Assembly (NCBI GenBank): GCA_020725865.1
Contig: DYEC01000010.1
Location: 62,001 to 126,000 of the forward strand
DNA from: Anaerolinea sp.
Lineage (GTDB): Bacteria > Chloroflexota > Anaerolineae > Anaerolineales > Anaerolineaceae
Direction of reading: 5' to 3'
Length of the DNA: 64,000 nt
The position numbers and the translations under genes are program-made. Below, in pieces: positions 1 to 64,000 of this stretch (its first letter is position 1; each line of letters starts with the position of its first letter). The notes under the pieces were generated by a model. It searched no databases, had not been told where the DNA came from, and worked only from the letters and a program-made list of their open reading frames with translations.

Positions 1-856
1 AAATAGTTGCCAACAACGACGAACCTATCGGTTCGCCTAAGAGTGTCACAGCTACAAATGCTGCAGGCAGATAGCGTAATGCCCAGTTAAAGGATGAATG
101 GCCGATGAGCTGCGGCACAACTGCCAACATAAGCATACAGATATAGGTCAAGGCTGAATACCCGATTGGACTTTGCCGAGTTATTACGACCGCTATCCAC
201 AAGAAAGCTGCCGCTGTTCCGTAAACTACGAAGGTATAACTCAGCAAGGAAAGGGATGAGCGCACCCTTCGTCCAAGCAGCAAATATCCTGCTGCACACC
301 ATGCTCCAACCAACGCCAGGAGATTTCCCCACAACGCTTCCCCGCGGATTGTATCCTGCAGTGACAAACAGTTGAACCCAGGCACAGGTCCTGGTAATTT
401 GATAAGCTGGCAAGACTCGCTTGCCCCCACAACAGCGCTACCAGCTAATGCAATAATCAAACCAATTATCACTCCAAAAGATGTACGTTCTTTCAACACT
501 AAAGGAGAAGCCAAAGCCACCCATAGCGGCGTTGTAGTCACCAGAACGACCGAACTGGCAATGCTGGTGTATTGCAGTGAGCTGATCCAGGAAGCAAAAT
601 GCAAAGCGAGAAAAAAACCTGCCAGCAATAACAACAAATACTCCCTTCTGGAAAAGTGCCTTATCTCATTACGTGCCTGAAGCCACGCCATCGGCAGCAA
701 AATAGCCGCGGCAATGCCCAGCCGGTACGCGGCAATTACGAGCGAAGGAGCTTCTCTCTGGGCGAGTCGAATAAAAATAGAAGCAGTTGAAACAGCCACC
801 ACCCCGGCAAAGACAACAAAATAAGGTGAAAACTTAGGCTTTGTAGAATGTTCCAT
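1..856 (-). CDS. EamA/DMT-family permease, 3' end cut by window edge
   Basis: Reading the minus strand from an ATG at 856 gives an uninterrupted frame of 285 codons running off the left edge. The protein is very hydrophobic and shows about nine membrane segments. It has the two-repeat layout of drug/metabolite transporters: an N-terminal repeat with 'ASIFIRLAQREAPSLVIAAY', the 'TPLWVALASPLVLKER' stretch typical of EamA repeat ends, then a second repeat ending in 'VTLLGEPIGSSLLATI', the expected place for the conserved E-P pair of the last helices. It most likely exports or imports a small metabolite at the cytoplasmic membrane; the substrate cannot be told. I see no clear ribosome binding site. 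It is divergent from the superoxide dismutase gene. Membership of the superfamily is quite sure, function is not. Confidence 0.85.
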   Translation of the reverse strand, partial: MEHSTKPKFSPYFVVFAGVVAVSTASIFIRLAQREAPSLVIAAYRLGIAAAILLPMAWLQARNEIRHFSRREYLLLLLAGFFLALHFASWISSLQYTSIASSVVLVTTTPLWVALASPLVLKERTSFGVIIGLIIALAGSAVVGASESCQLIKLPGPVPGFNCLSLQDTIRGEALWGNLLALVGAWCAAGYLLLGRRVRSSLSLLSYTFVVYGTAAAFLWIAVVITRQSPIGYSALTYICMLMLAVVPQLIGHSSFNWALRYLPAAFVAVTLLGEPIGSSLLATI

Positions 857-865
857 GGGATTTGC

Positions 866-894
866 TTGACAGAAAAGTGGTTAATATATACAAT
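866..894 (+). promoter_or_regulatory. Sigma70-type promoter for the SOD-ferredoxin operon
   Basis: TTGACA at 866-871 is followed by exactly 17 bases and then TACAAT at 889-894, an almost perfect housekeeping promoter. Transcription would start near 901, giving a leader of about 70 bases before the SOD start codon. Confidence 0.75.
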
Positions 895-900
895 TTAGAT

Positions 901-920
901 AATATTTGTACAATATTTGT
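901..920 (+). repeat. Tandem 9-base direct repeat at the SOD transcription start
   Basis: AATATTTGT occurs twice, at 901-909 and 912-920, separated by two bases. The pair surrounds a TGTACA core and so is also roughly dyad-symmetric. It lies just after the predicted -10 box, where a repressor would block initiation. A regulatory role is inference. Confidence 0.4.
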
Positions 921-969
921 TCACTCTTGAAAATTTTGACATTCAATTGTAAACTAAAGGAGGCAAATT

Positions 970-1578
970 ATGGCATTCACATTACCACCGCTGCCCTATG
1001 CATATGATGCGTTGGAAGCAGCTATTGATGCAAGAACAGTAGAAATCCATTATACCAAGCACCACCAAACGTACCTTAACAATCTCAACAGCGCTTTGGA
1101 AAAATTTCCGCAGTTCTTTGAGAAGTCAATTGAGGATATCTTAAGAGATCTCAATCAAATACCCGAAGAGATTCGCACTGCGGTTCGCAATAATGGCGGC
1201 GGTTACTACAACCACATTATTTACTGGTCAATCATGCAACCCGCCCCAGCCGGCGAGCCGCAGGGAAAACTGGCAGAAGCGATTGAAAAAAGCTTCGGAA
1301 ATTTTGCCAATTTCAAGGCCGAACTAGAAAAAGCTGGTATGGCACGCTTTGGTAGCGGTTGGGCATGGTTAAGCAAAAAAACTGATGGCAGTCTAGTTAT
1401 TCATTCCACCCCTAACCAAGATACACCGCTGGCAGAAGGTCTGTACCCTGTTCTGGGTGTAGATGTTTGGGAACATGCTTATTACTTGCGGTATCAAAAT
1501 CGCCGCGCAGAATATCTGACCAATTGGTGGAACGTAGTCAACTGGAAGGAGGTTGAGCGGCGGTTTGTAGAATCATAA
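970..1578 (+). CDS. sodA: Superoxide dismutase, Fe/Mn family, Mn-type residues
   Basis: Dismutates superoxide to oxygen and hydrogen peroxide in the cytoplasm. The 202-residue length is normal for the family. Metal ligands are visible: His27 (EIHYTKHH), His82 (YYNHIIYW), Asp165 and His169 (DVWEHAYY). The GGG run before the second ligand (76-78) and Gln150 in 'TPNQD' are the residues usual in manganese enzymes; iron enzymes normally place the active-site Gln elsewhere. Metal choice is therefore predicted, not proven. A strong AAAGGAGG ribosome site precedes the ATG, and a near-consensus promoter lies 75 bases further up. It is followed after 24 bases by a ferredoxin gene, and the pair ends at a terminator, so they form a two-gene operon. 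In a mostly anaerobic lineage this fits an oxidative-stress unit. Confidence 0.95.
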   Translation: MAFTLPPLPYAYDALEAAIDARTVEIHYTKHHQTYLNNLNSALEKFPQFFEKSIEDILRDLNQIPEEIRTAVRNNGGGYYNHIIYWSIMQPAPAGEPQGKLAEAIEKSFGNFANFKAELEKAGMARFGSGWAWLSKKTDGSLVIHSTPNQDTPLAEGLYPVLGVDVWEHAYYLRYQNRRAEYLTNWWNVVNWKEVERRFVES

Positions 1579-1602
1579 TCCACTTATACTTAGGAGGAAG
1601 AT

Positions 1603-2013
1603 ATGACCCACGTTATCACCAGTCTATGTTTACGCGATGGCGGTTGCATGACGGTCTGCCCGGTCGAGTGTATTGTGCCGGGAAAACCAATAGACAAGTA
1701 TCCGTGGTACTACATTGATCCTGATACCTGTATTGACTGCGGTGCATGTGTAGCAGAATGCCCATTTGAAGCCATCTTCCCTGAAGATGAGGTACCCAGC
1801 GCATACAAAGCAAAGGGCGGTGAGCGCCTTTCAATGCCAGTTGGTACCCCTGGCTTTACGGAGATTTACGATGGGAAAAACCATAACGGCGAACCCGTTC
1901 ACCTGGAAGCCACACGCACTCTGCAGGCTGGTGAAGTGGTCGATCTGACCCCTGATATCGCCGCAAATGCCGCATTTTTCAAGGATGGTCCAGGCTATGA
2001 TGCCTTGAAATAA
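1603..2013 (+). CDS. Dicluster ferredoxin with C-terminal extension
   Basis: A 136-residue electron carrier. The N-terminal motif is Cys9-x5-Cys15-x3-Cys19-Pro-x2-Cys23 and the second is Cys43-x2-Cys46-x2-Cys49-x3-Cys53-Pro. Eight cysteines in this order suit two Fe-S clusters. The wider spacing of the first set resembles seven-iron (3Fe-4S plus 4Fe-4S) ferredoxins such as FdxA, but the cysteine spacing is not identical, so the cluster types are uncertain. About 80 residues without cysteine follow, including a region rich in Gly, Glu and Pro; small ferredoxins lack this. A good AGGAGG site precedes the start. It is co-transcribed with superoxide dismutase, suggesting supply or removal of electrons during oxidative stress. 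Confidence 0.85.
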   Translation: MTHVITSLCLRDGGCMTVCPVECIVPGKPIDKYPWYYIDPDTCIDCGACVAECPFEAIFPEDEVPSAYKAKGGERLSMPVGTPGFTEIYDGKNHNGEPVHLEATRTLQAGEVVDLTPDIAANAAFFKDGPGYDALK

Positions 2014-2042
2014 AGTAAGTCACTTAAAAATAGGCTGACATA

Positions 2043-2069
2043 GAGGAAGTCTCTCGACTTCCTCTTTTT
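2043..2069 (+). terminator. Rho-independent terminator after sodA-ferredoxin
   Basis: A perfect 9-bp stem, GAGGAAGTC (2043-2051) with GACTTCCTC (2056-2064), has a 4-base loop and is followed directly by five T. It lies 29 bases after the ferredoxin stop codon. Confidence 0.9.
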
Positions 2070-2099
2070 ATTATCAAGATCCTTTATTGAGGGCTGAAA

Positions 2100-3557
2100 A
2101 TGGCTGATGCAGATTTTCGGATAGAAAGAGACTCGCTTGGAGAAGTTAGGGTTCCAGCAAGGGCGCTTTATGGTGCTCAAACTCAGCGCGCGGTAGAGAA
2201 TTTTCCTGTTTCTGGCTTGCGACCATGGCGCGCCTTTGTCTGGTCAATCGCGGCAATTAAACGCGCTGCGGCGGAGGTAAATCGGGACCTGGGATTGCTC
2301 GACACGACTGTTGCCGGAGCGATTATTCAAGCCGCTAGTGAGATCATGCGCGGGGACTGGGACGATCAATTTGTTGTCGACCCATTTCAGGCGGGAGCAG
2401 GCACCAGTCACAATATGAATGCCAATGAAGTCATTGCCAATCGAGCTACACAATTGCTGGGTGGAAAATTGGGCGAGTACCTTGTTCACCCTAACGACCA
2501 TGTCAATATGTCACAATCCACAAATGATGTCATCCCAACCGCTATCCGTCTGGGTTGCTTGTGGCGTTTGGATGAACTGCTCTCTGTTATCAAACTTCTC
2601 GCAGATTCATTTGAACAAAAGGCAGATGAATTTGATGATATCATCAAGTCAGGTCGCACCCATCTTCAAGATGCTGTGCCAATCCGCCTTGGGCAGGAAT
2701 TTGGCGCTTATGCTGTCGCCATCAGACGAGATGGTGAACGGATTCAACGCGCCGCCGAAGGGTTGCGCCGGCTGGGGATTGGTGGAACAGCAGTGGGGAC
2801 TGGTTTAAATGCCCACCCCCAATATCATGCCCGTATGGTGGATCGCTTGTCAAAAATCACCCATTTGACGCTTTATACTTCGGATAATTTGTTTGAGAGT
2901 ATGCAATCCATGGCAGACGCAGCAGATTTTTCCGCCGCCTTACGCACGCTGGCAATCACGCTGACGAGAATTGCAAACGACATTCGCTTACTGGCTTCTG
3001 GCCCATCCACAGGGCTGGATGAGATTCGCCTGCCACCCGTACAGCCTGGTTCAAGCATTATGCCCGGAAAAGTCAATCCTGTAATGGCTGAGATGCTTAA
3101 TATGGCAATGTATCATATCATGGGCTGCGATACAACCGTCGCCTTGGCAGCCCAAGCAGGACAACTCGAGCTTAACGTGATGATGCCGATAATTGCCCAC
3201 AATCTCTTCGAAAGCATGCAAGTTGCCATTGGCTCGATCCAGGCATTTACAGAACGTTGTATACGCGGCATCACAGCAAACCAAGCAAAAGCTGAAGAAT
3301 GGCTGGAGCGCAACGCCATTATTATCACTGCACTGAACCCCTTAATCGGGTATACCGCAGGTGCAGAACTGGTCAGGCAGGCTTTAGAAACCAATCAGTC
3401 CATTTTGGAATTGGCTCGCCAAAAAGCCCTACGCGGTGAACTGATGCACCGTGACAGCCAGAAGGCCGTCACTGTTCAGGAAGTTGAAAATGCCATCAAA
3501 GACTTAAGAAAGCTAACCGATGGCGGAATTCTCGCCAGCAACATTTTGGGCAGCTAG
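2100..3557 (+). CDS. Aspartate ammonia-lyase / class II fumarase family enzyme, aspartase favoured
   Basis: A 485-residue member of the fumarase/aspartase superfamily. The signature loop GSSIMPGKVNP, which carries the catalytic serine, is present, as are 'SQSTNDVIPTA' and 'SGRTHLQDAVPI'. Fumarase C and aspartase are hard to separate by sequence. His in GRTHLQDA is found in fumarases and also in Bacillus-type aspartase. Two stretches favour aspartase: 'AVPIRLGQEF' and 'AGQLELNVM' after the signature loop, where fumarase C usually reads 'SGNFELNV'. The reaction would then be L-aspartate to fumarate plus ammonia; otherwise fumarate to malate. A GAGGG ribosome site precedes the ATG. Its last 45 bases overlap the convergent polyphosphate glucokinase gene. 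The family assignment is sure, the substrate is not. Confidence 0.8.
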   Translation: MADADFRIERDSLGEVRVPARALYGAQTQRAVENFPVSGLRPWRAFVWSIAAIKRAAAEVNRDLGLLDTTVAGAIIQAASEIMRGDWDDQFVVDPFQAGAGTSHNMNANEVIANRATQLLGGKLGEYLVHPNDHVNMSQSTNDVIPTAIRLGCLWRLDELLSVIKLLADSFEQKADEFDDIIKSGRTHLQDAVPIRLGQEFGAYAVAIRRDGERIQRAAEGLRRLGIGGTAVGTGLNAHPQYHARMVDRLSKITHLTLYTSDNLFESMQSMADAADFSAALRTLAITLTRIANDIRLLASGPSTGLDEIRLPPVQPGSSIMPGKVNPVMAEMLNMAMYHIMGCDTTVALAAQAGQLELNVMMPIIAHNLFESMQVAIGSIQAFTERCIRGITANQAKAEEWLERNAIIITALNPLIGYTAGAELVRQALETNQSILELARQKALRGELMHRDSQKAVTVQEVENAIKDLRKLTDGGILASNILGS

Positions 3558-4295
3558 ACTGCGCTGTCCAGCATAATAAGCTGCCCCGATAACACCAGCA
3601 TGGTTAAGGAAGTGAGCGGTTATTAACTTCGCACGTGTGCTCAAATAAGGGAAAAACTTTTCCGAATCTTTACTAATTCCACCGCCAATAATAATTACAT
3701 CAGGAGAAATCAATTTCTCCATTTCACTTAAGTATTCCTGCAATCTTTTTGCATATTGTTTATATGACAATTTTTTCTTAACTCGAACTGCGGCTGAAGC
3801 CCTTTTCTCCGCGTCCTTCCCGCGGATAATCAGATGACCAAATTCAGTGTTGGGGAGCAAAACACCATTGGTAAAAATAGCTGACCCAATCCCGGTTCCA
3901 AGGGTTAGCACCAAGACGACACCTTTCTGGTACTCGCGACCGCTGCCAAAATTCATCTCCGCTAAGCCAGCAGCATCTGCATCATTTAGCGCATAAACTG
4001 GACAACCTGTTACTTCGTGCAAAAACGTTTCTCCATTAATTCCAAGCCAGCCCGAATCAATATTAGCAGCGGTATGAATTACCCCCGAAATAACCACTGA
4101 TGGAAAACCAATCCCTACAGAACCAGACCAATTGTGCATTTCTAGAAGCTCTTTGATAACCTTTGCTACATCTTCCGGCTTTGCACCGGGTGGCGTTGGC
4201 AGACGCCTACGTTCGGTGACCAGTTTGCCGCTAACAACATCCACTATTGCTCCTTTTATCCCCGATCCACCCACATCAATTCCAAAGACATGCAT
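3513..4295 (-). CDS. ppgK: Polyphosphate glucokinase (ROK family)
   Basis: Phosphorylates glucose to glucose 6-phosphate using inorganic polyphosphate, and often ATP, in the cytoplasm. The 260-residue protein follows the actinobacterial PpgK pattern closely: FGIDVGGSGIKGA at the N-terminus (phosphate loop), LNDADAAGLAE with the catalytic Asp, TLGTGIGSA, 'LLPNTEFGHL' and 'IIGGGISK'. The PNTEFGHL stretch and a following Lys/Arg-rich segment mark polyphosphate-using members off from ordinary ROK glucokinases. A strong GGAGG site precedes the ATG. The gene is the last of a minus-strand set behind mltG, with a 30-base gap, and its 3' end overlaps the convergent lyase gene. Glucose for it could come from the glucosylglycerate operon elsewhere in the window; that link is inference. 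Confidence 0.9.
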   Translation of the reverse strand: MHVFGIDVGGSGIKGAIVDVVSGKLVTERRRLPTPPGAKPEDVAKVIKELLEMHNWSGSVGIGFPSVVISGVIHTAANIDSGWLGINGETFLHEVTGCPVYALNDADAAGLAEMNFGSGREYQKGVVLVLTLGTGIGSAIFTNGVLLPNTEFGHLIIRGKDAEKRASAAVRVKKKLSYKQYAKRLQEYLSEMEKLISPDVIIIGGGISKDSEKFFPYLSTRAKLITAHFLNHAGVIGAAYYAGQRSLAAQNVAGENSAIG

Positions 4296-4325
4296 GATTA
4301 TCCTCCAAAAAATAAGACAAAAAGT

Positions 4326-5456
4326 TCACTGGCAGGCATTTGCCAGATGTTCTTCATATGTGCTCGCAAAACTGTGGCGGCCAGAACCATCACAACTTGC
4401 CCGAAAATAATAATAACGAGAATCGTTTTGTGGGTTGGCGACAGCCTGCAAAGCTGATAAGGAAGGATTGCAAATTGGCCCAGGGGGTAAACCCGGATAT
4501 AAATACGTGTTATAGGGAGATTGAACTTGCAGCTGTTCTGCACTCAGTGGATTTGTCCACCAAGTTTCCTTATCACGATTATATCCCAAAGCGTACTGCA
4601 CTGTAGGGTCGCTTTGCAACAGCATCCCCGCGTTCAAACGGTTGAGGAACACAGCAGCAATAACCGGTTGTTCTTCGACAACAACTGCTTCGCGTTGCAC
4701 AATAGAAGCCAGTGTTACTGCCTGTTTCAAGGTCAAGCCTTGTTTCTCAAAAGCCAGCCGCATTTCCGGGGTTACCTTAGCGTCAAAGTTGCTTAAGATT
4801 AGTTCAAACAATGCTTCAGCAGTTATATCGCGTCGCACCCGATATACATCCGGCAACAAAAACCCTTCCAACGATACGAGGCCTGACCAATCGGTTAAGC
4901 CAGCTGGTAAACCAAGAAGATCAGGATTACCAGACAACCGCAAAAATTCATCTGGAGAGACAGATAACCCGGAGGTTGGCAGTGTAGTTGCAATTTCTTC
5001 TAATCGCCAACCGGATAGAATCACAAACGGTACTTCCAGGGGCGTTGCATCTTGCAGGGCATGAGCAATTTCGATCATATTGGACGAAGCACTCAGTTTA
5101 TAATCTCCAGCCTGAAGACGGGTATCTAGCCCGGCATACAGGAGATAAATTTCGAACAGTCTGGCATCTGCAATAAAACCTTCCTGCGCCAGTTTTTGAG
5201 CTATCAGGCTGGCTGTTTCGCCCTGCTGTATCTCAAAGGAGCGCGGTTGTCCGCTTAAGTCAAAAGGCTGCGTTACCCTTGACCAGTTCCATACAAGCTG
5301 GACAGAATAGGAAAGGCGCCGAAAAAATGACAAGGATGGATCAGCCGGACCGAATTCGCGCTCAGCTTGCTGTTCTAGGTTTGTCACAGCCCAAACAACC
5401 CCCAAAGCACCGAGGCAAAGCAATAGAAAAAGCATGATAACCAAAAATCTGGACAT
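4326..5456 (-). CDS. mltG: Endolytic murein transglycosylase MltG (YceG-like)
   Basis: Cuts nascent glycan strands of peptidoglycan to set their length, anchored in the membrane with its catalytic domain outside. The N-terminus has one membrane segment (FLVIMLFLLLCLGALGVVWA). A LysM-like small domain follows ('FEIQQGETASLIAQKLAQEG'). The YceG catalytic domain has the catalytic Glu in 'TLASIVQREA', then 'LLQSDPTVQYALG' and 'PYNTYLYPGLPPGPICNPS', all hallmark strings. An upstream in-frame ATG at 5483 exists, but it overlaps ruvX and has no ribosome site. The ATG at 5456 sits five bases after the ruvX stop with AAAGGT before it, so I prefer it (376 residues). Co-transcribed with ruvX and ppgK; an mltG-ruvX neighbourhood is common in bacteria. 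Confidence 0.92.
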   Translation of the reverse strand: MSRFLVIMLFLLLCLGALGVVWAVTNLEQQAEREFGPADPSLSFFRRLSYSVQLVWNWSRVTQPFDLSGQPRSFEIQQGETASLIAQKLAQEGFIADARLFEIYLLYAGLDTRLQAGDYKLSASSNMIEIAHALQDATPLEVPFVILSGWRLEEIATTLPTSGLSVSPDEFLRLSGNPDLLGLPAGLTDWSGLVSLEGFLLPDVYRVRRDITAEALFELILSNFDAKVTPEMRLAFEKQGLTLKQAVTLASIVQREAVVVEEQPVIAAVFLNRLNAGMLLQSDPTVQYALGYNRDKETWWTNPLSAEQLQVQSPYNTYLYPGLPPGPICNPSLSALQAVANPQNDSRYYYFRASCDGSGRHSFASTYEEHLANACQ

Positions 5457-5460
5457 AAAA

Positions 5461-5886
5461 TCAGACCTTTGCAGTGTTAGCATCTAGGAAGTCTTGCAGA
5501 ATCACCGTGGCTGCGAGTGCATCCAGCGTTGAGCGATCTTTTCTTCGGGAACTACCCATTTTCAACCGCGCTTTGCTGGCTTTACAAGTGCTGCCACTTT
5601 CATCCCACAGAACAACTGGTATATCTGTCTGAGAACGAATTGCGTCTGCCAGTCGGGATGCTTTCCGAGCTGCCGGACCAATGTTTCCGTCGCTGTCCAG
5701 CGGCTGTCCCACCACAATCAACACAACCTGATTCACACTGGCTAATTGGGCAATTGTGGTTGCATCCACCAGCCTAGCAACATGTTGAATAACCATTAAT
5801 GGATTAGCAATCGTTCCACTAGGATCGCTGATTGCAATGCCTAGGCGCTTTTCGCCTGGATCAACTGCCATAACTCGCCCCTTCAT
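5461..5886 (-). CDS. ruvX: Holliday-junction resolvase-like RNase YqgF/RuvX
   Basis: An RNase H-fold nuclease; homologues act in 16S rRNA 5'-end maturation and have been proposed as Holliday junction resolvases. The 141-residue length is typical. 'VMAVDPGEKRLGIAISDPSG' carries the first acidic catalytic residue, 'VVGQPLDSDGN' is the conserved G-x-P loop, 'VVLWDESGSTCKA' replaces the more usual DERLST, and 'RSTLDALAATVILQDFL' holds the last catalytic Asp. Arg is replaced by Ser in the D-E-R motif, a mild departure. The start overlaps the stop of the upstream baseplate-J-like gene by four bases, a sign of translational coupling. Confidence 0.92.
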   Translation of the reverse strand: MKGRVMAVDPGEKRLGIAISDPSGTIANPLMVIQHVARLVDATTIAQLASVNQVVLIVVGQPLDSDGNIGPAARKASRLADAIRSQTDIPVVLWDESGSTCKASKARLKMGSSRRKDRSTLDALAATVILQDFLDANTAKV

Positions 5887-7376
5887 TGCACCTCAAACTC
5901 AATTCGTCCAGGTAAATAGGGCAACCTGGTCCACCAGGCAGGGTGAAGAATAATATCTGGCGAGTACTCTGTTGGCACACGGTTCTGCAACAGTGATAGC
6001 GCACTTTCTCGTTTTGCCCCTGCGAGCATAGAACGTAGCTCTTCGCTTGAAAAACTTTCTCGAACCCGGCGCACCGCAAAAATATCCCAATGAACTGTAT
6101 GATCCGCTAAAACAGGTTCACTCAAGGAAGTTACGATCAATGAATTTTGCACAGGCTGATAATTATCCGGAAGGTTGGCATCCAAACTCAAACGCGCAAC
6201 TTCTTCAATATCTTTTCGAGAAACAGACCAGATTGTATATTCCGCGCGCATCTTTAACGATAAATAATCACCGGGTTGTCCTTCAAGTGGTTCGCGCGTT
6301 TCTTCCAAAACTTCTTTCAACCGAAGTGTGGCAGGAAGAACATATCTCCCAGAAAGACTCTCTGTAAATTCTCTAATTGCAGTCTGCTCAAGCGTAGATA
6401 AAAGCTTTTTGCGTAGATTCTGATAATCTTCATTCGTGGGCACGGCAGCAAAAAAGTCCTCCCCGCCTTGTGTGGGCTGTGGATTGTTAACTCTCACAAG
6501 CAAACCAATCTCACCTTCAATTGCCACAATTTGCCCTGCTACCACATTTCCCAAACTGCCCGGTAATAATGCCCGTACAGCAACCGAAGCACTTTGACCG
6601 TTACCGGCCGGGACACGAACTTCGCGCTCCGTCTGGAATCTTACGACAGGCTCAGACAGCGTTGTCACTACTGTGCCTGACGGAACAATTACCTCCTGTT
6701 CGGTCAGGTTCGTGACTACAATCTCCCCTGCTGCTATACTGCCAGGATATGTTTGTTTTCCGCTGCTTGGGATCTGCTCCCGTCCCTCGACAATAGTGGT
6801 GTGCTCGCTGGCAGGAATATTGCCAGATAAACTTATCCCCGAAAACTGCGTTCCTGCCGAGATTGACAAAGATAAACTCTGCTCCTTTTCGCTGATGGGT
6901 AAAACAATTTCTGCACTGGGTATAAAAAACATTGAAATAAGCATAAAAACTGCCAGTATTGCAATTCCAAAGACAACAAAGCGCGTTTTCTTACGATGAT
7001 TTGCTGTCCAATCTTTCTTTCGTTTTTGCCGATCAGAAAGAATTTTCTCAATCCGGGCCACGTGAGGGCGAAATACAAATTTCTTTCGCCGTCCTCGTCG
7101 CCAGGGGTTACGTTGCGCGCGAGAAATCGTCTCAAAAACAGGGATAAACAGCTCTTTGCTATACGCAATTATCAAGGGGTCATCAGTAACTAACCCAAGC
7201 TGCGCCCCCTGTGCAGCACAATGCCGTTGTAAAATGGCCAGATCGAGTTTACGAATAACCAACCTAGCACGCTTTGGCCAAACCAAAAGTACGCGCTGCG
7301 CTTTGCTCCAGGTTATTTTGTCACGCACTGAAGCCACATCATCGTGTAGCTCAAGCTGAATAATGAACGTTTTCAT
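5883..7376 (-). CDS. Single-pass membrane protein with baseplate J/gp47-like domain
   Basis: A 497-residue protein of unknown role. The first 90 residues form a compact domain with the pattern 'VLLVWPKRARLVIRKLDL...LGLVTDDPLI', seen in Chloroflexota proteins as a nucleotide-like alpha/beta unit. A very basic stretch follows (RNPWRRGRRKKF), then one membrane segment at about 132-152 (FVVFGIAILAVFMLISMFFI). The exterior part is beta-rich and has the baseplate-J style run 'VPSGTVVTTLSEPVVRFQTE' and 'LLPGSLGNVVAGQI'. Despite the name I see no phage gene nearby. It heads a minus-strand operon with ruvX, mltG and ppgK, so a cell-envelope role beside MltG is plausible but unproven. No ribosome binding site is visible; a TATAAT box ends 13 bases before the ATG. 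Confidence 0.7.
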   Translation of the reverse strand: MKTFIIQLELHDDVASVRDKITWSKAQRVLLVWPKRARLVIRKLDLAILQRHCAAQGAQLGLVTDDPLIIAYSKELFIPVFETISRAQRNPWRRGRRKKFVFRPHVARIEKILSDRQKRKKDWTANHRKKTRFVVFGIAILAVFMLISMFFIPSAEIVLPISEKEQSLSLSISAGTQFSGISLSGNIPASEHTTIVEGREQIPSSGKQTYPGSIAAGEIVVTNLTEQEVIVPSGTVVTTLSEPVVRFQTEREVRVPAGNGQSASVAVRALLPGSLGNVVAGQIVAIEGEIGLLVRVNNPQPTQGGEDFFAAVPTNEDYQNLRKKLLSTLEQTAIREFTESLSGRYVLPATLRLKEVLEETREPLEGQPGDYLSLKMRAEYTIWSVSRKDIEEVARLSLDANLPDNYQPVQNSLIVTSLSEPVLADHTVHWDIFAVRRVRESFSSEELRSMLAGAKRESALSLLQNRVPTEYSPDIILHPAWWTRLPYLPGRIEFEVQ

Positions 7377-7389
7377 GCGCCGCGAAGCA

Positions 7390-7395
7390 ATTATA
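7390..7395 (-). promoter_or_regulatory. -10 box (TATAAT) close to the start of the baseplate-J-like gene
   Basis: On the minus strand a perfect TATAAT lies 13 bases upstream of the ATG at 7376, which would give a leader of only about 6-7 bases. No good -35 box is seen. Confidence 0.4.
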
Positions 7396-7410
7396 CAATA
7401 CCTTGATACC

Positions 7411-7998
7411 CTAAGAGCGATACTCCCGATGTTTCTGCTTCAAACGAATAATTTCATCTTCCCGCAAAAACCTCCACTCCCCGGGTTTCAAGACACCCAG
7501 TGTCAGTTCTCCAATAGCAATGCGCACCAGTCTCAGGGTCGGTAAACCAACTGCAGCCGTCATATGGCGAACCTGGTGCTTTTTCCCCTCAAAGATGACC
7601 ATTCTCAACCAGCTCGTCCGCCCATGCGGGGTTATCGGTTTGCCCTGACGTGGCGGCAGATTAGGTTCAGGAATGACCATTACCTGACAACGGCGCGTTT
7701 TAACCCCGTGCAAAAGCACACCCCGCTCAAGTGAAGCCAGTTGTTCTGCCGCAGGAACACCCTCAACCTGCACCAGATAAGTCTTTGGTAAATGCCAGCG
7801 TGGATCGGTCAAATGCTGGATCAGCTTGCCATCATTCGTCAGCAACAACAGACCTTCACTATCCATGTCCAAACGCCCAGCCGCATAGACACCCGGAACA
7901 TTGATATAATCTTTGAGCGTTGAACGGCCCGCTGCATCAGTGAACGTAGATAAAACCCCATATGGCTTATGGAAGATCAGATAACGATATAGCTGCAT
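7411..7998 (-). CDS. Pseudouridine synthase, RsuA/RluE family, without S4 domain
   Basis: Converts a uridine to pseudouridine in ribosomal RNA. The 195-residue protein begins directly with the catalytic domain ('YLIFHKPYGVLSTFTD'), so the S4 RNA-binding domain of RsuA and RluB is absent, as in E. coli RluE, which modifies 23S rRNA. The catalytic Asp lies in 'YAAGRLDMDSEGLLLLTNDG'. Also visible are 'PKTYLVQVEG', 'LRMVIFEGKKHQVRHM' and 'LRLVRIAIGEL', all conserved family strings. A start seven codons upstream (8019) is open, but a GGGGAA ribosome site fits the ATG at 7998. The target position is inferred from domain layout only. Confidence 0.88.
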   Translation of the reverse strand: MQLYRYLIFHKPYGVLSTFTDAAGRSTLKDYINVPGVYAAGRLDMDSEGLLLLTNDGKLIQHLTDPRWHLPKTYLVQVEGVPAAEQLASLERGVLLHGVKTRRCQVMVIPEPNLPPRQGKPITPHGRTSWLRMVIFEGKKHQVRHMTAAVGLPTLRLVRIAIGELTLGVLKPGEWRFLREDEIIRLKQKHREYRS

Positions 7999-8061
7999 AT
8001 TTATTCCCCATTCTAACATAACAAAAATTAGGGCATCATCAGATTTTGGTCAGAACATCAG

Positions 8062-8081
8062 TGCTATAATCAAGTTATAAT
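8062..8081 (+). promoter_or_regulatory. Extended -10 promoter and second TATAAT before the lipoprotein operon
   Basis: TG at 8062-8063, one base, then TATAAT at 8065-8070 form an extended -10 element, which needs little -35 help. A second TATAAT follows at 8076-8081. They lie about 75-90 bases before the lipoprotein start and are the best promoter candidates for the following operon. Confidence 0.55.
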
Positions 8082-8154
8082 GAGAAAGCGGTAAGAAATT
8101 CCCTTTCAGGTTGCTGTTCGTTGCACTTATGTTTGCAGATATCAAAGAGGTATC

Positions 8155-9018
8155 ATGAAAAAAATTCATGCGCGTGTTCCGGTAAGCCTGACGTGGTTGA
8201 TCATGTTTCTACTAGTTCTCATGGCACTATCCAGCGGATGTAATCTGCCCCAAAAAGAAACTGCATCCACTAACGAGATTATTGCCAGCATTGTGGCACA
8301 GACACTCACTGCACAGCCGGTAGTTAAGACTTCCGCTAAAGAAACTTCTGTTCCGGTTACCATAACACCATCTGCCATGATTATCATAACCCTACCGCTT
8401 ACTGAAACCCCAACCACCACACTGACCCCAGAAGAAGATTTCAAAGCTACACTTGGCAACCCAACAGTCAAAGACACACTGGAAAACGGAAAAGGGTTCG
8501 GATTGAGCGGGAGTGGCTACAGCGATGATGCGGCAAGCATTAATGTTTCCAGCGGGGTCATGAGCCTGCAATCGTTCAGTACACTCGGCTGGCGAACTTG
8601 GCGTGTCCGCCCGCCGCAAACCGCCGATTTCTATCTGGAAGGCAAATTTATCACTCAAAACTGCGCTGATAAAGATCAGTTTGGGTTAGTCTTCCGTTCT
8701 CCAAACTATGAAAGCGGATACGGGTACTACTACGGCTTCCGGTGCAATGGTAGTCTCAGTCTTGCCCGCTGGGACGACAACGAGACGACATATTTGCTGA
8801 ATGACACCCTCTCCCCATACAGTCTGACTGGTTCTGGGCAGACCAACCACCTTGGTGTTCTAGCACGCGGAAATCATCTGAAGCTCTTTATCAACGATAA
8901 ACCCGTTCAGGAGCTGGATGACAGTTCTTTTAGTAATGGTTTCTTTGGGGTTTTCATCGCCGGTTACAGCGGCAACCTGACTGTGCAATTAGATGAAATC
9001 ACTTTGTGGAAACAATAA
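8155..9018 (+). CDS. Lipoprotein with Thr-rich linker and beta-sandwich domain
   Basis: A secreted, membrane-anchored protein of unknown role. Residues 1-29 are a type II signal peptide: basic MKKIHAR, a hydrophobic core, and lipobox L-S-S-G-Cys29. A Thr/Pro/Ser-rich spacer runs to about residue 95. The rest is beta-rich with 'DFYLEGKFITQNCADKDQFG', 'YESGYGYYYGFRCNG' and 'GVFIAGYSGNLTVQLDEITL'. This fits the laminin-G/DUF1080-like sugar-binding sandwiches common in Chloroflexota lipoproteins. A ligand cannot be named. An AGAGG ribosome site precedes the ATG. It lies only 12 bases before the exonuclease gene, so it may lead that operon although its function looks unrelated. Confidence 0.75.
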   Translation: MKKIHARVPVSLTWLIMFLLVLMALSSGCNLPQKETASTNEIIASIVAQTLTAQPVVKTSAKETSVPVTITPSAMIIITLPLTETPTTTLTPEEDFKATLGNPTVKDTLENGKGFGLSGSGYSDDAASINVSSGVMSLQSFSTLGWRTWRVRPPQTADFYLEGKFITQNCADKDQFGLVFRSPNYESGYGYYYGFRCNGSLSLARWDDNETTYLLNDTLSPYSLTGSGQTNHLGVLARGNHLKLFINDKPVQELDDSSFSNGFFGVFIAGYSGNLTVQLDEITLWKQ

Positions 9019-9030
9019 GGTGGGAAGAAA

Positions 9031-9594
9031 GTGGGAAACACCTACAAAGAGCAAGCAATCCAAAAAGCCCGACAAATCCTTCGGCAGAATCCTATTTATT
9101 TAGACACCGAAACTACCGGACTGGGAATAAACGACGAAATTGTTGAAATTGCACTCATGGATGATAACGAAAATATTCTATATCAGTCTTTTGTCCGTCC
9201 CACTCAATCAATTCCACTCAGCACAATCGCTATACACGGTATAACGGATGAAATGGTAAGGAATGCACCTTCATGGCAAAAAGTTTGGACAGAGATTCGA
9301 AATATCACTCAAAATCGTCTCATCGCAATTTACAATGCAGATTTTGATTTACGTATGATGAAACAGTCAATGGCTCGCTATCGGTTACCATGGAGCCAAA
9401 ATTTCTCAACTGAATGCATCATGAAACTATATGCAACATACAACGGTGAATGGGACAGCCGGCGCATGTCATACCGATTCATCAGCCTGGAGCAGGCAGG
9501 CAGACAATGCGGGATTCTTCTGCCTAACGCCCACCGCGCGTTAGCTGATGTAAAACTTGCTCGAGCATTATTACATTACATTGCCGAATCATAA
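9031..9594 (+). CDS. DEDDh 3'-5' exonuclease (DnaQ-like)
   Basis: A 187-residue stand-alone exonuclease of the type that forms the proofreading subunit of DNA polymerase III, here probably acting in repair. Exo I is 'IYLDTETTGLG' (Asp25, Glu27), Exo II is 'LIAIYNADFDLRMM', and Exo III is 'NAHRALADVKLARALL' with the His and Asp of the DEDDh class. The start is GTG at 9031, with GGTGGGAAG as ribosome site. Its stop codon is followed immediately by the ATG of the next gene (TAAATG), so it is translated together with the helicase-like proteins downstream. The nucleic-acid substrate (DNA or RNA, single-stranded end or gap) is not known from sequence. Confidence 0.88.
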   Translation: MGNTYKEQAIQKARQILRQNPIYLDTETTGLGINDEIVEIALMDDNENILYQSFVRPTQSIPLSTIAIHGITDEMVRNAPSWQKVWTEIRNITQNRLIAIYNADFDLRMMKQSMARYRLPWSQNFSTECIMKLYATYNGEWDSRRMSYRFISLEQAGRQCGILLPNAHRALADVKLARALLHYIAES

Positions 9595-11745
9595 ATGAAT
9601 CAAATGGCACATCTGTCGATTAATCAAATTTCGCCTACAGAAAACCAGCAAGCCGTTCTAGAATCTTTTGATAAAACGCTCTTTCTGGAAGGACCGTCCG
9701 GTAGCGGAAAGACTACAACCGCCCTGTTTTACCTGCATAGCTTGCTGGAACAGGGCGTGCCGCCGGAAAAGATTCTGATCTTAGTGCCCCAGCGCACACT
9801 GGCAACCTCTTATTACAACCTTTTGCGTGAACCTTATTTACCTGCTAGCGTGGCGATTAGTATTGTAACTATAAGTGGTCTGGCACAGCGCATGATTGAT
9901 TTGTTTTGGCCACTTATCGCCCAAAACGCTGGCTTCGCTCATCCCAACCACCTTCCCATATTCCTCACCTTGGAAACCGCACAATACTATATGACCCGTA
10001 TTGTTGATCCTCTTATTGAACATGAGGGTTATTTTGAGTCCGTTAATCTGGACCGAAATCGGCTTTACAGTCAGATTCTGGATAATCTGAATAAATCGGC
10101 GGCGGTTGGAATTCCACTGATAGAAATTGGCGAGCGTCTGAAGAAAGCATGGGGAGGAAAACCATCTCAACTGGTCGTGTATGATCAGATGCAGGATTGC
10201 GCCATTCGCTTTCGGCGTTTTTGTCTTCAGAATAATCTGCTGGATTTTTCTTTACAGATCAGCATTTTCTGTAATTATCTCTGGTCTTCCTTCCTTTGCC
10301 GGCAGTTTCTTCTCAATCGTTTCCAATTCCTGATCTACGATAATATTGAAGAAGATGTTCCGGTAGCACATGACCTGATTCGGGACTGGTTGCCACACTT
10401 CCGCAACGCATTACTAATTTATGATACCGACGGGGGCTATCGCTCCTTTCTGGGCGCAGACCCTGAGGAAGGACATACCCTGCAATCAGTCTGTCAGGAA
10501 ACAATGCATCTAGATCAAACCCTAGTTACATCACCTGAATTGCGGATTTTCAACGAGGTGCTTGTGCAAAGCATTCAGCACCGTTCTCTGATAATACATC
10601 CATCTATCAGACAGTGCTTAACATCTCGTTATCATCGTTATATCCCCGAAATGATTGAGGATGTCTGCCAGCAGGTGAACCGGCTCATCACAGAAGGCGG
10701 GGTATCACCCGGCGAGATCGTCATCGTCGCACCATATATCTCTGACGCGCTGCGTTTTCTGCTTATCAATCGAATGGAGCAATTACAAATTCCCGTTCGT
10801 TCGCACCGGCCATCGCGGAACTTGCGCGATGAGCCTGCAACCCAGTGTCTGCTCACATGGGCAAAGCTGGCACATCCTCATTGGAACATGCCGGTTACTC
10901 GTCTCGATGTACGGAACGCGCTGGTACAGTCCATTGCCGGTCTTGATCTAACCCGTGCCGAACTTTTATCGCAAATTGTTCACCGTCCGGGCAAGCAAAC
11001 TAGAGAACTAGGTTCATTCGACCTTATTAAGCCAGACATGCAGCAACGCATCACTTATTTTGTTGGAGAACGATACGAGCATCTTCGGCGCTGGATAACG
11101 AACTATCAATCTAACAACAACCCTCAAAACGAAGATAACTCCTGCCTTGAAGTTTTTCTTAGCCGTTTATTTGGCGAGGTTCTCTCTCATCCGGGTTTTG
11201 GTTTTTATCGAAATTTCGACGCTGCAAAAACCTGTACCGAGCTAATCGAATCTGTGCAAAAATTCCGTCGTGTCGTCAGCAATACCCATGATAATTCTCA
11301 ACACTCGATAGCGGTTGAATATCTTCGGATGATAGAAAAGGGCGTTCTGGCAGCACAATATTTACAATCCTGGCAGGAAATCAACGAAGAAACAGTGTTA
11401 ATCGCACCGGCTTATACCTATTTGATGCTGAATCGGCCAGTTCAATATCAATTCTGGCTTGACATTGGCAGTCTAGGCTGGTGGGAACGCCTTAATCAGC
11501 CGCTTACCCATCCCTATGTCTTAAGTCGCCGCTGGGATGAGAATGACGTCTGGGATGATGTTCACGAGCAACAAACAAACCAAACTGCAATGATACGTCT
11601 GGTAAGCGGCTTGATTCATCGTTGCCAGAAGGGTATTTTCCTTTACATACTGGGAGTTAATGAGCAAGGCAATGAGCAACGCGGGCAATTACTATTGGCA
11701 ATTCAATCCATTCTGCGGCATTTACCGCCAAACGAAGAGGTGTGA
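9595..11745 (+). CDS. Degenerate UvrD/AddB-like motor protein
   Basis: A 716-residue protein. Walker A is intact ('LEGPSGSGKTTTAL', about residue 31-44), followed by 'ILILVPQRTLATSYY', the place of helicase motif Ia. Later motifs are decayed. Walker B, normally D-E-x-Q, reads 'FLIYDNIEEDVPVAHDLI'. Motif III, normally GDxxQ, is lost. The site of motif VI reads 'RLVSGLIHRCQKGIFLYILG' instead of YVAxTRAR. 'EIVIVAPYISDALRFLL' marks the second RecA-like domain. No nuclease domain is seen at the C-terminus. This is the layout of AddB/RecC-type partners, which kept a helicase fold for DNA or Chi recognition but lost unwinding. The next two genes would supply the active motor and the nuclease. Structural resemblance to AddB is inference; I do not recognise a named family. 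Confidence 0.65.
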   Translation: MNQMAHLSINQISPTENQQAVLESFDKTLFLEGPSGSGKTTTALFYLHSLLEQGVPPEKILILVPQRTLATSYYNLLREPYLPASVAISIVTISGLAQRMIDLFWPLIAQNAGFAHPNHLPIFLTLETAQYYMTRIVDPLIEHEGYFESVNLDRNRLYSQILDNLNKSAAVGIPLIEIGERLKKAWGGKPSQLVVYDQMQDCAIRFRRFCLQNNLLDFSLQISIFCNYLWSSFLCRQFLLNRFQFLIYDNIEEDVPVAHDLIRDWLPHFRNALLIYDTDGGYRSFLGADPEEGHTLQSVCQETMHLDQTLVTSPELRIFNEVLVQSIQHRSLIIHPSIRQCLTSRYHRYIPEMIEDVCQQVNRLITEGGVSPGEIVIVAPYISDALRFLLINRMEQLQIPVRSHRPSRNLRDEPATQCLLTWAKLAHPHWNMPVTRLDVRNALVQSIAGLDLTRAELLSQIVHRPGKQTRELGSFDLIKPDMQQRITYFVGERYEHLRRWITNYQSNNNPQNEDNSCLEVFLSRLFGEVLSHPGFGFYRNFDAAKTCTELIESVQKFRRVVSNTHDNSQHSIAVEYLRMIEKGVLAAQYLQSWQEINEETVLIAPAYTYLMLNRPVQYQFWLDIGSLGWWERLNQPLTHPYVLSRRWDENDVWDDVHEQQTNQTAMIRLVSGLIHRCQKGIFLYILGVNEQGNEQRGQLLLAIQSILRHLPPNEEV

Positions 11746-13985
11746 TGTTCAGACCCCGTCCACACCAACGCGCAGTTCTCGAATATCGCTCCGGTAAAAT
11801 GGGCATCTCCGCAGTTCCGGGAAGCGGTAAAACTCACACTTTGTCTTATCTGGCAGCACGGCTTATTCAGGAAGGATATGTTGCAGAAGATCAAGAGGTC
11901 TTAATCGTTACACTAGTCAATTCAGCAGTGGATAATTTTTCCAGCCGAATAGCCGGGTTTGTGCAGGAATTTGGGATGTTGCCCGGAACAAATTACCGGG
12001 TGCGCACATTGCACGGGCTGGCGCATGATATCGTGCGCGAACGACCTGACCTGGTGGGTTTGTCCACCCAGTTTGAAATCCTAGATGAGCGCGACTCATA
12101 TCGGATCATCGAAAATGCCACAGTAAACTGGCTGCATTCTAATCCTGATTTCATTTTGGAGTTCACCAAACCAGACATTGATCCATTTCAAAATGGCAAA
12201 ATCCGAGACAAATGGAAGGAACTGGCGATCAATATCACTGCCAGTTTTATCCGCTTATGCAAAGATTATCAGACCACCCCGGAACAGATAAGAGAAAAAC
12301 TGGATTCCTTAAAGTTCATCCATCCCCTGTTGCAGATGGGTGCTGATGTGTACGCAGATTATCAGCGCGCACTCCGGTTCCGTGGAGCATTAGACTTTGA
12401 CGACTTGATCCGTCTAGCGTTAGATGCGTTATTGACAGATGCCAATTATCTTCAGCGTCTGCGCTACCGCTGGCCGTATATCCTTGAAGATGAAGCACAG
12501 GACAGCAGCCGGTTACAAGAACTGATTTTGCGCACACTGGTCGGCGAATCCGGCAACTGGGTGCGGGTTGGTGATCCCAATCAGGCAATTTATGAAACGT
12601 TTACCACAGCCAGCCCTGAATTTCTGCGCAACTTTCTCAAGGAGAACGGCGTTCAAGCCAAGACCTTGCCAAATTCCGGGCGTTCGACCCATAGCATCAT
12701 CAGACTGGCAAATTACCTGATCTGGTGGAATAATGAGCACCCAGTCCACGAGGAACTTCGAGGTGTCCTGAGCTTACCCTATATTGAACCCGCTCCACCT
12801 GGTGACCCTCAACCCAACCCGCCAGATCAACCAGAAGGAATCTATCTGATTGACCGCAAATATGATTCGAACAAAGAGATCCATGCCATTGTCCAATCAT
12901 TGCGTAAGTGGTTGCCCAATAATCAAGATAAAACTGTCGCAGTTCTGGTACCGCGCAATGAACGCGGGGCAAAAGTTGTAGAGGCGCTTCGCCAGAATGG
13001 CATTGAAGTGGTTGAACTCCTGCAATCCACCCAATCCACACGCACGATTGCAGAAATTCTTTGTAATGTTTTGCGTGTACTTTCAGACCCTTTGTCACCC
13101 CGTCTGCTAGAAGAGCTTTATCAAACCCTGCGAAGCCGGGAAGCGAAACGGTTAGATTTTACAGATACTTACAATAAGGTAAAATCACTTCTGCAACACT
13201 GCGAGCGAGTAGAAGATTATCTGGCGCCAACTCCAGAACGAAACTGGCTTGAACAACAAAAAAAACAAGGCAACCCTGATGAGGTGATTAGCGAATTGGT
13301 ATGGTTGCAACAATCTGTCCGCCGCTGGCAGGCAGCGGCTCTTCTCCCCATTGACCAATTGGTCCTGACTATTGCTCAGGACTTGTTCACTGCACATAAC
13401 GATCTGGCATTGGCACATAAGCTGGCGCTTGTGCTGGAACACGCCAGAATGATCAATCCTTTGGGACAACTGAATGACTTTATTGCCGAACTGGATAGCA
13501 TTGTGAAACGACAACGCAAAATTATTGGATTCAGCGATGATGATACCGGCTTCGATCCGGATCAACACAAAGGCAAAGTAGTTGTGGCAACAATTCACAA
13601 AGCAAAGGGATTAGAGTGGGATAGAGTTTATCTAATGTCGGTAAACAATTATGATTTTCCCTCTGCTCAACCATATGATAATTACTATGCTGAAAAGTAT
13701 TTCATTCGTGATGAGCTGAACTTAGAAGCTGAAGCCCTGTTCAGGTTGCGCGCTCTGCTTCAGAATGACCTGCCTGGAATCTTTATTGAGGATGGTTACG
13801 CAACCCAAAGGGCACGCGTGGATTATTCAGCCGAGCGTTTGCGCCTGTTTTATGTTGGCATTACGCGCGCCCGCAGCGAATTAGTCATCACATGGAACAC
13901 CGGACAGCATGAATCCAACCAGCCCGCTCTTCCGCTGGTCGTCTTACGATCTTTCTGGGAGCAGCAAAATGTCTCTTCCTCCTGA
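11745..13985 (+). CDS. UvrD/PcrA-type superfamily 1A helicase without nuclease domain
   Basis: An ATP-driven 3'-5' DNA helicase of about 746 residues. All motor motifs are intact: Walker A 'ISAVPGSGKTHTLSYLAA' near residue 22, Walker B 'YILEDEAQDSSRLQE', motif III 'WVRVGDPNQAIYETF', motif V 'VVATIHKAKGLEWDRVYLMS' and motif VI 'RLRLFYVGITRARSELVITW'. Unlike AddA or RecB there is no C-terminal nuclease; that activity is encoded by the next gene. A GTG at 11742 is open, but the ATG at 11745 has AGAGG four bases before it. The start overlaps the previous stop by one base and the 3' end overlaps the nuclease gene by 17 bases. This tight coupling argues for one complex with its neighbours. Confidence 0.88.
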   Translation: MFRPRPHQRAVLEYRSGKMGISAVPGSGKTHTLSYLAARLIQEGYVAEDQEVLIVTLVNSAVDNFSSRIAGFVQEFGMLPGTNYRVRTLHGLAHDIVRERPDLVGLSTQFEILDERDSYRIIENATVNWLHSNPDFILEFTKPDIDPFQNGKIRDKWKELAINITASFIRLCKDYQTTPEQIREKLDSLKFIHPLLQMGADVYADYQRALRFRGALDFDDLIRLALDALLTDANYLQRLRYRWPYILEDEAQDSSRLQELILRTLVGESGNWVRVGDPNQAIYETFTTASPEFLRNFLKENGVQAKTLPNSGRSTHSIIRLANYLIWWNNEHPVHEELRGVLSLPYIEPAPPGDPQPNPPDQPEGIYLIDRKYDSNKEIHAIVQSLRKWLPNNQDKTVAVLVPRNERGAKVVEALRQNGIEVVELLQSTQSTRTIAEILCNVLRVLSDPLSPRLLEELYQTLRSREAKRLDFTDTYNKVKSLLQHCERVEDYLAPTPERNWLEQQKKQGNPDEVISELVWLQQSVRRWQAAALLPIDQLVLTIAQDLFTAHNDLALAHKLALVLEHARMINPLGQLNDFIAELDSIVKRQRKIIGFSDDDTGFDPDQHKGKVVVATIHKAKGLEWDRVYLMSVNNYDFPSAQPYDNYYAEKYFIRDELNLEAEALFRLRALLQNDLPGIFIEDGYATQRARVDYSAERLRLFYVGITRARSELVITWNTGQHESNQPALPLVVLRSFWEQQNVSSS

Positions 13986-14799
13986 CTTTCTATTCAGCCA
14001 GAGCAATCTGCAGGATTTTGTGGATTGCCCGCGCCGTTTTGAGTTACGGTATATCTTAAAACAGCCCTGGCCGGCATTGCAGCCTGAACCAGTATTAGAA
14101 TGGGAACAGAGCTTGCTTCAAGGACTGCGCTTTCACCAGCTCATTTTACAGTATCTGATTGGTATGCCGGCCGAGGTACTAACCCAAACTATTTATGATC
14201 ACAAACTGCAACGTTGGTGGAATAATTTTCTCGCCGATAATCCTCTTGGAGAGCTGCCTTCAGAACGCTATCCTGAGTTCACCCTCTCTTCCCCCTTTGC
14301 CGGTTTTCGTTTGATTGCTAAATACGACCTGATTGCTGTTGCCCCGGGCAAACGCATTGTCATTGTGGATTGGAAAACCGGTTCTCCGCGTACAAACCCC
14401 AATAGTCTTAGAGAGCGCATTCAGAGCCGCCTATATCCTTTGCTGTTGGTGAAAGCAGGTCATCATATCAATCATGGAGTTGTCAACCCTGAGCAGGTTG
14501 AGATGATTTACTGGTTTGCAGAGAAACCCTCGGCTCCATTTTGCATTCAATACAATCAAACGGAGTACCTTAAGGATCGCGAATATATTACGACGCTGAT
14601 AACCAAAATCGCTTCGCTCCAGCTCGGGAAGTTTGAACTAACACCGGATGACAGGCATTGCGCTTTCTGCAACTACCAGACGCTTTGCAATCGGGGCAAG
14701 CAACCTGGAAATCTGGAAGACTTAGAGGAAGAATCATATCAAGAACTTGAGGATAAAATTCAAATTGATATTGATCAGATTGGAGCAATACAATTTTGA
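13969..14799 (+). CDS. Stand-alone RecB-family nuclease with Cas4/AddB-like Fe-S staple
   Basis: A 276-residue PD-(D/E)XK nuclease. RecB-type active-site residues are visible: His56 (LRFHQLI), Asp120 (LIAKYDLIAV), then Asp134 and Lys136 in 'IVDWKTGSP'. Four cysteines frame the domain, Cys20 in 'DFVDCPRRFELRY' and Cys231-x2-Cys234-x5-Cys240 near the C-terminus. This is the 4Fe-4S staple pattern of Cas4, Dna2 and AddB. No cas1 or cas2 gene or CRISPR array is present, so a Cas4 role in spacer capture is unlikely here. An in-frame ATG at 13909 exists inside the helicase gene, but the ATG at 13969 has a GGGAG site. It probably provides the cutting activity of the helicase complex encoded just upstream. 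Confidence 0.87.
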   Translation: MSLPPDFLFSQSNLQDFVDCPRRFELRYILKQPWPALQPEPVLEWEQSLLQGLRFHQLILQYLIGMPAEVLTQTIYDHKLQRWWNNFLADNPLGELPSERYPEFTLSSPFAGFRLIAKYDLIAVAPGKRIVIVDWKTGSPRTNPNSLRERIQSRLYPLLLVKAGHHINHGVVNPEQVEMIYWFAEKPSAPFCIQYNQTEYLKDREYITTLITKIASLQLGKFELTPDDRHCAFCNYQTLCNRGKQPGNLEDLEEESYQELEDKIQIDIDQIGAIQF

Positions 14800-17141
14800 A
14801 ATCCGTAGTTCAGGAATGGATCGAGCCGCAACCGGTAGAAATTTCACGCGAGCTGGTTGAAGCCGCGGAGGGGCAAATACTGGTTGCCCGGGCACTCGCC
14901 CGGCGCGGATTAAATAAACCGAACCAAGTAAGAGCTTTTCTTGATCCCAACTGTTATTTGTCAGCTTCTCCCCAAGAGTTGCCGGATTTGGCCCGGGCAG
15001 TTGACAGATTGCAAGCCGCAATCGAAAATCATGAACAGATTGGCATTTGGGGCGATTTTGACGTAGATGGACAAACGGCAACCACCTTGCTCCATTCGAG
15101 CCTGAAACGCCTTGGTGCCAATGTTTATTATCATATCCCGGTTCGAGCGGCTGAATCCCACGGCGTCCACCCTCAAAAACTGGTTGAGTTCCTAAAACAG
15201 GGGGTACAACTCTTAATCACCTGCGATACGGGCGTTACTGCCTACGACGCCGTTGAAATCTGCCGGCAGCAGGGCATTGATATGCTGATCACTGATCATC
15301 ACTCCCTGCCACCGGAACTTCCGCCCGCCCTGGCGGTGGTCAACCCTCAAAGATTATCAGAAGATCACCCTTTGCGTCCACTCTGTGGTGTGGGTTGCAC
15401 GTGGAAGGTGGTAGAAGAACTGTATCGTCGCTACGGAAAAATCCCAGAACTGGAAAATGATCTCGATCTAGTGGCGTTAGGGACGATTGCTGACCTTGCC
15501 GAGCTGACCAGGGAGAACCGTTATCTGGTACAACGCGGCTTGAAGCTCTTGCGGGAAACCAGACGTCCTGCATTGCAGGCAATGCTTGAAACCGCTGAAA
15601 TCCACTCCGATTTTCTCAGTGAGAACCACGTCAGTTTTGTCCTTGCTCCGCGTCTTAATGCCATCGGTCGGCTGGATGATGCCAATCCCATTGTTGAATT
15701 CTTAACGACTGATGACATCACGACGGCGCGGCTGTTTGCTGCGAAGCTGGAAGGGCTTAATGCCCGGCGCAGATTGCTTTGCGATCAAGTCTTCCAGTCT
15801 GTTCAGGCACAAATTGAGCGCGAGCCTACTCTGCTAAATAACCCCGCCCTGATTTTGGAACATCCTGAATGGCCCGCCGGAGTGATCGGGGTAGTAGCCA
15901 GCCATCTGGCCGAACTCTATCACTTGCCGGTGATTCTGTTTTCAGCCCCACCCGGTCAAATTGCGCGCGGTTCAGCCCGCTCGGTGGAAGGAATCAATAT
16001 CACACAGGCTATCGCCGCCCAGCAGGAATTGCTTGTCAGCTTTGGCGGTCATCCAATGGCTGCCGGATTGGGCATCCAAAGTGAGCGCATCCCAGAATTC
16101 AAACGTGCAATATTCAAATATCTGATCAGCCATTATCCAGATTTTTCCCCCACCCAAAAACTGATCATTGACGCATTTATCGAGCTGGCAGAAATTACCC
16201 CCGAGATGGTAGCATCAATGGAGCGGCTGGCACCGTTTGGACCGGGAAATCCTCCAGTATTGCTCGCAACACGCAATCTAATGCTGAAAAGTTTTAGCCC
16301 AATTGGAAAAAGCAAAGAGCACTTGCAATTAACAGTAGAAGATACTGCCGGCACATTTCATCGCGTCATCTGGTGGCAGGGAGCTAATTTTAACCTGCCG
16401 GATACTCGTTTTGATCTGGCGTTTGTTGCCCGGGTCAGCAACTACCGCGGGCAAAGCGAAGTCCAACTGGAATGGGTAGCAGCCCGCCCGATTGCATCTG
16501 AGCAATATATCCTGCCCTTAAAGCGGTCTATTCAGGTGCTTGATCTTCGTCAAGAGGAAATCACCGATACACTGATAGAAGCATATTTGAAAGAACCAGA
16601 AACACAACTCTGGAGAGAGGGTGAGCTCACCGGCGGCCCGACAGGTGTTGACCGGTATCATCTTATCCCGTGCCATACGCTGATTATCTGGAATGCCCCG
16701 CCGGGACACAAGGAACTTGAAAGCGCGCTCCATGCTGCCTCACCAGAGCGCGTGATCCTTCTCCACCCCGAGAGCACCCCGGATTTTCCACAAGCATTTC
16801 TGACCCGGCTGACAGGTCTAATCCGTTATGCCTTGCAAACCGGTCAAACCCGGCTGGAGCTCCGCAGACTCGCTGCTGCAACCTATCAGCGCGAAATAGT
16901 TATCCAATTAGGGTTAAAATGGTTAGCAGCAAAAGGTTTATTCAGGATTGAGTTTACATCGGATAGCGAATATGTGATTGCACCTCACGGTAGGCCTGAT
17001 CCAGTTCACCTTGCAGAGTGTGAGGAGAAACTCAAAAACCTGCTCCAGGAAACAAAAGCATATCGCGCCTATTATCTGCGCGCCGATGCCCAAGCACTTG
17101 TCGAGACGGCTATGACCGCAGAAAGAAAAAGCAAGGAGTGA
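14796..17141 (+). CDS. recJ: Single-stranded-DNA-specific exonuclease RecJ
   Basis: A 5'-3' exonuclease that resects single strands in recombination and mismatch or base-excision repair. The DHH phosphoesterase core has 'GIWGDFDVDGQTATTLL', 'LLITCDTGVTAYDAV' and the name-giving 'MLITDHHSLPPELP'. The DHHA1 domain has 'VSFGGHPMAAGLGIQ', and an OB-like region follows near residue 470-560. At 781 residues it has a further C-terminal domain of about 220 residues, as in Firmicutes RecJ, compared with 577 in E. coli. The start is a TTG at 14796 overlapping the nuclease stop (TTGA), with GGAG ten bases upstream. Coupling to the nuclease gene places RecJ in the same repair operon. Confidence 0.93.
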   Translation: MKSVVQEWIEPQPVEISRELVEAAEGQILVARALARRGLNKPNQVRAFLDPNCYLSASPQELPDLARAVDRLQAAIENHEQIGIWGDFDVDGQTATTLLHSSLKRLGANVYYHIPVRAAESHGVHPQKLVEFLKQGVQLLITCDTGVTAYDAVEICRQQGIDMLITDHHSLPPELPPALAVVNPQRLSEDHPLRPLCGVGCTWKVVEELYRRYGKIPELENDLDLVALGTIADLAELTRENRYLVQRGLKLLRETRRPALQAMLETAEIHSDFLSENHVSFVLAPRLNAIGRLDDANPIVEFLTTDDITTARLFAAKLEGLNARRRLLCDQVFQSVQAQIEREPTLLNNPALILEHPEWPAGVIGVVASHLAELYHLPVILFSAPPGQIARGSARSVEGINITQAIAAQQELLVSFGGHPMAAGLGIQSERIPEFKRAIFKYLISHYPDFSPTQKLIIDAFIELAEITPEMVASMERLAPFGPGNPPVLLATRNLMLKSFSPIGKSKEHLQLTVEDTAGTFHRVIWWQGANFNLPDTRFDLAFVARVSNYRGQSEVQLEWVAARPIASEQYILPLKRSIQVLDLRQEEITDTLIEAYLKEPETQLWREGELTGGPTGVDRYHLIPCHTLIIWNAPPGHKELESALHAASPERVILLHPESTPDFPQAFLTRLTGLIRYALQTGQTRLELRRLAAATYQREIVIQLGLKWLAAKGLFRIEFTSDSEYVIAPHGRPDPVHLAECEEKLKNLLQETKAYRAYYLRADAQALVETAMTAERKSKE

Positions 17142-17146
17142 ATGGT

Positions 17147-18133
17147 ATGGATAAACTTCGCTGGGGAATTTTGAGCACCGCGCGTATCAACCGGCGTATT
17201 ATCCCGGCACTGAAAGCCTCACGGCGTAATCAACTAACTGCTGTTGCCAGTCGTTCGCTGGAGAATGCCCGGCAGTTTGCCCGTCAGTGGGATATCCCAC
17301 GTTCTTATGGAAGTTATGATGTTTTGCTGGAAGACTCAAGCATTGACGTAATCTATATTCCCCTTCCCAACCATCTGCATGTCGAATGGACGCTCCGGGC
17401 TCTCCAAGCCGGCAAACACGTTCTCTGCGAAAAACCAATCGCCTTATCACCTGAAGATGTTAATCTAATACAAAATGCCGCCGGTCAGAAAAAACTGGTT
17501 GTCATGGAAGCATTTATGTATCGCCACCACCCCCAAACGATAAAAGTCCGTGAAATCATTGCTTCTGGTGAACTGGGAGAAATCCACCTGATGCACGGGT
17601 GTTTCAGCTTTCTATTGGACAGACCAGATGATGTCCGCTGGGTTCCAGAGTATGGCGGCGGCAGTTTATGGGATCTGGGCTGCTACCCGGTTAGCTATTG
17701 CCGAATGATCATGGGCACCCCACCCACAGAAGTCTGCGGCTGGCAGATGCTTTCTGCCTCAGGGGTTGACCTTGTTTTTGCAGGAACACTGCGGTATTCA
17801 GGGGGCACATTGGCGCAAATCTCATCCAGCTTTGCGGTACAAACTTATACGGGGTTTGAAATTCATGGTTCACACGCAAGCCTTCTGATACCCACACCCT
17901 TTAATCCGCAGGGGAAATCTCACATCATCCTGCAACGCCAAGGGCAAAAACATCAATTTGAATTCAAGGTAAAAGACCTATATCTCGGCGAGATCGAAAA
18001 TATGGCAGATGCCATCCTTGATGGCATTCCACCCCGAATAGATTTACAGGAGAGCAAACAAAATATTACGACGCTAAAAGCACTATATACCTCCGCTGGG
18101 CAAAACACCGCCATTCGCTTATCCAGTGAATAA
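17147..18133 (+). CDS. Gfo/Idh/MocA-family NAD(P)-dependent oxidoreductase
   Basis: A sugar or cyclitol dehydrogenase of about 328 residues. The Rossmann N-terminus begins 'LRWGILSTARINRRIIPAL', which lacks the usual G-x-G-x-x-G but matches the S-T-A-x-I variant seen in the family. The catalytic Lys is in 'HVLCEKPIALSPEDV', and the C-terminal domain has 'YGGGSLWDLGCYPVSYCRM'. The substrate is unknown; similar proteins oxidise or epimerise hexoses and inositols. A GTG at 17138 overlaps the AAGGAG site and is less likely than the ATG at 17147. It is the last gene of the plus-strand repair operon by spacing, probably an unrelated passenger. Confidence 0.88.
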   Translation: MDKLRWGILSTARINRRIIPALKASRRNQLTAVASRSLENARQFARQWDIPRSYGSYDVLLEDSSIDVIYIPLPNHLHVEWTLRALQAGKHVLCEKPIALSPEDVNLIQNAAGQKKLVVMEAFMYRHHPQTIKVREIIASGELGEIHLMHGCFSFLLDRPDDVRWVPEYGGGSLWDLGCYPVSYCRMIMGTPPTEVCGWQMLSASGVDLVFAGTLRYSGGTLAQISSSFAVQTYTGFEIHGSHASLLIPTPFNPQGKSHIILQRQGQKHQFEFKVKDLYLGEIENMADAILDGIPPRIDLQESKQNITTLKALYTSAGQNTAIRLSSE

Positions 18134-18165
18134 GTTACAGCGCAAAGAATCTCACCAGCTCCCCT

Positions 18166-18846
18166 CTAATCCGACGAACGCTTGGGAATCTTGGGAATCA
18201 GCCACCCCAAAAAAGCCCGTACACTGCGAGTCTGCACCAGTACCTTCCCCGGTCCAGTCAGATCAACCACCAGCCCCTCACCGCCCAGCAAGGTTGATTT
18301 CAAACCACCCACCGCGCGCACTTTGAAACCAATGGTTTCAGGAAATGCTACTAAATGACCGGTATCAACGGTATAGATCTGACCGGGCGCCAGATCAATT
18401 TCATGAATAGCACCATAACTGGATAGAATCAGTGTTCCGCTTCCGCTGCAACGCAGCATTATCAATCCTTCACCACCGAAAAAGGTCTTTGCCCCAGACC
18501 ATTTCGTATCCGTTGTAACCCCCTCACTGGAAGCCAAAAACGAGCCGGATTGAACCAGATAACTCTGGTTTTGCATAGTCAGGACAAACACATCCCCGGT
18601 AAGTGTTGGTGCAAGCAAAATTTCACCACCACGCGCTGAGGCGCGAAATGAATTGACAAAGAAAGACTCACCTCCCAGCACCGACCGCGCCAGCGATTGC
18701 AGCACCCCGCCGCGCATTTTGGTTTCGACCTGCATATCCCCAGACATGCTCAACATCGCCCCAGATTCAGCAACTATAGTTTCATTTGGAGAAAGTATGA
18801 CTCTCGCTATTGAATAAGAGGGACGATACAGAATTTCAACTTGCAT
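18166..18846 (-). CDS. AIM24-family (TIGR00266) protein
   Basis: A 226-residue beta-rich protein of the family widespread in bacteria and related to yeast mitochondrial Aim24. Its biochemical role is not established. The pattern is clear: 'ETIVAESGAMLSMSGDMQVE' near the N-terminus, repeated Gly-rich turns 'SVLGGESFFVNSFRA', 'GEILLAPTLTGDVFVL', then 'LAPGQIYTVDTGHLVAF' and 'LLGGEGLVVDLTGPGKVLVQ'. These are tandem double-psi-like sheets. It has no signal peptide and no membrane segment. A perfect GGAGGTG ribosome site precedes the ATG. It is convergent with the oxidoreductase (32-base gap) and divergent from the ankyrin gene. Confidence 0.88.
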   Translation of the reverse strand: MQVEILYRPSYSIARVILSPNETIVAESGAMLSMSGDMQVETKMRGGVLQSLARSVLGGESFFVNSFRASARGGEILLAPTLTGDVFVLTMQNQSYLVQSGSFLASSEGVTTDTKWSGAKTFFGGEGLIMLRCSGSGTLILSSYGAIHEIDLAPGQIYTVDTGHLVAFPETIGFKVRAVGGLKSTLLGGEGLVVDLTGPGKVLVQTRSVRAFLGWLIPKIPKRSSD

Positions 18847-18923
18847 TTAAACACCTCCAAAACAGAATTGATAGTCTAATTATCTACTGAATCATCTACG
18901 GCGCAAGACGATACGGCGCCGGT

Positions 18924-18929
18924 TATAAT
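18924..18929 (+). promoter_or_regulatory. -10 box (TATAAT) before the ankyrin gene
   Basis: A perfect TATAAT lies 44 bases before the start codon of the ankyrin-repeat gene. No convincing -35 box is present at the right distance. Confidence 0.35.
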
Positions 18930-18972
18930 AGCAAAATCCGGTACCCGCAAAATATAAAACTTCAGGTGAGCC

Positions 18973-19635
18973 ATGTCGTATCAGAAAATAATTCAGGCAG
19001 TGATTAAGAACGATAAAGAACAAATTCTCCAGTTACTAAACCGAGAACCCTCTCTGGTTAACGCAACAACCGCACAGGGATTACCTCTGGTGCTCTTTGC
19101 CATGTATTATAATCTGCCTGACGTTGCCCAGCTCCTGATAAATAAAGGCGCTATTCTGGACATTTTTTCTGCTTCAGCGGTGGGTAGACTCGAGCGCGTG
19201 CGTGAACTGGTTGAAACAAGCCCAGAAATGGTAAATGCCTTTGCGGCTGATGGATACCAGCCGCTTGGGCTGGCAGCTTTGTTTGGTCAACTTGGGGTGG
19301 TTAAGTACCTGATTTCCAAGGGGGCAGATGTGAATGCTCCATCTGCCAACGAACACAAAACCACACCTCTGCACTCTGCCGTTACAGGACAACACTTAGA
19401 AGTAGCGCGTTATCTTTTAGAACATGGCGCCCAGGTGAATGCGCGTCAGTCAGGAGGTTTTACCCCCCTGCACAGCGCGGCTTTTCATGGTTCCTTGGCA
19501 ATGGTGATGCTTCTGCTGGAACACGGCGCCAACCCGACTGTACAATCCGAAGATGGACGCACACCGTTGGACATGGTACTGGAATCAGGAAATCAAGTAT
19601 TGATTGATTTCTTAATGCAGCAAACCGACATCTAA
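18973..19635 (+). CDS. Ankyrin-repeat protein
   Basis: A 220-residue protein made of about six ankyrin repeats. The clearest units are 'DGYQPLGLAALFGQLGVVKY', 'KTTPLHSAVTGQHLEVARYL', 'GFTPLHSAAFHGSLAMVMLL' and the capping 'DGRTPLDMVLESGNQVLIDF', each with the TPLH helix start and the G-A-x-V/P-N turn. It has no signal peptide or membrane segment, so it is a cytoplasmic protein-binding scaffold. The partner is unknown. An AGGTGA ribosome site precedes the ATG. Next to it on the other strand is tRNA-His. Confidence 0.9.
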   Translation: MSYQKIIQAVIKNDKEQILQLLNREPSLVNATTAQGLPLVLFAMYYNLPDVAQLLINKGAILDIFSASAVGRLERVRELVETSPEMVNAFAADGYQPLGLAALFGQLGVVKYLISKGADVNAPSANEHKTTPLHSAVTGQHLEVARYLLEHGAQVNARQSGGFTPLHSAAFHGSLAMVMLLLEHGANPTVQSEDGRTPLDMVLESGNQVLIDFLMQQTDI

Positions 19636-19712
19636 AAGAATCACCCCGGATTTCGCTGCCATGAATACGGCTTTATTTCCCCCGATGATAAGAGAGCGAT
19701 TAATAAAAAAGG

Positions 19713-19785
19713 GGTGGCTGATGGGGGTCGAACCCACAACATCTTGATCCACAGTCAAGCGCTCTGCCATTGAGCTACAGCCACC
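19713..19785 (-). tRNA. tRNA-His (anticodon GTG)
   Basis: The minus strand folds as a full cloverleaf. The acceptor arms GTGGCTG and CAGCCAC pair fully. The anticodon stem CTTGA/TCAAG holds the loop CTGTGGA with anticodon GTG, and the T-arm contains GGTTCGAC. A G at the -1 position (19785) faces discriminator C at 19713, the special identity pair of histidine tRNAs. The 3' CCA is not encoded, and a T-rich run follows. Confidence 0.95.
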
Positions 19786-19798
19786 ACGTTCGGGAAAA

Positions 19799-19827
19799 AT
19801 TTTATCACACAGCTTGTAGATGCGCAA
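19799..19827 (-). promoter_or_regulatory. Promoter of tRNA-His
   Basis: On the minus strand TTGCGC (19827-19822), 17 bases, then TAAAAT (19804-19799), preceded by TG one base before the -10 box (extended -10). It ends 13 bases before the mature 5' end of the tRNA. Confidence 0.7.
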
Positions 19828-19905
19828 GCAATCGCAAAACCCTCTATGTCATTCCGATGTCCAGCTATAATTAAGTCAAGAACAACCTACTTTAAGAAAC
19901 TTTCA

Positions 19906-21384
19906 ATGAAGACTTCAAGACTCGAATCATTGACCCAATTTCTAACCCAAGTCGTGCCTGAGAATCGTGCCCAATGGCTGGAAAAAGGCTGGCTGGTTTT
20001 TTTGTATTTACTGGGGATATTTCTCTGGGGCTATTTTTTAAACTGGGGAAGGGGCCCGCTAAATTATCATGACTGGGCGGATATTAATGTCCCGCGCCTG
20101 GTATTTCTGAAAGACGCTGTCAGCCGGGGCGTTCTTCCCCTCCATATCTCCGATATTGCCCCACTGGCTTATGTGACCGACCGCTTTATGGTTGTGCCTG
20201 ATGCTGTTCTTTCTCCCCAAATCTGGCTATTAAAGTTTATGGAAGTTGGCACATTCGTAATAGTGAACACCTGGCTATTATACAGTCTTGGTTTTTGGGG
20301 ACTAGCGCGTTTGAAAAAGAGATTTCAGCTTTCTTTGTTTGTTTTTTCAATTCTCTTTTTACTCTATAACTTCAACGGTCATCTGCTGGCTCACGTCAGT
20401 GTTGGCCATATCACATGGTGGAGCAGCTTTTTGTTTTCATGGTTTGCTGTGTTTGTTTTCGATCTTATTGAAAACAAAACCGGCTGGGTATGGGTAGCAA
20501 AACTTTCAATATTGCTTTTCATTTTGTTTCTACAGGGGGGGTATCACCAGTTTATTTGGTGCACTCTGTTCCTTGGTTTGCTCATCATTGTCGTTCCTCA
20601 AAGAACCATTGACATTATCAAAGCAATTGGTTTTTCGTTTGGCTTAAGCATGGTACGTATTCTCCCTCCAATCCTTCATCTGGGGGAGTTTGACAACAAG
20701 TTTATTGGTGGTTACCCGCTGTTTAGTTCTTTATGGAACGCATTAGTGAAAATTGAAATACCCAACGACATCACGATCAACGCCGGTTTAACCAAACCAA
20801 TCGGTTTGTGGGAATATACTCTGTACGTAGGATTGCTTGCGGGATTGTTTCTTGTCGTTTTCGGCATCATTCGACCCTTGAGCAGTTCATCTGCAAATTC
20901 TGCATACCGTGCCTTGCTCATTCCCTCCTTGATCCTTATGATCATGTCTCTAGGTAAGATTTATCAGTATATCCGTCTGGCACTGCCCATCCCATTGTTC
21001 ACAGGCGAGCGTATCGCATCCCGCTTCATCGGCCTATCCTTTGTATTTATCCTGGTTCTGGCAGTGGTTGAATTGCAGCACTGGTTGAACACCCGGCAGC
21101 TACCCGGTACAACGAGGCTTTTTCTCATGCTTTCGACAATCTTTCCAGTGCATGATATGTGGATGAACTATCGCCTCTGGAGAGTAGCTGACGCTGCTCA
21201 AAAATTCGAAGCCAAGGCGTTCAATCCGTCAAAGTGGTTTGCGGCAAACCGGTATAACGATATGGAGTACATCCAAATTTTATGGCTGGGACTGGGTATC
21301 TCCCTCGTCAGTCTGGCATTGCTCCTTTATTTTGTATATCGTGAAAAGAAAACATCATTCAAAGAACCCGAATCCTTAAAATAG
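19906..21384 (+). CDS. Polytopic membrane protein, GT-C/YfhO-like
   Basis: About 492 residues with roughly ten to twelve membrane segments. After the first helix comes 'LNYHDWADINVPRLVFLKDA', an acidic loop with Asp residues in the place where GT-C glycosyltransferases carry their catalytic D-x-D/E, so a lipid-linked sugar transferase is possible. Later parts such as 'SVGHITWWSSFLFSWFAVFV' and 'FTGERIASRFIGLSFVFIL' are hydrophobic. I do not recognise a named family. An upstream ATG at 19846 lies before a TATAAT at 19866-19871, so the ATG at 19906 is the better start. It is followed after 12 bases by the M24 peptidase gene, making a plus-strand run up to the MBL gene. Confidence 0.6.
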   Translation: MKTSRLESLTQFLTQVVPENRAQWLEKGWLVFLYLLGIFLWGYFLNWGRGPLNYHDWADINVPRLVFLKDAVSRGVLPLHISDIAPLAYVTDRFMVVPDAVLSPQIWLLKFMEVGTFVIVNTWLLYSLGFWGLARLKKRFQLSLFVFSILFLLYNFNGHLLAHVSVGHITWWSSFLFSWFAVFVFDLIENKTGWVWVAKLSILLFILFLQGGYHQFIWCTLFLGLLIIVVPQRTIDIIKAIGFSFGLSMVRILPPILHLGEFDNKFIGGYPLFSSLWNALVKIEIPNDITINAGLTKPIGLWEYTLYVGLLAGLFLVVFGIIRPLSSSSANSAYRALLIPSLILMIMSLGKIYQYIRLALPIPLFTGERIASRFIGLSFVFILVLAVVELQHWLNTRQLPGTTRLFLMLSTIFPVHDMWMNYRLWRVADAAQKFEAKAFNPSKWFAANRYNDMEYIQILWLGLGISLVSLALLLYFVYREKKTSFKEPESLK

Positions 21385-21396
21385 AAGGTTTACATC

Positions 21397-22503
21397 ATGT
21401 CATCAACGAACCGCTATTCACGCTTACTGAACCTGTTGAAGTCGAGCGGCTTTTCGGGGGTGGTTATCAACCCCGGTCCCACCCTCACTTATCTCACCGG
21501 GCTGTCTTTTCATTTGATGGAACGACCAGTAGTACTGCTGATTACCACGGACGAAATACCTGTGTTAATCCTGCCCGAGCTGGAAGCCTCCCGTCTCAAT
21601 AGAGCCGCAATTCCCCTGCGGGCTTTTTCATACAGTGATAACCCGGAAACATGGGTAGAGGCATTTCAGGCAGCTTTAAAGACTCTAAAACTGAACAAAC
21701 CGAAAATTGCTGTAGAAGCAAACCGATTCAGATTTCTGGAATTGAATATCCTGAAAACAGCTGACCCGGAAATTGAACTAAGCGCTGGAGATGATATTTT
21801 TTCCCAGCTGCGTTTGCTCAAAGATGATGATGAAATCGCACTTATGCACAGGGCAGTTGCAGCGGCTCAACAAGCACTCGAATACACTCTGCCTGTAATC
21901 AAGCCGGGTGTTAGTGAAAAAGATATTGCGGCTGAGCTTACCATTCAACTTCTCCGAGCCGGCTCCGAGCCCGAACTGCCTTTTCCGCCCATCGTCTCCG
22001 GCGGACCCAACAGCGCCGATCCGCACGCAACACCTACTGAGCGGAAGCTTCAGATGGGCGATTTGCTGGTGATTGATTGGGGTGCGGCCATTGGCGGGTA
22101 TTGCTCTGATCTCACGCGCACCTTTGCCATCGGACATCTCGACGAAGAACTGAAAGGAGTTTACCAGACAGTTCAGCAGGCAAATGCCGCTGGGCGTTCC
22201 GCCGCAAAACCGGGTAGAACTGCCGGCGAAATTGACAGGATTACCCGCACAGTCATTGAAACTGCCGGTTATGGAAAATATTTCACCCACCGTACCGGTC
22301 ACGGGTTAGGTATGGAAGCTCATGAACAGCCATATATTTATGGTGAAAATAAGTTATCCCTGTCTCCAGGTATGGTCTTTACAATTGAGCCCGGAATCTA
22401 TCTGCCCCAAAAAGGTGGCGTTAGAATTGAAGATGATGTTGTCATTACCACAACAGGCTGTGAAAGCCTGAGCAACTTTCCACGTGAGCTGGTTATCCTT
22501 TGA
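21397..22503 (+). CDS. Xaa-Pro aminopeptidase/dipeptidase, M24 family
   Basis: Removes N-terminal residues next to proline from peptides. The 368-residue protein has an N-terminal creatinase-like domain (about 1-130) and a pita-bread domain with the five metal ligands: Asp in 'LLVIDWGAAIGGYCSDLTRT' (two Asp), His in 'THRTGHGLGMEAHEQPYI', Glu in 'GMVFTIEPGIYLP' and Glu in 'GGVRIEDDVVIT'. The length and lack of a signal peptide suit a cytoplasmic PepQ/PepP-type enzyme. AAGG precedes the ATG. It sits between a membrane protein and a carboxylesterase in one run of plus-strand genes. Confidence 0.92.
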   Translation: MSSTNRYSRLLNLLKSSGFSGVVINPGPTLTYLTGLSFHLMERPVVLLITTDEIPVLILPELEASRLNRAAIPLRAFSYSDNPETWVEAFQAALKTLKLNKPKIAVEANRFRFLELNILKTADPEIELSAGDDIFSQLRLLKDDDEIALMHRAVAAAQQALEYTLPVIKPGVSEKDIAAELTIQLLRAGSEPELPFPPIVSGGPNSADPHATPTERKLQMGDLLVIDWGAAIGGYCSDLTRTFAIGHLDEELKGVYQTVQQANAAGRSAAKPGRTAGEIDRITRTVIETAGYGKYFTHRTGHGLGMEAHEQPYIYGENKLSLSPGMVFTIEPGIYLPQKGGVRIEDDVVITTTGCESLSNFPRELVIL

Positions 22504-22525
22504 TAAAGCAGAAGGGAGAAACACG

Positions 22526-23296
22526 ATGCAAAAGCCAATCATTATTCAAAGTGCAGAGCCGTTTCTCTTTCCGGGCAACCGCGTGGGTTGTCTCGTTATT
22601 CACGGATTCACTGGAACCCCCAAAGAGATGCGTCCACTGGGTGAGTATTTATCAAGCAAAGGTTTTACCGTGCTGGGTCCTCGCCTGACAGGTCATGCCA
22701 TGCGTCCTTCGGATATGATTCGCAGCCGCTGGCAGGACTGGCTGGCATCGGTTGAGGATGGTTTGCATTTTCTATCAGGGATGACAGATCACATTTACCT
22801 TCTTGGGCTGTCTATGGGCGGCGTTCTGGCGCTCATCTCTGCCTCTCGCTATCCGATTCAGGGTATCGTTGCTATGTCCACCCCTTATAGTTTTCCAAAA
22901 GACTGGCGGGTAAATTTTCTGAAACCACTCAGTCTGTTTATGCCCTATGTGGATAAAGGTCCTTCGGACTGGCACGATCTAGAAAATCTCAAGACACACA
23001 TCTCTTATCCCAAATATCCAACCCGGTCATTAGCTGAATTAAAATTGCTTTTTGGACAACTATACCATGCACTGCCCCAAATCAAGATCCCGGTGCTGCT
23101 AATGCAATCCCGTAATGACACTGGCATCCTGCCGGAGAGTATGGAACGAATTTTTGAGCATTTGGGCACTCCCGATAAGAAAATGTTCTGGCTGGAAGGG
23201 GGCGGGCACGTGATTACTCGTGAACCGTGTAAGGATACCGTGTTTCAGACAGCCTATGAATTTATCCTTGAGATTGAGAAACGACTGGAGAAATAA
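22526..23296 (+). CDS. Carboxylesterase / monoacylglycerol lipase, alpha/beta hydrolase
   Basis: About 256 residues, similar in layout to Geobacillus Est30. 'GCLVIHGFTGTPKEMRPLG' forms the oxyanion loop, the nucleophile Ser is in 'IYLLGLSMGGVLALI', the Asp is in 'VLLMQSRNDTGILPES' and the His is in 'EGGGHVITREPCKD'. It would hydrolyse short acyl esters or monoglycerides in the cytoplasm. A GTG at 22484 is open but overlaps the peptidase gene; the ATG at 22526 has a good AAGGGAG site. The physiological substrate is unknown. Confidence 0.88.
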   Translation: MQKPIIIQSAEPFLFPGNRVGCLVIHGFTGTPKEMRPLGEYLSSKGFTVLGPRLTGHAMRPSDMIRSRWQDWLASVEDGLHFLSGMTDHIYLLGLSMGGVLALISASRYPIQGIVAMSTPYSFPKDWRVNFLKPLSLFMPYVDKGPSDWHDLENLKTHISYPKYPTRSLAELKLLFGQLYHALPQIKIPVLLMQSRNDTGILPESMERIFEHLGTPDKKMFWLEGGGHVITREPCKDTVFQTAYEFILEIEKRLEK

Positions 23297-23303
23297 CTTA
23301 TTC

Positions 23304-23936
23304 ATGGCACTCTACGTTACCACCTTCATTCTTGGACCCCTCGAAAACAACACCTATCTGCTTGCCGACCCGGAAACAAAAAAAGCCGTGGTGATTGATC
23401 CTTCCTTTGATAGTGAGCGCGTGCTCGAAACCATTGACCGCCTGAAGTTTGAACTGACTGAAATCTGGCTGACACATGCGCACTTTGATCACCTTGCTGG
23501 AGCTACAATTGCCTACCGTTTCACCCCCCCGCTTAAGACGGGACTTCACCCGGATGATTTACCGCTGTGGAAACAGGCTGGCGGGGCTGTGAACTGGGGA
23601 ATTCACGTTGAGCCAGGACCTGAGCCCGAGATCCTTTTTTGTCATGGGCAGAAAATACGGCTTGGAAATTCAATCATTGAGGTCAGACATGTTCCGGGGC
23701 ATACGCCGGGGCATGTGATGTTCTACCTTCCGACGGAAAAGCTGGCTTTTGTTGGCGATGTCATATTTTACCGCGGCATTGGGCGCACCGACCTGCCCGG
23801 CGGCAATTTCAAACAACTGATTAACAGCATTCAAACCCAAATTTTTACCCTGCCGCCGGATACAACTCTCCTCAGCGGTCATGGTCCAGAAACCACCGTC
23901 GCTGAGGAGAGGGCAAACAACCCTTTCTTGCGCTAA
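23304..23936 (+). CDS. MBL-fold metallohydrolase, glyoxalase II-like
   Basis: About 210 residues with all zinc ligands of the family: 'IWLTHAHFDHLAGATIA' (H-x-H-x-D-H), 'IIEVRHVPGHTPGHVMFYLP', 'LAFVGDVIFYRGIGRTDLPG' and the final 'LLSGHGPETTVAEER'. This is the YcbL/glyoxalase II type, which hydrolyses thioesters such as S-lactoylglutathione or analogous thiol conjugates; the true substrate is not known. A longer in-frame start at 23220 lies inside the esterase gene; the ATG at 23304 aligns with the conserved N-terminus. It lies seven bases after the esterase stop. Confidence 0.9.
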   Translation: MALYVTTFILGPLENNTYLLADPETKKAVVIDPSFDSERVLETIDRLKFELTEIWLTHAHFDHLAGATIAYRFTPPLKTGLHPDDLPLWKQAGGAVNWGIHVEPGPEPEILFCHGQKIRLGNSIIEVRHVPGHTPGHVMFYLPTEKLAFVGDVIFYRGIGRTDLPGGNFKQLINSIQTQIFTLPPDTTLLSGHGPETTVAEERANNPFLR

Positions 23937-23949
23937 TCGGCGCAAGAAA
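23924..23949. terminator. Hairpin between convergent MBL and RNase Y genes
   Basis: TTTCTTGCGC (23924-23933) pairs with GCGCAAGAAA (23940-23949) over a six-base loop, a perfect 10-bp stem. It covers the last codons of the MBL gene and lies 21 bases beyond the RNase Y stop. No long T-run follows on either side, so it is a bidirectional terminator-like element rather than a textbook one. Confidence 0.5.
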
Positions 23950-23970
23950 AGAGAAACTTATTTGACAATT

Positions 23971-25509
23971 TTACTTGGCGTATTCGGTCGCACGCGTCTC
24001 ACGAATGACAGTGACTTTGATTTGACCCGGATATTGCATAGTTTCCTCGATCTTTTTGGCTATATCGCGCGCCAGACGACTGGCAGCCAAATCATCTATT
24101 TCTTCCGGCTTGACGATAATCCGCACTTCACGGCCAGCCTGGATGGCATAGCTTTGCTGCACCCCTTTGTGTGAATTCGCTACTTCTTCAAGAGCGCGTA
24201 GCCGTTTGATGTACTGCTCCAGATCTTCACGCCGTGCGCCGGGGCGCGCACCCGAGATTGCATCAGCCGCTTCGACAATCACCGCTTCAACGCTTTCCTG
24301 TTCAACTTCATGATGATGAGAAGCAATGATATTCACTACCTTCGGGTGAACACCATGACGGGCAGCGAACTCAGCTCCGATCGCCGCATGAGTGCCTTCG
24401 GTGTTGTGGTCCATCGCTTTGCCAAGGTCATGAAGCAAAGCTCCCGCCCGGGCAATCTCGGCATCTGCGCCCAATTCTGAGGCAATAATCGAAGCCAGCT
24501 TTGCCACCTCTACCGCGTGGGCAAGCTGGTTCTGCCCGTAAGATGTGCGGTACTTCAACCGCCCCAGCATCTTGATGACTTCCGGGTGCAACCCAACCAC
24601 GCCGGCATCAAAAGCAGCTTCATCTCCAGCCTCGATGAGGGCACGTTCAACCTCGCGCTGTTCATCTGCCAGAACTTTCTCAATATGCGCCGGATGAATG
24701 CGGCCGTCCAGAATCAGCCGCTCCAGCGCACGCCGTGCAATTTCCCGCCGCACTGGATCAAAGCAGGAGATAGTCACCGATTCAGGCGTATCATCTACAA
24801 TTACATCCACCCCCGCCGCCTGTTCAAAGGCGCGTATATTACGCCCATTCCGTCCGACAATTCTGCCCTTCATTTCCTCGTTGGGCAGAGTTACGACCGA
24901 GGAACACACCTCGGCAACATGATCCGAAGCCACCCGTTGAATGGCATCGGCAATGATCTCCCGAGCTCGTTTCTCTCCTTCTGCGCGGGCTTCCGCCTCG
25001 ATCTGCCGGATGATGCGCGCCATATCGTTACGAGCCTCTTTCTCCGTCATTGCTAGCAACTCATTGCGCGCTTCTTCCAGCGTCATCTGACCAACACGCT
25101 GCAATTCCTCAATCCGCTGAGCAGCAAGTTTTTCCACCTCGTTGGCGCGTTTATCCAGGGCACTTTGGCGTTTGTTGAGTGCCTGCTCACGCTGTTCAAG
25201 CCGTTCAACACGGAAATCCAGCTCAGCTCGCCGCTTCTGCAGACGGTCTTCTTCACGGGATAATTCTGTCCGCCTGCGCGCAATCTCATTTTCAGCCTCA
25301 CGTAGAATCTTGAGTGCATTATCCTTTGCTTCCAGCTCGATTTTTTGAGCTTTCTCCCTGCTGTTTTGCAGAATGTTTTCCGCCTGCGATTGCTGCATTT
25401 GCCGATACCGCTCAGCCATTAAGCGGCTGACAAAATATGCAATTACCGCAACTAGCAGAATATCACCTAATGCCAGCAAGATAATAAAACCGATTCCTAT
25501 ACCGTTCAT
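23971..25509 (-). CDS. rny: Ribonuclease Y
   Basis: A membrane-bound endoribonuclease that starts mRNA decay. Domains in order over 512 residues: one N-terminal membrane helix (GFIILLALGDILLVAVIAYF), a long charged coiled coil to about residue 200, a KH RNA-binding domain with 'GRIVGRNGRNIRAFEQAAG', and an HD phosphohydrolase domain with 'GALLHDLGKAMDHNTEGTH' and 'VVNIIASHHHEVEQ'. An in-frame start at 25554 lies within recX; the ATG at 25509 follows an AGGGA site and gives the normal N-terminus. The gene follows recX with a 10-base gap. A recX-rny neighbourhood is known from other bacteria. Confidence 0.95.
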   Translation of the reverse strand: MNGIGIGFIILLALGDILLVAVIAYFVSRLMAERYRQMQQSQAENILQNSREKAQKIELEAKDNALKILREAENEIARRRTELSREEDRLQKRRAELDFRVERLEQREQALNKRQSALDKRANEVEKLAAQRIEELQRVGQMTLEEARNELLAMTEKEARNDMARIIRQIEAEARAEGEKRAREIIADAIQRVASDHVAEVCSSVVTLPNEEMKGRIVGRNGRNIRAFEQAAGVDVIVDDTPESVTISCFDPVRREIARRALERLILDGRIHPAHIEKVLADEQREVERALIEAGDEAAFDAGVVGLHPEVIKMLGRLKYRTSYGQNQLAHAVEVAKLASIIASELGADAEIARAGALLHDLGKAMDHNTEGTHAAIGAEFAARHGVHPKVVNIIASHHHEVEQESVEAVIVEAADAISGARPGARREDLEQYIKRLRALEEVANSHKGVQQSYAIQAGREVRIIVKPEEIDDLAASRLARDIAKKIEETMQYPGQIKVTVIRETRATEYAK

Positions 25510-25519
25510 ATTCTTTTCC

Positions 25520-26167
25520 CTAATTCTCCGAATGATCCTCTGTCGGTTTGACATCCAGCCACGCGCGGCGTACTACAGATGAGATTGTTCCATAACTAAA
25601 ACCGCGGCGTGCGAGAAACGCACTCAACCGGTTGCGAAACATCTGCCACTCCAGCCCCTCCAGACGCCTTACATAACGGCTGGCAGCCCGATAAGCCAGT
25701 GCTTCTTCTTCGGGATTTTCCGACAGGGTGTTTTGTATGACATCTTCCGCTACACCTTTTTGCCGCAGCTCAAGTGCCAGAACGCGGCGGCTGCGCGGAC
25801 GGAATTCATTGCGGTTCTCCACCCACAGCTTCGAAAACTGACGGTCATCCAGATAGCCGCTGTTCTTCAGTCGCTCAATGGTTGCCCGAACAACCGCCGG
25901 TTCAAAACCCAGAGTCTGCAATTTTTGCACCAGTTCATGCTCAGAGCGTGGACGATGCGCCAGAAAACGCATAGCCCGCTGAAAAGCAACTTCTGCAGTA
26001 TCTTCTGCCTGAAGCTGCTGGATTTTCTCCTCGCTGACCATCTGCCCGACATTCAGCCACGCCGCGACAATGCGGGATAACCCAAAGGCAAACTCACCAT
26101 CCAGATATACATTGATCCGGTTAGGGTTGTTCTTCTGTACCTTGAGCGCGGTAATCTTTCTTTCCAT
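25520..26167 (-). CDS. recX: Regulatory protein RecX
   Basis: Binds RecA filaments and limits recombination. At 215 residues it shows three helical repeats: 'AFQRAMRFLAHRPRSEHELV' with 'LGFEPAVVRATIERLKNSGY', then 'LDDRQFSKLWVENR' and 'LALELRQKGVAEDVI', then a C-terminal 'AASRYVRRLEGLEWQMFRNR' repeat ending in 'LARRGFSYGTISSVVRRAW'. These are the RecX tandem repeats. An upstream TTG at 26182 is open, but the ATG at 26167 is the natural start. No recA is in the window, although RecX would act on the same RecA filaments that the 9-17 kb repair operon should produce. Confidence 0.9.
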   Translation of the reverse strand: MERKITALKVQKNNPNRINVYLDGEFAFGLSRIVAAWLNVGQMVSEEKIQQLQAEDTAEVAFQRAMRFLAHRPRSEHELVQKLQTLGFEPAVVRATIERLKNSGYLDDRQFSKLWVENRNEFRPRSRRVLALELRQKGVAEDVIQNTLSENPEEEALAYRAASRYVRRLEGLEWQMFRNRLSAFLARRGFSYGTISSVVRRAWLDVKPTEDHSEN

Positions 26168-26183
26168 AACGTAACAACGCAAA

Positions 26184-26603
26184 GCCGTAGTCCTGACTCG
26201 GCAGCCTACGGCGGTTAACGTAAAAAATTGAAAGCTCTGGATATAAAACGGACCGTTTCTGCTGAAGAAGAATAAAGCAAATGCCAGCAGAAAAACCGTA
26301 CCAATTTACAAACTATTTTTCAATCCGTAAAAGTTCCAATTTCTCAGTCTCCTGATCTTTCAGTCCGTTTTGTTATAACAGGTTCAAAAAAATCAGACAA
26401 ACCCTGAACCTTTGTAAAAACCGGTGTCTGAACATCAGCGAACTTTTTTCAGAAACCGCTCATCCCCATCGGGATGCGAAATTTATCCGAGCCAATATTC
26501 AAAATTATGTCAAAACCGCCGCCCGGCTTGTAAACCAAGCCAGTTGTTTAGATAATATTATACATTAAAAAACAAAAAATTTTACTGCTCATTGCCAAAA
26601 ATT
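26184..26603. other. Non-coding stretch with several inverted repeats
   Basis: No convincing gene lies here. It holds at least five inverted repeats: GCCGTAG/CTACGGC at 26184-26190 and 26206-26212; TTTCTGCTG/CAGCAGAAA at 26256-26264 and 26285-26293; AGGTTCA/TGAACCT at 26380-26386 and 26405-26411; CATCCC/GGGATG at 26461-26466 and 26471-26476; GGCTTG/CAAGCC at 26525-26530 and 26536-26541. The first lies just before recX and could affect its translation. A minus-strand TATAAT is at 26557-26562. A structured leader of recX-rny or a small RNA is possible; nothing in the sequence decides. Confidence 0.4.
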
Positions 26604-26744
26604 TTATTCCAGCTTCTTTTCCAGTTCTTCAATATTGATTGCCAACGTCAACAAAATATAAATCATGGTTTTGGCTTCTCCCACCGTCATCTGACTTCTT
26701 AAGCTGTACTGTTCTCTTGCCCCACAAATGGAAATTGCAAAAAC
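26604..26744 (-). other. Open frame downstream of and overlapping the PAS gene, probable frameshifted 3' part
   Basis: On the minus strand a frame different from the PAS gene stays open from 26744 to a TAA at 26604-26606 (46 codons). It contains an ATG at 26690 that would give a 28-residue peptide ending 'NIEELEKKLE'. The translation looks protein-like: 'FAISICGAREQYSLRSQMTV', then a hydrophobic-helical and acidic-amphipathic end. Adding one T to the five-T run at 26739-26743 would join it to the PAS frame to make a protein of about 117 residues. Whether this is a sequencing error, a decayed gene or a separate small gene is open. Confidence 0.45.
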
Positions 26745-26911
26745 CTATCAACCGGCATCCCCAGTACATCCAGCGTCTTCCAGCCAATCAGCTCCATTGC
26801 TGAGTGGTTCCAAAGCTCAATATTTCCTTCAAGATCTGTAAGAATCAGAGCGTTATCCAGAAAATCCAGAAGCTCTGTCAATCCATCAGGCGTAAGCATT
26901 CTATTTTCCAT
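26699..26911 (-). CDS. Short PAS-domain protein, probably truncated by frameshift
   Basis: A 70-residue frame with the first half of a PAS sensor domain: 'LDNALILTDLEGNIELWNHS', then 'AMELIGWKTLDVLGMPVDRF'. A normal PAS domain needs about 100 residues, so the frame stops early, with a junk-like tail 'GQENSTA'. AAGGATGG precedes the ATG and an extended -10 (TGCTAAAAT) lies at 26953-26961, so it looks expressed. It could sense a small ligand or redox state, but no output domain is present. The neighbouring frame restores a plausible C-terminus if one base is added. Confidence 0.55.
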   Translation of the reverse strand: MENRMLTPDGLTELLDFLDNALILTDLEGNIELWNHSAMELIGWKTLDVLGMPVDRFLQFPFVGQENSTA

Positions 26912-26952
26912 AAAAGGTTACCCATCCTTAATGAGGATGTGTACTCTAAATT

Positions 26953-26961
26953 ATTTTAGCA
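26953..26961 (-). promoter_or_regulatory. Extended -10 promoter for the PAS gene
   Basis: On the minus strand TGCTAAAAT (26961-26953) lies 41 bases before the PAS gene start. The -35 region is weak, which fits an extended -10 promoter. Confidence 0.4.
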
Positions 26962-27051
26962 TGATTTTATCCCGGGCAAATCTAGTCTTATAAAGTGTAT
27001 AAGGTCAGGTAATCTTCGGGAGTTTTGCAAGTTTGTATGGACGGGATGATG

Positions 27052-27060
27052 TGTTAAAAT
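27052..27060 (+). promoter_or_regulatory. Extended -10 promoter for the molybdenum hydroxylase genes
   Basis: TGTTAAAAT at 27052-27060 is an extended -10 element 68 bases before the FAD-subunit start. TTGCAA at 27025 is too far (24 bases) to be a proper -35. Confidence 0.4.
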
Positions 27061-27128
27061 AATTCCAGGTTTTTGTTGGATTGATCCGCTTGTTTTTGTG
27101 TAAACATCAAAAATCATGAGGAGTAAGC

Positions 27129-27974
27129 ATGAGTGCGATAAAAGAATATTACCGTCCTGAAGATTGGAAAAGCGCTGCGGAAATATTGGGACGCCCCGGT
27201 GTGAAAACAGCGCCTATTCTTGTCTCCACCAAGCCCAGTCCCGTGGAAAAATGGGATATGGAGACAGCAGTAGACTTAAGCCGGTTGGGGCTGGACTACA
27301 TCAAAGAAGATGAGCAAGGAATTCATATTGGTGCTCTGACTACCGTTCAGACCCTGGTGGATACCCCTATTTTCTCGACAAAGTTTAATGGCATTTTTCA
27401 CCTCGCCGCTAAACATGCAGCCACAGGGGGCTTGCGGAATGTGGCTACAATGGCTGGAGTACTGAATGATTTGTCTGGCTCCGGTGAAATTGCGCTGACT
27501 TTGCTGGCCAGTGATGCCGTTGTCTATATTCGAAAGGATCAGTCGATTCGCACCCAGCCGATTGCAGGCTTTCTGGCCGAGGGAAAACAAAATCTAACAG
27601 CTGGAGAAGTGCTGGCAGAAATTCGGATTCCATTTAGTGATGGCGTCTTTGCACTCGAGCGAGTTGCCCGTACACCAGCTGATCAAGAAATTGTTGCTGT
27701 TGTAGTTTTCTTACTTCTGTCTGGCTCGCAGATTACCAAAGCTAGGGTAGCCATCTCAGGAGCTTCTCCTCAACCCATGCGGTTTCTTGCAGTTGAACAG
27801 GCTTTGGAAAAGCAGGAATTTTCAAGCTCGCTGGTGGAAAAAGCCGCTGAAATTGCAACCAGAGAAGCGAAACCGATTGGCGATTTTCGCGGCAGCGCCG
27901 AATACCGCGCAGCAATGGCTGGTACCCTAACCCGGCGAGCCTTATTGAAAGCCTGGAATCTAAAAGCTGGATAA
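27129..27974 (+). CDS. FAD-binding subunit of a molybdenum hydroxylase (CoxM/XdhB-like)
   Basis: Would pass electrons from the 2Fe-2S clusters to FAD. The 281 residues match the FAD_binding_5 plus CO-dehydrogenase flavoprotein C-terminal layout: 'YYRPEDWKSAAEILGRPGVK' at the start, 'GIHIGALTTVQTLVDTP', then 'ATGGLRNVATMAGVLNDLSG', where family members have RN-x-GT-x-GG-N. The last conserved Gly-Gly-Asn is altered (MAGVLND), and the N-terminal GG-T/Q-D/S-L loop reads 'PILVSTKPSP'. FAD binding may therefore be weakened. C-terminal 'ARVAISGASPQPMRFLAVEQ' is typical. An AGGAG site precedes the ATG. The next gene, 15 bases on, encodes the other subunits as one fusion. Confidence 0.85.
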   Translation: MSAIKEYYRPEDWKSAAEILGRPGVKTAPILVSTKPSPVEKWDMETAVDLSRLGLDYIKEDEQGIHIGALTTVQTLVDTPIFSTKFNGIFHLAAKHAATGGLRNVATMAGVLNDLSGSGEIALTLLASDAVVYIRKDQSIRTQPIAGFLAEGKQNLTAGEVLAEIRIPFSDGVFALERVARTPADQEIVAVVVFLLLSGSQITKARVAISGASPQPMRFLAVEQALEKQEFSSSLVEKAAEIATREAKPIGDFRGSAEYRAAMAGTLTRRALLKAWNLKAG

Positions 27975-27989
27975 TACCGGAGGGACAAT

Positions 27990-30917
27990 ATGTTAATCCG
28001 TTTTGAACTGAACAAAAAGCAAACTGAACTGGAAGTTGCTGCAAGCGAAACATTATTGGATGCCTTGCGAAAAGCAGGCTTCTGGAGCGTCAAACATGGG
28101 TGTGAAACTGGCGAGTGCGGTGCCTGCTCGGTATTGATGGATGGCAAGCTTATCCCCACCTGCATCATGTTGGCTGCGCAGGCAGACGGGCACGAGATTC
28201 TAACCACCGAAGGGCTGGCTGAAGGACAGGATATTCATCCCATTCAGAAAGCCTTCATTGAGAGCGGCGCCATCCAGTGCGGCTACTGCACACCGGCTAT
28301 GATTCTTGCTACAAAAGCCTTGCTGGACAAAGAAAAATATCCCAGTCTGGAGCAAGCGCGCGAGGCGCTTGGACCAACACTCTGCCGCTGCACAGGCTAC
28401 GTGCGGCCCCTCGAAGGCGTCCTTCGTGCAGCAGCTTACTTGCGCGGCGAGGAAGTCCCGCCCCTGAATGTCAAGCCAATCCCTGTAGAAGCTGTCTTTG
28501 GACCGATCAGCCCTGCATCCGGTCCAACGGAAGAATCCGGCTTTGAGCCCAGTGGCGGCGTGGCAACCACCACCCGGATAACCACAGCACCCACTTTAAC
28601 CGCACAGGATACAACCGTCGTAGTTGGCGCACCGGAAACCAAAGTTGATGCGGTTAAGCTGGCAAAAGGGCGCGCTGCTTTTACCGATGATATGACCCGT
28701 CCAGGCATGTTGTACGCGGCAATGCTCACCAGTCCTTATGCGCATGCCCGCATTCGCAATATTGACACCTCAAAGGCGCGTGCCCTGCCCGGCGTGCGTG
28801 CCGTCCTGACCTACAAAGATGTTCCCCGTGTGATTTACGCATCCGGGGGGCAATCTTATCCTAACCCGAAGCCATGGGACCAGGTTTCACTGGACAACAA
28901 AGTTCGTTTCGTTGGCGATCGGGTTGCAGTTGTAGCAGCTGACACACTCGAAATTGCCAAAGAAGCCCTGAAACTTATCGAAGTTGATTACGAAGTCCTG
29001 CCCGCGGTTTTCGACCCCGAAGAGAGTATTAAAGACGGCGCTCCTGTCATCCATGATGAGCCAGATGCAGTGGGCATTTACGACGCTCAACATAACATCT
29101 CTGCAACCATTCTGGCTCAAACCGGAGATGTGGATAAAGCGCTGGCCGAGGCTGAGATTCGCTTTGAAAGAACGTACCGTACCCAGCAGGTGCAACAATC
29201 TTCGATCGAGCCGCATATTTGCATCACCTATTGGGATGAAGACGATCGTCTGGTCATCCGCACCAGCACTCAGGTACCCTATCACGTCCGTCGCATGATT
29301 GCACCGTTGATCGGGCTGCCCGTCAGTCGGATACGAGTGGTTAAACCCCGCATTGGCGGCGGTTTTGGCGGCAAACAAGAGATGTTGATTGAAGACTTAG
29401 CAGCCCACTTGACTATTGCCACAGGGCGGCCTGTTCGCCTGGAATACACCCGCGAGCAGGAATTTACCTCAGCGCGTTCGCGCCATCCCTTCAAAATCAC
29501 CTTCCGTGCTGGCTTGACAAAAGACGGCAAACTTCAGGCACTCGAAATGGTTGCCATTGAAGACACCGGTGCATACGGAGTTCACGGCGTTACGGTTTGC
29601 AGCGTCGCCGGTTTGCGCGGTCTTTCAACATATAAATGCGAAAATGTGCGCTTTGATGCAAAGATTGTTTACACGAATAAGCCGGTTCCGGGCGCTTTCC
29701 GCGGATATGGTGGACCTCAAGCATTATTCGCTTTGGAAAGCTTTATGGATGAAATTGCCCACGAACTCAAGATGGATCCAATTGAATTTCGAATGAACAA
29801 CGTGGTTCGGCTGGGTGATTCAATTCCCATTGCCACTGCGCTTGGAGAAGGCGGACCGGTGCCTCAGGTGATTCGCAGTTGGGGTTTAGCAGAATGTATC
29901 GAACGTGCAGGTAATGCAATTAATTGGGAACGTGTCAAAGACCCACAATGGCGCTTTGATCCCGAGCGTCCTAATATCCGCCGCGGGTTGGGAATGGCGG
30001 TCTTGATGCATGGGACTGCAATTCCTGGATTGGATATGGGGTCTGCGGTAATCAAGATGAATGACGATGGCAGCTTCAACTTACTGGTCGGTGCCACAGA
30101 TATCGGCACAGGCTCGGACACCATTTTGGGACAGATTGCCGCCGAGACGCTTGGGGTGCCGCTTTCCAAAGTGATCGTCTATTCGTCGGATACCGACGTA
30201 ACACCGTTCGACGTTGGCGCTTATGCTTCTAGCACTACCTTTATTTCGGGCGGCGCAGTTAAAAAATGTGCGGAAGATGTGCGCAACCAAATCTTTGAAA
30301 GAGCAGCATTGATGCTAGGAACAACGACGGAGGGCATGATCCTTCGCAATGAGCGAGTGACCACTCCTGATGGACGCAGTGTCACGCTGGAAGAAATTGC
30401 CCATCACAGTCTGCACACGAAAGACCAACAACAAATCATGGCAACAGCATCGCATATGTCTTTGCAAGCCCCGCCACCTTTCGGCGCACAATTCGCAGAG
30501 ATCGAAGTAGATATTGAAACCGGCCAGGTTACGGTCAAAAAATTGACAATCGCGGTTGATTGCGGCACACCAATCAATCCATTAACTGCAGTTGGACAGC
30601 TGGAAGGTGCAGTAGCACAAGCGCTGGGATACGCAGTCTCAGAGGAAATGGCTTATGATCAATCGGGAAGCATCCAGACCCGCCGCTTTGGTGATTATCA
30701 CATTTTCAGCGCGGACGAAATGCCCGAAATTCAGGCTTTCCTTGTGCCAACGTATGAGCCCAGCGGGCCATATGGCGCAAAAGCAGTTGGTGAGATTGGC
30801 ATTGATGGAGTTGCCCCTGCTGTCGCAAACGCGGTCTATCATGCAACTGGAATCCGCTTGCGGGATATCCCCATTCTTCCGGAAAAAGTCTGGCGAGCTT
30901 TACACCAATCACGATAA
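27990..30917 (+). CDS. Molybdenum hydroxylase, fused 2Fe-2S and molybdopterin subunits (xanthine dehydrogenase-like)
   Basis: A 975-residue enzyme hydroxylating an N-heterocycle or aldehyde in the cytoplasm. Residues 1-160 carry two 2Fe-2S clusters: Cys38, 43, 46 and 58 (plant type) and Cys97, 100, 132 and 134. A Thr-rich linker of about 50 residues (170-220) leads to the molybdopterin-binding part: 'GGGFGGKQEMLIEDL', 'PVPGAFRGYGGPQALFALES' and, near the end, 'GAKAVGEIGIDGVAPAVAN' with the catalytic Glu. The FRGYGGPQ string is closer to xanthine dehydrogenases than to CO dehydrogenase, whose active-site Cys loop (AYRCSFR) is absent. In most bacteria the small and large subunits are separate genes; here they are fused while FAD stays separate. 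The substrate is not certain. Confidence 0.87.
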   Translation: MLIRFELNKKQTELEVAASETLLDALRKAGFWSVKHGCETGECGACSVLMDGKLIPTCIMLAAQADGHEILTTEGLAEGQDIHPIQKAFIESGAIQCGYCTPAMILATKALLDKEKYPSLEQAREALGPTLCRCTGYVRPLEGVLRAAAYLRGEEVPPLNVKPIPVEAVFGPISPASGPTEESGFEPSGGVATTTRITTAPTLTAQDTTVVVGAPETKVDAVKLAKGRAAFTDDMTRPGMLYAAMLTSPYAHARIRNIDTSKARALPGVRAVLTYKDVPRVIYASGGQSYPNPKPWDQVSLDNKVRFVGDRVAVVAADTLEIAKEALKLIEVDYEVLPAVFDPEESIKDGAPVIHDEPDAVGIYDAQHNISATILAQTGDVDKALAEAEIRFERTYRTQQVQQSSIEPHICITYWDEDDRLVIRTSTQVPYHVRRMIAPLIGLPVSRIRVVKPRIGGGFGGKQEMLIEDLAAHLTIATGRPVRLEYTREQEFTSARSRHPFKITFRAGLTKDGKLQALEMVAIEDTGAYGVHGVTVCSVAGLRGLSTYKCENVRFDAKIVYTNKPVPGAFRGYGGPQALFALESFMDEIAHELKMDPIEFRMNNVVRLGDSIPIATALGEGGPVPQVIRSWGLAECIERAGNAINWERVKDPQWRFDPERPNIRRGLGMAVLMHGTAIPGLDMGSAVIKMNDDGSFNLLVGATDIGTGSDTILGQIAAETLGVPLSKVIVYSSDTDVTPFDVGAYASSTTFISGGAVKKCAEDVRNQIFERAALMLGTTTEGMILRNERVTTPDGRSVTLEEIAHHSLHTKDQQQIMATASHMSLQAPPPFGAQFAEIEVDIETGQVTVKKLTIAVDCGTPINPLTAVGQLEGAVAQALGYAVSEEMAYDQSGSIQTRRFGDYHIFSADEMPEIQAFLVPTYEPSGPYGAKAVGEIGIDGVAPAVANAVYHATGIRLRDIPILPEKVWRALHQSR

Positions 30918-30929
30918 AAGAATCATTCA

Positions 30930-30965
30930 AGCCGCTGCCCCTGTTCTGGCAGCGGCTATTTTCTT
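30930..30965 (+). terminator. Rho-independent terminator of the molybdenum hydroxylase operon
   Basis: A perfect 10-bp GC-rich stem AGCCGCTGCC/GGCAGCGGCT (30930-30939 with 30948-30957), an 8-base loop, then ATTTTCTT. It starts 13 bases after the stop codon. Confidence 0.9.
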
Positions 30966-31006
30966 ATAAAACATGGCCAGAACCAAGAAATTCAACTGCA
31001 AGTTGC

Positions 31007-31036
31007 TTGACCTTAAATGAGATCATATGGTAAAAT
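31007..31036 (+). promoter_or_regulatory. Promoter of tRNA-Glu
   Basis: TTGACC (31007-31012), 18 bases, then TAAAAT (31031-31036) with an extended -10 TG at 31028-31029. It ends 13 bases before the tRNA. Confidence 0.75.
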
Positions 31037-31049
31037 CTGGCTCGTTAAT

Positions 31050-31122
31050 GCCTCCATCGTCTAGGGGACTAGGACGCAGCCCTTTCAAGGCTAAAACCGG
31101 AGTTCGAATCTCCGTGGAGGCA
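31050..31122 (+). tRNA. tRNA-Glu (anticodon TTC)
   Basis: The acceptor arms GCCTCCA and TGGAGGC pair fully. The anticodon stem CAGCC/GGCTA encloses the loop CTTTCAA with anticodon TTC, and the T-arm CGGAG-TTCGAAT-CTCCG is perfect. The discriminator is A and CCA is not encoded. Confidence 0.96.
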
Positions 31123-31199
31123 CAGAAAATTATCAACGTGTTGCGAAAAAAACGCTTGTAAAACTTTTGTCTAAACAATTATCGCCACGAATGCAGCGC

Positions 31200-31226
31200 A
31201 ACCCGATGAAATAATCGGGTTTTTTC
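31200..31226 (+). terminator. Terminator downstream of tRNA-Glu
   Basis: Stem AACCCGAT/ATCGGGTT (31200-31207 with 31214-31221) and a six-base loop, running into a T-run to 31225. It lies about 77 bases after the tRNA; the space between holds nothing I recognise. Confidence 0.85.
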
Positions 31227-31277
31227 ATAAGCGCTTCAGATCCCCATCAAGCACGAAAAATATTGCTACTCATTGGT

Positions 31278-31283
31278 TATAAT
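31278..31283 (+). promoter_or_regulatory. -10 box before the glucosylglycerate operon
   Basis: A perfect TATAAT 41 bases before the first glycosyltransferase start. The -35 region is poor. Confidence 0.4.
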
Positions 31284-31324
31284 AAAAAACAACCGATTTA
31301 GTAAACACTGGAGAGGGCTTGATA

Positions 31325-32548
31325 ATGAAAATTACCCTGATCCATTATGCCGCCCCTCCGATCGTTGGCGGTGTGGAAACTGTAATTGCCAAACAAGCTG
31401 AGCAATTTGCTCTTGCCGGACATGAGGTAATTGTTCTTGCTGGGCGCGGCGAAAACTGGAATCACAACATAAAGGTAAAGATCGTTCCGCTTTTGGATTC
31501 GCGCCATCCGGAAATCCTTGAGATAAAAAAGAGTCTTGACCAGGGGTACATTCCAACTTCATACGAAAATATTGTCCACGAGCTACTTCAAATCCTGCAC
31601 CAGGAACTTGACGATTGTGACAAAATTATTGCGCATAATATCGCCTCTCTACACAAAAACCTGCCGCTCACGGATGCACTGTATCGCTACGCACTTTCAG
31701 GTGCAGCAAATCGTCTCATCTTATGGCATCATGATTTTGCCTGGAACAGCGGCCATTATCAGGGAGAGCTACACCCTGGGCAACCCTGGAATTTGACCCG
31801 AATTGCATGGCCAGGTGTGACACAAGTTGTCGTAAGCGAGGCGCGCCGTCAGGAACTTATAACATTAACTGGCATCTCACCCGCCGAAATCCATGTCATT
31901 CCGGCTGGGATTGATTTGCCAATTTTCCTCTCATTAAACCCCGAAACAATTCAGTTATGCCGAAAATTGAATTTGCTTGTAGCAAATCCACTGTTATTCA
32001 CTCCTGTCCGGGTGACCAAACGTAAAAATCTCGAACTCGCAATTTTCATTACCGCCGAGCTGATGACGCATATGTCCGCCGCTCAACTGGTTATCACGGG
32101 TCCCCTAGGCGCTCATAACCCCACTAACCAAAAATATTTGGAAAACCTGCTTCAGCTTCGTGCTAAGCTTCATCTGGAGCATGCGGTTCACTTCATCGCC
32201 GAACACATTCCAGAAGGTTTATCAGAACAACAAATCGCCGAATTTTACCGTTTGGCAGACGTGTTGTTGTTGCCCAGCCGAGAGGAAGGGTTTGGCATTC
32301 CCATTCTTGAGGCGGGAATGGGACGATTGAGCATTTTTTGTACTGATATTCCGCCCTTGCGAGCGCTTGGGGGTTCGTGGGCAAATTACTTCACTCTTGA
32401 GGAGCCGCCTGCAAAGATCGCACAAAAAATCTTTGCTAACCTTTGTAGTGATCCCCATTACCAACTGCGCGCGCATGTTCGCCAGCACTATACTTGGGAA
32501 GCAATCTACCGGAATTTGATTCTTCCGCTCTTGAATGAAAAAAGGTAA
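31325..32548 (+). CDS. GT4-family glycosyltransferase
   Basis: A retaining GT-B enzyme of 407 residues, probably cytoplasmic. The N-terminal domain opens 'MKITLIHYAAPPIVGGVETV', with the G-G-x-E loop of GT4 enzymes. 'VIPAGIDLPIFLSLNPET' and 'VRVTKRKNLELAIFITAE' begin the donor domain, and the E-x7-E motif is 'REEGFGIPILEAG'. The acceptor and sugar are unknown. A TTG at 31319 is open, but the ATG at 31325 has GAGAGG at proper spacing. It is the first gene of an operon with gpgS and a GH13_18 phosphorylase, so it may build or extend glucosylglycerate-type compounds, for example by adding a second sugar; that is inference. Confidence 0.85.
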   Translation: MKITLIHYAAPPIVGGVETVIAKQAEQFALAGHEVIVLAGRGENWNHNIKVKIVPLLDSRHPEILEIKKSLDQGYIPTSYENIVHELLQILHQELDDCDKIIAHNIASLHKNLPLTDALYRYALSGAANRLILWHHDFAWNSGHYQGELHPGQPWNLTRIAWPGVTQVVVSEARRQELITLTGISPAEIHVIPAGIDLPIFLSLNPETIQLCRKLNLLVANPLLFTPVRVTKRKNLELAIFITAELMTHMSAAQLVITGPLGAHNPTNQKYLENLLQLRAKLHLEHAVHFIAEHIPEGLSEQQIAEFYRLADVLLLPSREEGFGIPILEAGMGRLSIFCTDIPPLRALGGSWANYFTLEEPPAKIAQKIFANLCSDPHYQLRAHVRQHYTWEAIYRNLILPLLNEKR

Positions 32549-32552
32549 AAAA

Positions 32553-34391
32553 ATGACACCACAAAAAGTGTTTAAGCCTTTCCCCAAAATTATGATACCT
32601 GTTTTGGATGGCTATACGCCGACATCGGCAATTACCCTTGCCTCACAATTACAAGGTAAAACCACGCTGGTTGGAATTATTGAAGTTCCAAGCGGGCAGC
32701 CACTTTCCAGCGGTAGCACAACCGCACGCAAACTACGCGCACAAATCAACGAGTATGCCAAAAAACTTGAAGGGGATATTCGCGTGTCTGTGTCTTATGA
32801 TCGCCAAAGTGACTTCTTCGCTCTGGTAAAAGAAATAAAACCTGATTTGTTAATTATTCAATGGCCCGATTTTATAAAAAAACTGGGGATACACTATGCT
32901 GGGTTGGTAAACAGTCTGACCTGTGATGTGATGTTCCTTGCTGGTAGATGGCCGCGAAAAGTTCGACGTAGTCTTGTCCCTTTGCGAGGTGGCCAGAATG
33001 CTCAACTATCTCTCCGGCTGGCGCTGGCTTTACCATCACATGACATCACTGCGCTCCACATTACCCCATCTCAACCTGGCATGCTTCAGGCAAACGAACC
33101 TTTTCGCGGTCTGGCGCGCATTTTGCCTTCCCTGACAGAGGTTAACTATCTTCAGGAAACGTCAGACTCACCACTCAGCACATTGTTAAGCTATGCGAAA
33201 GATACCGATGTTTTGATTATTGGCGCGCCATCACAGCCGGACAAAGACCCGCATAGCCTAGGCGCAATTCCAGATGCGCTTATCCGCCAGTGCCGTCAGC
33301 CAGTGGTTATTGTAAAATCCAAACGAAAGGCACCAGCAGAATTCACTGGTGCCGAAGGAGAAAGATCGGGGGCGGAGGCAATCTCGGTTCTAGTGGATAA
33401 GTGGTTTGCTGGCAACACTTTCCATGCACACGAATTTGATAATATTAAAATGCTACTGGAAAAGAAACGACAACAAAACGTCACCATCAGCCTGGCATTG
33501 CCAGCACTCAATGAAGAAGAAACCGTGGGCAAAGTTATCAAAACCATCAAAACCGCCCTGATGGACAAAATTCCACTTTTGGATGAAATTGTGCTGATAG
33601 ACTCAAATTCTACCGATCGCACCCGCGAGATTGCCCTAAGCCTGGGAATTCCAGTTTATATTCACCAGGAATTATTGCCAGAATATGGTGCGCGTGCTGG
33701 TAAGGGAGAAGCTTTGTGGAAAAGTCTGTTCGTCACAAAGGGAGATATTCTCATATGGATCGATTCGGATATCGTCAACATCCACCCCCGTTTCGTCTAT
33801 GGCGTCCTAGGCCCATTACTGACAAATGAAAAGATTCAATTTGTAAAAGGCTTTTACCAACGCCCTCTCAGAACCGGACGGCGTGTGCAATCTACCGGTG
33901 GCGGACGTGTCACCGAACTGACCGCTCGCCCTCTGCTAAACTTGTTTTACCCTGAGTTGTCCGGAATCATACAACCTCTTTCTGGTGAATATGGCGGGCG
34001 GCGTAAAGCCCTCGAACGACTGACCTTTTTCTCTGGTTATGGCGTTGAAACCGGATTGTTAATTGACGTGTTTGAGAAGTTTGGTTTGAATGCCATCGCT
34101 CAGGTAGACCTGTTAGAAAGAATCCATCACAACCAGCCGCTTCAAGCACTCAGCAAAATGTCTTTTCTGATTATACAAACAGTTCTCCGTAAGCTGGAAA
34201 CCCGCTTCAATCGTGCCATGCTGGAAGAAGTCAACAAAACCATGAAGATCATTCGTTACCAGAATGGCTTGTACTATCTGGACGTCCAGGAATTACCAGA
34301 GCTGGAGCGTCCGCCGATGATAGAGATCAAAGAATACCTGGAAAAATTCTACCCTCAAACACAACCGATAGAAGAAATCAGCAGAGTCTGA
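32553..34391 (+). CDS. gpgS: Glucosyl-3-phosphoglycerate synthase fused to N-terminal USP-like domains
   Basis: Transfers glucose from an NDP-glucose to 3-phosphoglycerate, the first step to the compatible solute glucosylglycerate. Numbered from an upstream in-frame ATG at 32535, residues 15-265 contain two universal-stress-protein-like alpha/beta halves ('KIMIPVLDGYTPTSAITLAS', 'VLIIGAPSQPDKDPHSLG', 'CRQPVVIVKSKRK'). The GT81 domain (about 290-600) has 'LALPALNEEETVGKVI', 'VLIDSNSTDRTRE', 'YGARAGKGEALWKSL', the metal-binding Asp-Ser-Asp at 410-412 and 'IIQPLSGEYGGRRKALE'. These are strong GpgS hallmarks. Ordinary GpgS is about 320-330 residues, so the fused half is unusual. I prefer the ATG at 32553, which has AAAGGT before it and lies after the previous stop. 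Confidence 0.88.
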   Translation: MTPQKVFKPFPKIMIPVLDGYTPTSAITLASQLQGKTTLVGIIEVPSGQPLSSGSTTARKLRAQINEYAKKLEGDIRVSVSYDRQSDFFALVKEIKPDLLIIQWPDFIKKLGIHYAGLVNSLTCDVMFLAGRWPRKVRRSLVPLRGGQNAQLSLRLALALPSHDITALHITPSQPGMLQANEPFRGLARILPSLTEVNYLQETSDSPLSTLLSYAKDTDVLIIGAPSQPDKDPHSLGAIPDALIRQCRQPVVIVKSKRKAPAEFTGAEGERSGAEAISVLVDKWFAGNTFHAHEFDNIKMLLEKKRQQNVTISLALPALNEEETVGKVIKTIKTALMDKIPLLDEIVLIDSNSTDRTREIALSLGIPVYIHQELLPEYGARAGKGEALWKSLFVTKGDILIWIDSDIVNIHPRFVYGVLGPLLTNEKIQFVKGFYQRPLRTGRRVQSTGGGRVTELTARPLLNLFYPELSGIIQPLSGEYGGRRKALERLTFFSGYGVETGLLIDVFEKFGLNAIAQVDLLERIHHNQPLQALSKMSFLIIQTVLRKLETRFNRAMLEEVNKTMKIIRYQNGLYYLDVQELPELERPPMIEIKEYLEKFYPQTQPIEEISRV

Positions 34392-34419
34392 TAAGCAGAA
34401 ACAGCCTCACTTGTCACTG

Positions 34420-36156
34420 ATGACAAAAGAAATCCTCACACCAAGTATCCGAAACCTGCTTGAAAAAATTTATCCCAATCGTATTAAGGATGACTTTCTT
34501 ATTCGCATCCAAAATCTTCTGGATCAATACAAGGAACAGATTCCTGCCCCCTCTCCAATAGCTCTTAATCAGACCGACAGCTTTCTCATAACTTATGGCG
34601 ATCAATTTCAACAATCAGGTGAACTGCCCTTACAGACTTTACGGCGGTTTTGCAAAGATTACCTGCAAGGCATTGTCACCGGTATTCACATTCTACCCTT
34701 TTTCCCTTACACGTCAGATGATGGCTTCTCTGTGAAGGACTACCTGCGGGTCAATCCTGAGCTTGGAGATTGGAACGACATAGAGGAGATTGCATCTGAT
34801 TTTCGCCTCATGGTAGATGCAGTCATCAACCACTGCTCCAGCCAACACATCTGGTTTCAAAAGTTCCTTACCGGCGAACATCCGTATATAAATTACTTTA
34901 TTTGTGTTCCCTCACAAACGGACTTATCCAGTGTGGTCAGACCAAGAACATCACCACTATTGACACCTTTTGAAACAACACACGGCATAAAATACCTCTG
35001 GACAACTTTCAGTGCTGATCAAATAGATTTGAACTTCAAAAGTCAGGAACTGCTTCTGGAAATTCTGCAAATCCTGTTCGAATACGTGAAGCATGGAGCG
35101 CAGGTCATTCGGCTGGACGCCATTGCCTATCTCTGGAAAGAGATTGGCACTCCTTGTATCCATTTGCCACAAACCCATTGGATCATCCAGCTTTTTCGGG
35201 CAGTTCTAAACGTTATTGCCCCATATGTGTACCTGATTACAGAAACAAATGTACCCCATACAGAAAACCTTTCTTATTTTGGAGATGGATATAACGAAGC
35301 TCAAATGGTCTATAACTTTGCATTGCCGCCATTGGTATTACACGCCATCCAACGTGGTGATGCCAGCTACCTGACCAGATGGGCTTCCCATTTATCATTG
35401 CCATCTTCTCAAGTCACCTTCTTCAACTTTCTTGCTTCCCATGATGGAATCGGGATAAATCCGGTTGCTGGCATTTTGCCCGAAATCGAAATCAATTTCT
35501 TAATTGAAACCACACAGCAATTGGGTGGTTATATATCTTACAAAAATAACGCTAATGGGTTGCAAGTTCCCTATGAGCTGAATATCAACTATCTTGACGC
35601 CTTGGGTGATCCCTTACTGAAAGTATCGCTGGATACACAGATGCGACGTTTTATGGTAGCACAGGCAATTATGTTGGCGTTCCAGGGAGTGCCTGGTATT
35701 TACGTGCATAGCCTATTGGGTTCACGCGGCTGGGCTGATGGAGTCAAAATGACCGGCCAAAAACGGGCGGTCAACCGTCAAAAATTCTCGGATACCACTA
35801 TTCGCCAGGAGCTTAGCACCACTCACTCATTACGCACCCTGATCTTTTCCGAATATTCCCAATTGCTTAAAGCCAGAGCTTCCTCGGCCGCATTCCATCC
35901 CCAAGGCACGCAAAAAATCCTTGATCTTTCCGGGCAACTGTTTGCTTTCGAACGAATTTCACCTCAAAGCAAACAACGCGTATTGTGTCTTCATAACGTC
36001 TCTAATCAAGAGCTTATCATCCAAATCCCCAAAGAATACCGCAGTGTACAATGGAACGATTTGTTACATCCTAAACGGCCAGTATTCTCAAATTTATCGT
36101 CACTTCAGCTATCTCCTTATCAGTTTTTTTGGTTAGAAATGAGCAATGGGAAATAA
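34420..36156 (+). CDS. GH13 subfamily 18 phosphorylase, probably glucosylglycerate phosphorylase
   Basis: About 578 residues of the sucrose-phosphorylase family. Nucleophile Asp near residue 233 is in 'QVIRLDAIAYLWKEIG', acid/base Glu near 275 in 'VYLITETNVPH', and the third Asp near 342 in 'NFLASHDGIGINPVAG'. 'GIHILPFFPYTSDDGFSVKD' is a typical subfamily string. GH13_18 contains sucrose, sucrose 6'-phosphate, glucosylglycerol and glucosylglycerate phosphorylases. Location 28 bases after gpgS argues for glucosylglycerate, releasing glucose 1-phosphate and glycerate. This specificity is inferred from context, not from diagnostic residues. A TTG at 34411 is the only alternative start; neither has a strong ribosome site. 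Confidence 0.82.
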   Translation: MTKEILTPSIRNLLEKIYPNRIKDDFLIRIQNLLDQYKEQIPAPSPIALNQTDSFLITYGDQFQQSGELPLQTLRRFCKDYLQGIVTGIHILPFFPYTSDDGFSVKDYLRVNPELGDWNDIEEIASDFRLMVDAVINHCSSQHIWFQKFLTGEHPYINYFICVPSQTDLSSVVRPRTSPLLTPFETTHGIKYLWTTFSADQIDLNFKSQELLLEILQILFEYVKHGAQVIRLDAIAYLWKEIGTPCIHLPQTHWIIQLFRAVLNVIAPYVYLITETNVPHTENLSYFGDGYNEAQMVYNFALPPLVLHAIQRGDASYLTRWASHLSLPSSQVTFFNFLASHDGIGINPVAGILPEIEINFLIETTQQLGGYISYKNNANGLQVPYELNINYLDALGDPLLKVSLDTQMRRFMVAQAIMLAFQGVPGIYVHSLLGSRGWADGVKMTGQKRAVNRQKFSDTTIRQELSTTHSLRTLIFSEYSQLLKARASSAAFHPQGTQKILDLSGQLFAFERISPQSKQRVLCLHNVSNQELIIQIPKEYRSVQWNDLLHPKRPVFSNLSSLQLSPYQFFWLEMSNGK

Positions 36157-36159
36157 ACT

Positions 36160-37437
36160 ATGATTAGAAAACTACCAGATATTAATCACCTTCGGATTGG
36201 GTTTGTCTCCACACGTTTTGCTGGAACAGATGGTGTCACCCTTGAGACAAAAAAATGGGCGACTGTACTTGAGCGCATGGGGCATACTTGTTTTTATTTT
36301 TCCGGATTAAGCGACTTACCCGAAGAAATCTCTTATATTGTGCCTGAAGCTTTCTTTCATCATCCTGAAATAGAAACGCTAAACAAAAGCCTTTTTTATC
36401 AAGATACGCGTCCGATCGAAATTACTACAAAAATTTTCCAATTAAAACAACACTTCAAAGGTCATCTCTATACTTTCGTGGCAAAGTATGGAATTGATTT
36501 ACTGATCGTAGAAAACGCACTCTCTATTCCCGTCAATGTACCGCTTGGCATGGCAATAACAGAACTGATTGCTGAAACAGGCTATCCGACAATTGCCCAC
36601 CATCACGATATGTATTGGGAACGTAAACGTTTCATGGTAAATTGTGTCTGGGACTACTTAAAAATGGCATTTCCGCCCTCCCTGCCGTTTATCAAACATG
36701 TTGTTATAAACTCTGTTGCGGGCAGTCAGTTAGCATACCGAACAGGACTCTCAAGTCGCTTAATTCCCAATGTGATGGATTATGATCATCCTCCTGCCCC
36801 TCCAGATGAATACGCCAGTCACGTGCGTGAGGATTTTAAAATTGACAAACATGAAAAACTGATTCTCCAGCCAACCCGTATCGTCCAGCGCAAGGGAATT
36901 GAGCACGCGATTGAATTGGTCAGCCGCCTAGAAATCCCGGCGCGCCTGGTGATCTCGCACGCCGCGGGAGATGAGGGATTGGAATACGAAAAACGGATTC
37001 GAGATTACGCTGCCCGTTTGAACGTCTCAACCCTGTTCATTTCAGATTGCATCAAAGACCAGCGCGGGATGACTCCTGATTGCCGCAGGGTGTACACGCT
37101 TGCTGATATTTATCCCAATGCAGACCTTGTCACTTATCCTTCTGAAATGGAAGGATTTGGAAACGCCTTCCTCGAAGCGATTTACTATAAACGTCCAATT
37201 GTTGTCAATACATATTCAATCTACGAGATTGACATTAAACCTAAGGGATTTGATGCAATTGAGTTTGATGGATTCATCACAGAAAAATGCATTGACCACG
37301 CCCGGTGGGTACTCGAAGATGGGGCTGCTGTCCAAGAAATGACTGAGAAAAATTATCATATTGCCCGACGTCACTACTCGTATCGCATCTTGGAACGGCA
37401 TTTTAACAGCCTGATTACCGAGTTGTTCGGCGATTAG
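36160..37437 (+). CDS. GT4-family glycosyltransferase, possible mannosylglucosylglycerate synthase
   Basis: A 425-residue GT-B enzyme. The start 'LRIGFVSTRFAGTDGVTLET' has the acceptor-domain loop, 'TIAHHHDMYWERKRF' is a His-rich stretch facing the active site, and 'ILQPTRIVQRKGIEHAIELV' and the E-x7-E motif 'SEMEGFGNAFLEAI' mark the donor domain. It is the last gene of the gpgS operon, three bases after the phosphorylase stop. Some bacteria extend glucosylglycerate with mannose by a GT4 enzyme (MggS/MggA route). This gene or the other GT4 gene of the operon could do so here, but the sequence alone does not prove the sugar or acceptor. No phosphatase gene (GpgP) is seen in the operon. Confidence 0.8.
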   Translation: MIRKLPDINHLRIGFVSTRFAGTDGVTLETKKWATVLERMGHTCFYFSGLSDLPEEISYIVPEAFFHHPEIETLNKSLFYQDTRPIEITTKIFQLKQHFKGHLYTFVAKYGIDLLIVENALSIPVNVPLGMAITELIAETGYPTIAHHHDMYWERKRFMVNCVWDYLKMAFPPSLPFIKHVVINSVAGSQLAYRTGLSSRLIPNVMDYDHPPAPPDEYASHVREDFKIDKHEKLILQPTRIVQRKGIEHAIELVSRLEIPARLVISHAAGDEGLEYEKRIRDYAARLNVSTLFISDCIKDQRGMTPDCRRVYTLADIYPNADLVTYPSEMEGFGNAFLEAIYYKRPIVVNTYSIYEIDIKPKGFDAIEFDGFITEKCIDHARWVLEDGAAVQEMTEKNYHIARRHYSYRILERHFNSLITELFGD

Positions 37438-37461
37438 CAAGGTCAAGCACAAACAAGATGT

Positions 37462-40400
37462 TTAATTTTTGCCGCCAGCCTGTTTGAATGGAATCTCAAA
37501 ATAAAAAGTACTGCCTTTGCCCAGCTTGCTTTCTACCCAAACACGCCCATGATGCCGTTCCGCAATAGACTTAACGATCGCCAGTCCCAAACCGGCACCG
37601 CGATGTGGATGGGCTTCGCGTCTACCGCTTCGATAAAATTTTTCAAACACATGCGGCAGATCCAGCGGTGCAATCCCTATTCCGGTATCACGCACGGCGA
37701 AGAGCAACGTATCTGCCTGAGGCTGAACAGAGACCAATACACTGCCACCCATTTGGGTGTACTTAATCGCATTCTCCACCAGATTGTAAAGCGCCTGTTG
37801 CAGTAAAGCTGCGTCCGCCTCGACAATTAGCTTCTCTAACGCTTGAGAGGCACCAGAGAATTCATGACGGAATTGCAAATTTTTCTGGGCAGCCTGCAGT
37901 TGAAGAGAATTCATCACTTCCTGTACAATCTTTTGTATGGATACCTGTTCAACCTTCAGCCCTATCCCAGCTTCAATTCGCCCCAAATCAAGCAAATTAT
38001 CCACCAACCGGCGCATATTCTCAATGCCACTGAAAATCTTCTGTACATAAGCCTGCTGTTGGTCATTCAACTGACCAACCATTTGGAGCATTGAGACATA
38101 ACCCCGAACAAGTGTCAGCGGCGAACGAAGATCGTGGCTGACAGTTGAAACAAAATCGGACTTTATGGAATCCAGTTCTTTGAAATGCGTAATATCCTGT
38201 AAAATGCAAATTTTGCCAAACATGCGCTCATTTGCCACAACAGGTGAGACATTTACAAAATAAATTCTTCCGCCAGCGGTTATCTCCCCCGTGTTAACAG
38301 TACCGGTTGAAGCAATAATCAGACGCAGCAGGTCGGGATGTGCAATAACCTCTTGAATTGGGCGCCCCTGGACAGCCGAAGAAACCAGGCCGGGTACCTG
38401 ATTGGCTGCCGGGTTCATTAAAAGCAGTCTCCACCACTCATCAATTACCATGACCGGCTCAGGTGTAGAGGACAAAACGGCTTCTAGTCTTTGTCTGCCG
38501 ACCTCAGCTGACACATACAGGCGTGCATTTGCTGCTGCTAGCGCTGCCTGTCCAGCAAGGGTTTCCATAAAGCGCACCTCTTCGGTGGTGAATGAATAGG
38601 GATGATCATGTGCCACCCACAAAGCACCATAATACTGACTCTCGTGATGGAGTGCCAGAGCAAGGACCGCGCCAGGTTCCGGGATACCCGTTTTGAAAGT
38701 CAAACGACGGGTACGCTTGGTATTGGAAAGCAGCAAAACGTTTTGCTGGCGCATTAAGTCAAATATTTGTCCATCCAGATAACTGTACACTTTTTCGGAA
38801 GGACCGTACCCATAAGATACAAAAGGCTCCCCCTCCGCCTCCATCGTGACTTCTCTGATCAAAACAAGGCGCGCAGCACTACCATTCTGCCCAAGTGCAG
38901 CCTGCAACACAGAACGCACTGCATTTTCCACCTCAAGATTTGCAGCCACACCTTGACTCACGATTAATAATTGATTTAGCTCTTCAAGGCGTGCTTTTAG
39001 GCCCAAACGCATTTTCTCAAATGCCCGACTGAACTGAGCTACTTCATCTTCGCCTTTCACTGCCAGAGGATGATCAAGATGACCCTGAGCAATCAGCGTG
39101 GCTTCGTGAGCTAACGTGGTTAGCGATGAAGTGATCGTCTTCAGCCCAAGGCGCAAAATCAAATACGCAACTAATGAAACTAACAACAACAGCCCCAGCA
39201 ATGGGACAGCTATTTCCAAAGCCAGTTGTTGCGACTGCTCGGCAGGAACAGATAAAATCACCGCCCAAGTCCGTCCTGTTACAGGATAGTAATACACCAA
39301 CCGACGAGTACCTGTAGGAGAAATCTCATCATAAAAAGCAGGCTTGGATTGGGGAATATTCCCAATGTAGTTGGTCATAACCAACGAGGAAATCGGGTGA
39401 TACAGAATACGCCCTTTCTCGTCCAGCAGGAACCCCTCGCCGCCCATTTCCCGAGCAGTTTCCAAAGCTTTAATCGCCGGTTGGGTGAACGGATTTGAAC
39501 TTAAGTCAGTACGTCCCACCAACACTCCCACAGGAATGTTTTGATCATCACGTATCAAAGCCAGAAATGTCATCCACGCCGCAGAGGTACTGGCAATTGG
39601 ACGAATCGTATAGGTCTGCACCGGAATACCCTTCAGAGCCAGAGAAATTCCCTTGGCTTCTTCCTCAGTCATGCGTACAGGGAATTGACGAAAATCCGGA
39701 AAAGAAGCGATCAGTTGCGAGTCTGCCCCAAAAAGGTACAGTTGTTGAAAATAAGGTACTGCCCGCAACCGTTCTGCCAGTCTCTCTCTTGCTGCTTCGG
39801 GAGGTAAATCCAACAAGTCCGGCGTAGCCTGGCTTACAATCAGGCTTTGCCCGGCTTCGAGAAAATATGGTAAGCTATTCGCCGCAACTTGTGCAGTGCT
39901 GGAGAGCCGGTTGCTGATCATCCGGCGCGCGGCGTTTCCTGCGACAATCCAATCACTGACCGTCAATGCCAGGATAAGTCCAAACACCAGGGGAGCAGTG
40001 TTATAAAAAAAGCGCTGCTGTAAATTAGTCTCAGCCGGCGAGGGTTTTAAAGGTTCAACACGTCCCCAATAGGGTACGCGTGTCAGATAAAGCAGTTCGG
40101 CAATACTGCATGCTATCACTAACTCCACCCCCCGCAGAATCATCACCACCCAGGTCTGTGTTAACGCGTAATCCAACCGCACAGCCACTGTGCCATTCAC
40201 AGCAAAGAAAGCGGTCAGAATATACACCGGAGCATATACAACAGAGAGCAAAATGCCGGCTGCCAGCGGATGGCGCAATATTCTATAAAAAGTGGTTCGA
40301 TACCGCTGTCGCACAGCAACACTGATCAGCAAAGCAAGCCCGACGGTTTCCAGCCAGGTGAAGGGACTGTGCGTTCCCCAAATACTTGACAACACACCAC

Positions 40401-40758
40401 TGAACAATCCCACCAGAACTGCAATAAGCGAACCAGACATTCCCCCTGCAATAACCCATGGAATGGCAGAAAAGAACATCAGAACCGGGACAGGAGATTC
40501 GATTGGCAGACCGGGGACAGGTAATGCGCTTCTGACGGTTACACGTAAACCAAGAAACAGAGCCGCAAATGGTGTGGCCAGAAAAACGGCTGCCACAATC
40601 AGACGCTGGGACCAGGTGGATAACCGCACAGGTTCTTTCCAGTGCCAGACTCCCCAAATCAACAGAAAGAGTAAAACAAACCACCCCGTCCATCCAACCA
40701 GGTGAGATGGATAGTTGAGATACGGCGTGGAAGAAAGCAGGGTGAAGATAAATTGCAT
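37462..40758 (-). CDS. Membrane sensor histidine kinase (TM array, dCache-like, HAMP, GAF, PAS, HisKA, HATPase)
   Basis: A 1098-residue sensor. About six membrane helices (residues 20-235) form an integral N-terminal sensor with 'PWVIAGGMSGSLIAVLVGLF'. A second pair of helices flanks an outside dCache-like region (about 285-520, with 'GGEGFLLDEKGRILYHPI'). HAMP follows ('LIAQGHLDHPLAVKGEDEVA'), then GAF, PAS ('LSSTPEPVMVIDEWWRLLLM'), HisKA with phospho-acceptor His in 'SDFVSTVSHDLRSPLTLVRG', and HATPase with 'LYNLVENAIKYTQMGGSV', 'VRDTGIGIAPLDL' and 'RGAGLGLAIVKSIAERH'. No response-regulator gene is adjacent. The signal is unknown. A TATAAT lies at 40790-40795, so it may have its own promoter behind cmk. 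Confidence 0.92.
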   Translation of the reverse strand: MQFIFTLLSSTPYLNYPSHLVGWTGWFVLLFLLIWGVWHWKEPVRLSTWSQRLIVAAVFLATPFAALFLGLRVTVRSALPVPGLPIESPVPVLMFFSAIPWVIAGGMSGSLIAVLVGLFSGVLSSIWGTHSPFTWLETVGLALLISVAVRQRYRTTFYRILRHPLAAGILLSVVYAPVYILTAFFAVNGTVAVRLDYALTQTWVVMILRGVELVIACSIAELLYLTRVPYWGRVEPLKPSPAETNLQQRFFYNTAPLVFGLILALTVSDWIVAGNAARRMISNRLSSTAQVAANSLPYFLEAGQSLIVSQATPDLLDLPPEAARERLAERLRAVPYFQQLYLFGADSQLIASFPDFRQFPVRMTEEEAKGISLALKGIPVQTYTIRPIASTSAAWMTFLALIRDDQNIPVGVLVGRTDLSSNPFTQPAIKALETAREMGGEGFLLDEKGRILYHPISSLVMTNYIGNIPQSKPAFYDEISPTGTRRLVYYYPVTGRTWAVILSVPAEQSQQLALEIAVPLLGLLLLVSLVAYLILRLGLKTITSSLTTLAHEATLIAQGHLDHPLAVKGEDEVAQFSRAFEKMRLGLKARLEELNQLLIVSQGVAANLEVENAVRSVLQAALGQNGSAARLVLIREVTMEAEGEPFVSYGYGPSEKVYSYLDGQIFDLMRQQNVLLLSNTKRTRRLTFKTGIPEPGAVLALALHHESQYYGALWVAHDHPYSFTTEEVRFMETLAGQAALAAANARLYVSAEVGRQRLEAVLSSTPEPVMVIDEWWRLLLMNPAANQVPGLVSSAVQGRPIQEVIAHPDLLRLIIASTGTVNTGEITAGGRIYFVNVSPVVANERMFGKICILQDITHFKELDSIKSDFVSTVSHDLRSPLTLVRGYVSMLQMVGQLNDQQQAYVQKIFSGIENMRRLVDNLLDLGRIEAGIGLKVEQVSIQKIVQEVMNSLQLQAAQKNLQFRHEFSGASQALEKLIVEADAALLQQALYNLVENAIKYTQMGGSVLVSVQPQADTLLFAVRDTGIGIAPLDLPHVFEKFYRSGRREAHPHRGAGLGLAIVKSIAERHHGRVWVESKLGKGSTFYFEIPFKQAGGKN

Positions 40759-40789
40759 AGTACAAATCCGTTACAGTAGCACCAGAATT

Positions 40790-40795
40790 ATTATA
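40790..40795 (-). promoter_or_regulatory. -10 box (TATAAT) before the histidine kinase gene
   Basis: On the minus strand a perfect TATAAT lies 31 bases before the kinase start, in the 80-base gap after cmk. No clear -35 box is present. Confidence 0.35.
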
Positions 40796-40838
40796 CTTCG
40801 AGTTTACTCACCCCTGTTTCACCACCACAATCTAACCC

Positions 40839-41516
40839 TTAACAATCGGCCAGCAAAGCCTTAACCTGCTCTAATACCTCTTCGGCGGTAACTCCATCGG
40901 AATTGAGAATCACCGCATCGTCTGCCGGTCGTAGCGGAGCTACTTCACGAGTTGAGTCAATCTGGTCGCGTTTTTTCATTGAAGACAAAATACTTTGATA
41001 GGATATGTTCTCCCCACGTTGCTGCACCTCCAGATACCGGCGGCGGGCGCGCTCTTCTACGGAAGCATCTAGATAAATTTTCAAATCGGCTTCTGGCAAA
41101 ACAACAGTGCCAATATCTCGTCCTACCATGACCACCCGCCCCCGCTGACCAATCCGGCGCTGTTGAGCGGTCATTGCCCGGCGGACACCGGGATATGCCG
41201 AGACCTGCGACACATTCGCATCAACTTCCGGACAACGGATTTGCCAGGTTACATCTTCTCCATTCATCAACACATCATACTTTCTTCCGTCTTGCACAGA
41301 TGGCGGACGTACATCAATATCAATGCGCTCTGCCAGCCCCGTTACCATCGCTTCATCCAATGTATCCAATTCTCGCAACGCCGCCAAGGTAACAGCCCGA
41401 TACATGACGCCTGTATCGAAATATAAATACCCCAGAAAATCTGCTAATTTCTCAGCAAGCGTTGACTTTCCCGAGGCAGCCGGACCATCAATCGCTACAA
41501 TGCAAGGAATTCTCAT
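40839..41516 (-). CDS. cmk: Cytidylate kinase
   Basis: Phosphorylates CMP and dCMP with ATP in the cytoplasm. The 225-residue length is normal. The P-loop is 'VAIDGPAASGKSTLAEKLA', followed by 'LGYLYFDTGVMYRAVTLAAL', the CMP-binding 'RGRVVMVGRDIGTVVLPEAD', the lid 'LDASVEERARRRYLEVQQRG' and 'RDQIDSTREVAPLRPADDAV'. AAAGGATG lies before the ATG. It is 38 bases downstream of the large glycosyltransferase block and read in the same direction. Confidence 0.95.
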   Translation of the reverse strand: MRIPCIVAIDGPAASGKSTLAEKLADFLGYLYFDTGVMYRAVTLAALRELDTLDEAMVTGLAERIDIDVRPPSVQDGRKYDVLMNGEDVTWQIRCPEVDANVSQVSAYPGVRRAMTAQQRRIGQRGRVVMVGRDIGTVVLPEADLKIYLDASVEERARRRYLEVQQRGENISYQSILSSMKKRDQIDSTREVAPLRPADDAVILNSDGVTAEEVLEQVKALLADC

Positions 41517-41554
41517 ACCGAAACATCCTTTTTCTCCTAAACTCTATATCACCC

Positions 41555-43279
41555 TTATGGCACCCCGGCAGCACTTGCGCCGGGCATCAATGCACTTCTC
41601 ACCCACACAACTAGGTATTCTTTTCCCGAAGGAACATAACGAAACATCATCCACCGTAGCCAATCTGCAACGCCTAACAAATCCCATGCAGGGACCTCTT
41701 TCCAGACAAAATCCTGACCGGTGTAATCAACGCTAAACGCCGGTTGCAAATCGTCACGGGTAATTACCAGCGAAGGCGTTGCTTCAGGGGAAATTGCTTT
41801 GACGATTTTGACAGTGTTCATTTTCCTGAGTGCCCATTTCAGCGAGGGCGAATCAATATCAACCACATAAACATCTAGCTCCGTCCGCATACCCCTGGCA
41901 CGTTCGGCTGTGTCATACACTGTTTGAACAAGCAAGTCGTGGTCTGTTGGGTAGGCTGAGCTATGCCACAACTCAGCCGCTGGATTGCGTCCCAATCCTG
42001 CGCCATTCCAGAGGGCTGAAAAATTGTAAATCAGCAGAAGGCACATCATGCTGACAAGCAGCCCCACACCAGACTGCGCCCAAGACCAACCCCACGCAAC
42101 CAACACCGTAATTAACATGATCATTGCAAACGCTACAACAATACTGGCTCCAACCAGCCTTTTTTGATCATCTGTTAACCCTTGCAGATTGATCAAACGC
42201 CCCAAAGACATCCAGATAAACACCAGCAAAGTAAATACCGCTGCGCTCATCCCAAGAGCTGGGATCAGTTCCTTCCAACCCTCAAGCTCAACGCGCCGGC
42301 GAATCCAGTATGCTGCTTGCCTGACACCCAGCGCCCACAAAGGCGCCACAACAAAACCCAAATCCAGTACCTGGTGTGCCGGATAAATCGTGACAACAAA
42401 CAACGCAGCGATGACCGCTCGAGATAAAATAATATCCACCGTTGTTCTGGTTTTCCATAAACCCCGTATTATTCCCCACATGCCAAGAAAAACAGCCAGA
42501 GGTTCATACACTAACCAAGCCATCCAAATAAATTCCATCCCCACTCTCAAGGGACCTGCCCATCCAGTAAGGAACTCAACCAACCCCCCCGTGACACCAT
42601 TCAAACCTGCCGGCGTCTGAAAGAAAAGCGTCCCGCCAAATAACAGCATGAGCACCAGTGCCAATAATGCCTTGCGCCAGCTGAATTCATTTTCAGGTAA
42701 TGCCATACCGGGCGCATCGGATTTATAACTCTGAAATGCCTTTTCCCAGATAAATACTAAAACCCCAATTAGCACACCCATCCAGACGCGTGGTCCACTC
42801 AACAACGCCCAGCCTGCGGCAATACCTGTTGCAACCGAATACCCGCTCAGCCAGAAACCACCCGCTAGAAGTAGACATACCAGAGCCATCCCAGAACCAT
42901 CAATAAACCGCGAGTTTGCCACCAAGGTCGGGGAAAGTGCCAGAGCAAAAGCCAGGAGAATAGCCTCGAAATGACCTAGATAACGGCGGTAAAAATAAGG
43001 CGCCAACGCCGCCAATGCGCCGATCAGCGCTGGTAGAATTCTGGCAAGCCAGTTACTCGCCTCGAACAAATAAAATAACAACCCTGTCCAAAGCACATAA
43101 CCCGGAAAATTTCCAACAGTTTGCAGACTGCCTGTTGCCAGTTCCAGTGCCTTCAAACTCCAAACCGCCTCACCATCAGACAAGGGAACCACACCCAATT
43201 GCAGCACGCGTATCAGAACAGCAACCAATACCGCCAGACCATACAGACCTGCTTCAACATTCCACCAGTTTTTCTTCAT
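41555..43279 (-). CDS. GT39/Agl23-like polytopic glycosyltransferase
   Basis: A 574-residue protein with about twelve membrane segments. The first outer loop 'LGVVPLSDGEAVWSLKALEL' carries the acidic residues (Asp-Gly-Glu) that GT-C enzymes use to bind polyprenyl-phosphate sugar. 'SPTLVANSRFIDGSGMALVC' matches the 'SP-x-x-x-x-S-R' run of PMT/ArnT-like proteins. It should transfer sugar from a lipid carrier on the outer face of the membrane. It shares its layout with the neighbouring giant proteins and is the promoter-distal member of their set. Substrate unknown. Confidence 0.75.
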   Translation of the reverse strand: MKKNWWNVEAGLYGLAVLVAVLIRVLQLGVVPLSDGEAVWSLKALELATGSLQTVGNFPGYVLWTGLLFYLFEASNWLARILPALIGALAALAPYFYRRYLGHFEAILLAFALALSPTLVANSRFIDGSGMALVCLLLAGGFWLSGYSVATGIAAGWALLSGPRVWMGVLIGVLVFIWEKAFQSYKSDAPGMALPENEFSWRKALLALVLMLLFGGTLFFQTPAGLNGVTGGLVEFLTGWAGPLRVGMEFIWMAWLVYEPLAVFLGMWGIIRGLWKTRTTVDIILSRAVIAALFVVTIYPAHQVLDLGFVVAPLWALGVRQAAYWIRRRVELEGWKELIPALGMSAAVFTLLVFIWMSLGRLINLQGLTDDQKRLVGASIVVAFAMIMLITVLVAWGWSWAQSGVGLLVSMMCLLLIYNFSALWNGAGLGRNPAAELWHSSAYPTDHDLLVQTVYDTAERARGMRTELDVYVVDIDSPSLKWALRKMNTVKIVKAISPEATPSLVITRDDLQPAFSVDYTGQDFVWKEVPAWDLLGVADWLRWMMFRYVPSGKEYLVVWVRSALMPGASAAGVP

Positions 43280-43314
43280 TTTTCACCTCTGAGGTTTCTG
43301 CCAGAACTCGAGTG

Positions 43315-45906
43315 CTAACCCTCAGGTACGAGATAAATGACAACAGAATCATTTGCAAACACCGCTTTCAAATGCTCGCGGAACTTCGTCTCGTTTACCC
43401 GGTACGTATTTCTTTCAAAAGTGCCGATATAAATATACCGGATGTTATAGCGCTCAATAATCATTTTCGCCTCCGCCCAGTTCGGCGTGCGGTACAACAG
43501 GCGAATATCCTCCTCGCGCGAACCCATCTCTTTGGCGCCACCGCGCCACTGACTTTCATGTCCTGGCCAGCCAAGCACTGTAGGCAACCCGGTATAGGTG
43601 GAAACACGGGCAAAGCCGCTGTAGCTACCGCCGATTGCCTCTGCGACAACTCCCGGCGATTGTTGCTGTAACCAGCGAATAGCAGACATTTCATCCGGCA
43701 TACCGCGCTCAAGATATGCCGCACCATCTAATGTTGGCTGTCCTGCTTTTAATTCCTGCATTCGCATTTGAATACCAAAAATCGGATAAGCTAGAGCCAT
43801 CAGCAATAATAGTGACCATCCGACGCCAAAAACCCCCTTGGAAAATTTTTTCAAACCACGCCACAAAACAACCGACGAATATGAGGCAGCAATTGCCCAT
43901 AAAATCCACGCCTGAAAATAAAACTTGAATATTGTATTCATCCGCCAGCCAAACTGATCGCGCAGATAAACAAACTCCGGCGCCAGTGCCAACCCTGCAC
44001 CTACCAGAACCAGCAGCAAAACAAATACGCTTTGCGGGGGCATGTCTTCATTTGATCCAGACTGCCTTCTATCTTCCTCAAGCGCTCTCCGCTGCCCACG
44101 GGAAAGCAACCCCCAAACCAGTACTAGTAACGCCAGTAAAGTGAGCCATGTTCCAGGCATTGCCAACCGACGGGCAAATGCCATTCCAACCAGTAAAGAA
44201 GCAGAAGTCGCTCCCTGCACCGAAAGATAAAGATTACCGGTCAGCAACATCAGTTCAGCGAACCTTGCCAGAGGTGTCCCGTCCCCAGCAGATAAAAGCA
44301 GCAAATTGCCCCAATTTGCCAGATTCGCCGCTATCCATCCCAATAAGAATGACAGCCCCCATAAGCCAAAGACAGAGATACTGGCAAACTTTAGCCCTGT
44401 GCGCAGTATCGAACGCACCTCGCCGCCACACAGCAAAATCCATACCAGCCAGACAAAAATCGGTAGCAGGAGCGGCGCAAACATCAGCCAGAAATGTATC
44501 CCGCGAGTAAAGAAAATTAAACTCGGGATGATACCTCCCGCCTGAGAACGAAAGCCAACGTAAAAAGGAAAATATAAAATTACGCCTGCCAGCGCCAGTA
44601 CAAAAAACATTTCCAGGAAGTCTACAATCCGCCGGTTTGCCCAACCATACTGGCGGTAGAGCAGAAAGACATATACACTGCAAAACAGGGCAATGTAGAT
44701 TGGAAAATCCCATGTGTTCAGAAAAGCCAAACCACCCAGAGCAATGGCTGTGATCCAGAAATCGCTCGTCCGCATCCATCGTGCCAAATGGACTTCACCC
44801 CAGTCCACTTCTTGATTGGCAAACCAACGGCGGACACCTCCGACCAGATTCACTTTAGATAAACCCTGCCGAAGGTGCAAATAGTAGAAATTCATTGCCA
44901 TCCCAATTGCGAGCAAGGCGAAAGGCATCGCCAGCACGTGGGGGTGCAAATCTGCGAGAAGATAAGAAAAGAAAGGAAACTCATCAATGATTTCCTTGCT
45001 GTTTTTTGCCAGATCATAATCCTGAAGAATGCGTGAAGCCCGCCACCACCAGAAACCGGCAATCCGTTCCGGCACCCATGAGAAAGGTTCTGTCGGTGGG
45101 CTTACCAGTTCCTGCACATCCAACCATTTCCAGAAGGTAGACTGCCATGAACCATCTGCCACTTTCTGCCAGAATATTCCCCGCGCATGCAACATCTCCA
45201 GAAATCCCTCTAGATTGCCGACAATTAGCACAAAAAACGGAGCCAGCCATGCCCATAACGAGGAAGGACGCTTTTGATCGCTATTATTAAAGGCAATTAG
45301 ATTATATAAAACACCATAAGCCGCCAGCGCAGTTAGGGCGAACCACAATGCAGAAGCCAGATTAAAAGCCACACTGCCTGCCACACCGCTCAAACGCGCC
45401 AGCATAGCAACCATGATATAACCGAAGTAATAGTAAGAAATTGCATAACCAGACAGCCATGGATCATGCGGCGGAAAGGTTGGGGAATGTAAGATCGCGT
45501 TAATGAACGCTAATTCCATAGGTTTCTCTGTGCCAACAATTGCCGGATTAGCTGAACGAATCAATGCCCAAAAAGCAAAGAAGATCAGGAAAAGAAGCTC
45601 ACCTGCAGAAATCACTCCTCTTCGCCGAATCACCCATATCTTGAATTCCTCCAAACCAATTTTTTTCAGTGACCAGACACCCCACCCTGCCAGCACTAAC
45701 AACGCAAAAACCACTCCACCAGTATCATTTTGAATCACCTGCAGGGACGCCAGCAGCCAAAAAACGTACCCCCAAATCAACATTCCAAACGGGCGCGCTA
45801 GCGCATAACCACGATCTGGTAAGCCGCGGAATATTCGATAGGCAACTGGCAGCGCCAGCAGTCCAACAAGGGTAAGGAGCACATACCAGGTAAGAAAAGC
45901 AATCAT
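43315..45906 (-). CDS. DUF2298 / Chlor_Arch_YYY membrane protein
   Basis: An 863-residue, very hydrophobic protein with about fifteen membrane segments. The domain takes its name from a Tyr-Tyr-Tyr motif, here 'YAISYYYFGYIMVAMLARLS'. It also has 'EFPFFSYLLADLHPHVLAMP', with the Asp-x-His pair in a loop as in GT-C active sites, and 'FLNTWDFPIYIALFC'. The C-terminal soluble part ends 'YIYIGTFERNTYRVNETKFR'. The family is found in Chloroflexota and some archaea and is presumed to be a glycosyltransferase or to act in export of surface glycans; direct evidence is lacking as far as I know. Only four bases separate it from the upstream fusion gene, so they are co-translated. Confidence 0.85.
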   Translation of the reverse strand: MIAFLTWYVLLTLVGLLALPVAYRIFRGLPDRGYALARPFGMLIWGYVFWLLASLQVIQNDTGGVVFALLVLAGWGVWSLKKIGLEEFKIWVIRRRGVISAGELLFLIFFAFWALIRSANPAIVGTEKPMELAFINAILHSPTFPPHDPWLSGYAISYYYFGYIMVAMLARLSGVAGSVAFNLASALWFALTALAAYGVLYNLIAFNNSDQKRPSSLWAWLAPFFVLIVGNLEGFLEMLHARGIFWQKVADGSWQSTFWKWLDVQELVSPPTEPFSWVPERIAGFWWWRASRILQDYDLAKNSKEIIDEFPFFSYLLADLHPHVLAMPFALLAIGMAMNFYYLHLRQGLSKVNLVGGVRRWFANQEVDWGEVHLARWMRTSDFWITAIALGGLAFLNTWDFPIYIALFCSVYVFLLYRQYGWANRRIVDFLEMFFVLALAGVILYFPFYVGFRSQAGGIIPSLIFFTRGIHFWLMFAPLLLPIFVWLVWILLCGGEVRSILRTGLKFASISVFGLWGLSFLLGWIAANLANWGNLLLLSAGDGTPLARFAELMLLTGNLYLSVQGATSASLLVGMAFARRLAMPGTWLTLLALLVLVWGLLSRGQRRALEEDRRQSGSNEDMPPQSVFVLLLVLVGAGLALAPEFVYLRDQFGWRMNTIFKFYFQAWILWAIAASYSSVVLWRGLKKFSKGVFGVGWSLLLLMALAYPIFGIQMRMQELKAGQPTLDGAAYLERGMPDEMSAIRWLQQQSPGVVAEAIGGSYSGFARVSTYTGLPTVLGWPGHESQWRGGAKEMGSREEDIRLLYRTPNWAEAKMIIERYNIRYIYIGTFERNTYRVNETKFREHLKAVFANDSVVIYLVPEG

Positions 45907-45910
45907 GGCT

Positions 45911-48900
45911 TCATTCCTGTTCGCTTGATGGCTGGATTACTTCGTAAATGGCTGTATCACCATCACGGTAAACCGTTTTCCAATAAATACCGTCATACTC
46001 TTCAAACTTTGCCAGACCCTGCACATTATAATTGGCGCGTTCCAACTTTCCCACAATGATATAACGGACATCATAGGTTCTCAAAAACTTAACGGCTTCA
46101 TTGGGGTCAGCTGTATTGTAAAACCAGCCAATGGCATCCACTCGATCTGTTACGCGGGTGGAAGGTAAGATAGCACGCTGTTGTCGCTGATGCCAGTTCC
46201 AGCCGACCACTCCAGGCAACCCCGTGTAAATAGTAAAACGGCTACCCCAGCGGTACTCTGGAGTATTCCCCTCTACAATCACTGGCGAACCCTTTATATT
46301 TTCCTGCACCCAGCGTATCGCGCGGTAATCTTCTGCCAGGGTATATTCGTTGCCGACATCATTGTAGGAAGCATATTGCATGAAAGCCATGCCATCCAAC
46401 GTATGCGGTGCCAAGTCAGTCATTCGGTCTGTAATTTTATCCATCCCGCCAAATAACGGAAACAGTGCGGCACCAAAAATCAATCCGGTTAATACCGCCG
46501 TCCAGCCGCGCCGCCATCCCGAAGACCATTGTCGCTCAACCGCTGGATACAGCCAGATCAGTGCCGAACCTGCAGAAATCGCCAACAATGTCCATGCCTG
46601 CAAATAAAACTTGAATACTGTATTCATACGTCCAATATCGCCGCGCAGAACCACCACCTCAACCGCGAGTGTCAGCGTCAGAGCAGAACCAGTCATAAAC
46701 AAAACCGCGCGTTTGGCATCTGATTGACCGGGGCGCAAAATCAGAATCGCGCTCCATGCCGCCAGCGGTAAAACCAGCCAACCGATCTGAACCCCCCAGA
46801 ACAGCAGCGCGAAAACAAACACCAGCAACAATAATAAAAGACTGAAAATCAAACCCCGCCATTTGCGAAGTTTATTCAATGCCGATACCGGCGTCTTTGC
46901 CATCCAATCAACTGTCTCGTCAAACATCCACGAGACAATGATAAACAGGAACAACCCCCAGTGAGTAATATAAGACCAGAACGGCGTATGGTCGCCCTTC
47001 CACAAATCAACCGCATTGTATCCCTGCCCATACCAACGGGCATAAGGGTAATAAAGTAAAAATGCCAGCCCGATCAGCATCAGCGAGGAGATAAGCGCAA
47101 CCAGTAAAAATCTGGAAACCTGTGGTAACCGATTAATAAAACCATGCTTCACATGGGCATATTTTCCAGCTACATAAAATAAGGCAACAACTGCCAGCAC
47201 CAGATAGGTTGGTAAATCCCATGTATTTGTCGGTCGCAATGAACCGATAACCAGACCGCCAAACAAAAGGCTGATACTAAAATGTAGCCATGGATAGCGC
47301 CCATTCTCCACTCCCCAATTCCAGCGTCCCCGCAGCAAGGAGAAAATCCACACAAGCGCCATCACCGTCAGCGGCAATGCAAATAGATGAGCATGAGGGT
47401 CAGCATAAAGGAAGGTGAAAAACGGAAATTCGGTTATCGGTTCACCGGGAATGGCGCGGCTGGGAATCCAGTACCAATCGCCGGGCGCAAAAGGCAAATG
47501 TGGATTTCCAACAAACTTACCCAGTCCCTGAAACGTCCACATCCATCGCTGGAAAAATGTTCCCTCTTCAATGGGAATCGGAGCAACCAACCGCTGTAAC
47601 CCATGCCAGATCATGCGTACAGTGCCAAGGTTTCCCAAAATCAACAAACCAATGGATGTGGTTAAACCACCCGCAAGACACTTAGGGTTAAGATGCTCAT
47701 CCGTCGGTGTATCATGTTCGTTCTTGTGGGTGCTGGCTAGCAAATTCCAGCCCGCGGAAAATGCACCAACCCCCAGCAGGCTGAACAATGTAGGTAAAAA
47801 CAGATTATAGGCAATGGAAGGCACGATACCTAAAGCCTTGATCGGGATTCCCACCAGCACAAAACCGAAATAATAATAGTTCAGGTATCCCCCAGCAAAC
47901 CAAGGATCATAAGGCGGGAAAACTGTGCTTTTGATGATTGCATTCAGGTAAGAGAAATCCATTGGTTTTTCGCCGCCCTTATAAGGATGCCACAAATCCG
48001 GATTGCCCAAACGAATCAGCAAAAACAACAGGAAGAACGCAAGAGCAATCCCCTCGATAAAGAGATAATAATTCTTTCTTTTACGAACCTCGCTCAGGAT
48101 CGTTTTCTTTTGAATCATGAACAACCCGACATTCAAAAGAAACAGTAAAACAAAAACGCTCCAGATCATCCCCCTTGTCACCGGAATCCGCAGCGAACCC
48201 GCCAGCCATGTGAGATAAGCGAGAAGTAACATCCCCGCCATGCGGCTGAGCGGATAGCCTTTATCTTCCACCCCGCTGAAAGCGATTCGCACCAATGGGT
48301 AAACTGACCATCCCAGCAGAGTTATTGCAAGATACCATAATATAGCCGCAAGAATCGGATAACGGTTATACAGCGTTTGATAATCAAACAATTCTGACCA
48401 TGTGCCGCCCTGACGCTGGATGTGCAGTAAATCTTTTGGGAGCATCAGGTCGTTCTTTTCAAGCGCAGGGTCTGAATAAGCCGCCGCTTTGCGAGGAGTC
48501 AAATGAACCACCCGAGATAAATCCACCTTACCCAAAATTTCCTTTGCTTTGTGTGGGTCATATTCAGACTGCTTCTTGAAAATAAATACCTTGGGATGAT
48601 CATATACCGTGAAGGCTTCTTCGGCAAATTGAGTGTTAAAGCGAATGTTTCCCAGATTGGGATAGGATTCAAAAACCTTGATTAACTCAAATCCCAGATT
48701 TCCCTGAAACATTCCCGGCTCTGCCACACGGTAACACCAAACAATATCTTTGTCCCCTGGACACCCCAACAAATTCCGATAATATGCGCTGGTTAAGGGG
48801 TACCGCTCGGGTACGCGCACCGTTGTCCCCCATTGACGATTTGAGCTGATAAATATGTAATCGGCTTGATCTAAGATGCTCAAAAAGCGGTTGAGTTTCT

Positions 48901-51310
48901 CTGTGTTGTCATCCCAGTACATCTCAAAGTTCAACTCGGTGCGGTAAACCCCCAACTCATAATCAAACGGGTTGTTATAGCCTGGTAAGCCCATTGGTAG
49001 TGGATCATCCCATGAAGACTCCAGCGCCTGTTTGTTCCCGTATACCCCAATTACACCATCCCCCTCTGCCAGCATTAACCGCAACGTATAGGTTTGATTT
49101 GCCTTCAACAAAACCGGTTTATCAAACTTGAACGTGTATTCCTCCCCGCGCGGGTCGTCCCTCATCATGAAGAAGCTGTTAACTTCAGCCTCACCCAAGA
49201 CCCTTTCTTCTGCTCCTTCTGCAATAGCCAATCGAAGGGTTTTTTGTTCCGGTGAATTTTCCCAATCCACAATATGCGGTATGTAAGCTTCGGTAAGCAA
49301 ACCGTCCGCCACTGCAGTAAACGGCAGGACAAAGTCCACTCCCTGCCGAACCGCCTGAACAGGCTCGGCAAGAGGCTGATGCATCACACCTGAAGGCGTC
49401 TGGATACCGATTGTTAACGGTCCTGCCAGTTCCAGCTCTTTACCCGTCTCCAGGCTAAAGCTAACCCGATAAATCTTACCCGCCTCAACATAGACAGGCT
49501 CTGTTATCTCAAGGGTATACGCAGTGCCTCGTTGGTCTTCTCTTTGGGTAAAATCATTAAGTAAAATTCCCCCACCTAAAATCTGTCCTTCATCCTCCTG
49601 TGGCATGACGATAAAAACCAGCGATTTGGGTTCCTGACTGAGCTGCGGGTCAACTACCCGGGTGAACTTCACATCAGTCAGTGCACCGCTTACCATCGGT
49701 CGGAAAACCATCCGAATAGGCTGGTCAGGGGTCAAAACCGCTTTTAACCGATAAGGCAAAGGTTGATTGAGTGCGCCTTCTGAAGTCTGCAAATGCAGAT
49801 TGATTGCGGCAGGCACGTTTTGATAAATCCAATAGCTGGCTTCCACACGGGTCACTGGACGCTGGTAGATTTGTGTGAAGGCATACGCCCAGAGGAATGT
49901 GGCAATGAGAACCACCGCACCTATCCCCCCCGCCAGAATGCGATACCAGTTTCGCGTAATCCAGCGTACACCCGTCTGCGTCAAGGTAATTGACCGAAAT
50001 TCCCAAAGTGTAAACACCACCCAGGCTGCTATAATCGCCAGGGTAGGATAGACAGGAAGTTGATAGCGCATACTGCGCGAAAAGTTCAGAGATTGCCAGA
50101 CAAAATAAACCGCCGTCCAGCCCCAAATCAAGGCATGTTTCTTCACCTCACCCTTCAATATCCGCCACCCCATCCAGAGAAACCCACCCCAGCCTAAAAG
50201 CCCTAACGGCAGTCCCAGTCCCCATAAAACCATATTTTCCCAGGCAAAGGTGATCGGGCGACGTGCCCACTGTAACGCCGGTGGAAAATCCACATCACCA
50301 TTGCTCTGCCTGCTCAGTTCAGCAAGATTATCCAGCCAGCGTTGATTGAGACCAACCCCAAAGAAACCCGGGCCTTTGAATGCATACGGCTGAAAAATCC
50401 GAAAAGCGATGAAACTAACCAATACCGCAAGGGCAAGATTGCGGATAATCAGTACAGACCACTGTTTTTGTTTATGCTCTGGCATTTGCAAGAACTGAAG
50501 ATAAGCCGCGGCCGGTAAAATCAGCGCCATAGGAACCGCACTAATTTTGCATGCGAGCGCCATTCCCAGCGCCAGTCCAAAACCTACAAATGGCAATGTA
50601 TTTTCCCACTCATCTTTAGCAAGCCGCCGCCATAAGGTTTTTGCCACTTCCACAGGCTGCTTTTCCTGTTGAACTGCGGTGAATTCAGTTCCCTGTTTCT
50701 CCTTGGTCAGGATGTGAATGGCAAAATAAACGCCTAGATACACAAAAAAGTTTGCAAAAGTATCTACAGTATAGTAATGTGAAAGCTGAATTTGCAAGAC
50801 AGCAAATGCCGAGAACGCTGCCGCCAGCAAACCAAGCCGTTTGCGTCGGTACAATCGGCTGGCAATCAGGTAAACCAGTAAAACCGTCAACAAGTCGAAT
50901 GCGGCAGAGGCAAAACGTCCCACCAAGTGAATCTGGTCATACCCTGTCTTATCCAGCACTTCTCCCAAAATGCGTACAAGGAATAATGGCAATGTGCCAT
51001 AGACATAAAAACCATAACCGCGGTTATGCGGGTTCAAGCTGGAATTCGCGGTATCAAAAAAACCATTGCCGCCCTGGGGGAAAGAGATGGCGGTCGAAAC
51101 CATTGTTAAAAAACGTTCATCTGGGTGCAGATGAAAATTGCCGTCCCAGTCCAATCCAATAAAACGAAAATACCCGCCTAATAGCAATACACCAATTAAT
51201 AAAATAGTAATTATCCATGAATCCTGATGCTTCCGCTTGGACCCTTGTTTTCCACGGGGATCGCCGGTATTAACATCGCGCAGACGGGTTTCTTCCATAT
51301 CCATATCCAT
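45911..51310 (-). CDS. Giant fusion: GT39 glycosyltransferase, tandem beta domains, YYY (DUF2298) domain
   Basis: At 1799 residues this is the largest gene here. Residues 40-500 are a PMT/GT39 membrane module with the acidic loop 'GNFHLHPDERFLTMV' and 'LSHYYTVDTFANFFVYLGVY'. Residues about 500-800 are soluble and contain two alike beta units, one with 'FTQREDQRGTAYTLEITEPV' and one with 'FMMRDDPRGEEYTFKFDKPV'. From about 1030 a second membrane module is of the YYY type ('GYLNYYYFGFVLVGIPIKAL', 'EFPFFTFLYADPHAHLFALP'). It looks like the 574- and 863-residue neighbours joined head to tail, so it may do two sugar-transfer steps. The start codes M-D-M-D-M; the next upstream gene stops 12 bases earlier. 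Confidence 0.85.
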   Translation of the reverse strand: MDMDMEETRLRDVNTGDPRGKQGSKRKHQDSWIITILLIGVLLLGGYFRFIGLDWDGNFHLHPDERFLTMVSTAISFPQGGNGFFDTANSSLNPHNRGYGFYVYGTLPLFLVRILGEVLDKTGYDQIHLVGRFASAAFDLLTVLLVYLIASRLYRRKRLGLLAAAFSAFAVLQIQLSHYYTVDTFANFFVYLGVYFAIHILTKEKQGTEFTAVQQEKQPVEVAKTLWRRLAKDEWENTLPFVGFGLALGMALACKISAVPMALILPAAAYLQFLQMPEHKQKQWSVLIIRNLALAVLVSFIAFRIFQPYAFKGPGFFGVGLNQRWLDNLAELSRQSNGDVDFPPALQWARRPITFAWENMVLWGLGLPLGLLGWGGFLWMGWRILKGEVKKHALIWGWTAVYFVWQSLNFSRSMRYQLPVYPTLAIIAAWVVFTLWEFRSITLTQTGVRWITRNWYRILAGGIGAVVLIATFLWAYAFTQIYQRPVTRVEASYWIYQNVPAAINLHLQTSEGALNQPLPYRLKAVLTPDQPIRMVFRPMVSGALTDVKFTRVVDPQLSQEPKSLVFIVMPQEDEGQILGGGILLNDFTQREDQRGTAYTLEITEPVYVEAGKIYRVSFSLETGKELELAGPLTIGIQTPSGVMHQPLAEPVQAVRQGVDFVLPFTAVADGLLTEAYIPHIVDWENSPEQKTLRLAIAEGAEERVLGEAEVNSFFMMRDDPRGEEYTFKFDKPVLLKANQTYTLRLMLAEGDGVIGVYGNKQALESSWDDPLPMGLPGYNNPFDYELGVYRTELNFEMYWDDNTEKLNRFLSILDQADYIFISSNRQWGTTVRVPERYPLTSAYYRNLLGCPGDKDIVWCYRVAEPGMFQGNLGFELIKVFESYPNLGNIRFNTQFAEEAFTVYDHPKVFIFKKQSEYDPHKAKEILGKVDLSRVVHLTPRKAAAYSDPALEKNDLMLPKDLLHIQRQGGTWSELFDYQTLYNRYPILAAILWYLAITLLGWSVYPLVRIAFSGVEDKGYPLSRMAGMLLLAYLTWLAGSLRIPVTRGMIWSVFVLLFLLNVGLFMIQKKTILSEVRKRKNYYLFIEGIALAFFLLFLLIRLGNPDLWHPYKGGEKPMDFSYLNAIIKSTVFPPYDPWFAGGYLNYYYFGFVLVGIPIKALGIVPSIAYNLFLPTLFSLLGVGAFSAGWNLLASTHKNEHDTPTDEHLNPKCLAGGLTTSIGLLILGNLGTVRMIWHGLQRLVAPIPIEEGTFFQRWMWTFQGLGKFVGNPHLPFAPGDWYWIPSRAIPGEPITEFPFFTFLYADPHAHLFALPLTVMALVWIFSLLRGRWNWGVENGRYPWLHFSISLLFGGLVIGSLRPTNTWDLPTYLVLAVVALFYVAGKYAHVKHGFINRLPQVSRFLLVALISSLMLIGLAFLLYYPYARWYGQGYNAVDLWKGDHTPFWSYITHWGLFLFIIVSWMFDETVDWMAKTPVSALNKLRKWRGLIFSLLLLLLVFVFALLFWGVQIGWLVLPLAAWSAILILRPGQSDAKRAVLFMTGSALTLTLAVEVVVLRGDIGRMNTVFKFYLQAWTLLAISAGSALIWLYPAVERQWSSGWRRGWTAVLTGLIFGAALFPLFGGMDKITDRMTDLAPHTLDGMAFMQYASYNDVGNEYTLAEDYRAIRWVQENIKGSPVIVEGNTPEYRWGSRFTIYTGLPGVVGWNWHQRQQRAILPSTRVTDRVDAIGWFYNTADPNEAVKFLRTYDVRYIIVGKLERANYNVQGLAKFEEYDGIYWKTVYRDGDTAIYEVIQPSSEQE

Positions 51311-51322
51311 TAATTTGTCAAC

Positions 51323-53482
51323 CTATGGTTGCCCTTCTTGTCTGGCAGGAACTAGAAAGAGGAGAAAATCTTTTCCTGGCAGTGCCGCCTTGTGCAGGGT
51401 AAGAACTCCATCGGGATATAACTGCCGAAGTTTGTCCAGCGCTGGCTGGTTCTCTGGCTTGACAATAAATAATTTGTTGCGCGGTTCAGCCAGCGTTTGC
51501 TCAAAATCTTCTGGCCAAAGGGCATAATCTTTTTCAGGATATCCCGCATTGATCCCCACTAGGCGCGTGTCCACCCAGTGCGGATATGGAACAACAAAAG
51601 CAGTATCGCGGTCTCCCACTGAATCGGCAAACCCCCGAATCACTTGCCCAATTTCAGAAGTATTCCACGCCCCAGCAAGAAATTGCTGCTTAAACCGCAC
51701 CATGACCAGTTCATAATTTTGCATTGCAGAGCCAGAAAGGATGACCAGAGCAACCAACACAGTAATCACCCGTCCCCAGTTTGACGTCGCGCGGTGATAC
51801 ATTCCACGCAGAAATCCCTCTAGCGCGATTGCCGCAATAGTGAAGACCGGCACTATAGCTGCCGATGTTCTATTCAATGACGGATTTTCATCCGGAAACG
51901 CTAGAGAGAGAATCGAGGGTAGCATCAATAATGGCACTGTCAGAATCAAAAACAAATCCTGCCAGCGGCGCTGACGCATGTAGCGGATAAGAATCAATGC
52001 CGTCCCAACGAAATACAAAGCCCCTGTGACAACATCTAAAGCAGGGCGGTCTGGTATGGAATGCACCCAGATATTGCCATTTTTCCAGAAGAACATGACC
52101 TCCGCTTTCCAGAGGTTGCTGAGAAAGATCTGCCAAACCGGACCCGGATATGGGCGTTCCTCAGTTCCCAAACGAGTAAGCACCCGGTATGAAAACATAT
52201 CCGGGTTATCCACCATATAACGCAGTAGCGGGATGAACACCAGAAACGATACAAATGCAATGATTCCAATTGCCACAACCACATGAAGGCGCTTGCCAGC
52301 CGCCTGCTTGTGCAAAATATAAATGATCACCAGAACGACGATGACAAACGGAACGATACGCATCGGGCTGTACCCGTGCAGTCCCAGTCCCAAAGCCAGA
52401 CCGCACAGGACAAAGTCATTCCTGTTCATGGTGCGAAGCCCGCGCATCAGGTAATACAATACCGGAGCAGCAAACAACGCATAGAGGGGAAAGCGCAAGC
52501 CGATGCGGGAAATCACGTTCGGCCAGTAGCCAATCCCTGCCAGAACCAGCGCAAACAGCCCAACCCAGCGGTTACCTACTTCTTTACCCAGCAAGTAGAT
52601 ATAAGGAAGCGTGAGCAGACCTGCCAGCACCGTCCCAATTTTGAGACTCATAAAAGAAATGCCGGTTTTTAGCACGAGCGCCACCGCCGCAGTCAGATAC
52701 ATTTGAATTGCCTCGCGTCCGGTGTTCCGGGGAAAGAAAATGGAATACTCACCGCTCAGCACATTTGAAACATCTAAAAGCTTTTCAGCATGATCGCTGA
52801 ACATCTCGCCCGGTACCCCCGCAAGATCAACGAAGCGGAAGAATACCACCAACGCGACAGCCAGTAGTACCAGCAATTGCCATGAGGAAACGTGAAACCG
52901 AAGTTCCGGCTTGCGAATGAAAGCGGTCAGTTTATGCCAAAGTTTTTCTGCTGTCTTTCCACCCTGCGGCAGCCACAAAGCCCACACCCCATACCCCAAA
53001 GTAAGAAGCCATACCAGCAGATTCAGCGATGTAAACTGATTACCACCAAACAGGATAAACGAAATCAAGATAAGGGGAACGCTGAACCAGAGAAAATACC
53101 GCCGGATGAAGAAAGAAAATGGATGGCTGGAATCTTCCGGCAGTTCAGCAATAGTCCATTCTTTGCTGATTACTGCCCAAATAAGAAAAACCATTGAGAA
53201 AAGATAGAAAACCAGCCCAAGCGTTAAGTTTTGTTCCGGCGGCTCAAACTGGCTTTGTGCAGCCAGCGCCAAAACCAGAGCCAGCAATGCGCGCCAGGGC
53301 CAGAAAACGGGTTTTCTTTCCGTTACTTTTTCCATGACGTTTTCCGGCTGCAGAACTTCCATCCCCGTTTTGGCTGCCTGTTCCTGTCCAAATGGCTCAG
53401 CAGGGAGAGTGATTTTTTTACGCCATGGCATCAAAAGGGATTTGACATAGTCCAGTACGCTTGGCTCTTCCACTCCGCTCAT
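51323..53482 (-). CDS. GT39-like polytopic membrane protein with soluble N-terminus
   Basis: A 719-residue protein. The first 60 residues are soluble and charged. About five helices follow, then a PMT-like module from residue 205: 'FRFVDLAGVPGEMFSDHAEK' holds the acidic loop, with 'GREAIQMYLTAAVALVLKTG' and 'WPNVISRIGLRFPLYALFAA' after it. The C-terminal tail is soluble ('DTAFVVPYPHWVDTRLVGIN'). It is probably a lipid-sugar-dependent glycosyltransferase facing outward. It is encoded directly upstream of the giant fusion gene on the minus strand and appears to be the first of this four-gene set. Confidence 0.75.
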   Translation of the reverse strand: MSGVEEPSVLDYVKSLLMPWRKKITLPAEPFGQEQAAKTGMEVLQPENVMEKVTERKPVFWPWRALLALVLALAAQSQFEPPEQNLTLGLVFYLFSMVFLIWAVISKEWTIAELPEDSSHPFSFFIRRYFLWFSVPLILISFILFGGNQFTSLNLLVWLLTLGYGVWALWLPQGGKTAEKLWHKLTAFIRKPELRFHVSSWQLLVLLAVALVVFFRFVDLAGVPGEMFSDHAEKLLDVSNVLSGEYSIFFPRNTGREAIQMYLTAAVALVLKTGISFMSLKIGTVLAGLLTLPYIYLLGKEVGNRWVGLFALVLAGIGYWPNVISRIGLRFPLYALFAAPVLYYLMRGLRTMNRNDFVLCGLALGLGLHGYSPMRIVPFVIVVLVIIYILHKQAAGKRLHVVVAIGIIAFVSFLVFIPLLRYMVDNPDMFSYRVLTRLGTEERPYPGPVWQIFLSNLWKAEVMFFWKNGNIWVHSIPDRPALDVVTGALYFVGTALILIRYMRQRRWQDLFLILTVPLLMLPSILSLAFPDENPSLNRTSAAIVPVFTIAAIALEGFLRGMYHRATSNWGRVITVLVALVILSGSAMQNYELVMVRFKQQFLAGAWNTSEIGQVIRGFADSVGDRDTAFVVPYPHWVDTRLVGINAGYPEKDYALWPEDFEQTLAEPRNKLFIVKPENQPALDKLRQLYPDGVLTLHKAALPGKDFLLFLVPARQEGQP

Positions 53483-53549
53483 TGTAACAAATCCTACCAG
53501 AAGGTTAGATAGTTTACTTTACCAAAGCCTATCAAGAATTACAACCGAT

Positions 53550-54332
53550 TTATAACCGCTGGGCGATATAGAAAGTATATGTGCCGGATTTTTGATCGGC
53601 AGTCTCTTGATAATACTTACGAACGATCCGATCAGTCAAGCATAAATTCCACCGTTTGGGTACAAGAATCCACCTACCAAACAAAAGTCTGGACGCCAGA
53701 GACGGCAGCCCAAAATAATGCCCCCACTCCAACGTACGCAACGCTGCTGGCGAAAAATAATGCCACCAACGCTGTACTATAAAGCCGCTCTTTTGTAATC
53801 TTTCCGACCAGACCTCAGGCGAATCGCAGTGATGGTGACGGGATATGCGGTTAAAGAAACAACGATATGCATTAGCCAGCGTAGGCAACCCAAGCTGGTC
53901 AAAGAAACGACTCACCGAGAGGGTGCCCAGAAACCGGTGATTGGGAACACAAAACACAAAAAGCGCTCCAGGTTTCAGCACCCTGGCAGTTTCCTTTAAA
54001 ACTGCATCAATGTCCGGAATATGCTCCAGAACCGAATTGCTGACACAACTGGAAAAATAACCATCCGGAAAAGGCATCCGGTCACCAAAACCATGAACCG
54101 TCAGTCGGTATCCGCCGCGCCGCGCTGCCTGCTGTAAAGGCTTCCACCATGGATCCAGTCCAACATCCAGAGGATTGTCAAACGCAACAGTAGCAAAGTG
54201 ACCATCTCCGCAGCCTAGATCTAAAACCGGCGTTGGCAAAACCAAGTTCTGATAAAAGCGTGCTTCCACAGCACGAAGCAACGCACGAAAATAGGGCAGG
54301 TCACGCAATTGTAACCAGAGAAAGTCTCGCAT
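53550..54332 (-). CDS. Class I SAM-dependent methyltransferase
   Basis: A 260-residue enzyme. SAM-binding motif I is 'PVLDLGCGDGHFATVAF'; 'DRMPFPDGYFSSCVSNSVLE' and 'HIPDIDAVLKETARVLKPGA' are the following motifs of the UbiE-like type. The C-terminal part has unusual His, Tyr and Trp-rich runs ('HHHCDSPEVW') that probably form the acceptor site. GGGGTGAG precedes the ATG and the gene starts right behind the GT4 stop codon. In this neighbourhood a sugar or lipid-linked glycan is the likely methyl acceptor; that is inferred. Confidence 0.85.
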   Translation of the reverse strand: MRDFLWLQLRDLPYFRALLRAVEARFYQNLVLPTPVLDLGCGDGHFATVAFDNPLDVGLDPWWKPLQQAARRGGYRLTVHGFGDRMPFPDGYFSSCVSNSVLEHIPDIDAVLKETARVLKPGALFVFCVPNHRFLGTLSVSRFFDQLGLPTLANAYRCFFNRISRHHHCDSPEVWSERLQKSGFIVQRWWHYFSPAALRTLEWGHYFGLPSLASRLLFGRWILVPKRWNLCLTDRIVRKYYQETADQKSGTYTFYIAQRL

Positions 54333-54335
54333 CGC

Positions 54336-55502
54336 TCACCCCCGCAATTCTTGGCTCAGCGCATCGAATAAATGCTCATACGCTTGCGCAACCGTATCCG
54401 GTAAATACTGCTCTGCGATTTTTTGCGGATCACCCAGATAACCCTCACGGTTTTGCAACACTTCAATCATTGCCTCTGCCAGTGCCCGATCATCACCAAT
54501 CGGTATAATTTTACCCATCCCATGCCTTTTCACTGGTTGCCGCACACCCGGCAAATCAGATGCTACAACCGGCACCCGATTCACCATTGCCTCAATTTGC
54601 ACAAGGCCAAAGGCTTCCGTAGAGTTTAAACTTGGCAACACCAGCAGGTCAATATTCGGATAAAACATAGCCATCTGGCTTGGGTCGAGATTGCCTAAAA
54701 ACTTCCAATGCCCTTCGCTTTCGTATTTCTGAATAAGCGGAAACAGCCGCTTGAAATACTGTTCCTCACCAATGATATTTCTATAGGGACCTGCAAACTG
54801 TACCAATGCATTGGGATAAACCTCCAATAGTTTCGGCAACGCCTTCAGCAAAACCTCAACGCCTTTCTCGGTAGCAAAGCGCGCCGCCATTCCGATCACC
54901 GGATGCTGATTGCGAGGATTATGTTCGCTAGCAAACGTTTCAACTTGTTCCCGAGAGACTGCCGGTAGCTCAACCGGCGGCGGTATTACTTCCAGTTTGT
55001 TCAGGTAATTGCTTAGATAGGGAGAATGCTCGGCATAATCCCTTGTATAAGTCACAATACGGTGCGTAAAAACTGCCGCCAGACGGTTCATAATATGCAC
55101 CGCTTGATTCGCCAGCCAGCTCAACAATCCCGGTGGCATCAACAGATCGCAATGATAGGTGATCACAGTCGGTTTACGCAAAAGGCGGCCACGCAGTGCA
55201 ACTCCCGCCGCATCAAACTGGGGTAAATGAAGCTGAATCACATCATGTTCCATCACCAATCGGCTGGCAAGCAGACCAAAGGTAGGCATCACCACCCCTT
55301 TGCTCAACCGGAATAAAACTGGTGCGCGCACAATCCGTATCCCATCCTGCCATTCCTGAAACGGCAGGTCAGATTGGTAGTGTGAAGTCAAAATCGTAAC
55401 CTGATGCCCGCGTCGGGCAAGCGCTTTTGCCAGTCGTTCCGCGTAAATCGTTAAACCGCTGGTATGAGGTCGGTAGTAAGTCAATATCACTAGGATCTTC
55501 AT
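54336..55502 (-). CDS. GT4-family glycosyltransferase
   Basis: A 388-residue GT-B enzyme. It opens 'MKILVILTYYRPHTSGLTIY' with the acceptor-side Gly loop. 'VIGMAARFATEKGVEVLLKA' marks the donor domain, and the E-x7-E region reads 'LPSLNSTEAFGLVQIEAMVN'. It lies between the tyvelose-epimerase-like gene and the methyltransferase on the minus strand. It likely adds a sugar to a lipid-linked oligosaccharide in the cytoplasm before flipping. Donor and acceptor unknown. Confidence 0.87.
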   Translation of the reverse strand: MKILVILTYYRPHTSGLTIYAERLAKALARRGHQVTILTSHYQSDLPFQEWQDGIRIVRAPVLFRLSKGVVMPTFGLLASRLVMEHDVIQLHLPQFDAAGVALRGRLLRKPTVITYHCDLLMPPGLLSWLANQAVHIMNRLAAVFTHRIVTYTRDYAEHSPYLSNYLNKLEVIPPPVELPAVSREQVETFASEHNPRNQHPVIGMAARFATEKGVEVLLKALPKLLEVYPNALVQFAGPYRNIIGEEQYFKRLFPLIQKYESEGHWKFLGNLDPSQMAMFYPNIDLLVLPSLNSTEAFGLVQIEAMVNRVPVVASDLPGVRQPVKRHGMGKIIPIGDDRALAEAMIEVLQNREGYLGDPQKIAEQYLPDTVAQAYEHLFDALSQELRG

Positions 55503-55517
55503 AAACCAGCCAGGGAC

Positions 55518-56546
55518 TTAACGAAATAATTGTTTATTGCTTAATACCCAGTCCGCCAGCCGCTGGAGCCCTTCTTCCAACCCAACTTCAGGCTGCCAAT
55601 CTAGCTCGCGCTGCGCTTTGCGAATATCCGATACATAAATGCGCTGGTCGCCCGGACGCCATGTACCAAATTGCGCCTCGACCGGATGACCAACCAGCTT
55701 TTCCAACATCGGTCGAAATTCCAGCCAAATGGACATTGTGTTGTTGATCCCGCCACCAATGTTATAAATTTTTCCGGCAGCCTGTTCAATATGCTTTTGC
55801 GCCGCATCATAGGCATTCAACAAATCCTCAACAAACAAAACATCACGGACCTGTTTACCGTTTCCATAAATGGTAATCGGCTTGCCGGTTATCGCCGCAA
55901 TCACAAACCAGGCTACCCAGCCTTGATCTTCAATGCCAAACTGGCGGGGACCATAGATACAACTTTGCCGCATGACCACCGTCGGCAAACCGTAGATACG
56001 GTGGTAGTCACGCACATACTGGTCGCCACAGCCCTTTGAGCACCCATAAGGGGAATGAAAATCCAGCGGATAGGTTTCCGATATACCATAGGCTAGATCG
56101 GCATATCGGTAACGTGTCTCTTCTTCAACAACACTAACATCTTCCATTCCCCCATACACCTTATTCGTTGAAGCGTAAATAACAATCGGGTTGCGTTTTG
56201 AAAGGCGCGCCGCTTCCAGCACGTTAAAAGTACCGATGGCATTGCTGTCAAAATCATCGCGAGGATTCAATACCGAGGTAGTAACAGCCACCTGACCGGC
56301 AAGGTGAACAATCACATCGGCTGACTGCGCTTCCTGCTGGATAAGTTCAGCATCCCGCACATCACCTACAACAAGATTGAAAGAGCTGTCACCATAGTTT
56401 TCGCGCAGCCACCGGAGATTCAGTTCCGCACCGCTGCGCCGCATATTGTCATAAATGGTCACCCGTTCACCGCGCGCTAAAAGCCGCGCGGCGTAATTCG
56501 ATCCAATAAATCCCGCCCCTCCAGTGATCAAATAGTGTTTTGGCAT
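55518..56546 (-). CDS. CDP-tyvelose/paratose 2-epimerase-like nucleotide-sugar epimerase
   Basis: An NAD-dependent short-chain enzyme of about 342 residues. 'YLITGGAGFIGSNYAARLLA' binds NAD. Thr in 'VIYASTNKVYGG' with Tyr-x3-Lys in 'DFHSPYGCSKGCGDQYVRDY' form the catalytic set. 'QVAVTTSVLNPRDDFDSNAI' and 'SCIYGPRQFGIEDQGWVAWF' follow the pattern of CDP-paratose 2-epimerase (RfbE/TyvE), which makes CDP-tyvelose. A UDP-glucose-type substrate is still possible. The ATG at 56546 with GGAG before it is preferred over a TTG six codons up. It supports a 3,6-dideoxyhexose or similar sugar in the surface glycan. Confidence 0.8.
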   Translation of the reverse strand: MPKHYLITGGAGFIGSNYAARLLARGERVTIYDNMRRSGAELNLRWLRENYGDSSFNLVVGDVRDAELIQQEAQSADVIVHLAGQVAVTTSVLNPRDDFDSNAIGTFNVLEAARLSKRNPIVIYASTNKVYGGMEDVSVVEEETRYRYADLAYGISETYPLDFHSPYGCSKGCGDQYVRDYHRIYGLPTVVMRQSCIYGPRQFGIEDQGWVAWFVIAAITGKPITIYGNGKQVRDVLFVEDLLNAYDAAQKHIEQAAGKIYNIGGGINNTMSIWLEFRPMLEKLVGHPVEAQFGTWRPGDQRIYVSDIRKAQRELDWQPEVGLEEGLQRLADWVLSNKQLFR

Positions 56547-56575
56547 ATTTTTGAAACACTCCAAAAACGATGAGA

Positions 56576-57577
56576 TTATTCTTGCGGTTGTATCTGTTCA
56601 AACAGAAAAGAAATCGAGCGCCGTTCGATTATCAGTCCAAGCATTCCTAAAAAACCGGTGACGACAAAATTAAAAAGATGCATAAAAATTGCAAAACCCA
56701 GCCCCACACTTACCGGTACCCGTAATACGGATAACGCGGCTACCATAGACGCCTCGTAAACACCGATACCAGCCGGAGCAGAGGGAATCGCCAGGCCCAT
56801 TGCCAGCACACTGTCAACGAACATCGCCCACCAAAAGGGCGCCTCAGGTGCAACGGTCAACAACATTACATAATAAGTGCCCAGCCAGAAAAACCACGTC
56901 AATATCACTAGAAATAACCCCAATAAAAATTGTACTGGCTGCGTCAGAATATTCAATCCATCCAGCAGCGAAATAATCCGCGGGATAACAAAGCGTTGCA
57001 AGATGGGCAAACGTTGCCCGATTTGATGTAGTCGTTCCCGGGTCCACCGATTATAGCGGGCGGCGAGAAACATAGCAAATAAAGCCAGAACAACCAGCCC
57101 CAGCGTCATCAGCGCCACCGGTTTTGCCCAATCAAGTTCAAATGCCATCGGCAGGGTAATCAACAGCAACCCTGCCGCCACGGCTAGATCAAAGGCACGT
57201 TCAATCACAATCGTGGACAGCACATGGAACGACCCCAGCCCACTCGCTTGTCCCATAAAGACTGCCCGCCCCAACTCGCCGGCGCGCAGGGGAAACAAAT
57301 TGTTGAGCATATATCCTTCATTGATAATGAAGAAAGCTTGACGAATACCTGTTCGGTTTCCCAAAAGCACCCGCCAAGCAAACGCGCGCACCAGCAGCGA
57401 AATGAGGGTCAATATCACTGCAATAACCACATGAACCGGATGAGTCAATACAAAATCGAGACGAACATCTTTCCAGTTTGCCAGGCGAAACACAGCAACC
57501 AACGCTATAATGCTGATAAAAACGCCCGGTAACCAGCGGCGAATATTTTTGAAAGCTGTCTTGCGATTGATGGTCAC
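56576..57577 (-). CDS. AglD/lysylphosphatidylglycerol-synthase-like (UPF0104) membrane protein
   Basis: A 333-residue protein with about eight membrane helices and the flippase-like UPF0104 pattern: '[20 protein letters not shown]', '[20 protein letters not shown]' and '[20 protein letters not shown]'. These are the conserved loops shared by AglD and the N-terminal part of MprF. Possible roles are moving a lipid-linked sugar or phospholipid across the membrane. The start is a GTG whose last two bases overlap the lepA stop (GTGA) with GGAGG before it, so it is translated together with lepA, an unexpected partner. It is followed by the epimerase gene of the glycan block. Confidence 0.85.
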
Positions 57578-59373
57578 TCACCCTCCAAACGCAGGACAGC
57601 CATAAAAGCGTCTTGCGGGATTTCGACATTGCCGACCATTTTCATCCGGCGTTTGCCGCGTTTTTGTTTCTCGAGCAATTTCTTTTTACGAGTAATATCA
57701 CCGCCGTAACATTTGGCTAACACGTCTTTGCGTAACGCTTTCACATTGGCGCGCGAAATAATCCGTCCGCTGGCTGAGGCCTGAATAGCAACATCGAAAA
57801 GCTGGCGCGGGATCAATTCCTTCAATTTGCTCACCAGAGCCTGTCCCTTGTGATAGGCTTCCTCGCGATGAACAATTGCCGCAAGTGCATCCACCGGTTC
57901 TCCGCCCACCAACACTTCCAGCTTCACCAGGTGGCCAGGACGGTAATCTAGAAACTGGTAATCCATTGATGCGTATCCACGCGAACGGGATTTCAATTCG
58001 TCAAAGAAATTGACGATCAATTCAGAGAGAGGAATTTCAAAATTCAACTGGACTCGGTTCGGCGCCGGGTAATCCTGTCCCTTAAAAATTCCCCTCCGTT
58101 TTGTAACCAGATCCATGATAACACCGTAATAATCCGTGGGGGTGAAAATCTCCAGTGCCATCCAGGGCTCGCGCACTTCAAGAATTTCCGCCTCATCCGG
58201 CATGCGCGCCGGCGAATCAATCCGCACGGTACTGCCATCCCGCAATACTACTTCATACTCCACAGACGGTGCAGTAACCACAATATCCAGATCATATTCG
58301 CGTTCCAGACGCTCCTGGATGATTTCCATGTGGAATAACCCTAAAAAGCCGCAGCGAAACCCGAAATTCAAAGCCTGCGATGTTTCAGGTTCATAAACCA
58401 GCGAGGCATCGTTGAGCTGAAGCTTTTCTAGCGCATCCCTGAGGCTGCCATAATCTTCACCTTCTACCGGATAAATACCGGCAAAAACCATCGGTTTGGC
58501 TTTACGATAACCGGGTAAAGGCACAGCCGCCGGTGCTGAAGCCAGCGTGATGGTATCACCTACCCGGCATTCCGAGACAGTCTTCAAACCAGTAGCGATA
58601 TAACCTACATCGCCCGCTTCTAGGTGGTCAATTGGCCTCAGGTTGGGGGCAAAGATACCAATCTCGACCGGTTTAATTTCAACGCCAGTGGACATCAGAC
58701 GCAATGCATCCAGCGGACGGATTCTGCCTTCCATAACCCGAACATATGCAATAACCCCCTTATAAGAATCGTAGTGCGAATCAAAAATTAACGCACGCAA
58801 CGGTTCATCAACACTCCCCTTAGGCGGCGGAACTATTTGGACAACTGCTTCCAATACCTGATCTACGTTTACACCTTCTTTTGCTGAGATTCGCAAAATG
58901 CTCTCCGAAGGCACACCTAGCAAATTGCTTAATTCTTGAGCCACTTCATCCGGCCGTGCAGAAATTAGGTCAATTTTGTTTATAACGGGGATAATTACCA
59001 AATCGTTTTCCAGTGCCAGATATAGATTCGCCAGCGTTTGTGCTTCAATCCCCTGAGTAGCATCCACAACCAATAGCGCACCCTCGCAAGCCGCTAGCGC
59101 CCGGCTTACCTCATAACTGAAGTCCACATGCCCAGGCGTATCAATTAAGTTCAACTCATAGGTTTGGCCGTCATTTGCGGTGTATGCCATGCGCACAGCC
59201 GAAGCTTTAATCGTCACCCCCTTCTCGCGTTCCAGGTCCATGCTGTCCAATACCTGATCCATCATCTCGCGTTCTGAGATCGTCCCGGTCATTTGCAACA
59301 TACGATCAGCCAATGTGGATTTGCCGTGATCCACATGAGCAATAATGCAAAAATTCCGAATCAGGTCATTCAT
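57574..59373 (-). CDS. lepA: Elongation factor 4 (LepA), ribosomal back-translocase GTPase
   Basis: A GTPase that acts on stalled or mistranslocated ribosomes. The 599-residue length is standard. The G domain has '[20 protein letters not shown]', '[20 protein letters not shown]' and '[15 protein letters not shown]'. EF-G-like domains follow, then '[20 protein letters not shown]' and the LepA-specific C-terminal domain with '[20 protein letters not shown]' and '[12 protein letters not shown]'. No ribosome binding site is visible; a TATACT box lies ten bases before the ATG, suggesting a nearly leaderless mRNA. Confidence 0.97.
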
Positions 59374-59383
59374 ACGGGCTAGA

Positions 59384-59389
59384 AGTATA
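59384..59389 (-). promoter_or_regulatory. -10 box (TATACT) next to the lepA start
   Basis: On the minus strand TATACT ends ten bases before the lepA ATG, so transcription would begin only a few bases before the start codon. No -35 box is clear. Confidence 0.4.
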
Positions 59390-59466
59390 CCCCAAATTTG
59401 ACCAAGCGAAAAATAATGCCGGTAAAATTATCGCTGGAGCTAATACCAAAAACATTCAATCCAATA

Positions 59467-60249
59467 TTATAGAAAAACAGCTTCAATTAGAGATGTAATA
59501 TCCGTATCGTGCCTGCAAGGGTAACGCAAATGTGCCAGAAATTCTACATTTCCCTTTGGGCCTAACAAGGGGGAGCGAATCAAGCCGAGAATCTCATAAC
59601 CCTGCTCTATAGCAAAAGAAAGCACATCCAGTAATACTTGACGGTGAACAAGCGGGTCTCGGATTACGCCTTCACCTCTGGCAGCATCACTTCTACCTGC
59701 TTCGAATTGCGGTTTGATCAAAACAACCGCCTCCCCGCCATCTCCGCCAAACCAGTCTTTAATCACAGGCAGTAAAACCCGCAGGGAAATAAAAGAAGCA
59801 TCAATGGTAATAAAATCAACCGGTTGCGGCAATGCTTTCACGTGACGGGCATTTGTCTCTTCCAGCAGAACAACCTGAGGATGGTTACGCAGTTTCCAAT
59901 GTAACTGACCCCGTCCCACATCAATCGCAAACACCTTTACCGCGCCGTGCTGTAACAAACAATCTGTAAATCCCCCTGTTGAGGCACCCACATCGGCGCA
60001 AATTTTTTTCTCCAACTTGGTTAACCGAAAAGCAGTCAGGGCCGCCTCTAGCTTTTCGCCGCCCCGTGAGACATAACGAGGTCCACGGTCCACATCAAGC
60101 GAAACCAAAGTCGGAAATCGCAGAGCCGGCTTAAGCACCACCTCACCGTTCACCCGTACTTGTCCAGCCATGACCATGCGCTGGGCTTGGGCACGACTTT
60201 CCGCCAGACCTCGCTCTGTCAACAAAACATCTAGGCGCTTTTTTTCCAT
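59467..60249 (-). CDS. tlyA: TlyA-family rRNA 2'-O-methyltransferase (hemolysin A-like)
   Basis: Methylates the 2'-O of cytidines in 16S and 23S rRNA, a change needed for capreomycin sensitivity in mycobacteria. The 260-residue protein has an S4 domain ('RLDVLLTERGLAESRAQAQR', 'VRVNGEVVLKPALRF') and a Rossmann domain with 'ICADVGASTGGFTDCLLQHG', 'VFAIDVGRGQLHWKLRNHP', Asp in 'VDFITIDASFISLRVLLPVI' and Lys in 'AVVLIKPQFEAGRSDA'. TAAAAT lies 11 bases before the ATG and no ribosome site is seen. Divergent from the UbiA-type gene. Confidence 0.92.
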   Translation of the reverse strand: MEKKRLDVLLTERGLAESRAQAQRMVMAGQVRVNGEVVLKPALRFPTLVSLDVDRGPRYVSRGGEKLEAALTAFRLTKLEKKICADVGASTGGFTDCLLQHGAVKVFAIDVGRGQLHWKLRNHPQVVLLEETNARHVKALPQPVDFITIDASFISLRVLLPVIKDWFGGDGGEAVVLIKPQFEAGRSDAARGEGVIRDPLVHRQVLLDVLSFAIEQGYEILGLIRSPLLGPKGNVEFLAHLRYPCRHDTDITSLIEAVFL

Positions 60250-60260
60250 TTTCTATGGGT

Positions 60261-60266
60261 ATTTTA
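60261..60266 (-). promoter_or_regulatory. -10 box (TAAAAT) next to the tlyA start
   Basis: On the minus strand TAAAAT ends 11 bases before the tlyA ATG, again implying a very short leader. The -35 region is weak. Confidence 0.35.
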
Positions 60267-60384
60267 CCTGGATTCTATTCAAAGATAAGCCGAAAATCAC
60301 CCGACAAGAACCGGGGCCTAATTCATTTGTACCAACAGAGGGATCAAAATAATTCACTGAGTTATCTTGTAAGGCAATTTATGA

Positions 60385-60390
60385 TATGAT
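60385..60390 (+). promoter_or_regulatory. -10 box (TATGAT) giving a probable leaderless UbiA mRNA
   Basis: TATGAT at 60385-60390 ends only six bases before the ATG at 60397, so initiation would fall on or next to the A of the start codon. An overlapping TATGAT lies at 60380-60385. No ribosome binding site is present. Confidence 0.45.
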
Positions 60391-60396
60391 TACCGT

Positions 60397-61266
60397 ATGT
60401 TTCTCGGGTTATTAAAATCTATGCGCCCCCGTCAATGGACAAAAAACGCTTTTGTCCTGGCGGCTGTAATTTTTGATCGCCAACTTACCCACCCCGATGC
60501 CCTGCTGCGCTCGCTAGCCGGCTTTTTCCTGTTTTGCCTGCTTTCCAGCAGTGTATATATCATTAATGACATCGCCGATAGAGAAGCTGACCGCCAGCAC
60601 CCACGCAAGCGAAACCGCCCTATCGCCTCCGGAAAATTACCGCTATCGGTTGCCTTGGCTGCCGCTGCGTTGTTGGCGATTGCTTCTTTGGGTATTGCTT
60701 ATTATCTCACACCATCTTTTTTCTTCATCTCGCTGGCATATTTCCTGATCTTTCTGGCATATTCGAAATGGTTAAAGCACATCCCATTAATTGATGTGTT
60801 GATGATCGCCGCAGGATTTGTGCTGCGCGTTGCCGGTGGTGTCAGCTTGATCTCCGTGGAGAGATTCTCGCCATGGTTGTATGTGGTCACGACATTACTG
60901 GCGCTGTATATCGGGTTTGGCAAGCGTCGTGCAGAGCTAACCCTGCTGGCAGATAATGCTGAAAATCACCGACCAGTGCTGGATGGCTATACGATCCCAT
61001 TCCTCGATCAATTGATCGTTATTGTTTCAGGCACGACCATTGTCGCATACAGTCTGTACACTTTCTCTGCGCCAAACCTGCCGCAAAACCACAGCATGAT
61101 GTTGACCATCCCATTCGTGTTATACGGGATTTTCCGTTATCTGTATCTGGTTCAGGTGGAAGAAGAAGGCGGAGCCCCCGAAGACCTTGTTCTCACCGAC
61201 CGCCCTCTGCAAATCACCATCCTGTTGTATGGCATTGCAGTGTTGATTATTTTTTATCTCTTCTAG
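60397..61266 (+). CDS. UbiA-family prenyl-phosphate transferase, decaprenyl-phosphate phosphoribosyltransferase-like
   Basis: A 289-residue protein with about nine membrane helices. The start 'LLKSMRPRQWTKNAFVLAAV' and the first Asp motif 'YIINDIADREADRQHPRKRN' followed by RPIASG fit the branch of UbiA proteins that move 5-phosphoribose from PRPP to a polyprenyl phosphate (mycobacterial Rv3806c type), the first step to a lipid-linked arabinose donor. The second acidic motif lies in 'YIGFGKRRAELTLLADNAEN', including the GKRRAEL string frequent in that branch. Other UbiA activities are possible. Directly downstream are mevalonate kinase and IPK, which supply polyprenyl precursors, so the three form a logical operon. 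Confidence 0.82.
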   Translation: MFLGLLKSMRPRQWTKNAFVLAAVIFDRQLTHPDALLRSLAGFFLFCLLSSSVYIINDIADREADRQHPRKRNRPIASGKLPLSVALAAAALLAIASLGIAYYLTPSFFFISLAYFLIFLAYSKWLKHIPLIDVLMIAAGFVLRVAGGVSLISVERFSPWLYVVTTLLALYIGFGKRRAELTLLADNAENHRPVLDGYTIPFLDQLIVIVSGTTIVAYSLYTFSAPNLPQNHSMMLTIPFVLYGIFRYLYLVQVEEEGGAPEDLVLTDRPLQITILLYGIAVLIIFYLF

Positions 61267-61282
61267 TATAAGGTAACACCCA

Positions 61283-62248
61283 ATGCCCGCCGTTTCAGCC
61301 CACGCGCCAGGCAAAACCATTTTATGCGGTGAACATGCCGTTGTCTACGGACAGCCAGCAATTGCAATTCCTGTCACGCAAGTCCAGGCGCGCGCAGTGG
61401 TCGTGGCGAATCCACGCGGCTCAGCAAATCAGATACGAATTACCGCACCCGATATTCACCTGGACGATTTCCTGGAAAATTTGCCTGAAAGTCATCCTAT
61501 CCGGCAATTATTAACCAATCTTCAAAATTCACTACAGCTCCCTCATTTTCCAGCTTTTGACTTACGGGTAACTTCAACCATTCCAATTGCTGGAGGTATG
61601 GGATCGGGAGCAGCCGTATCGGTGGCAATTGTGCGTGCCGTTTCTACATTCCTGGGGCGTCCAATGACCAACGAGCAGGTTTCTTCCCTAGCATTTGAGG
61701 TAGAAAAATCTTATCATGGCACACCTTCAGGAATAGATAACACGGTTATCACCTACGCCCACCCGATCTTCTTTATCCGCGGACAACCTTTTGAATCTCT
61801 GCACGTTTGCCAGCCTCTGACCTTTCTGATTGCAAATAGTGGCATAAAAAGCGAGACCGCGGCCGTGGTCAGCGATGTGCGTCAGGCATGGCAAAACGAT
61901 CCGCATCGTTATGAAGCACTGTTCCACGCCATTGGTACGTTAACCGTTCAGGTACGACGGCGGCTTGAACGCGGTCCAACCGAAGAGATCGGTGGTTTTC
62001 TGACCGCCAACCATCAGTTACTACAAGAACTAGGGGTTTCCTGTACGCAACTAGACAAACTGGTTGATGCTGCACTGTCCGCCGGAGCGCAAGGTGCCAA
62101 ACTGACCGGCGCCGGGCGAGGCGGAAACATTCTCGCCTTGGTTAATGAAGAAAACATTGCGGCAGTCTCTACAGCACTACGTAATGCGGGCGCCACCAAT
62201 TTGTACCTTACAAACCTTATGCCGGCCACGAGTGAGGTCGAAAAATAA
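61283..62248 (+). CDS. mvk: Mevalonate kinase
   Basis: Phosphorylates mevalonate in isoprenoid synthesis. The 321-residue GHMP kinase has 'VSAHAPGKTILCGEHAVVYG' at the N-terminus, the ATP loop 'IPIAGGMGSGAAVSVAIVRA', catalytic Asp in 'YHGTPSGIDNTVITYA' and the C-terminal 'GAKLTGAGRGGNILALV'. The GEHAVVYG and GTPSGIDN strings separate it from phosphomevalonate kinase and diphosphomevalonate decarboxylase. It lies 16 bases after the UbiA gene and two bases before IPK. The mevalonate route is uncommon in bacteria and fits Chloroflexota. Confidence 0.93.
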   Translation: MPAVSAHAPGKTILCGEHAVVYGQPAIAIPVTQVQARAVVVANPRGSANQIRITAPDIHLDDFLENLPESHPIRQLLTNLQNSLQLPHFPAFDLRVTSTIPIAGGMGSGAAVSVAIVRAVSTFLGRPMTNEQVSSLAFEVEKSYHGTPSGIDNTVITYAHPIFFIRGQPFESLHVCQPLTFLIANSGIKSETAAVVSDVRQAWQNDPHRYEALFHAIGTLTVQVRRRLERGPTEEIGGFLTANHQLLQELGVSCTQLDKLVDAALSAGAQGAKLTGAGRGGNILALVNEENIAAVSTALRNAGATNLYLTNLMPATSEVEK

Positions 62249-62249
62249 C

Positions 62250-63044
62250 ATGCTCTGTTTCTTGAAACTTGGCGGTTCTCTAATCACTCAAAAAACTCGT
62301 CCCCATACTGCCAGAAGACAGGTTCTTGCGCGTTTATCAAAAGAAATTGCCACCGCTATTACTCAAAGGCCCGATTTAAGGCTGATTATTGGACATGGCT
62401 CCGGTTCTTTTGGGCACGTTGCAGGAAAACGTCACAACACCAGAAACGGTGTGCAAACCCTCGAGCAATGGCATGGATTTGTGGAAGTATGGCAGGAAGC
62501 GCGCGCCCTAAACCAGATTGTCATCGAGACCCTCCGCTCAGCCAGTTTGCCGGTGATTGCTTTCCCGCCCTCCGCTTGTGTCATGGCTCAGGACGGCAAA
62601 GTGCTCACCTGGGATCTAACACCTATGCGAAGTGCGCTTGCTGCGGGGTTGATTCCGGTAACTTTTGGAGATGTTGTATTTGACACTGTACGCGGCGGCA
62701 CAATTCTTTCTACCGAAGAGCTTTTCGTGTATCTGGCAAAACGGCTCTTACCCGATCGCATTCTTCTGGCAGGTATCGAAAAAGGCGTCTGGGAAGATTT
62801 CCCGGGCTGCACCCGTCTGATCAACAAAATTACCCCGAATATTTTTAATGATCTGGCTCGTCATATCCGCGGCTCAATTGCGATAGATGTAACCGGCGGC
62901 ATGGCAGACAAGGTGCAACAAATGCTTGCGCTGGTTAAAGAGCATCCCACCATACAGACTTTAATTTTTTCCGGAAACCCAAACGATTTGGTTCGATTAG
63001 CGCTTCTAGGAGAAAACCCAGGCACCTTAATCTGCGCTGAATGA
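62250..63044 (+). CDS. ipk: Isopentenyl phosphate kinase
   Basis: Converts isopentenyl phosphate to isopentenyl diphosphate, the last step of the archaeal-type mevalonate route. The 264-residue amino-acid-kinase-fold protein starts 'MLCFLKLGGSLITQKTRPHT'. The substrate His is in 'LIIGHGSGSFGHVAGKR', diagnostic for IPK. 'AGLIPVTFGDVVFDTVRGGT' and 'IAIDVTGGMADKVQQML' complete the pattern. Longer upstream frames overlap mevalonate kinase; the ATG at 62250 right after the mvk TAA gives the natural N-terminus. Together with mvk it implies the alternative pathway through a phosphomevalonate decarboxylase, whose gene must lie elsewhere. Confidence 0.93.
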   Translation: MLCFLKLGGSLITQKTRPHTARRQVLARLSKEIATAITQRPDLRLIIGHGSGSFGHVAGKRHNTRNGVQTLEQWHGFVEVWQEARALNQIVIETLRSASLPVIAFPPSACVMAQDGKVLTWDLTPMRSALAAGLIPVTFGDVVFDTVRGGTILSTEELFVYLAKRLLPDRILLAGIEKGVWEDFPGCTRLINKITPNIFNDLARHIRGSIAIDVTGGMADKVQQMLALVKEHPTIQTLIFSGNPNDLVRLALLGENPGTLICAE

Positions 63045-63077
63045 GTTTTTTTGTCCCGATAATTATGGAGGTCTGTG

Positions 63078-64000
63078 ATGTTTTTGACCCGAGCCGAACT
63101 TGAAGAAATCGAAGACCGCATTCTCGCGCCTTATGGGATTCACAGCAGGAACTCGCGCGGGCGTCTGCATCCAGAAGAAGAGCACCGCTATCGTACCTGT
63201 TTTCAGCGTGATCGAGACCGCGTATTACACACCAGCGCCTTCCGCCGCCTGGAATACAAAACTCAGGTGTTCATCAACTATGAGGGCGATCATTACCGCA
63301 CGCGTCTCACCCACACTCTGGAAGTTACCCAGATTGCCCGTACAGTTGCCCGCTCTTTAGGAGCAAATGAAGATTTAGCCGAAGCCATCTGTCTGGCTCA
63401 TGATCTTGGACATCCTCCCTTCGGCCATTCCGGAGAGGTGACGCTATCAAACCTGATGCGAGATCATGGGGGATTTGACCATAACCGTCAGTCATTCCGC
63501 GTTGTCACGCTTTTGGAACACCGCTACCCGGATTTTCCAGGACTTAATCTGACGTGGGAAACGCTCGAAGGAATCGTCAAACATGAAACAGAATATGACC
63601 GCGCGGATGCCCGCGACTTCAATCCTGACCTACGAGGCCACTTGGAAGCACAAATCGCCAATATCGCCGATGAACTGGCATATACAGCTCACGATTTGGA
63701 TGACGGCTTACGTTCTGGAATCATCACGCTTCCAATGCTGGAAGGAATTGATCTCTGGCACATCCTCACCCAAAGTATTGGCTGGCAGGGCGCTGTCCTA
63801 GACGACCTAACCCGCCATCGTTTGATCCGCCGCCTAATTGGTTTGATGGTCAACGACTTGCTGGAAACCACGGAACATAAGCTGCGCACTAATAACGTGC
63901 GCACAGTGGACGATTTACAGCGTCTGCCATATAATGTAGTGGGTTACAGTGACGAAACACATCGCCGCAGTCGCCAGCTCAAAGACCTTTTGTACAACAA
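63078..64000 (+). CDS. dgt: Deoxyguanosinetriphosphate triphosphohydrolase-like HD protein, 3' end cut by window edge
   Basis: Hydrolyses dNTPs to deoxynucleoside plus tripolyphosphate, adjusting the dNTP pool. The frame starts at an ATG behind a GGAGG site and stays open for 307 codons to the window end. The N-terminal 'RNSRGRLHPEEEHRYRTCFQ' and 'LHTSAFRRLEYKTQVFINYE' are typical of Dgt type 2. HD metal ligands are in 'RTRLTHTLEVTQIARTVARS' and 'ICLAHDLGHPPFGHSGEVTL', with the later Asp in 'IADELAYTAHDLDDGLRSG'. It lies 33 bases after IPK and probably in the same transcript, though unrelated in pathway. Confidence 0.92.
   Translation, partial: MFLTRAELEEIEDRILAPYGIHSRNSRGRLHPEEEHRYRTCFQRDRDRVLHTSAFRRLEYKTQVFINYEGDHYRTRLTHTLEVTQIARTVARSLGANEDLAEAICLAHDLGHPPFGHSGEVTLSNLMRDHGGFDHNRQSFRVVTLLEHRYPDFPGLNLTWETLEGIVKHETEYDRADARDFNPDLRGHLEAQIANIADELAYTAHDLDDGLRSGIITLPMLEGIDLWHILTQSIGWQGAVLDDLTRHRLIRRLIGLMVNDLLETTEHKLRTNNVRTVDDLQRLPYNVVGYSDETHRRSRQLKDLLYN

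Follow-up and report, generated by a model that had tools for sequence, protein, structure and literature searches.

A split AddAB-like gene set, conserved with a second RecJ in the Chloroflexota class Anaerolineae

To our knowledge, the end-processing enzymes RecBCD, AddAB and AdnAB all have a nuclease fused to a motor. The AddAB enzyme of Bacillus subtilis has one SF1A motor and two nucleases: that of AddA cleaves the 3'-terminated strand, that of AddB the 5'-terminated one. Chi is believed to act by withholding the 3' strand from the AddA nuclease (PMC4824097). If a lineage had kept a nuclease of the 5'-strand type alone, unfused and accompanied by a second RecJ, it would offer a natural test of what both the fusion and the Chi switch achieve.

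Here we analyse a gene set that may be of this sort, in a 64-kb stretch of Anaerolinea sp. DNA (the window). Five open reading frames follow one another head to tail on the forward strand at positions 9031-17141, joined by overlaps or a zero-length gap, and both this layout and the gene identities given in a preliminary description hold: RNase_T exonuclease, motor with a UvrD/AddB_N-like match, helicase with UvrD_N and UvrD_C, PDDEXK_1 nuclease and RecJ (TIGR00644 above cut-off). The first gene (9031-9594, GTG start) encodes a DEDDh 3'-5' exonuclease of 187 aa (PF00929, E=4e-19) and abuts, with a gap of 0, the gene for an AddB-like inactive SF1 motor of 716 aa without a nuclease domain (9595-11745, starting at 9595 or 9604). 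The stop codon of the latter overlaps (TGATG) the ATG at 11745, the likely start of a UvrD/AddA-type SF1A helicase (11742-13985, 747 aa, PF00580 and PF13361) for which the GTG at 11742 is the alternative. Given a start at 13969 (the frame could begin at 13909), the gene for a PD-(D/E)XK nuclease of AddB/AdnA type with Fe-S cysteines (13969-14799, 276 aa, PF12705 with E=4e-26) overlaps the helicase gene by 17 bp, and it overlaps by 4 bp the gene for a long RecJ paralogue that we call RecJ2 (14796-17141, 781 aa, TTG start, C-terminal extension of about 200 aa). A Gfo/Idh/MocA oxidoreductase gene (17138-18133, forward strand, PF01408) in turn overlaps that of RecJ2 by 4 bp, as closely as at the core junctions, so the chain of coupled genes runs past RecJ2. 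Since the oxidoreductase gene is equally coupled, and 12 of the 33 co-directional gene pairs in the window are separated by 5 bp or less, spacing alone says little; we have dropped the overlaps as evidence for a functional unit, equally tight junctions being common in the window.

Conservation is more informative. When the window's own genome is taken together with 60 relatives, 40 of the 61 have the AddB-like protein, and in 32 stretches of relatives the AddB-like, helicase and nuclease genes are in most cases ordered as in the window, with the long RecJ as well in 22. A scan of GTDB species genomes yielded 554 stretches with a relative; among the 80 of these loci that we examined, 36 have all four genes in the window's order, many contigs ending early. 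Almost all of the 80 are labelled Anaerolineae or Chloroflexi, and they include the isolates Longilinea arvoryzae and Anaerolinea thermolimosa. The gene order, whose absence from relatives would have spoken against the original reading, is thus shared for AddB-like protein, helicase, nuclease and RecJ in dozens of Anaerolineae.

The four genes also co-occur. Across 301 Chloroflexota genomes, the full-length AddB-like protein and the helicase are found in an identical set of 31; the nuclease is present in 29 of these 31 and the long RecJ in 25, leaving two genomes with the pair without the nuclease and six without RecJ2, and neither protein occurs elsewhere among the 301 (the nuclease count leaves out a weak match in G333 that is part of a 1095-aa frame). 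All 31 genomes belong to the class Anaerolineae, of which seven of the 38 sampled members lack the set, and among the sampled Chloroflexota it is confined to this class; hypergeometric values for the co-occurrence are very small but, with all 31 genomes in one class, overstate the case. The genes are frequently dispersed: the helicase gene lies near that of the AddB-like protein (start points no more than 9 kb apart on one contig) in 23 of the 31 genomes, the nuclease gene in 11 and the RecJ2 gene in 5, and in the single-contig genome G047 the respective distances are 11 kb, 130 kb and 746 kb. Linkage therefore cannot explain the co-occurrence. Conserved order and co-occurrence together lift the four-gene core above coincidence, and a chance neighbourhood is rejected.

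The DEDDh exonuclease does not belong to this core. Its gene lies upstream of the AddB-like gene in 14 of the 32 relatives and is separated from it in six of these, in four by two putative msrP- and msrQ-like genes. As it is missing or displaced in most relatives, we reject the five-gene operon originally proposed; the exonuclease is probably a lineage-specific and separable neighbour. The oxidoreductase gene follows that of RecJ in some relatives and is probably a neighbour too, unlikely to be a functional part of a machine. On the other flank lies a gene for a lipoprotein-like protein with weak similarity to 3-keto-disaccharide hydrolases (8155-9018, forward strand). Many genera of the family keep it upstream of either the exonuclease gene or the AddB-like one; it is not a machine part.

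Profile and fold comparisons show what the AddB-like protein and the nuclease are. Residues 29-710 of the former align with residues 4-646 of the canonical AddB of relatives (E=4e-12), and the nuclease matches AddB residues 728-1008 (E=2e-11). The structure model of the AddB-like protein (pLDDT 89) aligns with AddB over 2-695, that is, over the motor, ending ahead of the nuclease, and with the AdnB motor at a TM-score of 0.69. The best folds for the nuclease are the AdnA nuclease (Z 18.8, rmsd 2.6, 221 aligned residues) and AddB (Z 15.6, rmsd 3.1, 230 aligned). By these comparisons, the two proteins together correspond to an AddB severed at the point where motor and nuclease domains meet. The inactive SF1 motor and Fe-S nuclease that AddAB joins in one chain are here encoded by two genes that flank the helicase gene, and no fusion of the two is found in the 80 loci.

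The AddB-like protein is a dead motor in the AddAB manner, with Walker A kept and catalytic motifs lost: GPSGSGKTT is retained with invariant Gly and Lys, and the Walker B glutamate is replaced by asparagine (DNIEED, N250) in 31 of 31 aligned relatives, which gives precise form to the decay of motifs noted earlier. In the nuclease, an alignment of relatives reveals invariant catalytic residues (G52..H56, D120, D134-W-K136, Q152..Y156) and four invariant cysteines (C20, C231, C234 and C240), which support its assignment as a separate Fe-S nuclease of the RecB family, as first described. It scores 92.8 bits with PF12705 (PDDEXK_1) and 13 bits with the Cas4 model PF01930, below the cut-off of 22.7.

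The helicase is intact and has UvrD_N and UvrD_C only, again in agreement with the preliminary description. Its SF1A motif set is complete: across 30 sequences, AVPGSGKT, DEAQD, GDPNQ, HKAKGLEWD and VGITRAR show little or no variation. Pfam finds no PDDEXK match in its 747 aa, so it is not the SF1A helicase with a fused C-terminal nuclease of AddAB. It reaches 73 bits with the AddA model TIGR02785 (cut-off 708), and its profile scores higher with UvrD/PcrA (370) than with AddA (318), so any AddA ancestry of the helicase is putative.

RecJ2 has the DHH, DHHA1 and OB domains of a RecJ (PF01368, PF02272, PF17768) and scores 505.8 bits with TIGR00644 against a cut-off of 396.9. It is not the housekeeping enzyme: another RecJ, of 577 aa, is encoded on contig C2 of the window's genome. 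Core-bearing genomes generally have two, the housekeeping enzyme (about 580 aa) and the longer operon type (about 780 aa), and in a tree the branch separating the long RecJs (including those of dispersed loci and of Salinibacter) from the housekeeping ones has support 1.0 and length 0.90. Among genomes at least 90% complete and with clear calls, in categories assigned by hand from tables, the long RecJ is present in 29 of 31 with the core versus none of 13 without it. The RecJ of the original gene list is thus confirmed as a RecJ and reassigned to a second, longer paralogue. Its C-terminal part searched alone has no Pfam or PDB match; the full profile spans the 757-aa RecJ of PDB 8y30, weakly along the C-terminus, so a long RecJ in itself is not new.

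In the window's assembly (3.12 Mb, 99% complete, 26 contigs) we found no further motor, of canonical AddAB or of RecBCD, and the second set that would have spoken against the original reading did not appear. PF00580 matches only the operon helicase and the AddB-like protein, no other UvrD_C protein scores above cut-off, and the PDDEXK_1 proteins are the operon nuclease and one small membrane-anchored Cas4-like protein. The latter (L002 1486-2067, G000:C5) has an N-terminal membrane segment and adjoins an NAD kinase-like gene; small PDDEXK proteins like it are found in most relatives. A NERD-domain UvrD-like protein (L004 1453-3147, G000:C15 near 48372) is encoded ahead of a large ATPase (2-1456), which looks like part of a defence locus. 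Neither of these two further candidates in the genome, L002 and L004, is AddAB. RecO is present. The genome has no recognisable PcrA/UvrD except the operon helicase, which is unusual, as such a helicase is present in nearly all relatives; this might reflect loss or an assembly gap.

Most genomes with the split set lack canonical AddAB, including the closed or nearly closed G017 (a single contig) and G029, and in such genomes the split set is the only recognised system of AddAB/RecBCD type. It would thereby offer a repair route for a large, mostly uncultured class otherwise scored as lacking AddAB and RecBCD. However, canonical AddAB is also present in 10 of the 31 better-assembled core-bearing genomes, so simple replacement of AddAB by the split set is rejected; coexistence may reflect either a division of labour or one system replacing the other. 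Genome G037 has an operon in which the gene for an 888-aa UvrD-like helicase overlaps that of a 288-aa PDDEXK protein among large unidentified proteins (L179 1027-12786, G037:C18), possibly a different helicase-nuclease system.

Beyond Chloroflexota, the four genes recur in unchanged order (AddB-like protein, helicase, nuclease, RecJ) on pSR56, a plasmid of Salinibacter ruber M8 (Rhodothermota). Identity is 41-43% for the first three proteins, and in the AddB-like tree the plasmid's protein nests within Anaerolineae sequences. Genes for a SocA-type antitoxin and a large helicase lie nearby, and a 202-aa protein without a Pfam or NCBIfam match is encoded directly upstream of the four genes (L199 9269-9877). 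A metagenome-assembled genome labelled Fraserbacteria (L110) also carries the set, through either transfer or misbinning. On plasmid pILYOP01 of Ilyobacter polytropus, a distant solo AddB-like homologue (L200 7983-9956, 21% identity) has the Walker B asparagine; no helicase or nuclease gene adjoins it. No match was found in phage records, and none of 146 pattern matches in viral contigs is a confirmed relative; a viral or phage origin is rejected on both counts.

We consider it probable that the four-gene core specifies a machine of AddAB type for DNA-end resection whose parts are separate polypeptides, with assembly and polarity predicted by analogy. The helicase would be the sole motor, translocating 3'-5', and the dead AddB-like motor would clamp or scan DNA in the manner of AddB. 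The Fe-S nuclease may dock on the AddB-like protein and, like the AddB nuclease, cut the 5'-terminated strand; an AddA-type nuclease for the 3' strand would be absent. RecJ is a 5'-3' exonuclease, and RecJ2 would trim the same 5'-terminated strand. The expected outcome is long 3' tails for RecA, loaded via RecFOR, with little or no destructive phase before Chi. With the AddA nuclease missing, the AddB type kept and a RecJ added, 3' tails without a destructive phase are the simplest inference. Of the three-subunit resection machine with two added exonucleases that was first suggested, the split AddAB-like parts are supported by sequence and model, and the pair of exonucleases is not, the DEDDh enzyme lying outside the core. 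That AddB-like protein, helicase and nuclease almost always come with a second RecJ suggests a different preparation of broken DNA. A bolder and distinctly tentative extension is that they form a separate class of end resection, in which a complex of helicase, dead motor and Fe-S nuclease with a dedicated RecJ degrades only the 5'-terminated strand, leaves 3' tails without Chi control and passes from one phylum to another with its four genes together.

Enzymes of RecBCD type restrict phages too, and the set might instead serve anti-phage or anti-plasmid defence, the helicase and nuclease degrading foreign linear DNA with RecJ2 as a helper. The best-scoring PADLOC models for the helicase are indeed those of GajB, and the plasmid copy lies near the antitoxin and large helicase genes. 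However, PADLOC finds no match to the GajA partner that Gabija requires among the five proteins, the neighbours in the window's family are stable housekeeping genes in many genera (mltG, ruvX-like, pseudouridine synthase, oxidoreductase), phage records and viral contigs gave no confirmed relative, and 31 of 38 sampled class members carry the set, unlike patchy defence systems; we think this reading unlikely. To a similar degree we doubt that there is no single machine at all, the helicase being a general PcrA/UvrD-like enzyme and the nuclease and RecJ2 acting alone in gap repair. Such independence would suit the lack of another recognisable UvrD/PcrA in the window's genome, the helicase's closer profile to UvrD than to AddA and the unlinked genes of several genomes, but nearly all set-bearing relatives have a canonical PcrA/UvrD as well, the AddB-like protein and helicase are distributed identically across the 301 genomes, and a motor without catalytic activity makes most sense as a partner. 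Least probable is a role in a special setting (natural transformation, plasmid recombination or DNA recycling) rather than in ordinary break repair, which would explain the roughly ten genomes with both systems and the carriage on pSR56, but most set-bearing genomes, including single-contig G017, have no canonical AddAB.

Among known systems, RecBCD shares with the set a single nuclease and a UvrD-type motor; the set differs in that its nuclease is not fused to a motor and in that it has neither RecC nor RecD, no such protein being found among the five genes with Pfam and NCBIfam models. AdnAB of mycobacteria provides some of the best folds, the AdnB motor for the AddB-like protein and the AdnA nuclease for the nuclease, but both of its subunits are motor-nuclease fusions, and here there is one nuclease, separate. 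Operons of Clostridiales likewise combine an unfused UvrD-like helicase with a Cas4-like PF12705 nuclease; passages describing them mention no AddB-like partner or RecJ, an apparent difference (PMC5704561). The canonical AddAB of relatives (for example L160) has homologous domains and shares some genomes with the split set, but is encoded at a separate locus with a fused AddB of 1010 aa and a nuclease-bearing AddA of 1111 aa. We found no description of the split arrangement in the open-access literature, the scope of our search, outside which most subscription papers fall. The closest likeness is to AddAB of the B. subtilis type, with one active SF1A motor, a dead motor that keeps Walker A and an AddB-type Fe-S PD-(D/E)XK nuclease; in contrast to it, the helicase here has no nuclease domain, the counterpart of AddB is divided over two proteins, there is a dedicated RecJ in addition and no curated AddA or AddB model reaches its cut-off. 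The split set is real and conserved, an apparently undescribed variant of the AddAB/AdnAB kind.
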